From: Chitinophagaceae bacterium
GTDB lineage: Bacteria > Bacteroidota > Bacteroidia > Chitinophagales > UBA10324
NCBI GenBank assembly: GCA_947469485.1
Contig: CANIPU010000018.1
Span: 1 to 59,746 of the forward strand
Length of the DNA: 59,746 nt
Direction of reading: 5' to 3'
Shown here one piece after another: positions 1-59,746 of the stretch. Positions within the stretch are counted from its first letter, which is position 1. Each line of letters starts with the position of its first letter. Under the pieces are notes generated by a model. That model was not told where the DNA came from, did not search any database, and was given only the letters and a program-made list of their open reading frames with translations. A program made the position numbers and the translations under genes.

Positions 1-119
1 GAAGGTGCACAATTCGGAAAAGAATAGTTAATGTTAAAATTAGCGTTTACCTGAGCCTGGGTTCGTGCCGATACAAGTAAAGAGGCTATGAGTGCGAGGC
101 TGTAGAGGACCTTTCTCAT
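1..119 (-). CDS. N-terminus of an exported protein (partial, runs off the window)
   Basis: Only the first 39 codons are in the window. The reverse strand opens with an ATG at 119 and reads MRKVLYSLALIASLLVSART followed by QAQVNANFN. This is a signal peptide: two basic residues, a hydrophobic core, and an AQ/QA cleavage region of the kind common in Bacteroidota exported proteins. The remainder is outside the window, so no function can be given. Confidence 0.75.
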   Translation of the reverse strand, partial: MRKVLYSLALIASLLVSARTQAQVNANFNINYSFPNCAP

Positions 120-269
120 AGTTGTGGTATTTTTTTGTGACACCCTTTACCTAACCAATCCTAAAAGGTTTCCATTAATTATAAAATATTTATATCAGCA
201 GGTTTATTCTTTAAAAATTAAAAAAACGAAGTGTATTCAATTCAACCTTCTTTTTCCTTTTTAGAAAAT

Positions 270-277
270 TATTTTTG
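270..277 (+). promoter_or_regulatory. Possible -7 box (TATTTTTG) of the carboxylase gene
   Basis: Matches the Bacteroidota -7 consensus TAnnTTTG and lies 29 bp before the ATG at 307. No clear -33 TTTG lies at the expected 19-21 bp. This 8-mer is frequent by chance in AT-rich DNA, so the support is mostly positional. Confidence 0.35.
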
Positions 278-306
278 CCGGAGAATTTAATCTTTATAAA
301 ATCAGA

Positions 307-1929
307 ATGAAAAAGGAAACGGAAAAAGGCGGTATTCATATTTTAATAAATAAACTGAACGAGAATATTGATAAGATAAAACTAGGCGGAGGTAAAAAAG
401 CAATTGATAAACAACATGAAAAGGGAAAACTATTGGCCCGTGAACGACTGGATTACCTGTTCGATAAAAGTGCACCCCGTTTTGAAATGGGCGCACTTGC
501 AGGATATGAAATGTATGCAGAATACGGAGGTTGCCCTGCCGCAGGAGTTGTTATTGAAATTGGTTATGTAAGCGGAAGACAGTGTATAGTGGTTGCCAAT
601 GATGCTACTGTTAAAGCAGGGGCATGGTTTCCAATAACAGGAAAAAAGAACCTGAGAGCTCAGGAAATTTCAATGGAAAATCGATTGCCGATTATTTATC
701 TGGTCGATAGCGCTGGAGTTTTTCTTCCATTACAGGATGAAATATTTCCTGACAAAGAACATTTTGGTCGGATTTTTCGCAATAATGCTCAAATGAGTTC
801 AATGGGCATTGTACAAATTGCAGCTATTATGGGAAGTTGTGTTGCTGGAGGTGCATACTTGCCTATTATGAGCGACGAAGCCATGATCGTAGATAAGACC
901 GGAAGCATTTTTCTTGCAGGACCATACCTTGTAAAAGCTGCAATTGGTGAAGATGCGGATCAGGAAACATTGGGTGGTGCAACTACTCATTGCGAAATAA
1001 GTGGTGTAACAGATTACAAATGCAAAGACGATAAAGATTGTCTTGACCGGATTAAAAGCATTGTTGGTAAAATCGGTGATTACGATAAAGCCGGATTTGA
1101 TCGTGTTAAACCTTTGCTGCCTGCAATTGACGAAAAGGAATTACTCAATATCATGCCCGATGATAACAGCCGTGCCTATGATATGTACGAAGTCATTAAA
1201 TGTTTGGTTGATGAATCGAAGTATGATGAATACAAAGAAGGATACGGAAAAAGCATTGTTACATGCTATGCACGCATTGATGGCTGGAGCGTAGGAATTG
1301 TTGCCAATCAGCGAAAGGTGGTAAAAAGTAAGAAAGGAGAAATGCAGTTTGGTGGTGTTATATATAGTGACTCTGCTGATAAAGCCACTCGCTTTATTAT
1401 GAACTGCAATCAGAAAAAGATACCTCTTGTTTTTTTACAAGATGTAACCGGTTTTATGGTGGGTTCAAGAAGTGAACATGGAGGAATAATTAAAGACGGA
1501 GCTAAAATGGTGAATGCCGTAGCTAATAGTGTTGTACCCAAAATTACCATTATCGTTGGCAACAGTTATGGCGCAGGTAATTATGCAATGTGCGGTAAAG
1601 CTTATGACCCACGAATAATTGTTGGTTGGCCAACAGCAAAGATTGCTGTAATGGGCGGCGACCAGGCTGCCAAAACTTTGTTGCAGATTCAGGTAGCCTC
1701 ATTAAAATCAAAAGGAGAAATAATTACTCCTGAAAACGAAAAAATATTGTTGGATGAAATAATGAAGCGGTACGAAAAACAAACCACACCTTATTATGCA
1801 GCATCGCGTTTATGGATTGATGCGATTATTAATCCTTTGGATACAAGAAAAGTTGTATCAATGACCATTGAAGCTGCCAACCACTCTCCTATTACCAAGC
1901 AATTTAATCCGGGAATATTGCAGACTTAA
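307..1929 (+). CDS. Acyl-CoA carboxylase carboxyltransferase (beta) subunit, methylcrotonyl-CoA carboxylase-like
   Basis: Transfers CO2 from carboxybiotin to an acyl-CoA. The 540-aa protein has the full two-lobed carboxyltransferase fold, including VDSAG near 133, the oxyanion-type stretch MGSCVAGGAYLP near 175-186, LGGATTHCEISGVTDY near 212-227, and SYGAGNYAMCG plus VMGGDQAA in the C-terminal lobe. The HC-x-ISGV-D segment and the FPDKEHFGRIF motif resemble the 3-methylcrotonyl-CoA (leucine catabolism) enzyme more than propionyl-CoA carboxylase; that substrate assignment is inferred from motif resemblance. No biotin carboxylase/BCCP alpha subunit is adjacent, so the partner must be encoded elsewhere. 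The ATG at 307 is the first in frame and sits below a -7-like box. Confidence 0.9.
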   Translation: MKKETEKGGIHILINKLNENIDKIKLGGGKKAIDKQHEKGKLLARERLDYLFDKSAPRFEMGALAGYEMYAEYGGCPAAGVVIEIGYVSGRQCIVVANDATVKAGAWFPITGKKNLRAQEISMENRLPIIYLVDSAGVFLPLQDEIFPDKEHFGRIFRNNAQMSSMGIVQIAAIMGSCVAGGAYLPIMSDEAMIVDKTGSIFLAGPYLVKAAIGEDADQETLGGATTHCEISGVTDYKCKDDKDCLDRIKSIVGKIGDYDKAGFDRVKPLLPAIDEKELLNIMPDDNSRAYDMYEVIKCLVDESKYDEYKEGYGKSIVTCYARIDGWSVGIVANQRKVVKSKKGEMQFGGVIYSDSADKATRFIMNCNQKKIPLVFLQDVTGFMVGSRSEHGGIIKDGAKMVNAVANSVVPKITIIVGNSYGAGNYAMCGKAYDPRIIVGWPTAKIAVMGGDQAAKTLLQIQVASLKSKGEIITPENEKILLDEIMKRYEKQTTPYYAASRLWIDAIINPLDTRKVVSMTIEAANHSPITKQFNPGILQT

Positions 1930-2021
1930 TTTTGTTGAGTTTGATGCCATTGTATACTGAATTTATTATTAATTCAATTGTTATGTAACATAAGTTACCA
2001 GATTTAAATTTCTGGGAACTA

Positions 2022-2029
2022 TAACTTTG
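2022..2029 (+). promoter_or_regulatory. Possible -7 box (TAACTTTG) upstream of the membrane protein-thioredoxin pair
   Basis: Matches TAnnTTTG and is followed by C, in the gap between the carboxylase gene and the next operon, 71 bp before the chosen ATG at 2101. A transcription start just after it would leave out the GTG at 2059 only narrowly, so it does not decide the start by itself. Confidence 0.4.
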
Positions 2030-2100
2030 CAAAAGCAAATATTTCAATCAATAAGGCAGTGGTTTTAACAATTTTATTTCAACTTAATCGACTTATAAAA

Positions 2101-2358
2101 ATGACTGAACGGATATTTACAGGATGGACTTTTCAAAGGGTGTTATACTTTTTACTTGGCGCAATAGTTATGGTACAAGGCATAGTTGACGGGCAGTGGA
2201 TTGGAGTTTTATTTGGCGGCTATTTTGCTTCAATGGGATTGTTTGCCTTTGGATGTGCAGCCGGGAATTGTTACACCGGAAACAACACCATTAACAACGA
2301 ACAGAAATCAACATCAGCAATTCTGGATGTTGAATACGAAGAAATAAAAATCAAATAA
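2101..2358 (+). CDS. Small two-TM membrane protein upstream of thioredoxin
   Basis: An 85-aa protein from the ATG at 2101; an in-frame GTG at 2059 adds 14 residues that look unlike a protein start. It has two hydrophobic spans (about 9-27 and 30-50) separated by a short DGQW turn. A cysteine pair follows in [11 protein letters not shown], and the tail is acidic and ends in EYEEIKIK. Its stop overlaps the thioredoxin start (TAATG), so the two are translationally coupled. Together with the two cysteines this suggests a redox-linked membrane role (inference). The layout recalls the short YgaP-like/DUF2892 membrane proteins, but I cannot assign a family with certainty. Confidence 0.7.
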
Positions 2359-2675
2359 TGAATACTACAGAAAAACCTAAATCATTTTCGGAATTAATTA
2401 AGAGCGACACGCCTGTTCTTGTTGATTTCTCCGCTGAATGGTGTGGCCCTTGCAAAATGATGAAGCCGATACTTGAAGAACTAAAGAAAAGCATTGGTGA
2501 CAAAGCAAAAATTATAAAAATTGATGTAGATAAAAACCAGCACCTCGCACAGCAATATCATGTGCAGGGGGTACCAACTCTTGCAATATTCAAGAAAGGT
2601 GAAATTGTATGGCGACAATCAGGTGTGGTTGCTGCTAATTTTCTGGAGCGAATGATTAATAATCACCTGAGTTAA
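2358..2675 (+). CDS. trxA: Thioredoxin
   Basis: Cytoplasmic protein-disulfide reductase of 105 aa, the usual thioredoxin length. The active site WCGPC is at residues 28-32 in the context [14 protein letters not shown]. The structural cis-proline is present in [10 protein letters not shown]. It has no signal peptide. It begins inside the stop codon of the preceding small membrane protein, so expression of the two is coupled. The exact symbol is a family-level call, since Bacteroidota often carry several thioredoxins. Confidence 0.92.
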
Positions 2676-2730
2676 TAACAAGCCCGACGAGCTTATATAA
2701 AAAGAAATCAGTACTGATTTAATTAAAAAG

Positions 2731-3090
2731 TTACATTATCCGTTTCTGGCTTTCCCGTTTTATGGTTTCCAGTAAATCGCTGAACGAATCCATTCCGAGT
2801 ATCTCTTTATTTACCTGCTCTCTGCGGTCGCGCATTGCATTGTTTAAATCATAGAGCATTTGTCGGGTAATGTCCTGAAACATTTCGCTTGTGCCGGTAT
2901 AAATTACCTGTGGTTCTTCAACCGGCTTGTCTTTGTACCATTTCTTTTTCTGCACAAACTCCACTACTTCAAATTTCAAATCAACATCTGAAAATTTGAT
3001 GTGAAACTTTCTTCCTTCCGATACAACTTCGGTGAACTTGCTAACTACTGTTTTGCTGTTCATGGGACTGAATTTTATTAACTTCGACAT
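2731..3090 (-). CDS. Conserved-looking hypothetical cytoplasmic protein
   Basis: A 119-aa protein, lysine-rich, without signal peptide or membrane segment. The N-terminal half looks beta-rich (KFHIKFSDVDLKFEVVEFV) and the C-terminal half helical, with SEMFQDITRQMLYDLNNAMRD and a basic end. I do not recognise a family. It stands alone between a thioredoxin operon and a SOUL gene, transcribed toward thioredoxin. The reading frame is long and its composition is protein-like, which supports a real gene. Confidence 0.65.
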   Translation of the reverse strand: MSKLIKFSPMNSKTVVSKFTEVVSEGRKFHIKFSDVDLKFEVVEFVQKKKWYKDKPVEEPQVIYTGTSEMFQDITRQMLYDLNNAMRDRREQVNKEILGMDSFSDLLETIKRESQKRIM

Positions 3091-3414
3091 GCTTTTAATT
3101 TAAATTATTCTGAATAAAATCTATTCGACGGCTAACTTCGTTTCCTCTTTTCTATCACTGACTTTACTTGCAAATTTTAAGAATCAATTAGCAGAAAATG
3201 AATGATATATATCAGCAGATTGTAAGAAGCATTTCAAAGCTATGGTATTCGTAAATAATTAAAACTATGAATAACAACCTTTTAAACTATCGGTAGTTTC
3301 ATGTTCAACAGCACTTATCATTAAGCTTTAACCAAAAAAGCATGATTGTTTCCTTTTTGCTTTTGTAATGAACATTAAGTTTTAATTTATGTTAGAGTTT
3401 GAAGAATACTAAAA
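3091..3414. other. Divergent intergenic region, 324 bp
   Basis: Lies between two divergently transcribed genes and should carry both promoters. I see no exact TAnnTTTG box close to either start. The only structure noted is a short palindrome, AAACTA-TCGG-TAGTTT, at 3284-3299. No small reading frame is convincing. Confidence 0.4.
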
Positions 3415-4011
3415 ATGAAAAAAATGAACATACTCTACATTACAATCAGCCTGATTGTTTTTCTTCTGATTGTATCTCAATTATATGCAGTGAACGAAAC
3501 CAATAAAATTGAAATGTATCCTTACATAGTTGTTAAAAATTATGGTGCTTTTGAAATACGCCGATACGAACCGGCAAATTTCACCAGTGTAACTATGGCC
3601 GGCAAAACATATGATGAAACAGCAAACCGTGGTTTCAGAACATTGGCTGGCTACATTTTTGGTGGAAATGAAACCAACGAAAAAATTGCAATGACCTCCC
3701 CGGTTGCCATGAGCATGGGCGATTCGGTAACCATGAAATTTCTGATTCCATCAGATAAAAAAATGGAAACGCTGCCAAAGCCAAATTCTTCAAACATTCA
3801 ATTTACCAGCGAACCTGAAAAAATACTTGCTGCTATAAAATTTGGCGGCTGGGCAAACGATAAACGAATTGCCGAGTACACCGATAAGCTTAAAGAGCAA
3901 TTAAAGAAAAACGGAATTGCCTATACCGGCAAGTTTTCGTACCTTGGTTACAACCCACCTTTCATGCTTATTAATCGCAGAAATGAAATAGTGGTGGAAA
4001 TTGTTTATTAA
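3415..4011 (+). CDS. SOUL family heme-binding-like protein with N-terminal membrane anchor/signal
   Basis: A 198-aa protein with a hydrophobic N-terminus (about residues 5-25) that would export it or anchor it. The SOUL domain follows: YPYIVVKNYGAFEIRRYEP opens it, then KIAMTSPVAM and VTMKFLIPS, ending in GYNPPFMLINRRNEIVVEI. These are the characteristic SOUL/HEBP motifs; members bind heme or other tetrapyrroles, but the ligand here is unproven. The gene stands alone and is followed by a hairpin terminator. An in-frame ATG nine bases downstream (3424) is an alternative start. Confidence 0.88.
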   Translation: MKKMNILYITISLIVFLLIVSQLYAVNETNKIEMYPYIVVKNYGAFEIRRYEPANFTSVTMAGKTYDETANRGFRTLAGYIFGGNETNEKIAMTSPVAMSMGDSVTMKFLIPSDKKMETLPKPNSSNIQFTSEPEKILAAIKFGGWANDKRIAEYTDKLKEQLKKNGIAYTGKFSYLGYNPPFMLINRRNEIVVEIVY

Positions 4012-4017
4012 AAAAAA

Positions 4018-4048
4018 AGCCACTCTCTTTTTAAGAGAATGGCTTTTG
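4018..4048 (+). terminator. Intrinsic terminator after the SOUL gene
   Basis: AGCCACTCTC (4018-4027) pairs with GAGAATGGCT (4035-4044), one mismatch, followed by TTTT. A run of A precedes the stem, so the reverse strand also has a U-tract and better pairing (G-U instead of C-A); it may work in both directions. Confidence 0.75.
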
Positions 4049-4055
4049 CATTCTT

Positions 4056-4117
4056 GTCGTTCCGACGAAGGAGGAATCTCAAATTGAAACTCCTGATGCT
4101 TCGTTCCTCAGCATGAC
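4056..4117. repeat. Imperfect 23-bp inverted repeat, REP-like dispersed element
   Basis: Arms 4056-4078 and 4095-4117 are imperfect inverted copies (16 of 23 positions match), separated by 16 bp. The motif GACGAAGGAGGAATCTC with the returning arm CTTCGTTCCTCAGCATGAC is of a kind I have seen scattered through many Bacteroidota genomes. It lies between two convergent genes, each with its own terminator. Confidence 0.55.
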
Positions 4118-4129
4118 ACCTATTTTACA

Positions 4130-4158
4130 AAAAAAAGCAGGAAATCGCTTCCCTGCTT
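4130..4158 (-). terminator. Intrinsic terminator of the FN3-like gene
   Basis: AAGCAGG (4135-4141) pairs with CCTGCTT (4152-4158). The run of A at 4129-4136 gives a U-tract on the reverse strand, directly downstream of the gene ending at 4193. Confidence 0.7.
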
Positions 4159-4192
4159 TAACTATTAACTTTTAACTATAAACTAATAACTG

Positions 4193-4810
4193 CTACTGTA
4201 TTACTACCTCAACCGGTGCGGTAAAGTTGAGCACATTTGATGCTCCCTTGTAAGCCCCAATAAAAGTATAGCGGCTGCCCGATACCAGACCATCAATGGC
4301 AAAACTGCGGCGAGTATCAATGGTGGTTGGCCACAAATTGCGGTCGGTTTTTATTTCGTTGGTAAGGCGCACCATGTAAGCAGCCCCGCGCATGGCACCA
4401 AAGTCAACCATTGCCCTGCCCGGTTCGCGGCTGGCAATAACGCTGAACACATCAGGCATTTTATATGGCCCCTTTGGTTCAGGCATTTTAGCCATGGTAT
4501 AACCACTGCTTTTTAGTTTTACCTCATCGCCATCGGCGGTGGCATTAATGTACACCCCGTTTTTGCTGATGCCTGTGAGCAGGTTTTTTTTCGCCTCATT
4601 TTTTTCGGCGGTTTGCTCAGGTGTGCCATGCAGTGCCGCTGCCAGCTTGGCTAAATAGTCGTTAATGAGCAACAGAAATGCCGCAAGGGCAACCGGCAGT
4701 GACGGAAACGAGGTATTGCCCGTTAGGCTGTCGTGCATGGTGTTGGCTGTTGTACCCAGGTTATCCTGACGAACAGCGCTGTAGTTGGTTTTTACTTTTG
4801 CTTGTCGCAT
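4193..4810 (-). CDS. Hypothetical protein with C-terminal FN3-like segment, GC-richer than its surroundings
   Basis: A 205-aa protein without signal peptide. Residues about 20-75 are helical and alanine-rich (SFPSLPVALAAFLLLINDY, then LAKLAAALHGTPEQTAEKN). The C-terminal third ends like a fibronectin type III domain, with SFAIDGLVSGSRYTFIGAY. This helix-plus-FN3 layout occurs in poorly characterised Bacteroidota proteins; I know no function for it. The gene is visibly richer in G+C and uses different codons from its AT-rich neighbours, which may mean transfer or high expression. It lies downstream of the LytTR gene on the same strand, 194 bp away, with an inverted repeat in the gap. Confidence 0.7.
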   Translation of the reverse strand: MRQAKVKTNYSAVRQDNLGTTANTMHDSLTGNTSFPSLPVALAAFLLLINDYLAKLAAALHGTPEQTAEKNEAKKNLLTGISKNGVYINATADGDEVKLKSSGYTMAKMPEPKGPYKMPDVFSVIASREPGRAMVDFGAMRGAAYMVRLTNEIKTDRNLWPTTIDTRRSFAIDGLVSGSRYTFIGAYKGASNVLNFTAPVEVVIQ

Positions 4811-4896
4811 GATTTTTAATTTTTGTTTTTGGTTTAAAAAATTTTAAAATGCAAATGCAAACATATAGTGCAATTAAGCCCTGTAAATAATTATGT

Positions 4897-4931
4897 AACA
4901 ACTGGTTACTTAAATTAAATAACCTGTTGTT
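4897..4931. repeat. 12-bp inverted repeat between LytTR gene and FN3-like gene
   Basis: AACAACTGGTTA (4897-4908) and TAACCTGTTGTT (4920-4931) are inverted copies with one mismatch and an 11-bp spacer. No U-tract follows in the transcribed direction, so it looks more like an operator or leader hairpin of the FN3-like gene than a terminator. Confidence 0.5.
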
Positions 4932-5004
4932 TTATGGTATTAACTAACCATTTTAAAAATTAGTAAAACAACAAAACAGCAACTGAATCAGCCTTGGTTT
5001 TCTG

Positions 5005-5499
5005 TTAATTTTCATTTGACCCATTACTTGGATTGCTAAGATCTAAAGCAATGATGCTTATGAGCGATTTCAGACTTTTCATATAATTACGCGATACAGG
5101 TACTACATCGCCGTTTGAGAGTCTTAACTGGCTATCGGTGAAGCCAATAAAACTAACATTCCAAAGATTCACCAGATATGAATTATGCACCCTAAAAATC
5201 CCGACTGTTCGCAGTTTTTTCTCCAATTCGCCAAGCGATTTTGAAAATGCCAGCTTTTCTGTTTTGCGGTTATAAAAATAACTTAGTTCGCTGCAACGGC
5301 CCTTTGCTTCAATTTTAAGCAATAGCTTTGGATTTAAACCAATAAATCCGGTTCGCTTGTAAGGCAGAAATACTTTTTTTTTGGTTTCAGCAGAGCTAAT
5401 CAGGTACAAAATTTTTTTCAGTAATTTAACTCTTTCCTTAATTGTGCTGCAGGTATTTAACTGCGCCAATATTTTGTTAATCATTTCGTTGTTTTCCAT
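5005..5499 (-). CDS. LytTR-domain DNA-binding protein without receiver domain
   Basis: A 164-aa protein. The C-terminal LytTR DNA-binding domain runs from about residue 58 to 158: LLLKIEAKGRC starts it, FRVHNSYLVNL is near 102-112, and VPVSRNYMKSLK is near 133-144. These are the family's hallmark positions. No response-regulator receiver is fused; the first ~50 residues are helical and basic. LytTR proteins bind pairs of short direct repeats upstream of their targets. A phased 63-bp tandem repeat lies in the region upstream of this gene, and an FN3-like gene follows it on the same strand; both are plausible targets (inference). No sensor kinase is adjacent. Confidence 0.85.
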   Translation of the reverse strand: MENNEMINKILAQLNTCSTIKERVKLLKKILYLISSAETKKKVFLPYKRTGFIGLNPKLLLKIEAKGRCSELSYFYNRKTEKLAFSKSLGELEKKLRTVGIFRVHNSYLVNLWNVSFIGFTDSQLRLSNGDVVPVSRNYMKSLKSLISIIALDLSNPSNGSNEN

Positions 5500-5686
5500 A
5501 GGGTTTAATTTTTAGTGAACTGAAAAATTATTACAGATTTAAAAATCCACCAAATCACTCGTCGAAAAGTTGGAGAGATTTACAAACCACAACAGTGCGT
5601 TTTTTAGCTAAAAACAAGGTTTTTGTACTTCTGTAATAATTTTTTGCATTCATTCGTCGACCAAATTGATACCTGCAGAAATAAAT

Positions 5687-5938
5687 GATACTTACACAGC
5701 TCCTGTGTAAACAACTGTAGTTGCTAAATCAACACATCTGGTAATTAAAGATACTTACACAGCTATTTTGTAAATAGCAATAACCGCTGAATAAATACAC
5801 CTGATAATAAAAGATACTTACATAGTTGCTGAATTAACATCAACAGCCACTAAACAAGTATCAACAGCAATAAAAGGTGTTTACAAAACGGTTTTGTAAA
5901 GCAATGTTTCAGTTTTGTTATAAACTCGTTTTACAGGA
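5687..5938. repeat. 63-bp imperfect tandem repeat, four copies
   Basis: Copies begin at 5687, 5750, 5813 and 5876, spaced exactly 63 bp. The first three begin GATACTTACA; the second and third end AATAAAA and the first ends TAATTAAA. The fourth is diverged but keeps the start of the unit. The head of copy 1 is a palindrome, TTACACAG-CTC-CTGTGTAA; copy 4 has TTTACAAAAC-G-GTTTTGTAAA, a different sequence that is still a perfect palindrome. A weaker fifth copy may precede it from about 5625. 63 bp equals six turns of B-DNA. Confidence 0.8.
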
Positions 5939-6153
5939 AACATTTTTAAAATCTGAATCGTAAAAAATTTCAGAATCAATTCATGTGATTCAAATTTTTT
6001 TTGTTAAGAATCATTCAAAGGCAGCCTGAGGGGTTGCCTTTGATTGTTTATGGCAACCATAGCCGTTTTTATAAGTACTTACTATACCTCTTTTATATTT
6101 ATACCACTTGCATGGTTTTTTTAGTGAAAATTATGCTGGGGTTTTGTGAAAGC

Positions 6154-6179
6154 CCTTCGGTAATACGAAGGTTTTTTTT
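6154..6179 (+). terminator. Intrinsic terminator 1 of a tandem series
   Basis: CCTTCG (6154-6159) pairs with CGAAGG (6166-6171), followed by eight T. No protein gene precedes it on this strand, so it ends either a short non-coding transcript or nothing. Confidence 0.65.
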
Positions 6180-6189
6180 ATTTTTACAG

Positions 6190-6392
6190 CACAAGGGTGA
6201 TTCATGTAAAACTACCCGGTCTGGTAGTTTGAAGGTGCAGCAGGATGGCAGTAGTGGCCCTTGTTAAACTTTGAAAGGTGGTTGCCACTCTGCTAAATTC
6301 TTAAACCTGAATCGTAAGCCATAAGCTATGCTGCATTATGACTGACTACTGCAAAAGCAGTGAAAAGCCTTTCAGAAATGAAAGGTTTTTTG
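6190..6392 (+). ncRNA. Candidate structured non-coding RNA ending in an intrinsic terminator
   Basis: About 200 nt with four consecutive stems. AAACTACC (6209-6216) pairs with GGTAGTTT (6223-6230). AGCAGGATGGCA (6239-6250) pairs with TGCCACTCTGCT (6283-6294), 12 positions with one mismatch and one wobble, and its loop holds a further CCTT/AAGG pairing. ACTGC-AAAA-GCAGT lies at 6348-6361. The last stem, at 6368-6385, has a GAAA tetraloop and a T-run. The preceding terminator at 6154-6179 marks it off as its own unit. No known RNA family was recognised, and the 5' end is a guess. Confidence 0.45.
6368..6391 (+). terminator. Intrinsic terminator 2 of the series (3' end of the RNA candidate)
   Basis: CCTTTCA (6368-6374), GAAA loop, TGAAAGG (6379-6385), then six T. 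Confidence 0.75.
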
Positions 6393-6407
6393 TATGGATT
6401 ATATAAG

Positions 6408-6415
6408 TAAATTTG
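6408..6415 (+). promoter_or_regulatory. Possible -7 box (TAAATTTG) for the restriction-modification gene
   Basis: Exact TAnnTTTG match between terminators 2 and 3. A transcript starting here would run into the terminator-like hairpin at 6458-6487 before the enzyme's ATG at 6527. No good -33 element was seen. Confidence 0.35.
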
Positions 6416-6457
6416 ATTTTTCATTTTGTTTGTAGTAGTAATTAATTGTTTTTATTA

Positions 6458-6487
6458 AGCCTTTCGGGTAACCGGAGGGCTTTTTTA
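6458..6487 (+). terminator. Intrinsic terminator 3, in the leader of the restriction-modification gene
   Basis: AGCCTTTCGG (6458-6467), GTAA loop, CCGGAGGGCT (6472-6481) pair over all ten positions (two G-U), followed by a T-run. It ends 40 bp before the ATG at 6527. It overlaps the longer in-frame start at 6446, which argues against that start. It may end an upstream transcript or attenuate the enzyme gene. Confidence 0.75.
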
Positions 6488-6526
6488 TTTTATGCTTTTA
6501 CTACATTGCAGCACCAAATATTTTTA

Positions 6527-9500
6527 ATGACCCTATCCGATTACATAAATCTTATCAGCAAGCGATACGCTGCCGGAACTGCTACTGAACATACTTATCG
6601 CGGCGACTTACAAAATCTCATTCAGGATTTATGTGAGGGTGTGTTAGCCACCAACGAACCGCAGCGAATTGCATGTGGCGCTCCTGATTATGTATTGACC
6701 AGAAAAAATATTCCGGTTGGTTACATTGAAGCGAAGGATGTGAACGACAAATTAGATGCAGATAAAAGCCACGACGAACAATTCACGCGCTACAAAAAAT
6801 CGTTAGACAATTTAGTGTTTACCGATTACCTCGATTTTCATTTTTATAAAAACGGCGAAAGTGTAACAGCCATTCGCATTGCAAAAACCGAAGGCAAAAA
6901 AATTATTCCGCTCACCGAAAACTTTAATGCTTTCACTTCGCTCATAAAAGATTTCTGTTTTTATCAAGGGCAAACCATAAAATCATCTCAAAAACTTTCG
7001 GAGATGATGGCGGGCAAGGCGCGCATGTTGGCGAATGTGATTGAGCGCGCACTCACAAGCGACGAAGAAAATGCGGCTGACTCTTCACTGAAAGAGCAGA
7101 TGAAAGCATTCAAGGATATATTGATTCATGATATAACGGCAAAAGAATTTTCCGACATCTATGCGCAAACCGTTGCTTACGGCATGTTCGCTGCGCGACT
7201 GCACGATGCATCGCTCGATGGTTTCACACGGCAGGAAGCAGCGGAGCTGATTCCGAAATCGAATCCGTTTTTGCGCAAGCTGTTTGGCTATATAGCCGGA
7301 CCTGATATTGACGACCGCATAGTTTGGATTGTAGATGCGCTTGCCGATATTTTTCGGGCGGCTGATGTAAAAGCCATTTTAAAAAATTTTGGAAAGAGCA
7401 CGCAACAGCAAGACCCCATCATTCATTTTTACGAAAATTTTCTGGCAGAGTACGACCCTAAGCTGCGCAAGGCGCGCGGGGTGTGGTACACACCCGAACC
7501 TGTGGTGAATTTTATTGTGCGCGCCGTAGATGATATTTTAAAAACTGAATTCAATTTGCCCGATGGGTTGGCTGACCGCAGTAAAACCAAGGTGAAAATA
7601 AAAGCTGTTACCAAAGCAACTTCTGATATGCGATCAAAAGTGAAGGACACTTTTGTGGAGCAGGAAGTACACAAGGTGCAGATACTCGACCCTGCCACCG
7701 GCACCGGAACTTTTTTAGCGGAAGTAATAAAACAGATTTACAAAAAATTTGAAGACCAGAAAGGTGTGTGGAGCAATTATGTGGAAGAACACCTGGTGCC
7801 GCGGCTCAATGGTTTTGAATTGCTGATGGCGAGTTATGCCATGGCGCACCTGAAACTCGATTTGCTGCTGACCGAAACCGGATACAAACCAAAAAAGCAA
7901 AACCGACTGCGTGTTTACCTCACCAATAGTTTGGAAGAACATCACCCCGACACCGGAACCTTGTTTGCAAACTGGTTAAGCACCGAAGCAAACGAAGCAA
8001 ATTATATTAAGCGCGATACTCCTGTTATGGTGGTAATGGGTAATCCGCCATATAGTATTAGCAGCAGTAATAAAAGTGTATGGATTGAAAAATTGATGGT
8101 TGATTATAAAAAAGATTTGAATGAAAAAAATATTCAACCGCTTTCAGACGATTATTTAAAATTCATTCGCTATGGTCAACACTTCATTGAAAAGAATGGT
8201 GAAGGAATTTTAGCTTACATATCAAATAACAGTTTCATTGATGGAATAATACACCGTCAAGTTCGTAAGAACTTACTCGAAACTTTCGATAAGATTTATA
8301 TTCTGGATTTACATGGAAACAGTAAGAAAAAAGAAATAGCTCCTGATGGTTCTAGTGATCAAAATGTATTTGATATTATGCAAGGAGTTAGCATCAATAT
8401 TTTTGTAAAAACTGGATTGAAAAAAGAAAAAGAATTTGGAGAAATAAATCACTTTGAATTGTGGGGAAAAAGAGAAATTAAATATGAATCATTATTAAAA
8501 CAAAGCCTTAAAAGAATTGCTTGGAATAAACTGAAAGCTAAAAGACCAAACTTCTATTTTGTAACTAAAGATTTTAGTGGTGAAAGAAAATTTGAACTCG
8601 GATTTAAAATAAATGAATTGTTTATTATTTCAGGACCAGGTGTTGAGACTGGGTTAGATTCTTTATTTGTTTCGGATGATAAAATTGATTTGCAAGAAAG
8701 ATTTAAAAAACTAATTTCAAAAGACAATTATGAATTTAAGTTGATGCAAATTGAGAATAAAAAATCATTTCAAATAAAAGATAAACTATTAAAGGAAGAT
8801 TTGAGCAATCCCAAAATTGATATTTATAAATACCATTATAAAGCATTTGATTTTAAGTTCATAAAGTATCTTAAAAATAGTTTGAGAAGAGCAGACTATA
8901 CAGTGTTCAGTCACATTTTAAAAAGTGAAAATTTGTACTTGAATTTAATGAGGGCAGCCGTTGACACAGAAAATTTTCAGAGCATCTTAATTTCAAATTC
9001 AATTATTGATAAAAATCTTTTCAGTTTTCAAACATATGCTTATCCCCTCTACCTCTACCCCGAAAACAAATCACAAAAAACACTTTACGAAACACAAGAG
9101 CGCACACCCAACCTCAATAAAGAAATAGTAGAAAAAATTGCAGCAACATTGGGTTTAACTTTTACAGCAGAAAAAGAAAACAAGAAAAACACTTTTGCAC
9201 CCATTGATATTTTAGATTACATCTATGCAGTCTTACACTCACCAACTTATCGCGACAAGTACAAAGAGTTTTTGAAAATAGATTTTCCGCGGGTGCCTTA
9301 TCCGAAAGATGAATTAACTTTTCGGTTATTGGTAAAACTCGGCGGCGAGTTGCGGCAAATACATTTACTAGAAAGTGTAACAGTTAATAAACCCATCACC
9401 AGTTTTCCGGTGGATGGCAGCAACGAAGTAGTGAAACTGAAGTACGAAAACAAAAAAGTATTCATCAATGACGAACAGTATTTTGATAAAGTGCCGCAAG

Positions 9501-9670
9501 TGGCGTGGGAGTTTTACATAGGCGGATACCTACCCGCCCAAAAATGGCTGAAGGACAGAAAGGGCAGAGCCCTTTCTTATGATGATATTATTCATTACCA
9601 AAAAATAATTGTCGCGCTAACCGAAACTGATAGGTTGATGAAAGAGATTGATAAAATAAAAGTGGAGTAA
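6527..9670 (+). CDS. Single-chain restriction-modification enzyme (PD-(D/E)xK nuclease + N6-adenine methyltransferase, type ISP-like C-terminus)
   Basis: A 1047-aa defence enzyme that both methylates adenine and cuts DNA. The N-terminal nuclease domain shows GAPD (D54) and YIEAK (E68, K70). The methyltransferase follows: GVWYTPEPVVNFI near 318, SAM-binding DPATGTGTF at 388-396, catalytic NPPY at 506-509. Residues about 510-840 are the probable target-recognition region. The C-terminal domain contains YIGGYLPAQKWLKDRKGR, typical of type ISP enzymes. True type ISP proteins are about 1,600 aa with a helicase; no helicase motifs exist here, so it is closer to a type IIG layout. The target-recognition region is much more AT-rich than both flanks. 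The ATG at 6527 is preferred because an upstream in-frame start lies before a terminator hairpin. Confidence 0.88.
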   Translation: MTLSDYINLISKRYAAGTATEHTYRGDLQNLIQDLCEGVLATNEPQRIACGAPDYVLTRKNIPVGYIEAKDVNDKLDADKSHDEQFTRYKKSLDNLVFTDYLDFHFYKNGESVTAIRIAKTEGKKIIPLTENFNAFTSLIKDFCFYQGQTIKSSQKLSEMMAGKARMLANVIERALTSDEENAADSSLKEQMKAFKDILIHDITAKEFSDIYAQTVAYGMFAARLHDASLDGFTRQEAAELIPKSNPFLRKLFGYIAGPDIDDRIVWIVDALADIFRAADVKAILKNFGKSTQQQDPIIHFYENFLAEYDPKLRKARGVWYTPEPVVNFIVRAVDDILKTEFNLPDGLADRSKTKVKIKAVTKATSDMRSKVKDTFVEQEVHKVQILDPATGTGTFLAEVIKQIYKKFEDQKGVWSNYVEEHLVPRLNGFELLMASYAMAHLKLDLLLTETGYKPKKQNRLRVYLTNSLEEHHPDTGTLFANWLSTEANEANYIKRDTPVMVVMGNPPYSISSSNKSVWIEKLMVDYKKDLNEKNIQPLSDDYLKFIRYGQHFIEKNGEGILAYISNNSFIDGIIHRQVRKNLLETFDKIYILDLHGNSKKKEIAPDGSSDQNVFDIMQGVSINIFVKTGLKKEKEFGEINHFELWGKREIKYESLLKQSLKRIAWNKLKAKRPNFYFVTKDFSGERKFELGFKINELFIISGPGVETGLDSLFVSDDKIDLQERFKKLISKDNYEFKLMQIENKKSFQIKDKLLKEDLSNPKIDIYKYHYKAFDFKFIKYLKNSLRRADYTVFSHILKSENLYLNLMRAAVDTENFQSILISNSIIDKNLFSFQTYAYPLYLYPENKSQKTLYETQERTPNLNKEIVEKIAATLGLTFTAEKENKKNTFAPIDILDYIYAVLHSPTYRDKYKEFLKIDFPRVPYPKDELTFRLLVKLGGELRQIHLLESVTVNKPITSFPVDGSNEVVKLKYENKKVFINDEQYFDKVPQVAWEFYIGGYLPAQKWLKDRKGRALSYDDIIHYQKIIVALTETDRLMKEIDKIKVE

Positions 9671-9753
9671 AAAAATACGGGGAAGCCGAAAACCGAATAG
9701 AGTAAGCAAACAAAAAGTGCGGAGTCAGCACGATAATCACTGACAACAATAAA

Positions 9754-10026
9754 ATGCCTAAGTATGTAATTGAAAGAGAAATTCCCGGAGCAGGAAAATT
9801 TACTGCCGAACAATTAAAAGGTATTTCACAAACTTCGTGTAATGTATTAGACAAAATGGGTCCGCACATTCAATGGCTTCACAGCTATGTAACGACCGAT
9901 AAAATCTATTGTGTTTACATTGCCCCCAATGAAGAGATGGTTCGTGAACATGCAAAGCAAGGAGGTTTTCCTGCAAATTCAGTAAGCAAGGTTTCAACAA
10001 TTATTGACCCAACTACTGCCGAGTAA
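9754..10026 (+). CDS. DUF4242 family protein (nickel-binding SCO4226-like)
   Basis: A 90-aa cytoplasmic protein that is almost wholly one DUF4242 domain: YVIEREIPGAGKFTAEQLK at the start, IQWLHSYVTTDKIYCVYIAP in the middle, and REHAKQGGFPANSVSKV near the end. This family has a ferredoxin-like fold, and one Streptomyces member binds nickel; the role here is unknown. It lies 83 bp after the restriction-modification gene on the same strand and is followed by a strong hairpin, so it could share that transcript. Confidence 0.85.
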   Translation: MPKYVIEREIPGAGKFTAEQLKGISQTSCNVLDKMGPHIQWLHSYVTTDKIYCVYIAPNEEMVREHAKQGGFPANSVSKVSTIIDPTTAE

Positions 10027-10063
10027 TTTCTTCCGTTCCGGCAGCTTCACTCCTCTGTACCAG

Positions 10064-10196
10064 CAGGGTCTTCCTGCAAGAAGACCCTGCGCATTAAGTC
10101 CCATCCGAGTCCGTTGTTCTCGATTTGCAATTGAGAACTATTAAGTAAGCCGGTTTAAAACCGGAACATTTAGCTGAGCTCGATTGCAAATCGAGC
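10064..10196. repeat. Cluster of four palindromes (terminator plus REP-like elements)
   Basis: Four inverted repeats in 133 bp. CAGGGTCTTC/GAAGACCCTG (10064-10073/10080-10089) could terminate the DUF4242 gene, though no T-run follows. GTTCTCGATT/AATTGAGAAC (10116-10125/10129-10138) has one mismatch. CCGGTTT/AAACCGG lies at 10150-10156/10158-10164. GCTCGATT/AATCGAGC lies at 10178-10185/10189-10196. The second and fourth share the core CTCGATT...GCAA...GAG, so they look like copies of one element, in the manner of REP/BIME sequences. Confidence 0.6.
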
Positions 10197-10284
10197 ACAA
10201 CTCAGAAGATTTAGATTGGCTGAATAGTAAGGGGGAAATAGATATGTATTTTGTGGAAAACTAAAAAACAAGAATAAGTTTTAA

Positions 10285-11763
10285 TTATTTCTTGCGTTTT
10301 ATTGCTAAAAAATAAACAGGTGCACCTAGTGCAACAATTAATAATCCACTCCCTGTGTTAAATGTTTTGGTATAAAGCAATATCAGGCAAATACTAAGTG
10401 CTAACACAATATAAAGAATTGGCAATAAAGGATAGCCAATCACCTTATATGGTCGCTTAGCATTTGGCTCCTTTTTACGAAGAATAAAAATACCTGCAAT
10501 TGTTACAATGTAAAAAATCAATGAAGCAAAGGTGGTATAATCAAGAAGGTCACCATATGTGCCACTCAGGCAAAGAACACTTGCCCAGATTGCCTGCAAC
10601 CACATGGCATAAGCAGGTACACCGTTACTATTCAATTGTTCGGCTTGTTTAAAAAACAAACCATCCTTTGCCATTGCATAATAAACTCGCCCACCTGCTA
10701 AAATAATACCGTTGTTGCAACCAAAAGTACTTACCATAATGAGAGCTGCCATTATATATACAGCAATATTTCCAAAAATCAATGAAGCTGCTGCGGTACC
10801 AACTCTATCAGTTCCTGCTCCGGCAAATTGAATTCCCTGCCCTATTATATCTGTTGCATTTGCACTACCCTTCAATGGAAGCAGCGACAGATATGACACA
10901 TTCGCTAACAAATACAAAACAGTAACAATACCAGTTCCCATTATTAAACTACGGGGAATATTTTTTTGTGGTTCACGAACTTCGCCAGCAATGAAAGTTA
11001 TATTATTCCATGCATCACTTGAAAATAATGAGCCGATAATTGCTGTTCCTAAAGCTAATATCAATGCAACTCCGGAAATATTCTCAACAATCCAGCTGCC
11101 ATCATTAGCTTTTGTAGTTGATTGAGCATTCCAAATGTCAGTGAAATTATTGAATAATGTTTCGTGTTGCAATCCAATAACAATTCCTAAAATAATAAGC
11201 AAGGCAAGAGCTAGTAGTTTGGCAGAAGTGAAAATGGTTTGAATCATTTTGCCATTTTGAATTCCTTTTGAATTAATGAAAGTAAGAAAAACAATCAGCG
11301 CTATAGCAAACAACTGACTCGCCGCGATTTTTACCGGCCCAATCACAAACAAAATATTATTAGGACTTAGCGAAGGAAAAAACACAGCACTGTATTTTGC
11401 AAATGCAACTGCTACTGCAGCAATCACTCCGGTTTGAATGACAGTAAAAACGGTCCAGCCGTAAAGGAAAGAGATAAATTTTCCCCAAGCCCTTTCAATG
11501 TACACAAACTGACCTCCGGCTTTAGGCATCATACCAGCAAGTTCACCATAGCACAGTGCGGCCATCATTGTAATTGCGCCACTCAAAATCCATAAAAACA
11601 GCAGCCAACCAGCAGAGCCAACCACGCGGCTCATATCGGCACTAACAATAAAAATACCAGAGCCAATCATAGATCCGGCAACCATCATAGTTGCATCATA
11701 TAAGCCTAACGATCGTTTCATTTCATTCTTGCTTTCATCTAAATTTGAATCCATATTACTCAT
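10285..11763 (-). CDS. Amino acid permease, APC superfamily (LAT-like)
   Basis: A 492-aa inner-membrane transporter with about 12 hydrophobic spans. The N-terminal signature is LYDATMMVAGSMIGSGIFIV, where the GSGIF motif in TM1 forms the substrate site of APC carriers; AGGQFVYIERAWGKFISF follows after TM2. TM6 contains FSSDAWNNITFIAGEVREP, as in LAT-type amino-acid transporters. The substrate is unknown. It lies 117 bp downstream of a second permease on the same strand, so the two may be co-transcribed. Starting at the methionine three codons later is equally possible. Confidence 0.88.
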   Translation of the reverse strand: MSNMDSNLDESKNEMKRSLGLYDATMMVAGSMIGSGIFIVSADMSRVVGSAGWLLFLWILSGAITMMAALCYGELAGMMPKAGGQFVYIERAWGKFISFLYGWTVFTVIQTGVIAAVAVAFAKYSAVFFPSLSPNNILFVIGPVKIAASQLFAIALIVFLTFINSKGIQNGKMIQTIFTSAKLLALALLIILGIVIGLQHETLFNNFTDIWNAQSTTKANDGSWIVENISGVALILALGTAIIGSLFSSDAWNNITFIAGEVREPQKNIPRSLIMGTGIVTVLYLLANVSYLSLLPLKGSANATDIIGQGIQFAGAGTDRVGTAAASLIFGNIAVYIMAALIMVSTFGCNNGIILAGGRVYYAMAKDGLFFKQAEQLNSNGVPAYAMWLQAIWASVLCLSGTYGDLLDYTTFASLIFYIVTIAGIFILRKKEPNAKRPYKVIGYPLLPILYIVLALSICLILLYTKTFNTGSGLLIVALGAPVYFLAIKRKK

Positions 11764-11880
11764 AGTTGTTATCTTAAATGTATTATGACATTAATGAAAA
11801 AATGAAAAGTAATAAATAAAAAAATCAGTGATAACAACAACAGAATTAATTAATGAACTCTAAAGTTTTGTTAATAAAAC

Positions 11881-13362
11881 TTATTTATTTCCCTTATTTA
11901 ACAAACTGTTTTTTTGGCTGTAAGTAAAGTAAATAACCAAACCAATTGCCAACCATACACCTAATCTTAGCCAGTTAGTCCATCCTAAACCATAAATCAT
12001 AGCTCCACAAACTAAAATCCCCAAAATTGGTACTAGAGGTACAAGCGGAGTTCTAAATTCTCGTTTTATATCCGGGTGCTTTACTCGCATTATCCAAACA
12101 CCAAGGCATACTAACATAAAAGCAAACAAAGTTCCAATACTCGTCATATCTCCAACAATATCCCCAGGAACAAAGGCCGCGAAGAACCCAACGAAACCAA
12201 AAAAGAGCCAATTACTTTTATGAGGAGTTTTAAATTTTGGATGAACGGCTGAAAATATTTTAGGCACTAATCCATCGCGGCTCATTGAATAAAATACTCT
12301 TGATTGGCCCATTAACATTACGAGTATTACCGATGAGAATCCTGCGAGAATTGCAACTGTTACCAATTTAGCTAACCATCCATATCCTGTCATATATGTG
12401 TCGATTGCAAAAGAAACAGAAGCTTCCTTGCCAGTTGTTCTAAAATCATCAATAGAAGCTATACCTGTTAATACATAAGCGAATAATATATATAGCACCG
12501 TACAAATTGCCAACGATCCCAAAATACCAATTGGCATATCTCGCTTTGGATTTTTTGCTTCTTGAGCTGCAGTAGAAACAGCATCAAAACCAATAAAAGC
12601 AAAGAAAACTACACCTGCTGCTCCTAAAATTCCTAAAATGCCACCATAATTGTGGTCTACACCAGCATTGTCGGTATATATAGTAGGTTCAGGTATAAAT
12701 GGTGTGTGATTTACCGGATTAATAAAACTCCACCCTAATCCAATTACTAAGAGTACAATAGCAACTTTAGTAATTACTATTAATCCATTAACAAAAGCTG
12801 ACTCCTTCATTCCACGGATTAACAAAAGTGTTAGAACCAAAATAATAAACAAAGCAGGAATATTCATAATACCATGCACTCCAGAAAGCGAAGTTTCAAA
12901 TGGAGAATGATACCATTCATAAGGGATTGAAACTCCGAAAAATTGATCTAGAAATTTATTAAGATACTCACTCCAGGCAATACCAACTGTTGCCGCACCA
13001 ACAGCATATTCCAAAACTAGATCCCAGCCAATTATCCAGGCTATAAATTCACCCATTGTTGCATAAGAATAAGTGTATGCACTTCCAGCTATTGGAATCA
13101 TACTGGCAAATTCGGCATAACATAAACCTGCAAATGCACAGCCTAAACCTGCAACCATAAAACCATAGGTAACTGATGGACCTGCATTATTTGCAGCAGC
13201 AGCAGCTGTTCTAACAAAAAGCCCTGCGCCAATAATTGCTCCAATTCCAAGTGCAACAAGAGCCCATGCGCTAAGACTCCTTTTTAAAGAATGTTCATGA
13301 TCTTCAGTCGATTCTTGCATAAGAGCCGAAAGAGGTTTTGTTATCCATAATTTGTAAGCCAT
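11881..13362 (-). CDS. Amino acid permease, APC superfamily (cationic amino acid transporter-like)
   Basis: A 493-aa membrane protein with about 12-13 hydrophobic spans. The signature LGIGAIIGAGLFVRT lies in TM1, YAEFASMIPIAGSAYTYSYA around TM3, and FFAFIGFDAVSTAAQEAKNP in TM6, all typical of the CAT/YfnA branch. It moves amino acids across the inner membrane, most likely with cations or protons; the exact substrate cannot be read from sequence. It is the upstream member of a two-permease unit but is only distantly related to the second, so this is not a recent duplication. Confidence 0.88.
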   Translation of the reverse strand: MAYKLWITKPLSALMQESTEDHEHSLKRSLSAWALVALGIGAIIGAGLFVRTAAAAANNAGPSVTYGFMVAGLGCAFAGLCYAEFASMIPIAGSAYTYSYATMGEFIAWIIGWDLVLEYAVGAATVGIAWSEYLNKFLDQFFGVSIPYEWYHSPFETSLSGVHGIMNIPALFIILVLTLLLIRGMKESAFVNGLIVITKVAIVLLVIGLGWSFINPVNHTPFIPEPTIYTDNAGVDHNYGGILGILGAAGVVFFAFIGFDAVSTAAQEAKNPKRDMPIGILGSLAICTVLYILFAYVLTGIASIDDFRTTGKEASVSFAIDTYMTGYGWLAKLVTVAILAGFSSVILVMLMGQSRVFYSMSRDGLVPKIFSAVHPKFKTPHKSNWLFFGFVGFFAAFVPGDIVGDMTSIGTLFAFMLVCLGVWIMRVKHPDIKREFRTPLVPLVPILGILVCGAMIYGLGWTNWLRLGVWLAIGLVIYFTYSQKNSLLNKGNK

Positions 13363-13673
13363 GAAATTGTATTTTAGTTTTTAGGGATGAATCAATTACT
13401 TAAGTTGATTGATAGAAAAAATATTCATCAATCGGTTTGAAAGATAAATGAATTATTGAATTGTCAAATTTTAATGAATCCCCAATTATTAAAATAATTG
13501 CCAAAAGCAAAAAAGGAGATTTAATTATTCCATTTCTGAATTAATATAATTTATGCTTAAAGTTTAATTCAAACTGACGAATTAATCAATTCGTCGATGA
13601 AAACCGATCACTGAAAGGAATTCTGTTATCAATTTCTGAATGACCCATTACTTTTGGCTCATACTAAAAAGAA
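13363..13673. other. Divergent intergenic region, 311 bp
   Basis: Separates the permease pair from a forward-strand group of small unknown proteins. It holds a small hairpin, GATTGAT/ATCAATC (13407-13413/13427-13433), and a -7-like box near its right end. No reading frame is convincing. Confidence 0.4.
13649..13656 (+). promoter_or_regulatory. Possible -7 box (TACTTTTG) of the small-protein cluster
   Basis: TAnnTTTG match 18 bp before the ATG at 13674, a spacing that suits a short leader. No -33 element was identified. Confidence 0.4.
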
Positions 13674-14033
13674 ATGAAACAAATTGTTGTGATTTTACTT
13701 CTTCTTGCCTTTAAACAAAGTACAGCACAGTCCTATATTGAACACCAATCTACAAACCAATTATCTTCAATCAAAAAATTAAGCAGCTACAGTCAAGCAT
13801 TAAACAATGAATATCCAACACCGATTAATTCAAATAAAAATAGTAAAATCAACTCCACAATAAATCTTTTAGGAATAAAGCGAAATGATAATTTCAACTT
13901 ATTAAAAATACAATCAATGAGTTTCACATGGGCTGAAATGAAATTTTATTTTCAGCTTGATTTATTCTCAACTGTTGGAGGAATGATGCAGGAGTTAAAT
14001 CTTATTCAAATACAAAATCAATTCAGCAAATGA
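13674..14033 (+). CDS. Small exported protein of unknown function
   Basis: A 119-aa protein with a clear signal peptide: MKQIVVILLLLAFKQSTAQS, cleavage expected after TAQ or at TA/Q. The mature part is polar and rich in Ser, Asn and Lys up to about residue 80, then has a more hydrophobic stretch (MKFYFQLDLFSTVGGMMQEL). No family is recognised. It is the first of three small genes on this strand; its stop overlaps the next start as ATGA, so translation is coupled. Confidence 0.65.
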   Translation: MKQIVVILLLLAFKQSTAQSYIEHQSTNQLSSIKKLSSYSQALNNEYPTPINSNKNSKINSTINLLGIKRNDNFNLLKIQSMSFTWAEMKFYFQLDLFSTVGGMMQELNLIQIQNQFSK

Positions 14034-14203
14034 TACAATCACTATTAATTAAACTTACTGTCATAATACTTTTATCATTTATAGTTCATGACATAAATAT
14101 TGTTTCTGTTGGTTACGAAAACATAAAAACATTAAAAGCAGCAACTAATAGTTTAACAATACAGATTCAAAATTTTTTTAATTCAATATCATTCACAAAA
14201 TAA
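14030..14203 (+). CDS. 57-aa single-span membrane protein, coupled to the gene before it
   Basis: Starts at ATG 14030, overlapping the preceding stop as ATGA, and ends with TAA at 14201-14203. The product begins MIQSLLIKLTVIILLSFIVH and then becomes polar (ENIKTLKAATNSLTIQIQNFF). One hydrophobic segment at about residues 5-26 would act as membrane anchor or signal. The overlap, the position inside a run of small exported proteins, and a next gene only nine bases downstream support it as a real gene. Function unknown. Confidence 0.55.
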   Translation: MIQSLLIKLTVIILLSFIVHDINIVSVGYENIKTLKAATNSLTIQIQNFFNSISFTK

Positions 14204-14212
14204 TTAAAATCG

Positions 14213-14620
14213 ATGAAAAAGAATTTAACCCTACAATCTTTCGTTTTTGCAGTATTGCTTTTTGTTACAGCATCTTCAGATGCTCAATCACTTTATTTTT
14301 GTGAAGCAGTTGATAAAGACGGCTATGCAATTAATGAAAGTAACACATTTGTTATTGGAAAAAACGGAGGGTATTTTGATTTACTGGTTCGGTTACCTTA
14401 TGAATTAAAAAGTTATTATGTTAATTATGATATATATGAAGTAAGAGCTGATGGATCTGAACAATTCAGTACAACTGTTCGCCAGGATGCACAACCAGAA
14501 TGGGAATTCTTCTGGAAAGAAATGACTTTTTATGATGAAGGAACATATAAAATATATGTTTATGATGATAACGACTATTTGCTCACATCATCTTCAGTAA
14601 AAGTGAAAAAGCAATATTGA
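14213..14620 (+). CDS. Small exported beta-rich protein of unknown function
   Basis: A 135-aa protein with a signal peptide (about residues 1-25, ending SSDAQS). The mature part looks like a single beta sandwich: alternating hydrophobic and aromatic residues in YFDLLVRLPYELKSYYVNYD and MTFYDEGTYKIYVYDDNDYL, ending in a basic tail KVKKQY. It closes the three-gene group and is followed by a strong terminator. I recognise no family; a periplasmic or surface role is inferred only from export. Confidence 0.65.
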   Translation: MKKNLTLQSFVFAVLLFVTASSDAQSLYFCEAVDKDGYAINESNTFVIGKNGGYFDLLVRLPYELKSYYVNYDIYEVRADGSEQFSTTVRQDAQPEWEFFWKEMTFYDEGTYKIYVYDDNDYLLTSSSVKVKKQY

Positions 14621-14637
14621 TATTCTGATATTAAATA

Positions 14638-14674
14638 AAAATGCCGTTTTCAGTTTTGGAAGCGGCATTTTTAT
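14638..14674 (+). terminator. Intrinsic terminator of the small-protein cluster
   Basis: AAATGCCGTTT (14638-14648) pairs with AAGCGGCATTT (14660-14670) over 11 positions including one G-U, followed by a T-rich tail. Confidence 0.8.
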
Positions 14675-14752
14675 TTTAGGGTTTTAGATCCATTTTTTAA
14701 AGCACATGGTTATCATTGCACCCTTTACAAAATCTGTTTTTTGGTAATGACC

Positions 14753-15211
14753 ATGAAAAAAATCACAATTCTGTTTTCAGTTTTAATTCTTGCAAGTTGT
14801 TCTAAAAATGAAAATTGCGATGAAGTTAAAACCGCCGCACCTGTTTCTGAGGTTAATAATCTCAGAGATTATTTAAATACTAACGGGATAACAACAACAG
14901 AAGATTCAAGAGGTTTTTTTTACACAATTAATTCTCCAGGTACAGGAGATAAGCCAACTACTTGTTCGTCCGTTACTGTAAATTATATTGGTAAATTATT
15001 AGATGGAACTACTTTTGATTCAGGAAACAATTCCTCATTTTTCTTATCCGGATTAATAACAGGTTGGCAGGAAGGAATACCTTTAATTGCCCCGGGAGGA
15101 AAAATTACATTGTACTTACCTCCTACTCTTGCCTATGGTTCTAGTGGGGTTGGAAGTATACCGGCAAATTCAAATCTGATATTTGAAATAGACCTTGTAA
15201 AGGTTAATTAA
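14753..15211 (+). CDS. FKBP-type peptidyl-prolyl isomerase lipoprotein
   Basis: A 152-aa protein from the ATG at 14753 (an ATG six bases earlier and a TTG at 14741 are also in frame). The signal sequence ends in the lipobox LILASC, cysteine 16, so it is a lipoprotein. The FKBP domain fills the rest: VTVNYIGKLLDGTTFDSG, then GWQEGIPLIAPGGKITLYLP, LAYGS and ANSNLIFEIDLVKV. It should catalyse proline isomerisation and help fold proteins outside the cytoplasm. It stands alone; its stop overlaps the convergent gene's stop by four bases. Confidence 0.9.
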   Translation: MKKITILFSVLILASCSKNENCDEVKTAAPVSEVNNLRDYLNTNGITTTEDSRGFFYTINSPGTGDKPTTCSSVTVNYIGKLLDGTTFDSGNNSSFFLSGLITGWQEGIPLIAPGGKITLYLPPTLAYGSSGVGSIPANSNLIFEIDLVKVN

Positions 15212-15552
15212 TTATTCTTTTTAAAAATCCCGGCTACTTTCTTAATTGCAAACACCTGTGCTATTCTAATTATGAATTTAGCAGCTTCATTACCGGCACT
15301 TTTATTTTCAGTTTTAAAAATTCTTGAAAATAAAATATCATTCAGCCATTCCATTGAATTAAAAACTTTTTGGTTGGTGCCTTCAGTAAAAGGAAGTGAA
15401 GGTTTTAATATCATTTCCGGATAATGATTTCTTAAATCGCGCCACTTGCTTTTCAATTGTTTTTCAGTACTATCAATGTGTACTTTCAATCTGTTTTGTT
15501 CCTGAATCAATGATTGATAATCGGTAACTGGAATTTTATCCATGGTGTTCAT
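15208..15552 (-). CDS. Hypothetical protein, third gene of the YtxH/holin-like envelope cluster
   Basis: A 114-aa basic protein. The first half is likely a coiled coil (SLIQEQNRLKVHIDSTEKQ, then LKSKWRDLRNHYPEM). The C-terminal end is amphipathic and basic (AKFIIRIAQVFAIKKVAGIF, then KKNN). There is no clear membrane span. It overlaps the holin-like gene before it by 17 bases (8 if the ATG at 15543 is used). The arrangement recalls the E. coli yqjD-yqjE-yqjK group, where the third protein is small and basic, but I cannot claim homology. Confidence 0.65.
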   Translation of the reverse strand: MNTMDKIPVTDYQSLIQEQNRLKVHIDSTEKQLKSKWRDLRNHYPEMILKPSLPFTEGTNQKVFNSMEWLNDILFSRIFKTENKSAGNEAAKFIIRIAQVFAIKKVAGIFKKNN

Positions 15553-15883
15553 ACATTGCTTTTATAATATGACTCATAAAATATTCGGTCACTTTTCTTC
15601 TTTGAGTATAGAGTAAAATAAATTCAATAAGATATACCCCGGTTACAATAAGATAGCCTAAATAATTGCTGTTAAGAAGGTGGTTCAAAAAAGCACCTGC
15701 TAAAACAGAAAATGCTATTAATACAAATGCTAAAACCATGAATAATATAAACATGGTAAAAACAGTGCCTATTAGCCGGGCAATCTTTTCAGTTGTTTCA
15801 AGCTTTACTAATTCAATTCTTGACTCAACATAGTCAGTTGTCAGTCCTTTTAATTCGTCCCAATGTTCTTTTGCTTCAGACAT
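15536..15883 (-). CDS. Phage-holin-like/YqjE-type membrane protein
   Basis: A 115-aa protein from the ATG at 15883; the longer frame to 15922 adds residues of unlikely sequence that run into the YtxH gene. It has an N-terminal amphipathic helix (VESRIELVKLETTEKIARL) and then two membrane spans (about 35-60 and 70-90) joined by LNHLLNSNYL. This is the layout of the Phage_holin_3_6/YqjE family, which despite the name is a chromosomal envelope protein rather than a lysis protein. It sits between a YtxH-like gene and a basic coiled-coil gene. Confidence 0.78.
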   Translation of the reverse strand: MSEAKEHWDELKGLTTDYVESRIELVKLETTEKIARLIGTVFTMFILFMVLAFVLIAFSVLAGAFLNHLLNSNYLGYLIVTGVYLIEFILLYTQRRKVTEYFMSHIIKAMYEHHG

Positions 15884-15893
15884 GAAATATTTT

Positions 15894-16118
15894 TTAAGAA
15901 TTATTACTTGAAGTGGAATCACTCTTACCGGTTAAATCCTCAACAAACTGCCTTCCTTTATCTATTACATCTCCAAACTCTTTCTTAACCTTTTCTGCAG
16001 TATCTGTTAAATCGTTCAGCATTTCTTCTTTTTTATCAGAGGTCAGGAACCAGGCAACCGCACCACCCACAGCAGCGCCAACCAACATAGCTGCAATCAT
16101 TTTACTTGAATCTTTCAT
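15894..16118 (-). CDS. YtxH domain protein
   Basis: A 74-aa protein. Residues 7-25 form a glycine/alanine-rich membrane span (MIAAMLVGAAVGGAVAWFLT), followed by a basic SDKKEE boundary and a helical Lys/Asp-rich tail (LTDTAEKVKKEFGDVIDKG). This is the YtxH/gas-vesicle-like small stress-protein architecture. It is the first gene of a three-gene reverse-strand operon whose products are small envelope proteins; such sets are often induced by general stress, which is inferred here. Confidence 0.8.
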   Translation of the reverse strand: MKDSSKMIAAMLVGAAVGGAVAWFLTSDKKEEMLNDLTDTAEKVKKEFGDVIDKGRQFVEDLTGKSDSTSSNNS

Positions 16119-16194
16119 TTTATAATTATTTCAATCAATATTAATACATAACCAATAAACATTGCAATGACTTTTGTTTTCTTTGTGAATAATT

Positions 16195-17217
16195 ATGTCA
16201 AATATCAACGATTTATTTCCAGGAAAAAGCAGACAGTTCATTGTTATATCTATAATTTTTATTTTATTCATTTTTCTGGCATACAGCTTAAATGAATTTA
16301 TAACATCTTTTTTAGGAGCTCTTATTTTTTATGTATTGTTCCGTAAATTCATGCGAACACTAATTGAAAAACACAAGTGGAAAAAAGCGCTGGCTGCCAC
16401 GCTTATAATTTTTCTATCATTTTTGGTTATTATAATTCCTACTTTCGGATTACTATATGCTTTATTTGGAAAAGTTCAAACCATTTTAACCAATCCACAA
16501 GATGTTATTTTAGGCTATCATACTTTGATTGATAAATTAAACGGAGTTGTAGGCCGTGAAGTATTAAATGGCAAAGTACTTACTGATTTTACACATACAG
16601 TTGCCGCTGAAGTTCCTTCAATTTTAAATTCCACCCTACAGTTATTCGGTAATATATTGATGATGTATTTCTTTCTGTTTTATTTTCTGATTAATATCGG
16701 TAAAATAGAATCCTCACTCTTTGCATATCTTCCATTCTCAAAGGATGGAATAAATATTTTGACAAAGGAATTGCATGACATGACATTTGCAAATGCAATT
16801 GCTGTCCCAATGATTGCGTTGTGTCAAGGCATAATTGCATCAATAGGTTTTTGGATTTTCGGTTTAAATGACCCGCTGTTTTGGGGTATTATGTGTGGTT
16901 GCACAAGCATATTGCCTATTGTTGGTGCCGGTTTAATATGGGTTCCGGCTGGTATTTTTCTATTGTCTGTGGCAGAACCTTGGCATGGTGCAGGAATTTT
17001 AATTTATGGAGTAGTTGTAATTTCTACTGTAGATAATATTTTCAGATTCTTTTTTGCAAGATGGTTTGCTGATGTTCATCCGATAATCACAATTCTTGGT
17101 GTAATCATAGGTTTAAAATGGTTCGGGTTACCCGGCTTAGTCTTCGGACCTTTAGTTATTTCATATTTCTTTTTATTACTGAAAATTTACAGAAAGGAAT
17201 TTATAACAGTTGAATAG
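16195..17217 (+). CDS. AI-2E family transporter (PerM/UPF0118-type permease)
   Basis: A 340-aa inner-membrane protein with about eight spans: two at the N-terminus, a large soluble segment near 95-150, then five or six more. The C-terminal half has the family motifs: GLNDPLFWGIMCGCTSILPI, VGAGLIWVPAGIFL, DVHPIITILGVIIGLKWFGL and PGLVFGPLVISYFF. Members export varied substrates or act as sodium/proton antiporters, so the AI-2 name should not be taken literally. It is divergent from the YtxH cluster, with 76 bp between starts. Confidence 0.88.
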   Translation: MSNINDLFPGKSRQFIVISIIFILFIFLAYSLNEFITSFLGALIFYVLFRKFMRTLIEKHKWKKALAATLIIFLSFLVIIIPTFGLLYALFGKVQTILTNPQDVILGYHTLIDKLNGVVGREVLNGKVLTDFTHTVAAEVPSILNSTLQLFGNILMMYFFLFYFLINIGKIESSLFAYLPFSKDGINILTKELHDMTFANAIAVPMIALCQGIIASIGFWIFGLNDPLFWGIMCGCTSILPIVGAGLIWVPAGIFLLSVAEPWHGAGILIYGVVVISTVDNIFRFFFARWFADVHPIITILGVIIGLKWFGLPGLVFGPLVISYFFLLLKIYRKEFITVE

Positions 17218-17224
17218 ATAATTT

Positions 17225-17794
17225 TTATTGACTTTCGTTCCACCTGTAAGTTTGAACCTGTAAACCACTTAAATCAAGTACTCTGTCAATTACCGTTGCT
17301 GCCATTTCTTCAAATGATTTTGGTTTTGAATAAAAAGATGGTGATGCTGGACATATTATGCCGCCGGATTCTGTCACAATTTTCATATTGTTAATATGAA
17401 TAAGATTATATGGTGTATCACGAACCACAAGTATTAATTTTCTTCTTTCTTTCAAAATAACATCAGCAGCCCGAATAATTAAATCATCTGATGTTCCTGC
17501 AGCAATTCGACCTAATGTTCCCATAGAACATGGACAGATTATCATGGTGGTGTAACTTGCTGATCCGCTCGCAAACGGTGCCATAAAATCATTCTTTGAG
17601 TAAAAATCAAATGAAAAGTTATCGTAATCAGAATTCTCTAATTCATGCTGCCAAACAGTTTTAGCATTGTCGCTCATAATCACACCAATGGAACCAATGC
17701 TTTCCTTTAATTTTGAAAGCTTATTTAATAACACCTTAGCGTAAATACTCCCACTTGCTCCTGTAATTGCCACTACAATTTTCATTTTATTCAT
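17225..17794 (-). CDS. ubiX: UbiX-type flavin prenyltransferase
   Basis: Makes prenylated FMN, the cofactor of UbiD-type decarboxylases, from FMN and dimethylallyl phosphate. The 189-aa protein has the FMN-binding GASGSIYAKVLL near residues 12-23, the CPCSMGTLGRIAAGTSDDLI stretch, the KLILVVRDTPYN segment and the ESGGIICPASPSFY motif. No ubiD-like gene is in the window. The start is one of two ATGs nine bases apart (17794 or 17785). Confidence 0.9.
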   Translation of the reverse strand: MNKMKIVVAITGASGSIYAKVLLNKLSKLKESIGSIGVIMSDNAKTVWQHELENSDYDNFSFDFYSKNDFMAPFASGSASYTTMIICPCSMGTLGRIAAGTSDDLIIRAADVILKERRKLILVVRDTPYNLIHINNMKIVTESGGIICPASPSFYSKPKSFEEMAATVIDRVLDLSGLQVQTYRWNESQ

Positions 17795-17848
17795 ATCGTG
17801 TAAAAATAGTTTTTAGTATCAAATGCATTTACTTTCAGATTTAGGAAT

Positions 17849-17856
17849 TATTTTTG
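17849..17856 (+). promoter_or_regulatory. Possible -7 box (TATTTTTG) of the exported thioredoxin-like gene
   Basis: TAnnTTTG match 29 bp before the ATG at 17886, the same spacing as the box before the carboxylase gene at 270. No clear -33 element. Confidence 0.4.
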
Positions 17857-17885
17857 ACTGAAAGCATTCAAACAAAAACAAAACT

Positions 17886-18407
17886 ATGAAGAAAATTTCC
17901 GGACTGATTTTAATCATTATCCTTTCAATAGCAGCTCATTCCTGCTCATATGCTCAAACTGCTGAAATTAAATGGATGACATTAGCAGAGACTGAAGCGG
18001 CCATGAAGAAAAAACCAAAGAAAATATTTATTGATATTTATACAAGCTGGTGCGGGTGGTGTAAACGATTAGATGCAACTACCTATCAGGATCCGGAAGT
18101 TGTAAAATACATTAATGAAAACTTTTATTCAGTTAAACTCGATGCTGAAATGAAAGAACCTGTTACCTATCAAGGTAAGGAGTACACTTTTGATGCATCC
18201 CGAAAAATGAACCTCGTTGCTTCGCAGTTTATGGGGGCCAGCAGCGGATATCCTACTCTTACTTATTTGGATGAGAATTTCAGGGTTTTAACAGTTAACC
18301 CAGGGTATGTTGAGGCACCAATGTTTATGAAAACCTTAAAATATTATGGCGATAATTATTACCTGAACATGGATGTAAGTAAGTATTTATCCGAAGTAGC
18401 AAAGTAA
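17886..18407 (+). CDS. Exported thioredoxin-fold protein (DUF255/thioredoxin_7-like)
   Basis: A 173-aa protein with a signal peptide (residues 1-24, cleavage near SYAQ). The thioredoxin-like domain has WCGWC at 55-59 in the context IDIYTSWCGWCKRLD, then a cis-proline region SGYPTLTYLDENF. The CGWC centre and the long insertion (VTYQGKEYTFDASRKMNLV) fit the thioredoxin_7 group, which reduces or monitors disulfides outside the cytoplasm. A cysteine at position 20 sits in a poor lipobox, so lipidation is unlikely. It is monocistronic and followed by a strong terminator. Confidence 0.87.
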   Translation: MKKISGLILIIILSIAAHSCSYAQTAEIKWMTLAETEAAMKKKPKKIFIDIYTSWCGWCKRLDATTYQDPEVVKYINENFYSVKLDAEMKEPVTYQGKEYTFDASRKMNLVASQFMGASSGYPTLTYLDENFRVLTVNPGYVEAPMFMKTLKYYGDNYYLNMDVSKYLSEVAK

Positions 18408-18427
18408 TAAATTTAAAACTCGTTTAG

Positions 18428-18467
18428 AAACCCCGGTTCATTAATTTGAATCGGGGTTTTGTTTTTT
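18428..18467 (+). terminator. Intrinsic terminator after the thioredoxin-like gene
   Basis: The arm AAACCCCGGTTCA (18428-18440) pairs with TGAATCGGGGTTT (18447-18459) over 13 positions with one G-U; T-runs follow to 18468. Confidence 0.88.
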
Positions 18468-18489
18468 TATAGCTTATCAGTTCAATGGT

Positions 18490-18497
18490 TATTTTTG
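18490..18497 (+). promoter_or_regulatory. Possible -7 box (TATTTTTG) of the DUF3822-rsmD-coaD operon
   Basis: TAnnTTTG match 15 bp before the ATG at 18512 and overlapping the alternative upstream start at 18485. If used, transcription would begin near 18504, which favours 18512 as the true start. Confidence 0.4.
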
Positions 18498-18511
18498 GCA
18501 ACGATACATCT

Positions 18512-19378
18512 ATGTCATTGCTCGAAACCAAGAAACATATTCAATCCGGAATTACTCTTAATGATAAGAGTTTTAAAACCAAGTTAGCCACAAACTTTCG
18601 GTTATCTGTTTATTTAAATAATGATCAATTGGCGTATTGCGTTACTGATATTCTCAGTAGAAAATTATTGTGTCTTAAATCATATAACTTCTTCAATATT
18701 ATTAATAAAGCAGAGTATAACGATACCTTGAAACAAATGATTGCAGATGATGAAATACTTCATTTGCCTTATGGAAAAGTTAATATTCATTTATTAACGG
18801 ACTGTTTTACATTAATTCCGGAACCATTGTTTGAAGAAACTAAAAGCCACGAAATTTTAGACTTTAACCAGCAAAAAATTAATTCGGTTAATGTTAAACA
18901 TGAACCGATTATTAAAACCGAAGCAATAATTGTTTATGGAATTAATGCTGAAACTGAATTGGTTTTGAATTCCTTTTATCCAAAATCAAAATTATTTCAT
19001 TCAGCTTCGTCATTAATAGAAACCTGGCTAACGCCAAATTCAGAAGGTGAAATACTTCACTGTTATGTTCAAGCATCAACAATTCAAATAGCCTACATAA
19101 AACATGCGCAGTTAAAATTTTTTAATATCTATCAATACAAGACTCCTGAGGATTTTATTTACTATTTAATGAATGTTGTAAATCATTTATCCCTTGATCA
19201 GAACAAAATAAATTTACAGTTTAGTGGTGAGGTAGTAACAGAATCAGGGATTTATAAACTTGCATATAAATATATTAGAAACATACTTTTTTCTCAGCGC
19301 CCTAAATGGGTTCAGGTTTCTGATGAAATGGTATTTCCAGGACATTTTTATTACAACCTTTTTTGTATTGAATCATGA
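18512..19378 (+). CDS. DUF3822 family protein
   Basis: A 288-aa protein from the ATG at 18512 (nine residues shorter than the longest frame, whose start lies on a promoter-like element). The family is restricted mainly to Bacteroidota and typically precedes rsmD and coaD, as here. It has an actin/ASKHA-like alternation of beta strands (LSVYLNNDQLAYCVTDI, EAIIVYGINAETELVLNSF, EILHCYVQASTIQIAYIKH). Biochemical function is unknown. Its stop overlaps the rsmD start as ATGA. Confidence 0.82.
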   Translation: MSLLETKKHIQSGITLNDKSFKTKLATNFRLSVYLNNDQLAYCVTDILSRKLLCLKSYNFFNIINKAEYNDTLKQMIADDEILHLPYGKVNIHLLTDCFTLIPEPLFEETKSHEILDFNQQKINSVNVKHEPIIKTEAIIVYGINAETELVLNSFYPKSKLFHSASSLIETWLTPNSEGEILHCYVQASTIQIAYIKHAQLKFFNIYQYKTPEDFIYYLMNVVNHLSLDQNKINLQFSGEVVTESGIYKLAYKYIRNILFSQRPKWVQVSDEMVFPGHFYYNLFCIES

Positions 19379-19938
19379 GAGTAGTAAGTGGGTCTTTAAA
19401 AGGAAGGCGATTTCATCCTCCGCAAAACATTCCAACACGACCAACAACTGATTTTGCTAAAACTGGATTGTTTAATATCCTAAATAATAATTTTGATTTT
19501 AATGAAATAAGTTTTCTCGATTTGTTTGCAGGTACCGGTAGTATTTCATATGAAATGGGAAGTCGGGGATGTCAGAGAATACTTGCAATTGAGAATGATT
19601 TTAAATGTTCATCTTTTATTAATCAAACAAAAAATGAATGGAAACTTCCTATTGATGTTATGAAAATGGATGTTTTTAAATTTATAAATAACTGCAATGA
19701 AAAGTTTGATTTAATTTTTGCTGACCCTCCTTATACACTCGAGAATATTGATTTATTACCTGAATTAATTTTGGAGAAAAAAAAACTATTAAAACCTGAT
19801 GGCTGGTTTATTTTAGAAACATCACATAAACATCAATACGCAGGTCATCCAAATTTATTCAGAGTTAAGAATTATGGTGAAATACATTTTCATATCTTCA
19901 CTTCCGAACCAGTACCTATTCAAAAAACCGAAGAATGA
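19375..19938 (+). CDS. rsmD: 16S rRNA (guanine966-N2)-methyltransferase RsmD
   Basis: Methylates G966 in small-subunit rRNA using S-adenosylmethionine. The 187-aa protein begins with the family motif MRVVSGSLKGRRF, has the SAM-binding LDLFAGTGSISYE near 48-60, and the catalytic DPPY at 117-120. It overlaps DUF3822 upstream and coaD downstream by four bases each (ATGA), so the three genes are translationally coupled. Confidence 0.93.
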   Translation: MRVVSGSLKGRRFHPPQNIPTRPTTDFAKTGLFNILNNNFDFNEISFLDLFAGTGSISYEMGSRGCQRILAIENDFKCSSFINQTKNEWKLPIDVMKMDVFKFINNCNEKFDLIFADPPYTLENIDLLPELILEKKKLLKPDGWFILETSHKHQYAGHPNLFRVKNYGEIHFHIFTSEPVPIQKTEE

Positions 19939-20405
19939 AAATTGCAGTTTTTCCGGGATCTTTTGATCCTTTTACCATTGGTCATGAAGACATAATCCGC
20001 AGAGCGCTTCCTTTGTTTGACCAACTAATTGTAGCAATTGGATATAACTCAACAAAAAAAAGTATGTTTGATTACGAAGTTCGTTTGAAATGGATTGAGG
20101 AAATATTTACTGATGAAAATAAAGTAATTGTTGAAGCATATGAAGGTCTAACTGTTGACTTTTGTTTAGAACAAAAAGCAAATTACATTTTAAGAGGATT
20201 GCGATCTTCAGTTGATTTTGAATTTGAGAAAGCTATCGGTCAAATGAACCAGTCTTTACAACCATCACTGGAAACACTTGTTCTTCTTTCACGACCAGAA
20301 CACAGTCATATAAACAGCACAATAATCAGAGATATTATTTTGCACCAGGGCGATGTAAGTGCTTATGTTCCTAAAGTTGTAAGTAATTATTTAAAAGGTC
20401 TTTAG
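19935..20405 (+). CDS. coaD: Phosphopantetheine adenylyltransferase
   Basis: Fourth step of coenzyme A synthesis, making dephospho-CoA from 4'-phosphopantetheine and ATP. The 156-aa protein has the nucleotidyl-transferase motif FPGSFDPFTIGH at 6-17 and the second motif INSTIIRDI near residue 130. ILRGLRSSVDFEFE is also a family hallmark. It is the last gene of the DUF3822-rsmD-coaD operon and converges on aroC. Confidence 0.96.
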   Translation: MKIAVFPGSFDPFTIGHEDIIRRALPLFDQLIVAIGYNSTKKSMFDYEVRLKWIEEIFTDENKVIVEAYEGLTVDFCLEQKANYILRGLRSSVDFEFEKAIGQMNQSLQPSLETLVLLSRPEHSHINSTIIRDIILHQGDVSAYVPKVVSNYLKGL

Positions 20406-20417
20406 ATTTTATCAAAA

Positions 20418-21497
20418 TCAATATCTGCTAATCTTATTTCTTAAATAAAAATCAGCCAAAACAATCGCAGTCATAGCTTCCACAATCGGTACTGCACGAG
20501 GCAGCACACAAGGATCATGGCGACCTCTAGCTTCCAATTCAACTTCTTCACCTTCTGAATTAATAGTTGTTTGAATTTTACTTATTGTAGCAGTTGGCTT
20601 AAATGCCACATTAAAGTAAATATCCATTCCATTACTTATTCCCCCTTGAATACCACCAGAGAAATTTGTTTTTGTAAAAGGTATTCCAAGTTTCATTTCA
20701 AAAGCATCATTATGTTCTGAACCCTTCATTGCAGAACCGGCGAAACCGCTTCCATATTCAAAACCATGAACCGCATTGATACTGAAAATTGCTTTAGCTA
20801 AATCAGCTTGTAATTTATCAAATACAGGTTCCCCTAAACCAATAGGAACATTTTTTATTACACAAGAAATTATTCCTCCTAAAGAATCACCTTCAGCTTT
20901 GGCTTTCATAATCTCTTCCTGCATTTTTTGTGCAATTATTTCATCCGGGCATCTAACTAAATTTGAATCAACATTATTCAAATCAATCTCTGAATAGTTT
21001 TTCTCCAGTTTTATTTTTCCAACTTCCTTTACATAGGCGGTTATAGTTAATCCTGCTTGTTTTAAAAGCAATTGCGCAAAGGCTCCTGCTGCAACGGATG
21101 AGGCGGTTACACGAGCAGAAGATCTTCCACCTCCTCTGTAATCTCTCATTCCATATTTAGCTTCATAGGTATAATCAGCATGCGAAGGGCGAAAAATGTT
21201 TTTCATCTCTTCATAATCCTGAGGTTTAGCATCAGTATTATTTATAAGCAGACAAATGGGGGTTCCAAGTGTCTTTCCTTCAAATACTCCTGAGAGTATA
21301 TAAATTTTATCACTTTCATTTCGCTGAGTAGTAATAACAGATTGTCCCGGTTTTCTTCTGTCAAGCTGATGTTGAACAAAACTCTCATCTATTTCCAAAC
21401 CAGCCGGGCACCCGTCAATCACTGCTCCAATAGCTACTCCATGAGATTCTCCGAAAGTGGTCACCTTAAATAATTCTCCAATACTGTTTCCTGCCAT
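20418..21497 (-). CDS. aroC: Chorismate synthase
   Basis: Last shikimate step: converts EPSP to chorismate with reduced FMN. The 359-aa protein contains [46 protein letters not shown] and [18 protein letters not shown], all FMN/substrate-site motifs. It is monocistronic, divergent from hutI, and separated from aroA/aroB by about 16 kb. Confidence 0.96.
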
Positions 21498-21522
21498 AGC
21501 GAATGATAATTTTCTTTCTTTG

Positions 21523-21530
21523 CAAAACTA
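21523..21530 (-). promoter_or_regulatory. Possible -7 box (TAGTTTTG) of aroC
   Basis: Reverse-strand TAnnTTTG match followed by C, 26 bp before the aroC ATG, inside the 48-bp gap shared with hutI. Confidence 0.4.
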
Positions 21531-21545
21531 AAACGGAATTCAAAG

Positions 21546-22787
21546 ATGAGTTTATTAATTAAAAATATAAAAGCACTCACCGGTATTCATCCGAAAGGGA
21601 AATTATTATTGAAAGGAAGTGAGCTAAATGAATTTCCATTCATTGAAAATGCTTATTTGCTGACAGACGGAGACAGAATAAAATCATTCGGAAAGATGGA
21701 AGATATCTCATCGGAAAATATTCCAAATGATGCGCAAGTAATAGATTGTAAAGGGAAATTTGTTTTACCTTCTTTCTGCGATTCTCATACTCATTTAGTT
21801 TTCGCCACTACAAGAGAATCAGAATTCGTTGATAAAATAAATGGATTCACATACGAGCAAATAGCTGCTAATGGTGGTGGTATATTAAATTCCGCAAAAA
21901 AAATAGCTGCTGCTGATGAAGAAGAATTGATTGAAGGCGCACTAAAAAGGATACAAGAGGTTCAATTACAAGGAACCGGAGCAATAGAAATAAAAAGCGG
22001 TTATGGATTATCTATTGAAGCAGAATTGAAAATGCTTCGTGTGATTCAAAAGCTGAAAATACTTTCACCGCTTGCAATTAAAAGCACATACTTAGGGGCA
22101 CATGCAATTCCGCTTGAATTCAAAAACAATCGAAATGAATACATCAGAATCATTATTGAAGAAATGATGCCCAGAATTGCAGATGAAGGTTTGGCTGATT
22201 ATTGCGATGTGTTTTGTGAAAATGGATTTTACACGCCTGAGGAAACAGATAAAATTTTGCAAGCTGGATTGAAGTATAATCTCAAACCCAAAATTCATGC
22301 TAACCAATTATCAATCTCCGGAGGTGTGCAGGCAGGTGTTCGCAACAATGCAATCAGTGTAGATCATTTGGAAAATATTGGTGATGCTGAAATTTCAGTT
22401 TTGAAAAATTCTAACACAATCGCAACAATGCTTCCTTCAGCAGCATTCTTTTTACGATTGCCTTACCCGCCAGCACGAAAAATGATTGAAGAGAATTTAA
22501 CAATTGCTCTGGCAACAGATTTTAATCCCGGGTCTTCGCCATCTGGCAGAATGAGTTTTGTGATTTCACTTGCATGCATTCAAATGAAAATGACACCTGA
22601 AGAAGCAATTAATGCTTCTACCCTCAACGGAGCTGCTGCTATGGAGCTCTCAGATAATCTTGGTTCAATTGCAGTAGGTAAAAAAGCAAATCTTATTGTC
22701 ACAAAAGAAATTTCTTCAATCGCAAATATTCCTTATTTCTTTGGCAGTGATTGTATTGATTCAGTGATTATTAATGGGAAAAAATAA
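21546..22787 (+). CDS. hutI: Imidazolonepropionase
   Basis: Third step of histidine degradation: hydrolyses imidazolonepropionate to N-formimino-L-glutamate. The 413-aa amidohydrolase has the metal-binding CDSHTHLVFATTRESEF, EIKSGYGLSIEAELKML, HAIPLEF, KIHANQLS, VDHLENI and ATDFNPGSSPS motifs in the expected order. The rest of the histidine pathway is not in the window. Its 3' end converges on the RNase R gene 12 bp away. Confidence 0.95.
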   Translation: MSLLIKNIKALTGIHPKGKLLLKGSELNEFPFIENAYLLTDGDRIKSFGKMEDISSENIPNDAQVIDCKGKFVLPSFCDSHTHLVFATTRESEFVDKINGFTYEQIAANGGGILNSAKKIAAADEEELIEGALKRIQEVQLQGTGAIEIKSGYGLSIEAELKMLRVIQKLKILSPLAIKSTYLGAHAIPLEFKNNRNEYIRIIIEEMMPRIADEGLADYCDVFCENGFYTPEETDKILQAGLKYNLKPKIHANQLSISGGVQAGVRNNAISVDHLENIGDAEISVLKNSNTIATMLPSAAFFLRLPYPPARKMIEENLTIALATDFNPGSSPSGRMSFVISLACIQMKMTPEEAINASTLNGAAAMELSDNLGSIAVGKKANLIVTKEISSIANIPYFFGSDCIDSVIINGKK

Positions 22788-22799
22788 GAACCGGAATAT

Positions 22800-24986
22800 T
22801 TAATAAATATCATCGGTTAAAACCATAAGATCAATTTGCTTTTTCTCAATATTGGTTTTCAATAAGCGAACTCTTACTTTTTCGCCTAAACGAAACTTGT
22901 GACCGTATTTTTTTCCAATTAACTGATGATGCTTTTCATCATAAGAATAAAAATCTCCTTTTATACTGTTAATCTTTATTAAGCCTTCACACTTTGTTTC
23001 AATAATCTCAGCAAAGAACCCAAAGTTTGTAACTCCTGTAATGAGCGCATCAAAATCTTTTCCAACTTTGGTTTCCATAAACTCTACCTGCTTGTATTTT
23101 ACGGATGCTCTTTCGGCTTCTGATGCATTGCGTTCCATTGCTGAACTATGCTTGCATTTATCTTCCAGTAACTTATCCTCCTGATAATTACCATCTAAAA
23201 CCTGCGCGAGAATTCGATGACTCATTACATCAGGATACCTGCGAATTGGTGAAGTAAAATGTGTGTAGTGCGGGAATGCTAAACCATAGTGTCCGATATT
23301 TTCTGATGAATAAATTGCTTTAGCCATGGTACGGATTCCTAGACTTTCGAGCATGTACTGTTCAGGCTTGCCTTTTATTTCTTCCAATAACTTATTGAAT
23401 GCTTTGGCAATATGGCTCGGTGTGCTGAGATTCATTTTGTGCCCGAATGCCAAGGCGGTTTCGCCAAATGCTTTAATCTTTTCATCATTTGGAATATCAT
23501 GAATGCGGTAAACAAATTTTACAGGCTTACCACTAACTTTTTTCTTATTTACAAACTCAGCAACTTTTTTATTGGCGAGTAACATAAAATCTTCTACCAA
23601 AAAGTGAGTGTCTTTCCTTTCCTTAATGATTATTCCAATTGGTTTTTTATCTGCATCCAATTGAAATTTAATTTCTGTTGAATCGAAATTGATACTTCCA
23701 TTCTTAAATCTTTTATCACGCAACTTGTACGCAAGTGAATTCAATGTTTTTAATTCATGACTGAAAATTTCTAATTCACCTTCCAATACTTTTTGGGCTT
23801 CTTCGTAAGTGAATCGTTTATCGGAATGAATAACTGTTCTTCCGTACCACTCATTTATTATCTCCGCTTCTTCTGTCATTTCAAAAACTGCCGAGAAACT
23901 CAGCTTGTCTTCATTGGGGCGAAGCGAACACAACTCGTTTGATAACCGCTCCGGATACATGGTAACAGTGCGGTCAACTAAATATACCGAAGTTGCTCTT
24001 GAATACGCTTCCTTATCCATCTCTGTCCCGGGAATGGCATAGTGCGATACATCGGCAATGTGCACTCCTACTTCATAATTTCCATTGGGTAATTTCTGAA
24101 ATGATAATGCGTCGTCAAAATCTTTTGCATCTTCAGGGTCAATAGTAACAGTAGTAATTTTTCTGAAATCTCGGCGCTTTGCAATTTCCTCTTCACTTAT
24201 TTTATCGGGCAACAATGCAGCTTCGGCTAAAACTTCCTTTGTAAAATTTAATTTGAAATCATACTCCAATAAAATGGAATGCATTTCCACATCGTTGGTT
24301 CCTGCAGGCCCTAGTACAAGTGATACCATTCCTGTGGGGTGTTTAGCACCTGTAACCCATTCGGTCATTCGGACCAACACTTTATCTTTTGGCTTGGCAC
24401 CTTCTAATTTATCGGCAGGAATTAAAAATGTAACGGGAAACTGCGGTAGGTCCGGAACCATTAAATACTTTCCTTCATCAAAATGAATGGTGCCGGCATA
24501 GTTTTCCTGTGCACGCTTAACTACCTCAATTACCTTTCCTTCCAATCTGGATTTCCTTTTTATTGGAAACAGACGAACCCTTACTGTATCTCCTTCAAAT
24601 GCTTTTCCTGTGTTTCGGAAATCAATGGCGATATCCTTTTTGCTTTCAGGGGTCATTACCCAGGCATTTCTGCTTTGCGTAAATTCAATCACTCCTTCAA
24701 ATACATTACCTGATTGAGGAGCTACCGGGTTTTCACCGTTTGCTATTTCAGTTTCTTTCTTTTTTTCATTTGAAAGAAATATTACAGTTCCTCTTTTAGT
24801 TAACCGGTTTTCACTCACCAAAATATTAACCGCTGCATGCAGTTGCTCAGCAGTATGCTGGTGTTTTAATTTTTTCTTTATTTGTTTGAATGATAATTTC
24901 GGTTCTCCTGATTTTAAAAAAACTTTAATTACTTCTTCCATTATAGCGGAAGGAATTTTTACTTCTTCTTTATTATTTTCTGACAT
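22800..24986 (-). CDS. rnr: Ribonuclease R
   Basis: Processive 3'-5' exoribonuclease that degrades structured RNA. The 728-aa protein starts at ATG 24986 (a longer frame adds eight unlikely residues). In order: an N-terminal winged-helix region, two cold-shock/OB domains (around residues 85-230), the RNB catalytic domain with IDPEDAKDFDDALSF and HIADVSHY, and a C-terminal S1 domain (FDALITGVTNFGFFAEI). It lies 67 bp downstream of the TerC gene on the same strand and may be co-transcribed. Confidence 0.94.
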   Translation of the reverse strand: MSENNKEEVKIPSAIMEEVIKVFLKSGEPKLSFKQIKKKLKHQHTAEQLHAAVNILVSENRLTKRGTVIFLSNEKKKETEIANGENPVAPQSGNVFEGVIEFTQSRNAWVMTPESKKDIAIDFRNTGKAFEGDTVRVRLFPIKRKSRLEGKVIEVVKRAQENYAGTIHFDEGKYLMVPDLPQFPVTFLIPADKLEGAKPKDKVLVRMTEWVTGAKHPTGMVSLVLGPAGTNDVEMHSILLEYDFKLNFTKEVLAEAALLPDKISEEEIAKRRDFRKITTVTIDPEDAKDFDDALSFQKLPNGNYEVGVHIADVSHYAIPGTEMDKEAYSRATSVYLVDRTVTMYPERLSNELCSLRPNEDKLSFSAVFEMTEEAEIINEWYGRTVIHSDKRFTYEEAQKVLEGELEIFSHELKTLNSLAYKLRDKRFKNGSINFDSTEIKFQLDADKKPIGIIIKERKDTHFLVEDFMLLANKKVAEFVNKKKVSGKPVKFVYRIHDIPNDEKIKAFGETALAFGHKMNLSTPSHIAKAFNKLLEEIKGKPEQYMLESLGIRTMAKAIYSSENIGHYGLAFPHYTHFTSPIRRYPDVMSHRILAQVLDGNYQEDKLLEDKCKHSSAMERNASEAERASVKYKQVEFMETKVGKDFDALITGVTNFGFFAEIIETKCEGLIKINSIKGDFYSYDEKHHQLIGKKYGHKFRLGEKVRVRLLKTNIEKKQIDLMVLTDDIY

Positions 24987-25053
24987 ATGTATCAGGCAAA
25001 GGTAGAACAATCAATTATAAATTGATTTTACATAACCAACACTTAATAAAACC

Positions 25054-25824
25054 TTAATGTGTTTTTGTCCGGCTTCTTAATCTGATATTTATTAATTCAA
25101 CGCTTAATGAGAACAAGACTGCAACATAAATAAACGCTTTGTTAATGTGAATATCCATACCTTCCATTATTAATGTGAACCCAATCAGAATAAGAAACGC
25201 AAGTGCGAGCATCTGTAATGTAGGATGCTTGTTTATTACATTACTGATAGCTCCGCTGAACTGCATCATAATTAAAATTGAAATTATTACTGCAATAATC
25301 ATTACTAAAATCAAATGGGTTAAACCCACGGCTGTTAATATAGAATCGAAAGAGAAGACCATATCCACTAAAATGATCTGCATAATCACAGGCCAGAATT
25401 TGCTTTTGGCCTTTACTTCCTTTTCGTTGTGAGTGCCTTCTACCTTTCCATGAATTTCGGAAGTTGACTTAGCCAGCAGAAAGAATCCTCCAAGTATCAA
25501 TATCAGATCCTTTCCGCTAATACCTGCACCTTCGGCTGCATGTTCGGAGCCCATTTGCTGAAGTAATGATTCAATGGGGAGAGTAAATAACGGCGCAGTT
25601 AAACCTATGATGACTGATAAGAATAACAAAAGAATGATTCGCATTATCAGTGCAAGCGACAATCCGACCATCCTTGCTTTGCGCTGTTTTTCAACCGGTA
25701 ACTTACCTGCTACTATGGAAATAAAAATTATATTATCAACCCCCAATACTATTTCCAGGAAGGTTAATGTCAATAAGCTGATCCAAGTACTTGCTTCGGA
25801 AAAAATATGATAATCAAAATTCAT
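25054..25824 (-). CDS. TerC family membrane protein
   Basis: A 256-aa inner-membrane protein with about seven spans. It has the two conserved TerC acidic motifs, VLGVDNIIFISI in the first half and VFSFDSILTAVGLTH in the second, whose aspartates are proposed metal-binding sites. TerC/Alx proteins act in manganese efflux and tellurite resistance; the substrate here is inferred from the family. It precedes rnr. Confidence 0.9.
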   Translation of the reverse strand: MNFDYHIFSEASTWISLLTLTFLEIVLGVDNIIFISIVAGKLPVEKQRKARMVGLSLALIMRIILLLFLSVIIGLTAPLFTLPIESLLQQMGSEHAAEGAGISGKDLILILGGFFLLAKSTSEIHGKVEGTHNEKEVKAKSKFWPVIMQIILVDMVFSFDSILTAVGLTHLILVMIIAVIISILIMMQFSGAISNVINKHPTLQMLALAFLILIGFTLIMEGMDIHINKAFIYVAVLFSLSVELINIRLRSRTKTH

Positions 25825-25861
25825 GGGGCGAAAATAATTGATAGAATTTGTAATAAAAGAA

Positions 25862-25891
25862 AAGCCATCTCAGGTTTATCTGAGATGGCTT
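25862..25891 (-). terminator. Intrinsic terminator of the M4 protease gene
   Basis: AAGCCATCTCAG (25862-25873) and CTGAGATGGCTT (25880-25891) are perfect 12-bp inverted copies with a 6-base loop. On the reverse strand the stem is followed by TTTTCTTTT, just beyond the protease stop at 25914. Confidence 0.9.
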
Positions 25892-25913
25892 GTGGATTTT
25901 TAAAGTTGTGTTA

Positions 25914-28900
25914 TCAATTTAATTTTTCCAGTTTGAAGTTCTTAATTCCGGAAGTAGATTTTATTGATAAAAAGTAAACTCCTGCAGAAAGAGTTTCTGC
26001 ATTAATTGTCCAATTGTTTTTGTTAGAAGTGACTGAAGTCCAAACTACTTCGCCTAATGTGTTAAATAAAGAAATTGATTCTACAGGCTGATTACCGGAG
26101 TAATTCAAAGTAAAATTATCAAGAGTCGGATTCGGGAATATATTCCAGTCATCGTCTGCAATAACATTATCAATTCCGGTTTTAACTTCATAAACCTGGG
26201 AAGTTGTGTCACAACAATTGTTGTCGCAAACAATTAAGGTAACAGTATAGAAGCCGGGAGTTGTGTAAATGTGATTTACAGATTGGCCATTGCCATTTGT
26301 TGCATCGCCAAAATCCCAGATATAAGAATTACCTAGTGATGATGAAGTGAAATCATAGCTGAGGTTTGAACTTGTGTATGTAAAGGCAGCAGTTGGAGTT
26401 GTTCCGGCTGTTACATTAACAATTGCAGAAGTTGCATTGCAGGTTCCATTAGAAATGGTAACTGAGTAATTTCCTCCGGTAGTTATGGTTATGGCTTGTG
26501 TAGTAGCTCCATTTGACCAGGAGTATGAAGGTGCGCTGCCTGAGGTAATTGTTGCTGAAGCTCCATCACATAAATTAATTGTTCCATCGGGGGTAATTGA
26601 TGGTGCAGGTAATTCAATAGTAGCTGTAACAGGAACTCTTGCGCTTACACAACCAGGTTCCTGAAGTTGCCAGTTATATAAAAAGTAATAGTAACCTGCT
26701 GCAGCTGCGCTGTTGCCGGTGATGCTTAAAACTCCAGGATAGGTGTATGGATATAATGCTCCCGCATTATTTCTGTATAAACCTGCAGGGCCAATTACAC
26801 CAAACTCAAAATCAGTTCCGACAGCAAGATCCCAATTGAATGTTACTGTTTGATTGCCATCCAATACAAAGATGGTTGTATCGCGAATAATGTTTCCGTT
26901 GTTATCGAGCATTTGGAATTCGCGGTCACCATCGCCGCCGGCAAATACATCAACTGATACCAATTTTACAGGGGATAACACATCAAAAATCTGGTAGCGG
27001 TCAACATTGTTTGTATAGTCGTTTCCTCCGCCAATTGAATTATCAACCGGACCAACATATACAGGAGATGGATTTGATTCTTCTTCCAGATAAAAAGTTG
27101 TTGTGGTGTTAATTACCGGCGTGTTGTAGATATTTCCTGAATTTAAGAGGGTGCCACCGGTTGGGGAATCATACCAATTTATAGTACCTGCACCAGAACC
27201 AGCTGCGTTTAATGAGAAAGTAGTTGGATTACAATTTGAAACATCAGAAATTACGGGTGAACTTGGAAGACTGATTGTGATGTAAGCTGTTTTAATTTCG
27301 GTACCTGAACCTACTGCATTGGTAGCAGTCAGAGTTACAGTATATATACCATTAGCAGAATAAGTATGTGATGGATTCTCTAAAGTAGAACTGCCTCCAT
27401 CACCGAAATCCCAATCCCAATCAATTGGTGATTGAGTAGATAAATCAGTAAAGTCAATTGTTCCATCGCAGCTAACAGTTTCTGAAGTAACGAAATCAAC
27501 ATTAGGTAATGCTGTTTCACAAATCCAACTTGCTGCAAAACCTGACTGGGTTACTCCCCCATCTGATGTGCTTTTGAGTGTTAATGAATTTCCTGTGGCA
27601 ACAATGGTTCCTCCATTTGGTAGTGCCGTATTATCATACTGACCAATTAACGGGCTAGCTGTAGTTGGACCATCATATACATACAGGTAATCGTAATTAT
27701 TTTCGTAGTTAAAGGAAGTAAAAGTGATAGAAACACCTGTTGCATTATTGGGTGCAATGGTTATTGTTACATCGTGATTATCAGTGTAATTTCCGGAAGG
27801 ACCACCGTTATCGTATAACAATCCATCGCAACTGGTGAAGGTAGAGTTGCCGGTTAACGGCATATTGTAAATGCAGGCAAGTGAAGAATCTATTTGAATA
27901 AGGCCGGGATAGGTAATTGAATCTATACCACAAATTCCACCATCAGTAACAAGCTTAACATCGTAAGTTCCATAGTTGGTATAAGTATGCTGAGGAGAAA
28001 TTGCAGTTGATGTTCCACCATCACCGAAGTACCAGGTGTATGAACCTCCATTTGCACTTAGGTTCTGGAAGTTGAATATTGCAGGGGCGGTACATGCAGT
28101 AGAAATATCTACGCTGAAATCTGCAACTACAGTAGGGTCAAACGGACCTCCAACGCCAACAGCAAACCAAGCATCTGCAACCATTACAACCTCAGGTGAA
28201 CAAGGACCAAAAATATCGGTAGCTGCATTTAGAGTAGATTGACGAGCATCAGCATATTCAGCAGATGGAAACATGTAATCTCTCCATGCTTTATAAAGAA
28301 TATCGCCGGCAACATCAATACCTAAACCGGCAATGTTAAATGCATCACCATTGTCGTTAGTACCGTTATCACCATCACTCATTAAATAAAACCAGTAGTT
28401 TAAAACTCCGCTATTGGTATGTACACCACCATTGTCACCGGCACCAGTGTACCAGTTTGTTCCCAAGTAAGTGTCAGGGTCACCGTAGGCATTCGGGTTC
28501 GACATGTTTCTGAATACAGCTCCTATGTCCTCTCCCATAAACCAATCGAAGTTTGCCGGTGTTGCATAGTATTCAACTGATGCTCCCATACAATCACTGA
28601 ATCCTTCGTTGAGTGCGCCTGATTCGTCCTGATAATTTAAGCCGCATGTAAACTGTGTAACACCGTGTGACATTTCATGCGCAGCAATGTCAATTGTAGT
28701 AAGCGGAGTAACTGTTCCATCGCCATCGCCATAGTTCATGTGTGTTCCATCCCAATTGGCATTGTAATACTGAGCATCATAATGCACATAGCTTAATAAT
28801 TTCTGGCCGGCATCATCAACACTGTTGCGGTTATGTTCGAGCCAGTAGAAGTCATAAGTTTTTTCAGCACCGAAATGTGCATCGGCTGCATACTGGTCCA

Positions 28901-29798
28901 TTTGTGCATTTACATTATTCCATGTATTATCAGCATCAACAAAGTCAACCGCGTTAGTGTAGTTTGTTGATTCTTCTAAATTATAAGTTTCGAGTCCAAG
29001 GCCGCGGGCTATTTCGCGTAAGCGAAAACCACCTCCAAAACTATCGGTAGTAATTGCTTGCGTTCCGGAGTAACCTGTAACAGCAGAGCCAGTTACATCG
29101 GCTGTGTGAATTCTGTTCTGGGTGTATACAATTTCGCCAGTTGTTGCATCAACAAATACATATTCTCTTCTAAGTGGCTTAATGGAATAAATATCGAAAC
29201 GGTAGCACAACTTCATGTTCTTAATATCTCCTTTTACGGGAGCAAACATTAACTCACCAACGGGATAGAAAGTTGCCACCGGATTTAACTGCTGGTCTTT
29301 CAGCATTTTTTCGTAAACGGGATTCTGCCAGCGATATACTTCGGCATTGAAATAGTTAATTGCAAAACCGAGTGCTGCTGTTTCGACATAGTATGGGTCG
29401 AGGGATGAAGTAATTGCAGGAACAAGGTTGCCGCTGAATGATACCACTTTGCCATTTTTAACATGTGCCAACCACATGGTGTTAACTACAGGTAAGGTGT
29501 TCCAGGTTTGCTGGTAACGATATGTAGTGATTCCGAATTCATCTCTTTTTGAGTTCAGGAGTTTAAGTCCAAATTCCTTTCCGCCCTTGAGAACTGATTT
29601 AGTCCACTTCTCGATAGTTGCCACGGGAACCGCATTTTCGTTTCGCATGTAAATAAAATTGGGGAAGCCAGTTTTATCGGATACAATGATTTTTTCGGCA
29701 CCGCTAATCATGTTGAATGCGGCTGCACCAGTGATTTCTTTTGATTGAACATTGATTGCAGTTAAAAGCACAACTGCAAAAAGGAAGATTTTTTTCAT
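25914..29798 (-). CDS. Secreted M4 (thermolysin-family) metalloprotease with PKD and CUB domains and T9SS sorting domain
   Basis: A 1294-aa zinc protease. The start at ATG 29798 gives a clean signal peptide, MKKIFLFAVVLLTAINVQSK; upstream residues of the longer frame are unlikely. In order: FTP/propeptide region (to about 230), M4 catalytic domain with HEMSH at 374-378, GALNEGFSD near 400 and the active-site histidine in NGGVHTNSG near 457, PKD domain (about 555-640, YFGDGG), CUB-like domain (641-755), second PKD (763-845, WDFGDGG), Ig-like modules and a jelly-roll-like region (845-1130), third PKD (1134-1210). The last 80 residues are a type A T9SS C-terminal domain (WNIFPNPTLDNFTL, AGVYFLSI, FKLEKLN). 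It is thus exported by Sec and then across the outer membrane by T9SS. It has its own promoter and terminator. Confidence 0.94.
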   Translation of the reverse strand: MKKIFLFAVVLLTAINVQSKEITGAAAFNMISGAEKIIVSDKTGFPNFIYMRNENAVPVATIEKWTKSVLKGGKEFGLKLLNSKRDEFGITTYRYQQTWNTLPVVNTMWLAHVKNGKVVSFSGNLVPAITSSLDPYYVETAALGFAINYFNAEVYRWQNPVYEKMLKDQQLNPVATFYPVGELMFAPVKGDIKNMKLCYRFDIYSIKPLRREYVFVDATTGEIVYTQNRIHTADVTGSAVTGYSGTQAITTDSFGGGFRLREIARGLGLETYNLEESTNYTNAVDFVDADNTWNNVNAQMDQYAADAHFGAEKTYDFYWLEHNRNSVDDAGQKLLSYVHYDAQYYNANWDGTHMNYGDGDGTVTPLTTIDIAAHEMSHGVTQFTCGLNYQDESGALNEGFSDCMGASVEYYATPANFDWFMGEDIGAVFRNMSNPNAYGDPDTYLGTNWYTGAGDNGGVHTNSGVLNYWFYLMSDGDNGTNDNGDAFNIAGLGIDVAGDILYKAWRDYMFPSAEYADARQSTLNAATDIFGPCSPEVVMVADAWFAVGVGGPFDPTVVADFSVDISTACTAPAIFNFQNLSANGGSYTWYFGDGGTSTAISPQHTYTNYGTYDVKLVTDGGICGIDSITYPGLIQIDSSLACIYNMPLTGNSTFTSCDGLLYDNGGPSGNYTDNHDVTITIAPNNATGVSITFTSFNYENNYDYLYVYDGPTTASPLIGQYDNTALPNGGTIVATGNSLTLKSTSDGGVTQSGFAASWICETALPNVDFVTSETVSCDGTIDFTDLSTQSPIDWDWDFGDGGSSTLENPSHTYSANGIYTVTLTATNAVGSGTEIKTAYITISLPSSPVISDVSNCNPTTFSLNAAGSGAGTINWYDSPTGGTLLNSGNIYNTPVINTTTTFYLEEESNPSPVYVGPVDNSIGGGNDYTNNVDRYQIFDVLSPVKLVSVDVFAGGDGDREFQMLDNNGNIIRDTTIFVLDGNQTVTFNWDLAVGTDFEFGVIGPAGLYRNNAGALYPYTYPGVLSITGNSAAAAGYYYFLYNWQLQEPGCVSARVPVTATIELPAPSITPDGTINLCDGASATITSGSAPSYSWSNGATTQAITITTGGNYSVTISNGTCNATSAIVNVTAGTTPTAAFTYTSSNLSYDFTSSSLGNSYIWDFGDATNGNGQSVNHIYTTPGFYTVTLIVCDNNCCDTTSQVYEVKTGIDNVIADDDWNIFPNPTLDNFTLNYSGNQPVESISLFNTLGEVVWTSVTSNKNNWTINAETLSAGVYFLSIKSTSGIKNFKLEKLN

Positions 29799-29822
29799 CA
29801 GTTCGTTTTGATTTGGGTGGCC

Positions 29823-29853
29823 CGAAAATAGTTGGGTTGGGCAATAATGCAAA
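29823..29853 (-). promoter_or_regulatory. Bacteroidota-type promoter of the M4 protease gene
   Basis: Reverse strand: TTTG (29853-29850), 19-bp spacer, TATTTTCG (29830-29823), one mismatch to TAnnTTTG. The -33/-7 pair with canonical spacing lies 25 bp before the ATG at 29798. This is the best full promoter match noticed in the window. Confidence 0.65.
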
Positions 29854-29916
29854 CTTTGATTTTTAGTTGGTTAAAACTTCCGCCTGTGAATTCTTTTAGT
29901 TTGCTTTGTGCCTAAG

Positions 29917-30648
29917 ATGGACAGAAAAATTATTGTAGCTATTGATGGTCATGCTTCGTGCGGTAAGAGTACACTTGCGCGACAGCTGGCTAACAAGCTT
30001 GGTTATATTTATGTGGATTCGGGAGCTATGTACAGGGCTGTGACCTTGTATTTTATGGAGAACGGAATTGATTACCGTAACAAGGGACAGATGGTAAGCG
30101 CGCTGAAAAACATCAGCATAAGTTTTCAGTATAACAATAAAACTGATATGCCTGAAACACTGCTGAACGGAAAGGTGGTGGAAAAGGAAATACGGTCGAT
30201 GAAGATATCGCAGGAGGTTAGCCCTGTAAGCGCGATAAAGGAGGTGCGTGAATTTTTAGTGGAGCAGCAGCAGGCAATGGGTCGAAATAAGGGTTTAACT
30301 ATGGATGGCCGCGATATTGGTACGGTGGTTTTTCCGGAAGCTGAATTGAAAATATTTCTGACTTCGAATGAAAAGATAAGAGCTGAAAGAAGGTATGTGG
30401 AATTGCAGGAAAAAGGAATTGAAGTGACAATGGAAGATGTGATTCTTAATCTTGAGTCGCGTGATTATGAAGACAGCCACCGCGTTATGAGTCCGCTATA
30501 CAAGGCCGGAGATGCCATTGAACTTGATAATACTTATTTGAGCGAGGAACAGCAACTAGAATTTGCGCTGAATCTGGTAAGGGAAAAAATAAGTGAGTTG
30601 CATAAATCGGAATTTAAGGAAGCAGAATTGAACAAAGCAGGATTATAA
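29917..30648 (+). CDS. cmk: Cytidylate kinase
   Basis: Phosphorylates CMP and dCMP. The 243-aa protein from ATG 29917 (a GTG nine bases earlier is possible) has the P-loop GHASCGKST at 11-19, YVDSGAMYRAVTLYF for CMP binding, and MDGRDIGTVVFPEAELKIFL in the lid/catalytic region. It is followed 20 bp later by ispH, a pairing seen in several phyla, so the two probably form an operon. Confidence 0.95.
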   Translation: MDRKIIVAIDGHASCGKSTLARQLANKLGYIYVDSGAMYRAVTLYFMENGIDYRNKGQMVSALKNISISFQYNNKTDMPETLLNGKVVEKEIRSMKISQEVSPVSAIKEVREFLVEQQQAMGRNKGLTMDGRDIGTVVFPEAELKIFLTSNEKIRAERRYVELQEKGIEVTMEDVILNLESRDYEDSHRVMSPLYKAGDAIELDNTYLSEEQQLEFALNLVREKISELHKSEFKEAELNKAGL

Positions 30649-30668
30649 ATGTTTACTGATTTGAAGTT

Positions 30669-31553
30669 ATGATTGTAAAGATTGATGATAACAGCGGCTT
30701 TTGTTTTGGTGTAGTGTATGCCATACAAATGGCTGAGGATGAACTACAAGACCATGAAGTACTGTACTGCCTCGGAGATATAGTACATAATGATATAGAA
30801 GTTAAGAGGCTTACGGATAAGGGATTGAAAATTATTAATCATGAAGATTTGCAAAACCTGCGTGACTGCACTGTTTTGATAAGAGCGCATGGTGAGCCAC
30901 CTGAAACTTATTTAACTGCTTTGCAGAATAATATCACTTTGCTGGATGCGAGCTGCCCTGTGGTTTTAAAATTGCAAAACAGGGTTAAAACTGCTTATGA
31001 TAAATTGCCTGAAGCTCAATCGCAGATTGTGATATTCGGAATTCCGGGACATGCTGAGGTGAATGGATTGATGGGACAAACGGATAAGAATGCAATAATT
31101 ATTACTACTGAAGATGACCTGGATAAAATTGATTATACAAAGCCTATAGTATTGTTTTCGCAAACAACTAAAAGCACTGATAAATTTTATAAGATAAAAC
31201 AACTGATTGAAGAGCGCGCAGCGGCTGCTGGAAACATGAGTGTTTCGGCGAACGATACTATTTGCCGACAGGTGAGTAACCGTGAGCCGCAGCTAAAAAT
31301 ATTTTCGACCAGGCATGATGTTATCATTTTTGTTGGCGGTAAAAAAAGTTCGAACGGCAAAGTTTTATACAATGTATGTAAGGAGGTGAATGCACGAACC
31401 TATTTTGTTTCATCGGCTGATGAACTGGCTGATGAATGGTTTGCCAATTGTGAATCGGTTGGAATATGCGGTGCTACTTCTACCCCACTCTGGCTGATGG
31501 AAAGTGTGGCTGAGATTATTAGGGAAAAGTATTCGCTGAAGACAGTAAGCTAA
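30669..31553 (+). CDS. ispH: 4-hydroxy-3-methylbut-2-enyl diphosphate reductase
   Basis: Last step of the MEP isoprenoid pathway, giving IPP and DMAPP. The 294-aa protein has the three iron-sulfur cysteines in SGFCFGV (Cys12), LLDASCPVV (near 98) and GICGATSTPLWLME (near 268). The substrate-binding HN (IVHN) and RAHGE segments are also present. It lies downstream of cmk and converges on the epimerase gene. Confidence 0.95.
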   Translation: MIVKIDDNSGFCFGVVYAIQMAEDELQDHEVLYCLGDIVHNDIEVKRLTDKGLKIINHEDLQNLRDCTVLIRAHGEPPETYLTALQNNITLLDASCPVVLKLQNRVKTAYDKLPEAQSQIVIFGIPGHAEVNGLMGQTDKNAIIITTEDDLDKIDYTKPIVLFSQTTKSTDKFYKIKQLIEERAAAAGNMSVSANDTICRQVSNREPQLKIFSTRHDVIIFVGGKKSSNGKVLYNVCKEVNARTYFVSSADELADEWFANCESVGICGATSTPLWLMESVAEIIREKYSLKTVS

Positions 31554-31565
31554 TTTTAACAGCTA

Positions 31566-32636
31566 CTAAACAACTACTTCGCGTTTTGCGAGGCTATAGT
31601 GAATCTGCACCAAGGTATCCTGTAAATTATATTTCCAGTTCCAGCCGGGATAGTGTTTCTTGAATTTTGAAACATCGCTTATGTACCAGATGTGGTCGCC
31701 TATGCGATTGGTATCGGAATATGTGATATTGATTTTTTTACCTGAAATTTCTTCGCAGATCTTTATTGCTTCCATCATGGAGCAATTGGCAAAACGGCCT
31801 CCGCCTGCATTGTATGCTTCGCCTTGTTTCGGATTCTGGTAATAATGCCAGAACATGTTTACCAAATCGAAACTATGAATGTTATCGCGAACCTGCTTGC
31901 CTTTATAACCAAAGATGGTGTAGTGACTTCCGGTAATTGCACATTTCATCAGGTAAGCCAGAAAACCATGTAACTGTGTTCCGCTGTGATTAGGACCTGT
32001 TAAACAACCACCGCGAAATACTCCGGTGTTCATTTCAAAGTATCTGCCGTATTCCTGCACCAATATATCAGCGGCAACTTTTGATGCGCCGAACAATGAG
32101 TGTTTGGTGTGGTCGATGCTCATCTGTTCATCAATGCCTTCTTTGAAGTAAGGATGGCTTTTATCAATTTCCCACCGGGTTTCGGTTTCGATGAGCGGTA
32201 GGAAATTAGGATTGTCGCCATACACTTTATTTGTAGAAGTGAAAATGAATACTGCCTTCGGACAGTGAAGGCGAGTCATTTCCAGCATATTTAATGTACC
32301 ATTTGCATTTACTGTAAAATCAGTAAACGGCTCTTTTGCAGCCCAGTCGTGACTTGGCTGTGCCGCAGTGTGAATGATTAATGATATATCGGTTCCGTAT
32401 TCTTTAAATATTTTTTCGAGCGCGGCAGTATCACGGATATCGGCATTGTAATGAATGTAATTTCCAAAAGTGTTTTCGAGTCTTTTCTCATTCCACTCGG
32501 TAGATGCTTCTTTACCAAAAAAATACTGACGAAGGTTATTATCAATGCCAATTATCTTATCGAAACGAGAGGATAAAAATTCAACTGATTCACTGCCAAT
32601 TAAGCCGGCTGATCCGGTGACTAAAGCTATTTTCAT
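31566..32636 (-). CDS. NAD-dependent sugar-nucleotide epimerase (CDP-paratose/tyvelose epimerase-like), second of a tandem pair
   Basis: A 356-aa short-chain dehydrogenase-type epimerase. The start at ATG 32636 places the NAD-binding GSAGLIGS motif at the very N-terminus as expected; the longer frame overlaps the upstream gene too far. ASTEWNE replaces the usual sugar-binding loop. [12 protein letters not shown] and [20 protein letters not shown] hold the Ser/Tyr-Lys active-site region (in LFGASK the usual catalytic tyrosine is phenylalanine). [20 protein letters not shown] matches the CDP-tyvelose epimerase branch. Its ATG overlaps the preceding stop (ATGA), so it is coupled to the sister epimerase. 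Confidence 0.82.
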
Positions 32637-33700
32637 GAAAGTATGGGTTCTAAAGCGTTTTGGTTTTCGCGGAGCCAAAGGTAAATATCTTCCAATATCT
32701 CTTTTGAACTAATTGTGGGTTTCCACCCGGTTATTTTTGAAATCTTTGAATTATCGGTCAGGTAAATGCGTATATCGGCTTGTCGGTTTTCAGGAACAGA
32801 ATCAATTGGAATAATATTACCTGTAATTTGCTGGCACAAAGCAGTAAGCTCTTTCAGTGAAACACTAACTTCCCTTCCACCTCCTGCATTCAGCGTCATT
32901 CCGTTTACTTTATCAATGTTGTGTAATTCCCAATCAACCAAACGAAATAAATCTTTTACATGAAGCATATCGCGAACCTGCTTGCCTTCGCCACCATAAC
33001 CGATGTAGGATAATTTCTTTTTCCAGAAGTGTTTTGCCAACCAAAGAACCACGACACCCTGATCTACTTTTCCCATTTGCCATGGTCCGGTTAAAACACC
33101 GCAACGATTTATTACCGATTTCAATCCATAGAAATGATTGTACTCAGTAATCAATAGTTCGGATGAAAGTTTTGAAGCACCATAAAAAGAGCGATAACCT
33201 TCTAAAGTAAATTTCTCGGCTATTCCCTTAGAAGAAACACCGGTTAAATTCTGAATATCTGTTAACTCAAAGCGATTTTTAGATTCTGTAAATAATAATT
33301 GTTCAATTGGTTCAATGGGATAAACCCTGCTGGTGGAAAGAAATACAAAGGATGCTTTATTGTTTTTAGCAAACTCTAAACAGTTTATTGTGCCGACAAG
33401 ATTTGTATTTAACAAATAATCGACCGTAGAATTAATACCGGCCAAAACAGATGGTTCAGCTGAACATTCTATCACCGAATCAACAGCACCAATAGATTGA
33501 AAATCTTCTTTGTTACGGATATCACCATGTACAAACCGAATTCCGGCAGCAATAAATCGGTTGAGATTTAATTCGCTACCCTTTCTTCTTAAATTGTCAA
33601 AACATATAATTTCATATTCCGGATACTTTTCACGAAAAGCTATTGCCAATGAACTTCCGACAAATCCTGCTCCTCCGGTTATAAGAATTCTTGTTTTCAT
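32633..33700 (-). CDS. NAD-dependent sugar-nucleotide epimerase/dehydratase, first of a tandem pair
   Basis: A 355-aa extended short-chain dehydrogenase. It has NAD-binding [11 protein letters not shown] at 9-19 and [14 protein letters not shown], a motif of CDP-paratose 2-epimerase-like enzymes. The active-site segment is [20 protein letters not shown], with catalytic Tyr and Lys. [19 protein letters not shown] and the QVRDMLHV signature parallel the second epimerase. It probably makes an unusual sugar nucleotide for surface glycans; the substrate is not determinable. No glycosyltransferase is adjacent. Confidence 0.83.
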
Positions 33701-33891
33701 TTAAGTTTTAATTCGGTCAAAAATAATTTAAAACAATGAAGGAAATAATATCTATTGCCCCGTGTTTATGATTATGTATTCATTGCAAAACAAGAATAGT
33801 TAAATCAACAAGTAAGATGCTGTGATAAATTGATAAAAATCATAGTTCATAAAATGAAATAGTTAAATACCTTTATATCAGTTAACCATGT

Positions 33892-36111
33892 ATGTTAAAT
33901 AGAATAACTTTTATTCTTACTTTAAGTTTTATTCTGCTTCAAGGATTGTTTTTTAATTCTTCAGCTCAGAATATTGCTGTAAATGGTGATTTTGAAAATT
34001 ACAGTGTATTACCTTCAGGCTATGGTCAGTATAATGCATGTGTTGGAATTTCGGATTTAAATAACAACCCAACATTTTCATGGCCTTATGCAAGTCCTGA
34101 TTATTTACATATGAATGGAGGTGGCGGAGTACAATTACCTGCCTGTACTTTTGGAACAACAAATCCATATAACGGTGATGCAATTTTTGGTTTATGCGCC
34201 TGGTATGCACCCAATACACCTGATTTCAGGGAGTATGTTTCAGTTCCTTTAAGTACTCCTTTGATTCCAGGAAATCAATATCAATGTACCTTTTATATAA
34301 CCAACGGTACATCAAATATTCTCGGGGGTGGTTGCGATCATATGGGAGTTCAGTTTTCCGTTGGAACAATTCCTCAAGTAGATCATGAACCTGTTGGCGG
34401 TGTACCACAATTTGAAATTCCAGGACCATTTACAAGCACAACCTGGCAACAGCAAATTTTTACTTTCACTGCGACAACCCCTTGTGATCAGGTTTGTTTC
34501 GGAAACTTTTTTGATGACGCATCTACTACTGGAATCGGAGGCGGTGCATATTACTTCATTGATATGGTTGAAGTTATTCCATTGACGCAGGTTTTTTCAA
34601 TAAGCGGAGATACTTCGTTGTGTTCAGGAGAATCAACAACCATTACAGCTTTTAACACTTCCGCTTGCTGGTGGGAAAGTTTAGCAAATCCGGGTGTAAG
34701 TATTGATCAGGATTCTATTTTAACAATTACTCCGCTTGTTACTGCAACTTATGTAGCACATGGTGATACTGCTACCGATTCATTAACAGTTTATGTTCAT
34801 CCGGTTCCTGTAGTTAATTTAGGTAATGACACAACAATTTGCGGAAGTTTTGCAATGACATTGGATGCTGAAAATGCAGGGAATAATTATTTATGGAGCA
34901 CAACCGATGTGAGCCAGACTATAAATGTTGTGCAAAGCGGAACTTACTCAGTAACAGTCACCACTGCTTTTGGTTGTTCGGCTTCGGATGCTATTACAAT
35001 TACCTCAGTTCCTTTTATTACTGTAAATCTTGGCAATGATTCTACCCTATGTGACGGAAATACAGTAACTATAAATGCCGGACCTGTATCCTATTTATAT
35101 TTATGGTCAACAGGAGAAACAAGCAACTTACTATCCACAACTTCAACCGGAAATTATTCTGTTACAGTTACCAATGGAACATGCATAGGAAATGATACTA
35201 TACAAATCACCTTCAATACCCCGCCAGTTTTTTCAATTGGAAACGATACTTCATTGTGCATCGGCCAAACTTATAATATCACTGCTCCCTCAGGATTTAA
35301 TTATTTATGGAATACCGGAGAAATAACACAAACCATTTCAGTTACCACTACAAATTCTTATTCAGTTGTTCTGAATGATGGATATTGTACCGGAACAGAT
35401 AATATTAATGTTGATTTTTTCGATGCGCATTTTGTTGACATTGGCCCTGATTTAACAATGTGTCAGGGAGATGTAACAACAATAACATCAGTTATCAGCA
35501 GCCAGCAAAATTTATGGTCGACAGGTCAAACTTCAACATTCATTTCAGTTTCGGATAGTGGAATATTCTGGCTTGAACAAACATATCAGGGATGTGTGAG
35601 CCGCGATTCATTGCACATTTCAATTTTACAAAGGCCTTATATTGTATTACCTGATGACATTATTTTTTGCGGAACAAATGCAATAGAGGTTGAAGGTTAT
35701 ACTTTTTCTTCTTCCATTACCTGGTCAACCGGCGATACTACTAATCCGATTTTTGTAAATGTTTTCCCCGCAATAATATGGGCTTCTGTAACTAATGGGT
35801 ATTGCACATCAACTGACACTATTGAGATAAGTATGGATTGCGATTTATTTATTCCAAATGCCTTTTCACCAAACGGCGATGGAATCAATGATGAATTTAA
35901 AGTTATGCAAACAGAAATTCAGCAATTTATTATGCAGATATATGACCGCTGGGGTGAGTTGGTTTATGAAACAAATAATCCTAACTCTGGATGGGATGGC
36001 AAATTCAATGAAATGAATTGCAATATCGGTGCTTATGTGTATTATATTAAAGCAACACTTGCTGATTCAAAAACTATTGAACGAAAGGGAAATGTTACCT
36101 TACTTCGATAA
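33892..36111 (+). CDS. Secreted repeat protein with gliding-motility-type (CHU_C, type B) T9SS C-terminal domain
   Basis: A 739-aa surface protein. A signal peptide (residues 1-25, ending NSSAQN) is followed by an N-terminal beta domain (about 26-240) with several cysteines. Five Ig-like repeats of about 70 residues begin near 306, 378, 447, 515 and 583; most open with a GNDT-x-LC-G motif (for example VNLGNDTTICG, VNLGNDSTLCDG, FSIGNDTSLCIG). The C-terminal 85 residues are the gliding-motility-associated domain (FIPNAFSPNGDGINDEF, IYDRWGELVYETNN, KGNVTLLR). That domain marks T9SS cargo, and the repeats suggest an adhesin (inferred). A possible -7 box TACCTTTA lies at 33868. Confidence 0.9.
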   Translation: MLNRITFILTLSFILLQGLFFNSSAQNIAVNGDFENYSVLPSGYGQYNACVGISDLNNNPTFSWPYASPDYLHMNGGGGVQLPACTFGTTNPYNGDAIFGLCAWYAPNTPDFREYVSVPLSTPLIPGNQYQCTFYITNGTSNILGGGCDHMGVQFSVGTIPQVDHEPVGGVPQFEIPGPFTSTTWQQQIFTFTATTPCDQVCFGNFFDDASTTGIGGGAYYFIDMVEVIPLTQVFSISGDTSLCSGESTTITAFNTSACWWESLANPGVSIDQDSILTITPLVTATYVAHGDTATDSLTVYVHPVPVVNLGNDTTICGSFAMTLDAENAGNNYLWSTTDVSQTINVVQSGTYSVTVTTAFGCSASDAITITSVPFITVNLGNDSTLCDGNTVTINAGPVSYLYLWSTGETSNLLSTTSTGNYSVTVTNGTCIGNDTIQITFNTPPVFSIGNDTSLCIGQTYNITAPSGFNYLWNTGEITQTISVTTTNSYSVVLNDGYCTGTDNINVDFFDAHFVDIGPDLTMCQGDVTTITSVISSQQNLWSTGQTSTFISVSDSGIFWLEQTYQGCVSRDSLHISILQRPYIVLPDDIIFCGTNAIEVEGYTFSSSITWSTGDTTNPIFVNVFPAIIWASVTNGYCTSTDTIEISMDCDLFIPNAFSPNGDGINDEFKVMQTEIQQFIMQIYDRWGELVYETNNPNSGWDGKFNEMNCNIGAYVYYIKATLADSKTIERKGNVTLLR

Positions 36112-36159
36112 GGTTTCGATTTAACTATATTATTCTGAAAAACTAAAAAAGAATAAGTT

Positions 36160-36687
36160 TCACCATTCACCTGCGTATTTTAAATCCTGTCCGGTTTGAA
36201 ATTTCAGATAATCGTATTTCAGTTTAATTATCTGGCGGAGGTGTAAATAATCGTGCGCCAACCAGTTTGATAAAAATAATTCACCGCTCATTGCACCAAA
36301 CTTTGGATGATGATGGGCTTTTTTAAAATCAGGATCGACTAATGAATTTAGCCATTTCAAAGATTTTTTTCTTTCTTCTAAAAACAGTTTAAGAATCAAG
36401 GAGTAATCCTGCTTCATATAATCTCTTGCTGTAACCCAATTTACAGGGTCTATCGGAGGTAATGGTAAATCCGGATTAGTTAAAACATGGTGCAGCCGCG
36501 CTTTGAAATCTTCTCTTTCCTCATCTAAAAGGTGACAAACAATTTCAAGCAAGCACCATTTATCAGGTGCAGGTTTCCATAAATATTGTTGTTGAGAAAT
36601 TGCTGAAAGAACTGATTTAAAATCATCCCAATTGTTATTTAGTTCAGAAATTATGAAGTGCGATTTAAAATTTGATTCAGAGGCCAT
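36160..36687 (-). CDS. DinB family protein
   Basis: A 175-aa four-helix-bundle protein of the DinB/YfiT superfamily. The three conserved metal-ligand histidines are in VCHLLDEEREDF and NWLAHDYLHLRQI. Members include thiol-dependent metalloenzymes, but many have no known function. It is the last gene on the reverse strand after aroA, with 28 bp between, and converges on the adhesin-like gene. Confidence 0.85.
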   Translation of the reverse strand: MASESNFKSHFIISELNNNWDDFKSVLSAISQQQYLWKPAPDKWCLLEIVCHLLDEEREDFKARLHHVLTNPDLPLPPIDPVNWVTARDYMKQDYSLILKLFLEERKKSLKWLNSLVDPDFKKAHHHPKFGAMSGELFLSNWLAHDYLHLRQIIKLKYDYLKFQTGQDLKYAGEW

Positions 36688-36715
36688 ATAAGTACTTTAA
36701 CTTTATGAAATCACT

Positions 36716-37939
36716 TTAATTGTTTAGTTTTTTTAACTCTAACCAGAAATCAGGAAAAGATTTATTCACCACGGATTTATCATCAAAAGTTATGGAAGAA
36801 AACAGCGAAGCCAGGGGAGCAAAACTCATTGCAATGCGGTGATCGTTATGGGTAGAGAGTTTATAGTTTAATGTTTTTAGTTCAAAGTTTTTTGCATCAA
36901 TTGAAAAAGTGTTTTTCGTTTGCTTCACTTTGCAATTCAGTTGCCTCAATAATTTAGCAAACACATTTGCCCGTTTACTTTCTTTATAATTCAGGTGAGA
37001 GGTGTTTTTAAATGTTGCGCTAATTCTTTTAGCAGCACAGGTTACAACCAATGCCGGAAATAAATCAGGGCAATCATTTACATCAAAAATAAACTGATTG
37101 TAAACTTTTCTGGTATCTCCCTTCATGGTAATGAGCTCGCTTACAATAGATACTCCTTTTTTATTGAATATACTTTTTATCCCAAATGCTTCGAATAGTT
37201 CAACAATAACTCTATCGCCTTGAAGCGAATCTTTTTTTAAACCTTTTAAAAGTATTTTACTTCCAGGATTAAAAGCAGCAAGTTCATAAAAATAAGATGC
37301 TGCGCTCCAATCTGATTCAATAAAACTATTTCTTGACTGATATTTTCCGGGACAAACAGTTATATTTTTTCCATTTACAAATACATCAATTCCATATTCT
37401 CTCATTACCTCAATTGTCATATCAATGTATGGCCTGCTTACTGATTTCCCCGTTAATGAAATTTGCAATTCGTTTTTAAAGGTTGGTGCAACTAATAACA
37501 AAGCTGAAATAAATTGAGAACTGACTCCTGCATTAACAGATATCTTCCCTCCTTCCAGTTTTTTTCCTTTGATCAACAAATGAGTTTTTTCTCTTTTAAT
37601 ATCTCCGCCAATCTTTCTTAAAGAATCAATCAATGGTTCAATTGGTCGCAGCATTAATCTTTTGCTTCCTGAAAGCTTCCATGTTCCTTCTTTACTCGCA
37701 AGTAAAGCCAATAGAAAACGAAATGTTGTGCCGCCTTCACCAGAGTATATAATTTTATCAGTTAATTGAAGCGCTTTTTTTAATATTCTTGTATCATCTG
37801 CATCTGATAGATTTTCAATTTTAAATTTTTTATTGCTTATAGCTTTAATAAGCAGCAACCGATTGCTAATACTTTTTGACGCAGGCAGATTTATTTCATT
37901 CTTAAAAGGACCCTCTAAATGTTTTTGAGTGAAAGGCAT
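36716..37939 (-). CDS. aroA: 3-phosphoshikimate 1-carboxyvinyltransferase (EPSP synthase)
   Basis: Joins shikimate-3-phosphate and PEP in the shikimate pathway. The 407-aa protein has LPASKSISNRLLLIKAI, the GEGGTTFRFLLALLA motif, RPIEPLIDSLRKIGG, the catalytic FDVNDCPDLFPALVV region and NDHRIAMSFAPLAS at the C-terminus. The phosphate-binding motif reads GEGGTTFRF where most enzymes have a GNAGTAMR-type sequence, as in other Bacteroidota. Its ATG overlaps the aroB stop by one base. Confidence 0.93.
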   Translation of the reverse strand: MPFTQKHLEGPFKNEINLPASKSISNRLLLIKAISNKKFKIENLSDADDTRILKKALQLTDKIIYSGEGGTTFRFLLALLASKEGTWKLSGSKRLMLRPIEPLIDSLRKIGGDIKREKTHLLIKGKKLEGGKISVNAGVSSQFISALLLVAPTFKNELQISLTGKSVSRPYIDMTIEVMREYGIDVFVNGKNITVCPGKYQSRNSFIESDWSAASYFYELAAFNPGSKILLKGLKKDSLQGDRVIVELFEAFGIKSIFNKKGVSIVSELITMKGDTRKVYNQFIFDVNDCPDLFPALVVTCAAKRISATFKNTSHLNYKESKRANVFAKLLRQLNCKVKQTKNTFSIDAKNFELKTLNYKLSTHNDHRIAMSFAPLASLFSSITFDDKSVVNKSFPDFWLELKKLNN

Positions 37940-39000
37940 TATAACAGTCGATAGTAATTCAAACTTTCTTTCACAGTAACTAAATCCACCACTTTATCCA
38001 TGTGGGGTTTTCCTAATCGCTTTAGTAATACAGGTTTGATTTTTGTTCCAATATTTTTCTTATCTGATGCAACGAAAGAAAGTATTTCTTCAATCTCAGT
38101 TTCGTTAAATATAATTTTTGGAAAATTATTTTTCAGAAATATTATTTGCTCATTGAAGAAGTCTTCTGAAAGTTTAAAATATTTACATGAAATAAATAGT
38201 TCGCAAATCATTCCGGCTGCAACTGCAAAACCGTGAGGAATTGGCTTTTTTGTTAACAAACAAAAACTTTCTAAAGCATGCCCAATAGTATGGCCAAAAT
38301 TGAGTTGTATTCTTTTTCCCTGATCAAATAAATCTTTATCTGTAATTTTTAATTTGAATCTGATTGCAGTTTCAATCTGATCCTTGACAGAATCAGTTTT
38401 GTTAAAATTCAAAACAAACTCATTCCATGTTTCGAGCCCATTAAGAACTGCATGTTTAGCCATCTCTGCTTTACCACTAACAAGCTCATCGTGAGGTAAT
38501 GAATTTAAAAATTCAGTAGAAATAAAAACTGCTTTAGGTTGGCAAAAGGTTCCTAATTGATTTTTATAATTTGCAAAATCAACACCTGTTTTTCCACCGA
38601 CAGAAGCATCAATCATTGAAAGTAATGTTGTTGGCACATGAATAAAATCAATTCCCCGTTTAAAAACAGAAGCGGTAAATCCACCAATATCAGTAATCAT
38701 ACCACCCCCCAGATTTATTAGAACAGATTTACGATCAGAAACCGGCAATAATTGCTCCCATAAATTTTCAGCTGAATCTAAAGTTTTAAATTCTTCTCCG
38801 GCCGGAAGGCAAAGCGAATGGTAGGTTTTCAAATTACAATAATCAACCAACTTAGGTAAGCAGTGTCTTTTAGTATTTGAATCAGTTAAAATGATTAAGG
38901 AAGAATAATTTCCATTTCTTAAAAACTGTTTTAAAGATTTTAATTTTTCATCGAAGAAAACCCGATGAAATTTACCTTTAATAACTGCGAACCTGCTCAT
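37939..39000 (-). CDS. aroB: 3-dehydroquinate synthase
   Basis: Second shikimate step: DAHP to 3-dehydroquinate, NAD- and zinc/cobalt-dependent. The 353-aa protein contains GGGMITDIGGFTASVFKRGI, IDASVGGKTGVDFANYKN, GKAEMAKHAVLNG and LNFGHTIGHALES, which include the metal-binding Glu/His residues. It overlaps the ABM-domain gene upstream by 23 bases and aroA downstream by one. Confidence 0.95.
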   Translation of the reverse strand: MSRFAVIKGKFHRVFFDEKLKSLKQFLRNGNYSSLIILTDSNTKRHCLPKLVDYCNLKTYHSLCLPAGEEFKTLDSAENLWEQLLPVSDRKSVLINLGGGMITDIGGFTASVFKRGIDFIHVPTTLLSMIDASVGGKTGVDFANYKNQLGTFCQPKAVFISTEFLNSLPHDELVSGKAEMAKHAVLNGLETWNEFVLNFNKTDSVKDQIETAIRFKLKITDKDLFDQGKRIQLNFGHTIGHALESFCLLTKKPIPHGFAVAAGMICELFISCKYFKLSEDFFNEQIIFLKNNFPKIIFNETEIEEILSFVASDKKNIGTKIKPVLLKRLGKPHMDKVVDLVTVKESLNYYRLL

Positions 39001-39298
39001 AAGATTTTATGCGCTCTAAAGATTCAAGACTCCACGCATCTGCAGGTGCTGAAAAATACTGACGAATTTCTGTCCATGTTGATCGAAACAAATCAGAAAA
39101 CCTGTACTTATTAAGCGCTTGCTCATCACGCCAGATGCTATAAGTAAAAATAACATCCTTTGATCCTGCTTCATTAAGTAACTCAAGATGCATACAGCCT
39201 TCAAATCCAGCAATGCTATCTTTTATCCTGCTGAATAAGGCTCTGAACTCGTGCACGCATTCTGGTTTAAATTCCATTTTAACAATTCTAATTATCAT
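38978..39298 (-). CDS. Antibiotic biosynthesis monooxygenase (ABM) domain protein
   Basis: A 106-aa single-domain dimeric alpha/beta-barrel protein: IIRIVKMEFKPECVHEFRA, then GCMHLELLNE and VIFTYSIWRDEQALNKYR, the usual ABM pattern. Members include quinol monooxygenases and heme-degrading enzymes, and many small stand-alone copies are uncharacterised. It lies between the SAM hydrolase gene and aroB and overlaps aroB by 23 bases. Confidence 0.85.
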   Translation of the reverse strand: MIIRIVKMEFKPECVHEFRALFSRIKDSIAGFEGCMHLELLNEAGSKDVIFTYSIWRDEQALNKYRFSDLFRSTWTEIRQYFSAPADAWSLESLERIKSYEQVRSY

Positions 39299-39309
39299 AT
39301 TCTTCCAAA

Positions 39310-40083
39310 TTATTTAAATTCTATATGAACCGTATCATTCAATTTTAATCCTAATAAACTTGCCATACTGCCGTGTTTCATAAACAATTCGATATACCCA
39401 GCCGAATTTACAAGGCATGAAATATTGCCTTCCTGAATTGAACTGTAATCTTCTTCCAATTTATCAATATCATTATTCCTTTTAAAAGTTACAATGAATT
39501 TTCGATTCTGCCTGATGTTTTCAAATTCTTCTTTTCGAATGTTCAATATAACATTTTCAAAACGATCAATATGCAAAACCTGTCCTTTTATATAATTATG
39601 ATTAATTAAAGGTCTGAATGAGGCTGCCCTATTAATTACCGATATAGGATCTCCAATCTCTTCTAAAATTTTACCCTCTAATATCGCTTTTGCAGCTTCA
39701 ATATAAATGCCTGAAGCAGGCAAGGTTGTTTTATTACCGCTTTCTTTCAAATAGAAAATTCTTTCAGGTAATTTATCTTCAAACATCAATGAAAATAATC
39801 CATTATCCGGACCAATGAAAAAATGATCATTGTGTTGTATCACCAAATGCTTCATTCCCTTATACCTGCTTGTGTCAACACCTGCAATATGAACTGTTCC
39901 GGCTGGAAAATGATGATAGCTATTTACTAATATATAAGCAGCCTGTGCATAACTGAAAGGTTCAATGTCGTGAGATATATCAACAATGGAAACATCCTTA
40001 ATGCATTTCAATAGTTCCCCTTTTATCACAGCTACATAAAAATCTTTTATGCCTAGGTCTGTAGTAAGGGTTACCAAATTCAT
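39310..40083 (-). CDS. SAM hydrolase (S-adenosyl-L-methionine hydroxide adenosyltransferase, DUF62 family)
   Basis: Splits S-adenosylmethionine to adenosine and methionine with water; a relative of bacterial fluorinase and chlorinase. The 257-aa protein (ATG at 40083, preferred over a TTG at 40095) has LTTDLGIKDFYVAVIKGELL, the DISHDIEPF motif and FIGPDNGLFSLMF. The family shares this N-terminal Asp and PDNG loop. It begins a reverse-strand operon with ABM, aroB, aroA and DinB, divergent from phoH, a pairing frequent in Bacteroidota. Confidence 0.88.
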   Translation of the reverse strand: MNLVTLTTDLGIKDFYVAVIKGELLKCIKDVSIVDISHDIEPFSYAQAAYILVNSYHHFPAGTVHIAGVDTSRYKGMKHLVIQHNDHFFIGPDNGLFSLMFEDKLPERIFYLKESGNKTTLPASGIYIEAAKAILEGKILEEIGDPISVINRAASFRPLINHNYIKGQVLHIDRFENVILNIRKEEFENIRQNRKFIVTFKRNNDIDKLEEDYSSIQEGNISCLVNSAGYIELFMKHGSMASLLGLKLNDTVHIEFK

Positions 40084-40197
40084 TATTATGCTCAAAAATA
40101 TTAGCCCGCAAATAACAGCATAGAAATCTTAATTTGTCTTTGTCTGTTTTGACTAACTAAAGTGGATAAATTAAAAAATTGTTTTTTTGGCTGAACT

Positions 40198-40205
40198 TAT
40201 CTTTG
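40198..40205 (+). promoter_or_regulatory. Possible -7 box (TATCTTTG) of phoH
   Basis: Exact TAnnTTTG match 24 bp before the phoH start, with a weak TTG at 40179-40181 about 16 bp upstream of it (usual spacing 19-21). Confidence 0.45.
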
Positions 40206-40228
40206 AAAACTAAACGCAGCATTATACA

Positions 40229-41209
40229 TTGACAGAACTTACTATTACGCTCGACGCTATCGACCCGGTAGATTTTTTAGGTATTAACAACTCTCGACTT
40301 CAAATGCTAAAGCGGGCATTCCCCAAACTTAAAATAGTTTCGAGAGGCAGCCTGATAAAAGCAGAAGGAACTAATGAAGATCTGACATCACTTGACGATA
40401 AAGTTAAAATGATGATTCAGTTTGTGGAGAAATATGGTCGAATCAGTGATAAAACAACTGAAGACTTACTTGGTGACTCTAACCCATCAGAACTTGATGC
40501 TTTTAAGTTTGCCGAAGATGTTATTGTATATGGTACCAATGGATTAACTGTTAAAGCACGGACAGCTAATCAAAAGAAAATGGTTTCAATGTCTGAAGAA
40601 AACGATATCATTTTTGCCATTGGCCCTGCCGGCACCGGAAAAACTTATACTGCAGTTGCTCTTGCTGTTAGGGCATTGAAGAACAAACAAATCAAGAAAA
40701 TTATTTTAACCCGTCCTGCGGTTGAAGCCGGGGAAAGTCTTGGCTTCTTGCCTGGTGATTTAAAAGAAAAGATTGATCCTTATCTGCGTCCATTGTATGA
40801 TGCTCTTGACGATATGATTCCGCCGGATAAATTAAATTACTACATAGCCAATCGTACAATTGAAATTGCTCCGCTTGCATTTATGCGTGGCCGCACACTT
40901 GATAACGCTTACATATTATTAGACGAAGCCCAGAATACAACTGACTCTCAAATAAAAATGTTGCTTACCCGAATTGGACCTAGTGCAAAAGCTATTATTA
41001 CCGGCGATTTAACCCAAGTTGATTTACCAAAATATCAGAGAAGCGGTCTATTTAAAGCCCTCGATATCCTGCAAAATATTGAAGGTATTGGAGTTATTTT
41101 TCTAAATGAAAGTGATGTTGTTCGTCACAGACTTGTCAAGCAGATTATTAAGGCATATGGAAATAGTGACGAAAAGGGAAAAGATGAAAATGGAGTTGTA
41201 AAAAAGTAA
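40229..41209 (+). CDS. PhoH family ATPase
   Basis: A 326-aa cytoplasmic P-loop ATPase of the PhoH/YbeZ type, linked to RNA and ribosome maturation. It starts at a TTG (40229); the next in-frame ATG would remove 25 residues that belong to the family's conserved N-terminus ([19 protein letters not shown]). Walker A is [20 protein letters not shown], Walker [12 protein letters not shown], with [18 protein letters not shown] near the end. Its usual partner YbeY is not in the window. Confidence 0.92.
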
Positions 41210-41378
41210 CTTCTTACATTATTAAGCCTTGATTTTTTACTTAAGCAAGTGTTAAGTTGTCAATTTTCTTTATAAAATCTTCAGGTAATTTATTTGATGA
41301 TTTTGATAAATATTTTATCTTGCCATAGTTAAATTCATCATTCAAGATAATAATGATTTAAAATTTTATTGGCAATCT

Positions 41379-41708
41379 ATGACACTTTCTACTACTGAAT
41401 TAGAAAAGAAATTAAAATTTTGGTTTGAAAATAATTTTTCTATTGAACAAGTTGAAAGTGAGTTAACAGAATTAGGATTAGACGCTGACTTGTTAGAAAC
41501 GAATTTGCGTGCATTTAAAAAAATGAAGTACGCAAATAAACATTTTGCGGGTATTATATGTGTAATTATTGGTGCCGTACTGTGTGTATTAAGCTGCATG
41601 CTTGCAATTTTAAATCCCTTGCCTGCATTATTTAATTTGTTTCTTTTTGCTTTTACACCACTAGCTATTATTATATTATTTATCGGATTGTATTTGTTGT
41701 TTGAATAA
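41379..41708 (+). CDS. Small membrane protein of unknown function
   Basis: A 109-aa protein. The first ~45 residues are soluble and helical, containing a UBA-like pattern (FSIEQVESELTELGLDADLL). Two membrane spans follow (about 55-76 and 84-107), ending LYLLFE. No family is recognised. It stands alone between phoH and uppP. Codon use matches the neighbours, and the soluble-then-two-spans layout argues for a real gene. Confidence 0.7.
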   Translation: MTLSTTELEKKLKFWFENNFSIEQVESELTELGLDADLLETNLRAFKKMKYANKHFAGIICVIIGAVLCVLSCMLAILNPLPALFNLFLFAFTPLAIIILFIGLYLLFE

Positions 41709-41838
41709 ATCAATCACTTGCGAGTAAACTTTTCTGCAAAATCGAGATTTCTGCCAATAGAAAATTTGCTTATAAACTGATTTGCTATTATTGATTTGCA
41801 TCTAATTACATTTGGCGCTTTAACAATCGAAAAAAAGC

Positions 41839-42624
41839 ATGACTACATTTCAGGCTGTTATTTTAGGAATAATTGAAGGGCTTACAGAGTTTTTGCCTAT
41901 ATCAAGCACAGGCCACATGATAATAGGCACAGCTGTTTTAGGTATTGAACCAACAGAATTTGTTAAAATGTTTACTGTAAATATTCAATTCGGAGCTATC
42001 CTAAGCGTGGTTGTTTTGTACTGGAAACGCTTTTTTCAATCAATGGATTTTTATTACAAACTTATTATAGCTTTTATTCCCGCAGCTGTTTTTGGAGTAT
42101 TGCTTGATAAATATATTGATCAATTATTAGGAAGCGTTGAGGCGGTGGCGCTTGCTCTTTTACTTGGTGGTATAATCCTGTTATTTATTGATAAAATATT
42201 TTCAACAAATGAAAAGGAACCTGAAAAAGAAATGAGATATATCACCGCATTTAAGATTGGAATGTTTCAGGTTATTTCAATGATACCGGGTGTTTCAAGA
42301 AGCGGTGCTACAATAATCGGAGGACTTACACAAAAACTAAATCGTAAGCAAGCGGCTGAATTTTCCTTTTTTCTTGCAGTGCCTACTATGGCCGCCGCAA
42401 CTTGTTTTAAGCTTTTAAAAAACTACACACTAATCGATTCATCAAATATTAAGCTTTTGGTAATTGGTAATATAGTTGCATTTATTGTTGCAATGATTGC
42501 GATTAAAGCATTTATAGGAATTCTCAACAAATATGGATTTCGCTGGTTCGGTATTTATCGGATTATTATCGGAGCTGTAATAATCATTCTTCTCGCGTTA
42601 AAGATTAATCTTGCGGTGTTATGA
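41839..42624 (+). CDS. uppP: Undecaprenyl-diphosphatase (BacA/UppP)
   Basis: Recycles the C55 lipid carrier by removing a phosphate from undecaprenyl diphosphate; confers basal bacitracin resistance. The 261-aa membrane protein has both signatures, [15 protein letters not shown] at 13-27 and [14 protein letters not shown] near 150, and about eight spans. Its stop overlaps the truB start as ATGA. It leads a six-gene tightly packed forward-strand run. Confidence 0.95.
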
Positions 42625-43334
42625 CATTGTCGGAAATCAAAGAAGGAAGTGTTTTATTAATTGACAAACCTATTAGATGGAGTTCGTTTGATTTAGTTAA
42701 AAAAGTGAGCTTACTTGCCCGCCCAAAGAAAGTAGGTCATGCTGGAACTCTTGACCCTCTTGCATCTGGTTTAATGATTATTTTGACCGGTAGCAAAACA
42801 AAAGAAATGCTGGACCTGAATGCCGGTGAAAAAGAATATACAGGAACATTCTTTATTGGTGCCTCAACTGAGTCTCACGATTTGGAAAGACCAATAGATG
42901 CAACTTTTCCTATTTCTCATATTACTGATGAAATGATACTTCAAGTTGCAAAATCCATGATCGGTTCATTTGCTCAAACTCCTCCGCTTCATTCCGCTAA
43001 AAAAAGAGATGGTGTGAGGTATTATAAAATGGCAAGACGAGGTGAGGAATTTCAACGAATAAAATCATGGGTGGAGTTAAAGGAATTTGAGATAACCAGA
43101 ATTCAATTACCTGAAATAGATTTCAGAATTGTGTGCAGTAAGGGTTTTTATGTTCGTTCACTTGCTCATGATTATGGTGAAAAATTATTAAGCGGAGCTC
43201 ACATAACTGCTTTGAGAAGAATAAGAAGTGGAAATTTTAATATTAAGGATGCCTGGACGATTGAATCATTTATGGAATTTGTATTAAAGGAAAAAGAGAA
43301 TTATCAGAATGAAAGTTTATCACAGTTCCAATAA
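42621..43334 (+). CDS. truB: tRNA pseudouridine(55) synthase
   Basis: Makes pseudouridine 55 in the T-loop of tRNAs. The 237-aa protein has [13 protein letters not shown] near 12-24 and [14 protein letters not shown] at 39-52 with the catalytic Asp45, then the [10 protein letters not shown] and [13 protein letters not shown] motifs. It is shorter than the E. coli enzyme at the C-terminus, as in other Bacteroidota. It overlaps uppP by four bases and ribF by 26. Confidence 0.95.
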
Positions 43335-44241
43335 TCTTTTTGAATTTAAAAATCCAGTTGTTACAATTGGAACTTTTGATGGAGTACACGCAGGCCACAG
43401 AAAATTAATTCAAAAGATAAAATCAATTGCTGATAAAATTTCAGGCGAGAGCGTATTAATTACTTTTGAACCTCATCCTCGCTTAATTATTCATCCGGAA
43501 GAAAAATCTTTGAGAATCTTAACAACTTTGGATGAGAAAATCAACCTGCTTGAATCTGAGGGTGTTGACCAACTTGTTATTATTCCGTTCACCTCAGAAT
43601 TTTCATTGCATTCTGCAAAAGATTATATTAAAAATTTCCTGGTAAATAAGTTTCACCCTAAAGTAATTATTACAGGTTATAACCATTCATTTGGACATCA
43701 CAGAGATGGAAATATTGAAATGCTTAGAAAGCACGAAACAGAATTTAATTATAAAGTTGAAGAACTTAATAAGCAACTAATTGACGACATTGCAGTTAGC
43801 AGCACAAGAATTCGCATCGCACTTTCAGAAGGTGATATTGAACTTGCCTCGCACTTATTGGGTCACACATACTCAATATCCGGAATGGTTGTAAAAGGAC
43901 AACAACTTGGCAACAAACTTGGATTTCCAACTGCAAATATTTCAATTAACGACTCACTAAAACTAATTCCGGCCGATGGAGTTTATGCTGTAAGAATAAA
44001 ATATAAAAACAATTTTCTTAAAGGCATGATGAATATTGGCTTCCGTCCTACTGTTGATGGATTGCATCATAAATTAGAAGTTCATCTATTTGATTTCAAC
44101 AAAGATTTATATAATGAAATATTAGAAATTCAATTTGTAAAACGATTAAGGGAAGAAAGAAAATTTTTAACAGTTGATGATTTGAAAGAGCAATTACATA
44201 AGGATAAAGAACAATCAATTTTAATATTAAAAGATATCTGA
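43309..44241 (+). CDS. ribF: Bifunctional riboflavin kinase/FAD synthetase
   Basis: Makes FMN and then FAD. The 310-aa protein has the N-terminal FAD synthetase domain (VVTIGTFDGVHAGHRKL, then ITGYNHSFGHHRDG and SSTRIR) and the C-terminal riboflavin kinase domain (GHTYSISGMVVKGQQLGNKL, then GFPTANI and GVYAVRI). It starts 26 bases inside truB, which implies coupled translation, and ends one base before rlmH begins. Confidence 0.95.
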   Translation: MKVYHSSNNLFEFKNPVVTIGTFDGVHAGHRKLIQKIKSIADKISGESVLITFEPHPRLIIHPEEKSLRILTTLDEKINLLESEGVDQLVIIPFTSEFSLHSAKDYIKNFLVNKFHPKVIITGYNHSFGHHRDGNIEMLRKHETEFNYKVEELNKQLIDDIAVSSTRIRIALSEGDIELASHLLGHTYSISGMVVKGQQLGNKLGFPTANISINDSLKLIPADGVYAVRIKYKNNFLKGMMNIGFRPTVDGLHHKLEVHLFDFNKDLYNEILEIQFVKRLREERKFLTVDDLKEQLHKDKEQSILILKDI

Positions 44242-44242
44242 T

Positions 44243-44707
44243 ATGAAGATTATTCTCATATCCTTTTCCCGTTCTGAAGAAAAATATATTGTTGAGGGCG
44301 TGGCCGAATTTGAAAAACGAATTAATAAGTATAATTCCTTCGAAACAAAAATTATTAAAGCAACTGCAGCGTCAAACTCATCAGAACAATTAAGAACTGA
44401 GGCTAAGTTACTGGAACAATATTTCACTTCCGATTCAATTGTAATTTTAATGGACGAGAAAGGGAAGCAATTCTCTTCAAAAAAATATTCTGATTTCATT
44501 CAATCAAAACTTAATTCCGGAAAAAAGAATCTCGTATTTGTAATTGGTGGTGCTTTCGGATTTTCTGATGAAATAAAAAAGAAAGCCAGCGATTTAATAT
44601 CACTTTCAACATTAACATTTCCTCATCAATTGGCAAAACTGATTTTTTGTGAACAATTATATCGTGCTTTTACAATTTTAAAGGGTGAAAAATATCATCA
44701 CGAATAA
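44243..44707 (+). CDS. rlmH: 23S rRNA (pseudouridine1915-N3)-methyltransferase RlmH
   Basis: SPOUT-fold methyltransferase acting on helix 69 of 23S rRNA in assembled ribosomes. The 154-aa protein has the knotted SAM site: LVFVIGGAFGFSDEIKKKA followed by LSLSTLTFPHQLAKLIFCEQ and LYRAFTILKGEKYHHE, the invariant C-terminal end of the family. It begins one base after the ribF stop. Confidence 0.95.
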   Translation: MKIILISFSRSEEKYIVEGVAEFEKRINKYNSFETKIIKATAASNSSEQLRTEAKLLEQYFTSDSIVILMDEKGKQFSSKKYSDFIQSKLNSGKKNLVFVIGGAFGFSDEIKKKASDLISLSTLTFPHQLAKLIFCEQLYRAFTILKGEKYHHE

Positions 44708-44784
44708 AGGAATTTCACATATTAATAGCCTAATAATTTTTCTATCATTTTCATAATGACCAAACACATTAGTAATTTGCACTC

Positions 44785-45399
44785 ATGATAGTTTACATTA
44801 TTATAATTTTCACTTCCTTATTTTCATTTCTTGCACTGCAGGATAGGAATCTAATGAACAGATTCATTATGTACCCACATGCTGTAAAGCACAATAAAGA
44901 ATGGTGGCGATTTATCTCATCAGGGTTTTTACATGCTGATTATATGCATCTGTTTTTTAACATGTTTGTACTTTATTCATTTGGCTTAGTATTGATTCAA
45001 TATTTTGAATATTTGTTTGAAGGATTAGCGATTTATTATTTCCTCGTTTTATACATCGGAGCCATAATCGTTTCAGATCTGTCTTCTTATATTAAATATC
45101 ACGAATCTCCTTCTTATCGCTCTCTCGGTGCCTCCGGAGCTGTAAGTGCAGTTCTCTTTGCTTTTATTCTAATTAATCCTATGTCGCAAGTATTGGTGTT
45201 TTTTATTCCAATGCCTGGTGTATTAATGGGAGTTATTTATTTAGGATACTCCTGGTACATGGCAAAACAAGGAGGTGATAGAATAAATCATGACGCCCAT
45301 TTTTATGGCGCTTTGTTTGGATTTTTATTTCCTGTGTTATTAAAACCTGAATTGTTTTTAGATTTTATTGATAAAGTAAAATTTTCGCTTTCAATATGA
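44785..45399 (+). CDS. Rhomboid family intramembrane serine protease
   Basis: A 204-aa protein with six predicted spans. The catalytic dyad is the serine of YRSLGASGAVSAVLFAF and the histidine of NHDAHFYGALFGF. The HADYMHLFFNMF motif, with His and Asn, is conserved at the oxyanion side. It cleaves transmembrane substrates within the bilayer; the substrate is unknown. Its stop overlaps the ltaE start (ATGATAA). Confidence 0.92.
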   Translation: MIVYIIIIFTSLFSFLALQDRNLMNRFIMYPHAVKHNKEWWRFISSGFLHADYMHLFFNMFVLYSFGLVLIQYFEYLFEGLAIYYFLVLYIGAIIVSDLSSYIKYHESPSYRSLGASGAVSAVLFAFILINPMSQVLVFFIPMPGVLMGVIYLGYSWYMAKQGGDRINHDAHFYGALFGFLFPVLLKPELFLDFIDKVKFSLSI

Positions 45400-46418
45400 T
45401 AATTGATTTGAGAAGTGATACGGTTACCAAACCTACTCCTGAAATGCTTCAGGTAATGATGAATGCTAAAGTAGGTGATGATGTTTTTGGTGAAGATCCA
45501 AGTATTAATGAGCTTGAAAGAATGACCGCTGAGCTGTTCGGTAAAGAAGCAGGCATATACTGCCCTACAGGAACAATGACTAATCAGATTGCGATAAAAA
45601 ATCACACTCAACCAATGGATGAAGTGATTGTAGAAAAGAGCAATCATGTATATTACTATGAATCGGGAGGAATTGCCTATCACTCATTATCTTCTGTAAG
45701 GCTTATTAATGGTGACAGGGGAAGAATTAAACCTTCAGATATAGAAGAAAATATAAATCCGGATAATATTCATCATCCTAAAACTAAATTGGTAGTAATT
45801 GAAAACACTGCTAATCGTGGCGGAGGATGTTATTATCTGTTAAACGAAATGAAGGCACTTAGTGATACCGCACATAAAAACAATTTAAAAATTCATTTAG
45901 ACGGAGCCCGGATATTCAATTGTCTGGTTGAAATAAATGTTGCACCAAATGAAATAGGTCCATTGTTCGATAGCGTAAGCGTTTGTTTGTCGAAAGGTTT
46001 AGGTTGCCCAGTTGGTTCTGTTTTATTAGGAAATAAAGACTTCATTTCAAGTGCAAGAAAATACCGCAAAGTTTTTGGTGGCGGAATGAGACAAGCTGGT
46101 TTTCTTGCTGCAGCTGGTATTTATGCCTTGAAAAATAATATTCAGCGATTAAAAGAAGATCATAAGAGAGCAAAATCAATATCGGAAATTCTTTTAAAAA
46201 CAGGATGGATTGAATCTTTGATGCCTGTTGACACGAATATTTTAATATTCAAATTAAAACCAGCATATAAAGCTGAAATATTGGTAGAGAAGTTAAAAGA
46301 TAATTCTGTTTTTTGTTTTGCAATCGGCGGCAATTCAATAAGAATGGTTACCCATCTTGATTTTTCAGATGAAATGTTAAACAAATTATCAGATGTCATA
46401 ACTAAAATAAATTGGTGA
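45396..46418 (+). CDS. ltaE: Low-specificity L-threonine aldolase
   Basis: PLP-dependent cleavage of threonine (or allo-threonine) to glycine and acetaldehyde. The 340-aa protein begins MIIDLRSDTVTKPTPEML, the family signature, has HLDGARIFNCLVE and the PLP lysine in SVCLSKGLGCPVGSVLLG, then KVFGGGMRQAGFLAAAG. It is coupled to the rhomboid gene by a four-base overlap. Confidence 0.94.
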   Translation: MIIDLRSDTVTKPTPEMLQVMMNAKVGDDVFGEDPSINELERMTAELFGKEAGIYCPTGTMTNQIAIKNHTQPMDEVIVEKSNHVYYYESGGIAYHSLSSVRLINGDRGRIKPSDIEENINPDNIHHPKTKLVVIENTANRGGGCYYLLNEMKALSDTAHKNNLKIHLDGARIFNCLVEINVAPNEIGPLFDSVSVCLSKGLGCPVGSVLLGNKDFISSARKYRKVFGGGMRQAGFLAAAGIYALKNNIQRLKEDHKRAKSISEILLKTGWIESLMPVDTNILIFKLKPAYKAEILVEKLKDNSVFCFAIGGNSIRMVTHLDFSDEMLNKLSDVITKINW

Positions 46419-46449
46419 ACTATTCGACTTCTAATTTGTATTTATATCC

Positions 46450-47643
46450 GTGAGCTGCATTTTATCATTTAATAAGCGGGCTATGTCCTTAAACTCTTCG
46501 GAAGACTATTTCCATATTTATAACCAGCAAGAATTTTATTTAATTGAAACAACCTGGAATTTAATTACCATAGATCATCCGTATTTAAATTCTTCAAATT
46601 TAAACGCAATAAAAAACAGCACCGGAAATGATATTAATTTTCATTACATCGTTTTCAATAACGAAAAAGGTGAAAATACCGGAGTTGCATATTTTCAACT
46701 ATTAAGTTTTGATCATCAACATTATAAAAGTTTTTTTAGGGTAAATTCTCTTATAAACTGGTTTGAAAAAAAACTCATCAATAATCGTTTTAATATCCTC
46801 GTTTGCGGAAGTTTATTTAGCATAGAAAGTTCAGGCTATTATTTTAAATCAGGCCTAACCTTAAAAACTGCTCATCAATTTTATTCAGCAACAAGAGCAT
46901 TAGCAAAAAGAATAAGGGCTTCATCTTTGTTAATTAAAGATGTTCCTGATTCAGATGTTGAATTTCTTAATTCGTTAGGATTAAATGCATATGAGGGAGA
47001 TAAAACCATGCAGTTAGCGATTCAAAATTCCTGGAATAATATTTCAGACTATGAAAATACCCTTAAGCATAAATATGCTCAACGGTTTCGATCTATAAAA
47101 AGAAAATTACAAGGGGTATTAATTAAGGAACTTAACGAAACAGATATTATTCTTAATGAAGCTAAGTTGTTTTCACTATTTGAAAGCTTAGTTGAAAAAC
47201 AAACAATCAGATTAGGGCGTGTAAATTCAAATTATTTTTCTGAATTAAAAAAAGCATATGGAGACAACTTAAAAATATTCGGTTTCTTTAAAAACAACAT
47301 ACTTATTGCATTTGTTATTCATCGTATACATATTGAAACAAAAGAGTATGAAATTCATTTTGTTGGTTTCGATGAAATTGAAAACAAAAATCATTCGCTC
47401 TATTTCAACATATTATTTCACAGCATTGAACAGGCAATTCTAAATAAATGCAATTCCCTAGAAATGGGCCGAACAGCAATTGAAGCAAAGTATATTATTG
47501 GTGCTCAACCAAGAAAGATCAATGGCTTCTTTTATTTTTACAATCCATTAGCCCGGTGGCTTTTTAATATTTTAAAAAATATATTTTTAAAAAATACGGA
47601 ATCAAAAGTAATTGAAAGACATCCGTTTAAAACGGATTTTTAG
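46450..47643 (+). CDS. FemAB-like/GNAT-type acyltransferase family protein
   Basis: A 397-aa cytoplasmic protein resembling the FemAB_like (peptidogalycan biosynthesis) group of the GNAT superfamily. It has two acyltransferase-like halves: FNILVCGSLFSIESSGYYF, LLIKDVPDSDVEFLNSLG, KIFGFFKNNILIAFVIHRIH, and the late motif CNSLEMGRTAIEAKYIIGAQ. Relatives attach amino acids or acyl groups to cell-wall or lipid substrates, but the substrate here is unknown. The start is ATG 46450 or 46483. Confidence 0.72.
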   Translation: MSCILSFNKRAMSLNSSEDYFHIYNQQEFYLIETTWNLITIDHPYLNSSNLNAIKNSTGNDINFHYIVFNNEKGENTGVAYFQLLSFDHQHYKSFFRVNSLINWFEKKLINNRFNILVCGSLFSIESSGYYFKSGLTLKTAHQFYSATRALAKRIRASSLLIKDVPDSDVEFLNSLGLNAYEGDKTMQLAIQNSWNNISDYENTLKHKYAQRFRSIKRKLQGVLIKELNETDIILNEAKLFSLFESLVEKQTIRLGRVNSNYFSELKKAYGDNLKIFGFFKNNILIAFVIHRIHIETKEYEIHFVGFDEIENKNHSLYFNILFHSIEQAILNKCNSLEMGRTAIEAKYIIGAQPRKINGFFYFYNPLARWLFNILKNIFLKNTESKVIERHPFKTDF

Positions 47644-47709
47644 CCTCTATTGACTTTCTGTCATGTTTCTCTCTATTCATTGCTTATTTTAGCGCTCCCA
47701 AAATTTTCA

Positions 47710-49140
47710 ATGGCAGAAATTTATCCCGGATTAGAAACAATAGATAAAACCCACGATGAAAGTCGTCAGGGCGAAGCTCTTTCAGACATAAAAGTTGATG
47801 CTAAAAAATCAAACGGCAAATTCCTATATGTTGAAAGTTATGGTTGCGCTATGAATTTTAGTGATAGTGAAATCATTGCTTCTATAATGGTTGACGAAGG
47901 TTTTTCTATTACAAAAAACCATAATGAAGCCGATGTTTTATTAATAAATACTTGCTCTATTCGTGAAAAGGCTGAGGATAAAATTCGCCTGAGAATCAGC
48001 GAATTAAAGTCGGTCAAGAAAAAAAAGCCTGAGGCATTAATTGGTATAATGGGTTGCATGGCTGAACGATTGAAAACTCAATTGTTGGAGGAAGAAAAAG
48101 TAGTAGATCTTGTGGTTGGTCCCGACGCTTATCGCGAATTACCTGGCTTAGTCAAAAGTGCGGAAGATGGAAATAAGGCCATAAATGTTTTGCTTAGTCG
48201 AGAGGAGACTTATGGCGATATTAATCCTGTGCGTTTAAACAGCAATGGAATTGTTGCTTTCATTTCAATAATGCGGGGTTGCGACAACATGTGTTCTTTC
48301 TGTGTTGTGCCTTTTACACGAGGTCGTGAACGCAGTAGAGATGCGCAAAGCATAGTTCGTGAGGCTCATGAATTATTTAATAGTGGTTATCGCGAAGTGA
48401 CTTTGCTCGGACAAAATGTTGATAGTTATAAATGGATAAACAATGAAACAACTGAAAAGGTAAGTTTTGCCAATCTTTTGGAAATGGTTGCCAATGTGAA
48501 CCCATTGTTGCGTATCAGATTCAGCACTTCCCATCCGAAAGACATTACTGATGAAGTGTTATTTACAATTAAAAAATACCATAACATTTGTAAGTACATA
48601 CATCTTCCGGTTCAATCAGGCAGCTCTCGTATTCTTGAATTAATGAACAGAACCTATAATCGTGAATGGTATAAAAGCAAAGTTGATTCAATCAGAAATA
48701 TTCTTCCCGATTGCACTATCAGTGCTGATATAATTTCCGGATTTTGTACTGAAACCGAAGAAGATCATCAGGAAACTTTAAGTATGATGGAATATGTACG
48801 ATATTCCATGGCCTATATGTTTACTTATAGTGAGAGACCTGGCACTCTTGCAGCGCGTACCTTAAAAGATGATGTACCCGAATTAATAAAAAGCCGACGC
48901 TTACAGGAGATTGTTGATTTACAACATGTACATCAGGCAGAAGATAATAAATCAGAACCAGGAAGGGTTTATGAGGTTTTGGTAGAAGGAATAAGCAAGC
49001 GATCGAAAGAGCACCTTTTTGGCAGAAACTCTCAAAATAAAGTTTTGATTTTTCCAAAGGGAAATTTAAAGCCAGGCGACTACACAAATGTCAAAGTAAT
49101 TAGTGCAACATCAGCAACCCTGATTGGCGAAGTTGTTTAA
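47710..49140 (+). CDS. miaB: tRNA-2-methylthio-N6-dimethylallyladenosine synthase
   Basis: Radical-SAM methylthiotransferase acting on A37 of tRNAs. The 476-aa protein starts at ATG 47710; an upstream TTG frame (47650) would add a false hydrophobic tail. In order: UPF0004 domain with [28 protein letters not shown] and GCMAERLK holding three cysteines, the radical-SAM cluster CDNMCSFC in [20 protein letters not shown], and a C-terminal TRAM domain ([20 protein letters not shown]). It is followed by a sigma54 activator gene, a common neighbour in this phylum. Confidence 0.95.
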
Positions 49141-49203
49141 ATCAGAATTGCATAGTTTTTTCGTTCCGAAATTTGATTTTCAATTAAAAATGAATTAAGA
49201 AAA

Positions 49204-50406
49204 GTGGAATTACAGTCTTTAAAAAACAGGTTTGGAATAATTGGTAATAGTCCAGCTTTGAATCATGCATTGCAAACTGCAATTCAAGTTGCACCAACTG
49301 ACTTAACTGTTTTAATAAATGGTGAAAGCGGTGTTGGAAAAGAAAGTTTTTCTCACATCATTCATCAATTAAGCAAACGAAAGCATAATCCGTTTATCGC
49401 AGTCAATTGCGGTGCAATTCCTGAGGGTACTATTGATTCGGAATTGTTTGGTCATGAGAAAGGATCCTTCACAGGTGCTCATGAGGCTCGAAAAGGTTAT
49501 TTTGAAACAGTAAACAGCGGAACTATTTTTTTAGATGAAGTAGGTGAATTACCTATTGGAACCCAGGCTAGGCTTCTGCGTGTACTTGAATCACAGGAAT
49601 ATATAAGAGTTGGTTCGTCAAAAGTTTTAAAAACTGATGTACGAGTTGTTGCTGCAACAAATATTAATCTGTTAGATAAAATTTCTGCCGGTCGATTTCG
49701 TGAGGACCTCTATTATCGGTTAAATACTGTTCCTATTCTTGTTCCGCCATTAAGAGAAAGGAAGGAAGATATTGTTACTTTATTTCGGAGGTTTTGCATT
49801 GATTTTTCTGAAAAATATCATTCTGAACCAATTCAATTAGATGATAATGCGAAACAATTATTAACTAATTATTCTTTCCCAGGGAATATTCGTGAATTAA
49901 AAAATATTGCTGAGCAGGTTTCAGTTCTTTCTAAAACTAAAATTGTTACTGCAGAAGAATTCAGGCAGTTTATTCCTGATACACGCCAAAATAATTTGCC
50001 TGTTCCAATGGCTCGTGCAGATAATCAAAGTTTTATGTCAGAAAGAGAGATTTTATATAAGATGCTTTTTGATATGAAAGGCGATTTAAATGAATTAAAG
50101 AAAATAGTTTATACAGCTGTTCCTGGTAATGGAGACTCAATGAAAGGAGTTTCTGATTTTCAAATTCAGCAAGGGTTCCCTCCTATGCAAACGCACGAAA
50201 TGGCAAAGCCTATGGTGCTTGATTCAAACAACAATGTTAGAGAAATTGTGGTTGAAGAATCTTTATCTCTGCAAGACAAGGAGAAGGAAATGATAATTAA
50301 AGCATTAAAAAAACACCGTAGCAGAAGAAAAGATGCTGCGAAAGATTTAGGGATTTCTGAAAGAACACTTTACCGGAAAATCAAAGAATACAATATTGCA
50401 GATTAG
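49204..50406 (+). CDS. Sigma-54-dependent transcriptional activator without receiver domain
   Basis: A 400-aa regulator starting at GTG 49204. The AAA+ domain has Walker A GESGVGKES at 40-48, the sigma54-contacting loop GSFTGA at 87-92, and Walker B TIFLDEVGE near 105. A linker of about 90 residues follows, and the C-terminal Fis-type helix-turn-helix is RRKDAAKDLGISERTLYRKI. There is no N-terminal response-regulator domain, so how activity is controlled is unclear. It lies between miaB and lptE, the standard order in Bacteroidota, and may control envelope genes (inference). Confidence 0.9.
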   Translation: MELQSLKNRFGIIGNSPALNHALQTAIQVAPTDLTVLINGESGVGKESFSHIIHQLSKRKHNPFIAVNCGAIPEGTIDSELFGHEKGSFTGAHEARKGYFETVNSGTIFLDEVGELPIGTQARLLRVLESQEYIRVGSSKVLKTDVRVVAATNINLLDKISAGRFREDLYYRLNTVPILVPPLRERKEDIVTLFRRFCIDFSEKYHSEPIQLDDNAKQLLTNYSFPGNIRELKNIAEQVSVLSKTKIVTAEEFRQFIPDTRQNNLPVPMARADNQSFMSEREILYKMLFDMKGDLNELKKIVYTAVPGNGDSMKGVSDFQIQQGFPPMQTHEMAKPMVLDSNNNVREIVVEESLSLQDKEKEMIIKALKKHRSRRKDAAKDLGISERTLYRKIKEYNIAD

Positions 50407-50424
50407 TTTAAAAGGGATATAAAA

Positions 50425-50931
50425 TTGAAAAACAACTCGTATTTTATTTACTGCATTCTCTTATTTGCCATTAGTCTGCAGGTTTCTTGCGGCATTTATT
50501 CGTTTACGGGGGTAAACACTACTGTTAAAACAGCAACAGTGCATTTGATATCTAATCAGGCTTCAGTTGTAAACCCAGGATTGAGCGGTGTTCTTACAGA
50601 GAAATTAAAAAATAAAATTATCACTAACAGTCCAATCGCGGTGGTTGAACAAAATGGAGAAATGGAATTTTCAGGAACCATTACTTCTTATCAAACTAGC
50701 CCGGTTGCAGCCTCAGCAAATGAAACTGCTGCTTTGAATCGATTAAGTGTTATTATTAATATTGAGTGTTCTAACAAGAATGATGAAAAACAATCATGGA
50801 CACAAAATTTTTCGAGATATGCTGACTTTAATAGTTCACAAGATTTAAGTAGTGTTGAGGCTCAGTTAATTGAAGAAATTACAGATCAATTAGTAGATGA
50901 TATTTTTAATAAAGCATTGGTAAATTGGTAG
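50425..50931 (+). CDS. lptE: LPS-assembly lipoprotein LptE-like
   Basis: Plugs the LptD channel that places lipopolysaccharide in the outer membrane. The 168-aa protein starts at TTG 50425. The signal peptide ends in a lipobox, LQVSC, cysteine 22. The mature domain begins YSFTGVNTTVKTATVHLIS and has the LptE pattern NPGLSGVLTEKLKNKI, then GEMEFSGTITSYQTSPVA. It sits between the sigma54 activator and secG, as in other Bacteroidota, which supports the assignment. Confidence 0.85.
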   Translation: MKNNSYFIYCILLFAISLQVSCGIYSFTGVNTTVKTATVHLISNQASVVNPGLSGVLTEKLKNKIITNSPIAVVEQNGEMEFSGTITSYQTSPVAASANETAALNRLSVIINIECSNKNDEKQSWTQNFSRYADFNSSQDLSSVEAQLIEEITDQLVDDIFNKALVNW

Positions 50932-50932
50932 C

Positions 50933-52306
50933 GTGAAAAAAAAGGACTTTTATAATATAATTGAAAAATCATCATCAGTTTCTGAACTTTCAAAAGAGAA
51001 TCTGAATGAAATTACTAATCAGTTTCCCTGGTTTGCTTCAGCTCATTTACTAAAAGCTAAACAAGCATTATTGCAAAATCATTCGGAATTTGAGAACATT
51101 CTTTCTACTTCAGCGGTTTATTCAAATAATCGGGTTGCTTTGTTTGAATTGATTTATCCATCGTCACATAATAAATCTATTAAACCTGATAATGAATTCC
51201 CTGAATTAAAATCAAAAAACAATGTTGAATTGAATGCAACATCAGCGCCTGTTGAAGTAATAGAAAATAATAATTCAAAAACTGAAGAGCTGTTAGATAT
51301 TATAATAGAAAAAGAAAAAACTGCCGGCGAAAAACAAACTGCCGAAGTCTTTGAAGAAATGATAATTGCTTCTGAAATTGAATCGAATTTCCAAATCTCA
51401 GATTCAGAAAACGATGAATTAATAGTTGCTGGAGGTGACCATGAAGAAGTTGGTATGCTTGCTGTTGAAAATGCAGCCCGAAATAATAGTGAAGAGCATT
51501 TAATTGAGGAAATTGAAGCAGTGAGTCAGTCAGGAAATATGGTTGAATTTGTTAAAGTAGAAATAGATGAAGATGCTGATGAGCCGGAAATAGATAAAAA
51601 CGATGTGGAATTAGCTTCAACAATATTTTTAGATGAAGAAATTGAAGCCAGTGAAAAGGAAGAAGAAGTAAAAGATGCAGAAGTTGAGTTGCTTTCTCTT
51701 TCAGAATTTTCACATAAGAATGAAGAAATTGAAAGTGATGAGGAAGGAAGCGCAGAAGAGAATATAGATTCTGAATTAGAATCATTAAAAGTTTTAGAAG
51801 CACAAAACGCAACTGAAATTTTGATTGAAGAGGATATTGCCGTTTCAGATTCATTGGAGAATAATGATGAGCATTCATTTCTTGATTGGCTGAAAAAATA
51901 TAAAGACAATAAGAAACCTGAAGAAGTAATAGCTGTTCCTGAAATAGAAAATCAAGCTATTTCAGAAGCATTTTCAGCTCAAAAAGAAGCCGAAGAAGAG
52001 GCTTTAATAGATTTTACTCCTGATTTGTTAAGTACAAATAACGAAGAAGATTTAAGAGTAATCGACAACTTTGTTCACTCTATTAAAGAAAAAAAGGCAG
52101 AACTTAAAACTTCTTCCGTTATTGACAGAGCGGAACGAAGTCTAGAGAATTCTAATGAGATTGTTACAGAAACTTTAGCTAAAATATTAACTGCTCAGAA
52201 TAAGTATCAAAGTGCAATTTCGATGTATGAAAAGTTGAGTTTGAAATTACCAGACAAATCACATTACTTTGCAGCCCTAATAAATGAACTGAAAAACAAA
52301 TTGTAA
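50933..52306 (+). CDS. Very acidic unknown protein between lptE and secG
   Basis: A 457-aa protein starting at GTG 50933, one base after the lptE stop. Residues 1-70 are a small helical domain (NIIEKSSSVSELSKENLNE, then QFPWFASAHLLKAKQALLQN). Residues about 75-395 are low-complexity, strongly acidic and probably disordered, with many Glu/Ser runs. The C-terminal end resembles a single TPR-type helix pair (LAKILTAQNKYQSAISMYEK). It has no signal peptide. Similar acidic proteins occupy this position in related genomes; no function is known to me. Confidence 0.78.
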   Translation: MKKKDFYNIIEKSSSVSELSKENLNEITNQFPWFASAHLLKAKQALLQNHSEFENILSTSAVYSNNRVALFELIYPSSHNKSIKPDNEFPELKSKNNVELNATSAPVEVIENNNSKTEELLDIIIEKEKTAGEKQTAEVFEEMIIASEIESNFQISDSENDELIVAGGDHEEVGMLAVENAARNNSEEHLIEEIEAVSQSGNMVEFVKVEIDEDADEPEIDKNDVELASTIFLDEEIEASEKEEEVKDAEVELLSLSEFSHKNEEIESDEEGSAEENIDSELESLKVLEAQNATEILIEEDIAVSDSLENNDEHSFLDWLKKYKDNKKPEEVIAVPEIENQAISEAFSAQKEAEEEALIDFTPDLLSTNNEEDLRVIDNFVHSIKEKKAELKTSSVIDRAERSLENSNEIVTETLAKILTAQNKYQSAISMYEKLSLKLPDKSHYFAALINELKNKL

Positions 52307-52308
52307 TC

Positions 52309-52668
52309 ATGTTAGAAGCTATTGTCATCATCATCATCATTGCCTGTGTTCTGTTAATTTTAACAGTACTAATACAAAATCCAAAAGGAGGAGGATTAAG
52401 CCAATCATTTGGTGGGTTCTCTAATCAAATGATGGGAGTTAAACGAACAACCGACTTTTTAGAAAAAACAACCTGGTCTTTAATTGGCGGAATAGCAGTT
52501 TTGAGCCTTGTGACAATATTCTTTATTAATCGTAGTTCTACTACTGCAACTAGTGAAAATCCTCTAAAAGGATTGGCCCCTACTTCTACTCCTTTAAATC
52601 AACAGCAACAACCGGCAGCTAATCAAAATGCAGCTCCATTACCAGCTGGTGATTCTACAGCTAAGTAG
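52309..52668 (+). CDS. secG: Preprotein translocase subunit SecG
   Basis: Small subunit of the SecYEG channel. The 119-aa protein has two membrane spans (about 3-22 and 58-78) separated by the conserved loop VLIQNPKGGGLSQSFGG. A polar tail rich in Gln, Pro and Ala follows, as in Bacteroidota SecG. It starts two bases after the acidic-protein stop and closes the operon, converging on a reverse-strand gene. Confidence 0.92.
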   Translation: MLEAIVIIIIIACVLLILTVLIQNPKGGGLSQSFGGFSNQMMGVKRTTDFLEKTTWSLIGGIAVLSLVTIFFINRSSTTATSENPLKGLAPTSTPLNQQQQPAANQNAAPLPAGDSTAK

Positions 52669-52671
52669 TTC

Positions 52672-53397
52672 TTATTTTTTTATATTGTATAAGTAACGGA
52701 CAAGAGTTCGTTTAGCAACGGGCAGAAATGTTTCCAGTAAAGGGAATTTTTTATGGCTTTCAATAACAAATGTTCCCGGGGTAAACATTTTTTTTTCTGC
52801 TTTTATAATTGTTGACTTCATGTTCTCATATGTATTTATTATATTTCTTGAATAAGTACATATATACTCGGCTTTTATGCCTCTATACTGTTCATTGCTG
52901 TTTTCAAAAAGAGTAGTATGATATTCATATACTTTAGTCTGGCGGCTTCCTGTTCTCGCTAAAAATAAATACCCAAATTCGGTATTTACCGGAACAATGC
53001 CTACAGGAAAAATCTGCAAGTCATTTTCTACTGCAGCATACAATTCCCTCCCATCTTTTAGTGTTGTTTGCAATTGAGGAAGAGCAAAATCCAATATGGT
53101 TTCCAATTCCTCAATACATTTGTTTTCTACTATTAGTTTTTCATATTTCAACTTAAAATTTTCAAAATCTATTTTTGATATTACTTTAGGAAAGGCTTGA
53201 GCAACAATTTCCTTATTTTCCTTTAATTGCTGTAAATTCTGGTAATGAGAAATAATATCTGCTAATGTTGGATACAATTTTTTTTCATCAAACTGCTTAC
53301 TAACCTCTTGTAAATAGTCAAGCAACAAATATTTTTTGTATTCAAAATCAATCCAACCTTCTGTTATCCAATTAGGGCTGAGATTTTTCATAACCAT
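52672..53397 (-). CDS. Unknown cytoplasmic protein
   Basis: A 241-aa protein without signal peptide or membrane segment. The N-terminal half is helical (YLLLDYLQEVSKQFDEKKLY, then HYQNLQQLKENKEIVAQAFP) and the C-terminal half looks beta-rich (DLQIFPVGIVPVNTEFGYLF, then LARTGSRQTKVYEYHTTLF). I do not recognise a family; it resembles conserved hypothetical proteins limited to Bacteroidota. It stands alone, converging on secG four bases away. Two possible ATG starts lie six bases apart. Confidence 0.72.
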   Translation of the reverse strand: MVMKNLSPNWITEGWIDFEYKKYLLLDYLQEVSKQFDEKKLYPTLADIISHYQNLQQLKENKEIVAQAFPKVISKIDFENFKLKYEKLIVENKCIEELETILDFALPQLQTTLKDGRELYAAVENDLQIFPVGIVPVNTEFGYLFLARTGSRQTKVYEYHTTLFENSNEQYRGIKAEYICTYSRNIINTYENMKSTIIKAEKKMFTPGTFVIESHKKFPLLETFLPVAKRTLVRYLYNIKK

Positions 53398-53552
53398 TAG
53401 TTTTAATGTTTATACGCTAAGAAACCTTATTAAGGTTTCATTCTAAACACTTGAAATACAGGATACCTGTCCGAATTTCTTCAGTAATTTTTTATTTTAT
53501 TAAATAACAGGAATTGACAGTTGTTCGATTTGTGCTAAGCCAAATTACCTTT

Positions 53553-53864
53553 TTAAATGTATTTTTCTTTGAACACCATATCAGTCGGAGATTGAATTCC
53601 CGCCAAAGGAACTTGATTTTCATGTGTGTGAATCGGAATCAATTTGCCCAAATCGCTAAAATCATTGGCAGGCGAATTTACAGGATAGATGGTCCAGCCA
53701 TAGATGGAATCAATACTATTGAAATCCTTCTTGCGAATCCATCGCCCTTGCATGTCTATTCGAAACAGCTCAGAATCCTGACCAAGTATAGGAGAAGCTT
53801 TCTCCCAAACTTTACGGATTAATTGTCCATTTACTTCCATAGCCCGAGTAAGGTAATTAAACAT
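53553..53864 (-). CDS. Small unknown protein, possibly a degenerate HNH-like fold
   Basis: A 103-aa protein: VWEKASPILGQDSELFRIDM, then GRWIRKKDFN and SIYGWTIYPVN. The spacing resembles Bacteroidota HNH-endonuclease-like proteins, where the equivalent of YGWTIYPV reads YGWEIDHI. The catalytic Asp-His is missing here, so at best this would be an inactive relative, and the resemblance is from memory. There is no signal peptide, and no partner genes are evident. The frame is real-looking but short. Confidence 0.6.
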   Translation of the reverse strand: MFNYLTRAMEVNGQLIRKVWEKASPILGQDSELFRIDMQGRWIRKKDFNSIDSIYGWTIYPVNSPANDFSDLGKLIPIHTHENQVPLAGIQSPTDMVFKEKYI

Positions 53865-54080
53865 TTTATAAATTTTAAAATTGTTTATTAAACATGTTGA
53901 TTTCGCGAATTTCCAATTATTAAAATATTTTCATTAGAATAAAAAATGTATAAGGCTTTAACGATTAATGCGAAGAATTTATTATAACATGAATTGTCAT
54001 TTTTCTTTGACAATAGGCACCGATGAAATTTCAGTTTATAAGTGCGTGCAACAATACCAATGGTGTTTCGTTTTAAAACA

Positions 54081-54088
54081 TAAGTTTG
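54081..54088 (+). promoter_or_regulatory. Possible -7 box (TAAGTTTG) immediately before the mini-lipoprotein gene
   Basis: Exact TAnnTTTG match followed by CC, only six bases before the ATG at 54095. If used, the transcript would begin at or next to the start codon (leaderless). A hairpin ATTGTCA/TGACAAT lies upstream at 53993-54014. Confidence 0.4.
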
Positions 54089-54094
54089 CCCAAA

Positions 54095-54247
54095 ATGAAA
54101 GCTCTGAAAAACATCCCAATTAAAAAATTCGTTAATCTATTGCTGTTTATATTAACAAGCAGTATACTTTTTTATTCTTGTGCAACTACTAAGAAAGATT
54201 GCAAAGGGCATACAAAACACAGACTGGAAAACGGAGTATGGTTTTAA
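54095..54247 (+). CDS. 50-aa mini-lipoprotein
   Basis: Runs from ATG 54095 to TAA 54245-54247. The product starts MKALKNIPIKKFVNLLLFIL and has a signal peptide ending in the lipobox LFYSC, cysteine 29. The mature part is only 22 residues: CATTKKDCKGHTKHRLENG and VWF, with a second cysteine and many basic residues. Tiny basic lipoproteins of this kind are known in Bacteroidota but uncharacterised. It ends three bases before the convergent glycosyltransferase stop. Confidence 0.6.
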   Translation: MKALKNIPIKKFVNLLLFILTSSILFYSCATTKKDCKGHTKHRLENGVWF

Positions 54248-54250
54248 GTT

Positions 54251-56083
54251 TTACAATTCATTCAGTTTAAGTGATTGAATATTGTCATTAAGGCTAAAAA
54301 CATATATTTTCCTAAAACCAAAATATTTTAGAATTAATTTATTTCTATGAATTTTCTCAAAACGAGAATTTAAAATATAAATCCTTACTGATTCAATTTC
54401 AGAAACAAATACATAATTTGATAAAATAAAAGAATTCAATTCTGGAAAATTTTCATGACCTTGAGTTTTCCTATCACTGTACATGAAAGCATCAGGTCCA
54501 ATAACATCTAAAAAAACTATTGGCTTTTTTTTTGAAATATCAGAAATATACTTATCAAGATATTGGTTATTTATCTTGTTAGTATCTCTAATTTCAAACC
54601 ATGTGCAAATTTGCTTTATGCCTGGCAGTAATCCAGTTTCAACATGATATTGCATTCCCCACCCCCATACTGTCATTGTTTCATTTGTTCTAACATATTT
54701 CAAAACTTCTTGCGAAACTTTACTAAGTTTATAATTCTCGCGTTTAACAACGAAATCGATGCCTTGGTTTCCACGAAAACAAATTACAATAAGTGGAATA
54801 ATTACAAAAAAACTACAATACATAATTTTTTTATTCGAATATTTTAAAAAAATTATAGGTAATACTATACCAGGTAATTGGCACAAAAAAACTACTACTG
54901 GAACAATAGCTATAACTTGGTAATTTGGCATCCAATAATTTGGCAAAGCCACAGAAAATAAACTTGAGATGAAAATAAAAAAAAGAAAGAGAATCCTTCT
55001 CTTATCGATTGCAGCAATTTTAATTTTTTCCTTTAGAAAAACAATAAAGCAAAAAATATTCAATATTATATACGATAGTATAATAGCCCATAAATCCGGA
55101 GAGTTTTTTGCCATAGAATAAATCCAACTAAATTGTGTTGAAACACCAATTGGTTGAGCGTTAATATATTTAATAGAATAAATTATATCATCAAGCCAAA
55201 ATTCAGAAAATATATCATTGTAAAATAAAAAAAACACACAAAACAAAGTTGGGAATATCCCGCCCAAAAATAACATAATGCAAGAATGGATCTTTTCTTT
55301 CAAATTCTGTTTTTGATAAAAAAGAATTTCAATCAATGCACAAACCGCAACTACTAAGCCAATTGGAACGGCTTGTTTTTTAGCATAAGGCAATAACCCT
55401 AATAAAAAACCTAAAATAAAAATCAGAATTTTTTTTCTTTCTTGAATTTTCAATAACAACCATAAACTAATTGAAAGAAACGCCATAGGCAAACATTCAC
55501 TTCCAAAAGCAATTAAAGCACTTGATTTTATATAAGCGAATAATAAAACAAATGGAATTATTAGTAAAAAAGCAATTTCTTTTTTAAATGTATACTTTAA
55601 TGTAAAGTAGAAAAATATAATACATGGAACAATACAAAAGAAAAAATTAAACAGCCTTATTGAAGAAAAGTTTAGTTCTCCAATTATGTAATACATTATT
55701 GAAATTCCAATATAGGTTAATGGACCACCGCTACCACCTGATACATCCTTCCAGGGAATTGCACCATTCAAAAAAGCTGCTGCTTCAGCTATCCAGCCAT
55801 TTTCATCTAAGTTTTGAGCTTTTAATACTAAATTTGGAATTGTTAATAATATAATTCCAATTAAACAAAATAACAAAAGGAAAATTGGTGAAAAAAACAA
55901 GTTGCTTTTTTTTAATATTTTTTCTTTTTTAATATTAAGATATGAAAAATAAAACAATAAAACTAAAAATAAAAGACAAAGAATTTTCCAGAATATATAA
56001 AATACATATGGATTAATATTAATTAAATCATAAATTAAGTTTACAATTGATCCTGGATAATTGATATAAGGAAATTCTTGCAT
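54251..56083 (-). CDS. GT-C type membrane glycosyltransferase (PMT/ArnT-like)
   Basis: A 610-aa polytopic protein with about 12 hydrophobic spans and a soluble C-terminal domain (about residues 470-610). The first large extracytoplasmic loop has NLDENGWIAEAAAFLNGAIP and WKDVSGGSGGPLTYIG; the acidic residue after the first spans is the expected catalytic site of lipid-linked sugar GT-C enzymes. It probably transfers a sugar from a polyprenyl phosphate to a glycan or protein outside the inner membrane; donor and acceptor are unknown. The gene is very AT-rich. A decayed GT2 gene of the type that makes such donors lies directly upstream on the same strand. Confidence 0.78.
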   Translation of the reverse strand: MQEFPYINYPGSIVNLIYDLININPYVFYIFWKILCLLFLVLLFYFSYLNIKKEKILKKSNLFFSPIFLLLFCLIGIILLTIPNLVLKAQNLDENGWIAEAAAFLNGAIPWKDVSGGSGGPLTYIGISIMYYIIGELNFSSIRLFNFFFCIVPCIIFFYFTLKYTFKKEIAFLLIIPFVLLFAYIKSSALIAFGSECLPMAFLSISLWLLLKIQERKKILIFILGFLLGLLPYAKKQAVPIGLVVAVCALIEILFYQKQNLKEKIHSCIMLFLGGIFPTLFCVFFLFYNDIFSEFWLDDIIYSIKYINAQPIGVSTQFSWIYSMAKNSPDLWAIILSYIILNIFCFIVFLKEKIKIAAIDKRRILFLFFIFISSLFSVALPNYWMPNYQVIAIVPVVVFLCQLPGIVLPIIFLKYSNKKIMYCSFFVIIPLIVICFRGNQGIDFVVKRENYKLSKVSQEVLKYVRTNETMTVWGWGMQYHVETGLLPGIKQICTWFEIRDTNKINNQYLDKYISDISKKKPIVFLDVIGPDAFMYSDRKTQGHENFPELNSFILSNYVFVSEIESVRIYILNSRFEKIHRNKLILKYFGFRKIYVFSLNDNIQSLKLNEL

Positions 56084-56173
56084 TTAACAAAAGTAATTTT
56101 AAAAACACTTTGAAAGTAAATAAACACAATAAATAAAATAATAATTATATAATCAAAAATTAACCCTTTCTTT

Positions 56174-56624
56174 TTATATTACAAGAGGTCGCTTCAAAAC
56201 CTATGTATGAATTAATCCGATATATTCTTTAATAATTCCAATGAAAAATAATTGAATTGATAATAAAAAGATTACACCCATAACCAATGGCGCATTTCCC
56301 ACACTGAACCAATCCCAATATACACATTTCTAATTCAGATAAACAATGGCAACTATGAAACTGAGTATATACATTACAAGCCCGATCCCGACAAAGTAGC
56401 AATCCGAAGGGGAATTTTAGATTGATTGGCTATTCCAAGCATAGCAATATCGTAAACTGTTTAAAATTTATATATAGTGCTTCCGCGTCTCCTTGAAGGT
56501 TGGATATACAGCATCCGGAAAATTTCAAAACCTATTTCGTAAATCAATCCGCGTAAAAGGAATACAAGTTTTTTTATTAATAATATCAAGAATTAAATTT
56601 ATGATACAATCCAAAATCAGCATG
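56174..56624 (-). pseudogene. Decayed GT2 (polyprenyl-phosphate sugar transferase, GtrB/DPM-type) C-terminal half
   Basis: Reverse-strand translation in mixed frames gives consecutive family pieces: HADFGLYHK (from 56624), then FLLRGLIYEIGFEIFRMLYI, QPSRRRGSTIYKF, TVYDIAMLGIANQSKIPLRI, ATLSGSGL, MYILSFIVAIVYLN, VYWDWFSVGNAPLVMGVIF, LLSIQLFFIGIIKEYIGLIH and VLKRPLVI. These match the C-terminal, membrane-anchored half of GT2 enzymes in the right order. At least two frameshifts (after HK and after GSGL) and three in-frame stops (after YKF, YLN and IHT) break it. The N-terminal catalytic half was not found, so it is truncated too. It lies 91 bp upstream of the intact GT-C gene. Confidence 0.78.
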
Positions 56625-56757
56625 GTTTCTTCACATTCCTTTCTGGTTTCTAAAGGCAGTCTTGATTATATTTTTCCAATCACAATAGAAAATTTTTTAA
56701 CAAATTTCGAATTTTATAAAAAGAACAAAACGACTATCTATTAAAATAATGTTTTAA

Positions 56758-57732
56758 TTAGCTTTCTCTTACCAAAAGTGATTTAGCGAAATTTCGTATT
56801 TCTGTTTTGCCAATTTCCGGAATATCAATTTCATCTAATGTTAACATTGCTTCTTCGTAATACCTTAGAATTTCATTTTCAGCAATATCTCTGATATTTA
56901 ATTCATAATATATATCCATAATTGCTTTAACTTTTTCCTTCGGTTCAAACTCTTTTTTATCCATCCAAAATTTAAGAACTTTTAATTGTTCTTCTGTAGC
57001 CTTTTCCAAAGTTTCAATTAGCAGCATTGTTTTTTTATTTTGAATGATATCACCTCCTGGCTGTTTACCGAATTTTTTTTCATCACCAAATGAATCTAAA
57101 ACATCATCCTGCAATTGAAATGCAATTCCGAGTTTTCTTCCAACTTCACAAATCCTATTTGTATCGTCTTCATTTGCACCTCCCATTATTGCACCCATTT
57201 TCAGCGCACATCCTAGCAACACAGCAGTTTTAAGTTCGATCATTTTTAAATAATCATTTACGCTTACACGATTATCATTTTCAAAATTCATATCAAATTG
57301 CTGCCCCTCACAAACCTCAATTGCTGTTTTATTAAATAATCGAATTAATTGCTCAGCTTTTTCTTTTGAATTTTCCAGTAAATACTCATAAGCATATACG
57401 AGCATTACATCACCTGAAAGAATAGCTGTATTATTATTAAACTTCTCATGAACAGTTGGCTTACCTCTTCTTAAAGGCGCTTTATCCATAATATCATCAT
57501 GAATCAATGAAAAATTATGAAACAACTCAATGGCCATAGCCTGTGGTAAAGCCTGTTCAGCATCGTGAGAAAACATTTCACACCCCAACAAAACCATTGT
57601 TGGGCGCATTCGCTTTCCACCGAGAGAAAGAATATATTGAAAAGGAATATAAAGTTCTTCAGGTTGATTTCTGAATGATTGTTTGTTTAAATATCGATTG
57701 AATACTTCCTGTAATTCAGCAATTGATTTCAT
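56758..57732 (-). CDS. Polyprenyl (isoprenyl) diphosphate synthase
   Basis: Chain-elongating trans-prenyltransferase using IPP. The 324-aa protein has GGKRMRPTMVLLG, the first aspartate-rich motif DDIMD at 79-83 followed by RRGKPTVHEKF, and the second motif in FQLQDDVLDSFGD. Length and motifs fit a geranyl-geranyl/farnesyl-type or longer-chain synthase; product length cannot be read with confidence. It uses the IPP/DMAPP made by IspH, encoded about 26 kb away. Confidence 0.93.
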   Translation of the reverse strand: MKSIAELQEVFNRYLNKQSFRNQPEELYIPFQYILSLGGKRMRPTMVLLGCEMFSHDAEQALPQAMAIELFHNFSLIHDDIMDKAPLRRGKPTVHEKFNNNTAILSGDVMLVYAYEYLLENSKEKAEQLIRLFNKTAIEVCEGQQFDMNFENDNRVSVNDYLKMIELKTAVLLGCALKMGAIMGGANEDDTNRICEVGRKLGIAFQLQDDVLDSFGDEKKFGKQPGGDIIQNKKTMLLIETLEKATEEQLKVLKFWMDKKEFEPKEKVKAIMDIYYELNIRDIAENEILRYYEEAMLTLDEIDIPEIGKTEIRNFAKSLLVRES

Positions 57733-57799
57733 TGGTGTAAATATCTTAAAGTAATATCAGAATTTGCAAAATCACTTTATTCCAATTCTAAATTAATAA

Positions 57800-58378
57800 T
57801 TATTCCTCTAATGCTTTTTCAATATTCTTATCTGGCACTAACCATAAAATTGCAACCAAAACAAAAAGGGCTTCAGAAATATATGGATGAATAAAAGCTG
57901 CAAAAATTGAAACCAAATAAAGCACAGTAGAAATAAGTCCCTTTCTCGTTGCTTTATTCATTGCCTCTTTCATTTTTTCCTGAAAGTGATGATGCCGAAC
58001 AATAATCTGTTGCAGAATAAAATAAGCTAATCCACTTATAAAAAGCAAGGAGCCAAAAACAGCGACGGAGATTTTATCGAAATGATTTTCTTCAATCCAT
58101 CGAGTAGCAAAAGGAATCAACGATAACCAAAAAAGTAAATGCATGTTTGCCCATATAATTTTACTATTTACTTTTTTTACAGTATGTAATAAATGATGAT
58201 GATTTCCCCAGTAAATACCTATAAAAACAAAACTCAATGCATAACTGCCAAGCGCTGGTAAAACCGCCTTCATTTCTTCCCATTCTGTTGACTCAGGCGT
58301 TTTCAACTCCAACACCATGATAGTTATTATTATAGCCAGAACACCATCACTGAAAGCTTCAAGTCTTGTTTTATTCAT
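57800..58378 (-). CDS. TMEM175 family potassium channel-like protein
   Basis: A 192-aa membrane protein with about six spans and the signature RLEAFSDGVLAIIITIMVLE, whose FSDG motif lines the pore of TMEM175 (DUF1211) channels. GIYWGNHHHLLHTV follows after TM3. It is the shorter of two family members placed divergently here (the other begins at 58488). Confidence 0.87.
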   Translation of the reverse strand: MNKTRLEAFSDGVLAIIITIMVLELKTPESTEWEEMKAVLPALGSYALSFVFIGIYWGNHHHLLHTVKKVNSKIIWANMHLLFWLSLIPFATRWIEENHFDKISVAVFGSLLFISGLAYFILQQIIVRHHHFQEKMKEAMNKATRKGLISTVLYLVSIFAAFIHPYISEALFVLVAILWLVPDKNIEKALEE

Positions 58379-58487
58379 CAGTAAAATTTTTACACTTCAA
58401 ATGAAAAGTAAAAAACAAGAACATTACAATGTTTACTTTTATTTATTATTGATTAATAATTATTTTGTCGAAATAAATTAATTAAGA

Positions 58488-59162
58488 ATGAGTGAACAAA
58501 ACGAAAATATTTCGCGTGAGGAGGTTAAAAAAGAATTTCAACTTGAGCGGATGATTCTTTTCAGCGATGCGGTGTTTGCCATTGTCATTACTCTTATGGC
58601 AATTGAAATAAGAATGCCTGAGCAAAGCGAGGGAACAGAAGGAATCGCGTCATCATCACTTTTCAGTCACTTATTTCCTGTTATACTAGCCTATGCTTGC
58701 AGTTTTTTCTTTATTGGACTAATATGGTATGAGCATTTAAAATCATTTAGTGTTTTAAAAGATTATGATGCGGGCTTAGTGATTCGGAATTTAATTTTAT
58801 TATTTTTTATCGGGTTATTTCCTTTTTGTGCGACTGTTGTTTCTACCGGAAAAGGAGCTGTAATTCCTATGATTGTTTATTTAGGAATAATTATGGTTTG
58901 CATGGCTGCACAATATATTTTGCAACATTATATATTAATTAAACGACCTCAGCTCAGAAACAATACAGATATTCAAAAACATCTTGAAGAGCTTGAGAAA
59001 AAAAGAATAGGCTTAATTTCATTTGCTATAATCATTGTGCTTGTAATCATTTCATTATTCTTTATTAAGGACGAATCAATGAAATCAATAGTGATGCTTT
59101 GGATGTTGCTTTTTACACCCTTAATGAAAATTCTGAAGAGAAAAAAAACATTGACAATTTGA
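58488..59162 (+). CDS. TMEM175 family potassium channel-like protein, divergent paralogue
   Basis: A 224-aa protein with about six spans. It has the variant pore motif ERMILFSDAVFAIVITLMAI (Ala in place of Gly) and GLIWYEHLKSFSVLKDYD after TM3. It keeps a 22-residue soluble N-terminus and a basic KRKKTLTI end. Sequence is clearly different from the neighbour on the other strand (58378 to 58488 is the shared promoter gap), so the pair is an old duplication. TMEM175 channels work as dimers, so the two could pair (inference). Confidence 0.87.
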   Translation: MSEQNENISREEVKKEFQLERMILFSDAVFAIVITLMAIEIRMPEQSEGTEGIASSSLFSHLFPVILAYACSFFFIGLIWYEHLKSFSVLKDYDAGLVIRNLILLFFIGLFPFCATVVSTGKGAVIPMIVYLGIIMVCMAAQYILQHYILIKRPQLRNNTDIQKHLEELEKKRIGLISFAIIIVLVIISLFFIKDESMKSIVMLWMLLFTPLMKILKRKKTLTI

Positions 59163-59281
59163 AGGTCATTCATTCATTTTAGTTGATTTTTTTTCTATCG
59201 GAAAAACAACCTGAGCTTTTTAAAGTCGATTGAAATAATTTTAGCGTCCATTAAACCTTTAGAATTTAATTAAGTCAGATA

Positions 59282-59303
59282 GAAGTTTTTAGTAAAAAAC
59301 TTC
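59282..59303 (+). terminator. Terminator-like hairpin between the TMEM175 and YHYH genes
   Basis: GAAGTTTTT (59282-59290) and AAAAACTTC (59295-59303) pair over nine positions around AGTA, followed by GTCTTTTT. The T-run begins three bases after the stem, so it is a fair but not ideal terminator. Confidence 0.55.
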
Positions 59304-59348
59304 GTCTTTTTAAAATCATCAAATTAATTCACCAACAATAATTCCCCA

Positions 59349-59746
59349 ATGAAAAAACAATTTTTCACGCTTTTAATCATTGCAACTACCCAAATGGTAC
59401 TTGCACAAACAAATCCTGCAATCAGTTCATGGATTCAAAACACTACCGGAATAAAAGGTCAACATTATGTGAGTGGCAATTCAACTGTTATTCAGGATAA
59501 TGATTCCGCAAATGTGAAAACTGTATTGTATTCATCAAGCTGGGTTTATGTAAGAGCGAATGGAATACCCGCATATCCAACCGGTCCTTTCTTTGGAAAT
59601 CCGTCATTAGCTATATCACAAAATGCGATATTTAAAATGCCATTGAATCCAGAGCAAAATATCGGTAACTTAACCGTAACCACAGGGGGAAACATTGGAT
59701 TGTTTATTAATGGTGTGGCCTTGTTTGATTATAGAGATGGTGTAGC
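59349..59746 (+). CDS. Exported YHYH-type protein (partial, runs off the window)
   Basis: The first 132 codons of a larger gene. It begins with a signal peptide, MKKQFFTLLIIATTQMVLAQ, cleaved near LAQ. The mature N-terminus has VYVRANGIPAYPTGPFFGN and ends at the window edge with NGVALFDYRDGVA, the usual first half of YHYH-domain proteins (the YHYH motif itself would lie further on). The function of the family is unknown; members are exported. Confidence 0.75.
   Translation, partial: MKKQFFTLLIIATTQMVLAQTNPAISSWIQNTTGIKGQHYVSGNSTVIQDNDSANVKTVLYSSSWVYVRANGIPAYPTGPFFGNPSLAISQNAIFKMPLNPEQNIGNLTVTTGGNIGLFINGVALFDYRDGV

Follow-up and report, generated by a model that had tools for sequence, protein, structure and literature searches.

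Closest described systems

Among the closest described counterparts of the array reported here are the repeats of the LytTR regulatory system (LRS). As described in two studies, LytTR operators consist of 9-bp repeats separated by a 12-bp gap, in a minority of cases 11 or 13 bp, with a repeat-to-repeat spacing of 21 bp (20-22); the conservation of sequence is low and that of spacing is high, and the operators described there carry two repeats (PMC6193735, PMC2714321). The LRS repeats lie upstream of an operon, and their partner is a membrane inhibitor. The RemA target at the Bacillus eps promoter comprises several poorly conserved upstream repeats read by an oligomer, with 7-bp protected repeats at 3-bp intervals and one conserved regulator. 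Cooperative multimers are also formed on BldC sites, where a short AT-rich direct repeat with a consensus occurs in variable number and is bound head to tail rather than as symmetric sites. Minisatellites and VNTRs are tandem, homogenised and fast-evolving as well, and ordinary ones are not known to follow a particular gene family or to share a single period.

Here we describe a tandem array in a 59,746-nt stretch of Chitinophagaceae DNA (GCA_947469485.1, contig CANIPU010000018.1; hereafter the window). It belongs to a class of elements accompanying genes for an Fn3-like protein (FN) and is not a general feature of LytTR genes. These arrays resemble LRS repeats in a spacing of 21 bp (20-22) that is kept while the sequence is poorly kept, in their upstream position and, in this genus, in the presence of a LytTR gene. 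They differ in that the window array has about twelve units instead of two, no LytTR gene was found beside most FN arrays, the FN units are often dyadic, and the partner is an Fn3-like protein rather than a membrane inhibitor. Compared with the RemA target, FN arrays have units of about 21 bp that are private to the locus. The likeness to BldC sites lies in direct repeats of variable number and, in the model proposed below, in cooperative loading. From ordinary minisatellites FN arrays differ in their tie to one gene family and in their period, mostly a multiple of 21 or 22 bp, which was seen upstream of 0 of 248 control genes. No description of FN-linked arrays was found in the open-licence literature searched.

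The window array

The array spans positions 5680-5931, without an assigned strand, and comprises four 63-bp copies starting at 5680, 5743, 5806 and 5869, a register 7 bp before the one used in the preliminary description (5687/5750/5813/5876). The exact spacing reported there (63, 63 and 63 bp) was borne out by an autocorrelation of z = 8.9 at lag 63 and by TRF, which returned a period of 63 with 2.3 copies and a score of 167. In pairwise comparison, the copies are identical at 25 to 46 of 63 positions. Lags 63, 126 (z = 7.0) and 21 (z = 4.3) lie above the shuffle limit (z = 3.4, under which 95% of shuffles remain when all lags are considered). This makes 21 bp the base unit, and the array is made of twelve such units (63 = 3 x 21). 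The 63-bp unit proposed earlier thus holds as an exact spacing and gives way to 21 bp as the base period. Lag 84 was borderline, at z = 3.0 in the array and 3.4 in the longer region.

Read on the plus strand, copies 1 (5680-5742) and 4 (5869-5931, the most diverged) carry perfect palindromes at the same place in the unit, TTACACAG-CTC-CTGTGTAA at 5692-5710 and TTTACAAAAC-G-GTTTTGTAAA at 5880-5900, respectively. In copy 2 (5743-5805, plus strand) the copy-1 palindrome is broken and a different one with 7-bp arms (GCTATTT/AAATAGC) is located at 5762-5778, while copy 3 (5806-5868, plus strand) has no perfect palindrome at that place. Among 1000 dinucleotide shuffles, with loops of up to 3, an arm of at least 10 arose in 0.2%, and two centres with arms of at least 8 in none (0/1000). 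The covariation-like pattern of the preliminary description thus holds for two of the four copies, 1 and 4, whose perfect palindromes beat the shuffles; copies 2 and 3 lack that palindrome.

The unit is unique in its 3.08-Mb genome: a search elsewhere, as had been suggested, returned no copy, and pattern matches did not exceed the control. The array is therefore not a dispersed REP or MITE element. One DNA match, in a congener (G005:C12), falls within a coding gene and was taken to be a chance match.

On the minus strand, the array is followed by a LytTR-only gene and then by the FN gene. The lone LytTR protein (5005-5499, 164 aa) matches PF04397 at E 3e-14, and the FN protein (4193-4810, 205 aa) combines an N-terminal domain of about 105 aa with an Fn3-like C-terminal domain, the latter assigned from the family profile. 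The minus-strand region between the array and the LytTR start (5500-5679) contains a 23-nt inverted repeat (5523-5545 and 5622-5644, 87%), which encloses 76 nt before the LytTR start.

Arrays accompany FN genes

Arrays were called at a local self-match score of at least 20, over lags of 10-130, within 1.5 kb upstream. Upstream sequence of 1 kb or more was available for 107 FN genes, of which 96 (about 90%) were preceded by an array, loci of one genome or genus being non-independent, and 11 had none. In 79 of the 96 arrays the best period was exactly a multiple of 21 or of 22 bp; such lags make up 9% of those tested. Most arrays lie 100-900 bp from FN on its upstream side or, in this genus, at that distance before the LytTR-FN pair.

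The first two samples comprised 55 FN loci, 49 of them with at least 1 kb upstream and 41 with an array; the identical FN genes L112 and L113 were counted twice among the loci without one. The best periods were multiples of 21 in 29 arrays, multiples of 22 in 5 and other values in 7 (24, 43, 85, 125, 41, 65 and 106). Nine of the 55 loci were fetched after the pattern had been seen, and they gave six strong 21-based arrays (one of them, L200, already seen before), two weak ones and one locus with none; the best lag of L198 reflects a separate 106-bp duplication. A third sample, fetched as a test at class level, comprised one locus from each of 45 genomes, usually the first listed with enough upstream sequence and picked before any such sequence was seen, and 15 further loci of four genomes. 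Of these 60 loci, 58 had at least 1 kb upstream, and 55 of the 58 carried an array, with best periods at multiples of 21 in 39, multiples of 22 in 6 and other values in 10 (123, 62, 104, 129, 83, 61, 61, 12, 80 and 41, most near multiples of 20-21).

Controls were drawn from five other FN-bearing genomes (G310, G208, G286, G059 and G000), which lie outside the class sample. Upstream of 248 control genes an array was called five times, never at a multiple of 21 or 22. Random stretches totalling 400 kb yielded 12 arrays, three of them non-coding (periods 11, 93 and 96) and nine coding (one at 84). Downstream of FN, arrays were present at 3 of 50 genes (periods 14, 44 and 42).

In a comb scan, the base period or half of it fell at 20-22.2 bp in 84 of 89 arrays, against 18% expected by chance. 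Ten irregular, truncated or marginal arrays (L065, L099, L103, L107, L134, L135, L194, L248, L265 and L267) had been left out before the comb scan and the dyad tests, an omission that favours both results.

The FN profile matched 26 of 396 genomes at the order level, 52 of 395 at the class level (E<=1e-20) and 19 of 395 at the phylum level, where many of the matches are confined to the Fn3 half of other proteins. FN arrays occur in at least two classes of Bacteroidota (L196-L198). The FN family is multi-copy and strongly expanded in some genomes, with at least seven matches in each of G823, G858, G907, G933, G989, G996, G1009, G1051 and G1078, and up to 90 first-look candidates in G858.

A promoter motif of the Bacteroidetes type was not enriched between array and gene (3 of 32, against 4.3 in shuffles), and no promoter was identified, in the window's stretch between array and LytTR start either. 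At L127, a 21-based array (6213-6587) was observed two genes upstream of an FN gene with no array in its own 1.5 kb; it may belong to a longer FN operon. In G170, an element of about 50 bp with an inverted repeat recurs before two FN arrays and once more elsewhere (near L096 5296-5355 and near L101 5233-5284 and 8292-8343).

The LytTR link

In the genus, four relatives of the window FN protein were identified at 61-71% identity, and a LytTR-only gene lies directly upstream of four of the five FN genes, the window's included. The array precedes LytTR in all three of these cassettes with upstream sequence; the fourth (C16) starts at a contig end. The three arrays have periods of 63 bp in the window, 42 bp in L066 (contig C5) and 21/42/63 bp in L064 (G003), the three strongest autocorrelation lags of each are multiples of 21, and their scores upstream of LytTR were 59, 54 and 28, relative to the threshold of 20. 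Two further FN copies in the window genome (C3 and C40) show weak 21-multiple lags only, and the C40 copy has a 65-bp duplication. The LytTR proteins of the other cassettes share 23-30% identity with that of the window and thus diverge between paralogous cassettes much more than the FN proteins do. Among the 60 relatives searched, no close relative of the window LytTR protein was found (best about 30%), and the genome and viral collections returned none. In L066, 21-bp repeats also occur at the beginning of the coding sequence of the paralogous LytTR gene (5239-5330), which encodes a lysine-rich N-terminus.

One reading of these cassettes is a LytTR operator array, in which the tandem 21-bp direct-repeat half-sites would be bound by the adjacent LytTR protein, as activator or repressor of its own LytTR-FN operon, and unlinked LytTR proteins would serve the FN arrays elsewhere. 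The spacing of 21/22 bp, kept over a poorly conserved sequence, is that of the published LytTR repeats cited above, and a lone LytTR gene stands beside FN at four loci of the genus, in three of them between array and FN. All 30 FN genomes tested have LytTR genes, which says little because LytTR genes are common. Against this reading, LytTR was detected beside FN at only 6 of 115 loci (the four cassettes, L122 and, weakly, L261), the last 60 of these loci having been fetched with about 2 kb upstream only, and FN relatives without a LytTR gene also carry arrays. Moreover, the window array has about twelve units rather than the two repeats of the operators described in those studies.

The AgrA-type 9-bp half-site consensus was used as a scan motif and was not enriched (3 of 36 arrays, against 4.9 in shuffles), with no such pair in the window array. 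Arrays within one genome have no detectable common motif. A comparison of 36 LytTR genes over 450 bp upstream, one cassette being without upstream sequence, showed that only 1 of the 32 other LytTR genes reaches the threshold (L026, lag 84, score 20), and longer upstream regions (at least 500 bp, median 1.1 kb) gave the same L026 only, in 1 of 30. An array was thus seen at 1 of 32 other LytTR genes, against 96 of 107 FN genes. As an account of all arrays we regard the operator reading as unlikely, if worth keeping in view. The tie proposed in the preliminary description agrees with the 21/22-bp spacing and with the gene order of the three genus cassettes with upstream sequence, where LytTR separates array and FN, and does not extend to LytTR genes in general; the adjacent gene is found in the window and the genus cassettes and is not a feature of the array class as a whole. 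Because the spacing of 21-22 bp matches that of LytTR repeats, the LytTR protein is the best named candidate reader in this window, though not for the whole class.

Dyad symmetry and folding

In a letter-based dyad test, the 89 arrays gave a mean z of 1.77 (p 5e-15), against 0.12 for the mirror control; the 53 class-sample arrays alone gave 1.58, and 36 of the 89 were dyadic singly at p<0.05. A stricter ungapped inner-arm test was passed by 5 of 30 arrays at p<0.05 (Fisher p 0.001), with p 0.52 for the window. The idea of a phased array with dyads, whose spacing is kept over its sequence, was upheld.

A transcribed repeat RNA, in the form of leader hairpins or an attenuator, would account for the folding energy of the units, which reached z about -2.8 under a simple control and -1.6 and -1.5 on the two strands under a circular, dinucleotide-preserving shuffle of units, with 14 and 15 of 36 arrays, by strand, at p<0.05. 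The window unit folds significantly on one strand only (z -2.8 and +0.2, dinucleotide control), and its copy 1 resembles a terminator stem on the minus strand. Over the whole set, though, folding was equal on both strands (no asymmetry, 16/36, p 0.35), which points to DNA rather than RNA as the acting form, and no Rfam match was found at the array. We consider an RNA element very improbable. A coding-repeat reading was rejected as well: open frames exceed shuffles on both strands alike, by a small margin in the 68 arrays at multiples of 21 (114 vs 99.7 and 121 vs 108.7), and 6 of 10 arrays at multiples of 22 have no open frame on either strand.

The conserved geometry without conserved sequence could also reflect a sequence-independent DNA shape element, with two-turn curvature, a wrapping surface or cruciform-prone dyads recognised by a general nucleoid protein. 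RemA, described as binding poorly conserved repetitive DNA (PMC8481266), offers a precedent. Nevertheless, only 46 of 89 unit consensuses contain an A/T tract of at least four, and curvature caused by A-tracts is thus not a general property. If helical phasing were the sole constraint, periods of 31-32 or 52-53 bp would be allowed too, but only four arrays had their comb optimum at 30-33, with best lags (61, 63, 66 and 126) that also fit three units of about 21. A pure shape element therefore appears doubtful.

Turnover of the unit sequence

Unit sequences are unrelated between most loci, even between paralogues at 70-80% identity, and arrays are homogenised within each locus. Among 27 arrays with aligned FN proteins, 16 pairs have an FN identity of at least 50%, and only the L106/L123 arrays are clearly homologous (score 58). 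The scores of L106/L116 (15) and L066/L064 (14) narrowly pass the null maximum of 13.5, which the remaining 13 of the 16 pairs do not exceed; L066 and L064 share a 27-bp stretch at 93%. Below 50% FN identity, 3 of 335 pairs exceed this maximum. Array pairs within one genome (n=55) were no more similar than reversed controls (8.49 vs 8.49).

One genome contains both L116 and L123, which are paralogues. Their leader is 86% identical from -245 to the start codon, and their arrays begin at -266 and -244 as seen from the gene, where the leader identity stops. The two arrays have no clear similarity (score 12.0; null 95% 10.75, null 99% 13), and in this pair the array differs as a block next to a conserved leader and gene. 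Other FN groups show divergence of the leader as well. The comparisons show that most loci have a unit sequence of their own, which changes more rapidly than the gene (and, in L116/L123, than the leader), with unit length and symmetry kept as the sequence changes. The spacing in relatives (42, 63, 84, 21 or 44 bp) preserves the 21/22-bp base and abandons the number 63.

The differing arrays beside a kept leader and gene, together with the homogenisation within each locus, would also be expected of a self-renewing satellite, generated and homogenised by a two-turn-ruler mechanism without a regulatory role. The constant side and gene association speak against it, and a neutral origin leaves the array at about 90% of FN loci (96/107) unexplained, which makes a satellite quite improbable to us.

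A model for the array class

We tentatively favour a model in which the arrays serve as a DNA platform with multiple sites before FN, whose reader would recognise geometry or be a private, fast-evolving partner; it is a good possibility, short of probable, and this grade covers the model as a whole, from platform and reader to FN regulation. On an array placed before the presumed promoter of FN, symmetric protein dimers would load cooperatively, with one dimer to every two helix turns and all on one face, and would set FN expression. That the array regulates FN is inferred solely from its constant place upstream. Since no common motif is detectable among the arrays of one genome, the reader would recognise geometry rather than a fixed sequence, or would be a fast-evolving private partner, for which the window's LytTR protein is a candidate, as it is for autoregulator.

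More broadly, and somewhat speculatively, FN arrays may form an element class defined by geometry alone, a two-turn period with dyads, free of sequence constraint and rewritten rapidly before an expanded FN family. If so, each array would carry its own address, readable only by geometry or by a co-evolving partner. The usual route to regulatory DNA is conserved sequence; here period and symmetry are the conserved traits, so motif searches would miss the element. The model predicts a 20-22-bp-based array within about 1 kb upstream of any new FN gene, and opens the question of which protein reads the spacing and how arrays are replaced as a block.

The FN protein

The window FN protein alone had no Pfam match. 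The C-terminal fn3 domain was detected at E<=0.01 in 23 of 36 members, the window's not among them, and over positions ~111-205 the profile of the family matches chains such as fibronectin and titin. For the N-terminal ~105 aa, no relative was found in Pfam, nor in NCBIfam for eight members. PADLOC returned two weak single-member matches (AbiJ 0.0018, SspC 0.0062). PHROG matches to phage tail proteins, in up to 14 of 36 members, presumably arise through the Fn3 domain. AlphaFold gave poor models for both FN (mean pLDDT 43.5) and LytTR (42.5). The gene is under purifying selection, with dN/dS of 0.07-0.24 in the 10 of 12 pairs that gave a value.

Iterons of plasmid-type replication have a similar spacing of 21-22 bp, so an origin of this kind, or a CRISPR array, was also considered. 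No replication gene was present among the six window neighbours scanned, three FN proteins had no match in 72,556 plasmids, one had none in 50,697 phages, and close alignment found none in viral contigs. A CRISPR array would have a constant repeat with unique spacers, whereas here the whole unit is repeated and diverged. Both possibilities are practically negligible.

Flanking region

On the plus-strand side, the array is followed by terminator-like hairpins and then by a type ISP restriction-modification gene. Service of this gene by the array, another suggestion of the preliminary description, is unlikely because each paralogue has a different neighbour on that side, while the FN gene is constant. 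The hairpins between array and restriction-modification gene lie at 6015-6043, 6154-6171, 6368-6385 (minus strand) and 6457-6482; in 5400-6600, seven hairpins were called, against 0.6 in shuffles. No Rfam match was found in this hairpin stretch. Related stems occur at 6141 and 6448 within the run, which is possibly a set of tandem small RNAs. Further along the window, a DUF805b cis-regulatory RNA (RF02914) was identified at 9676-9708 (E 6e-8).
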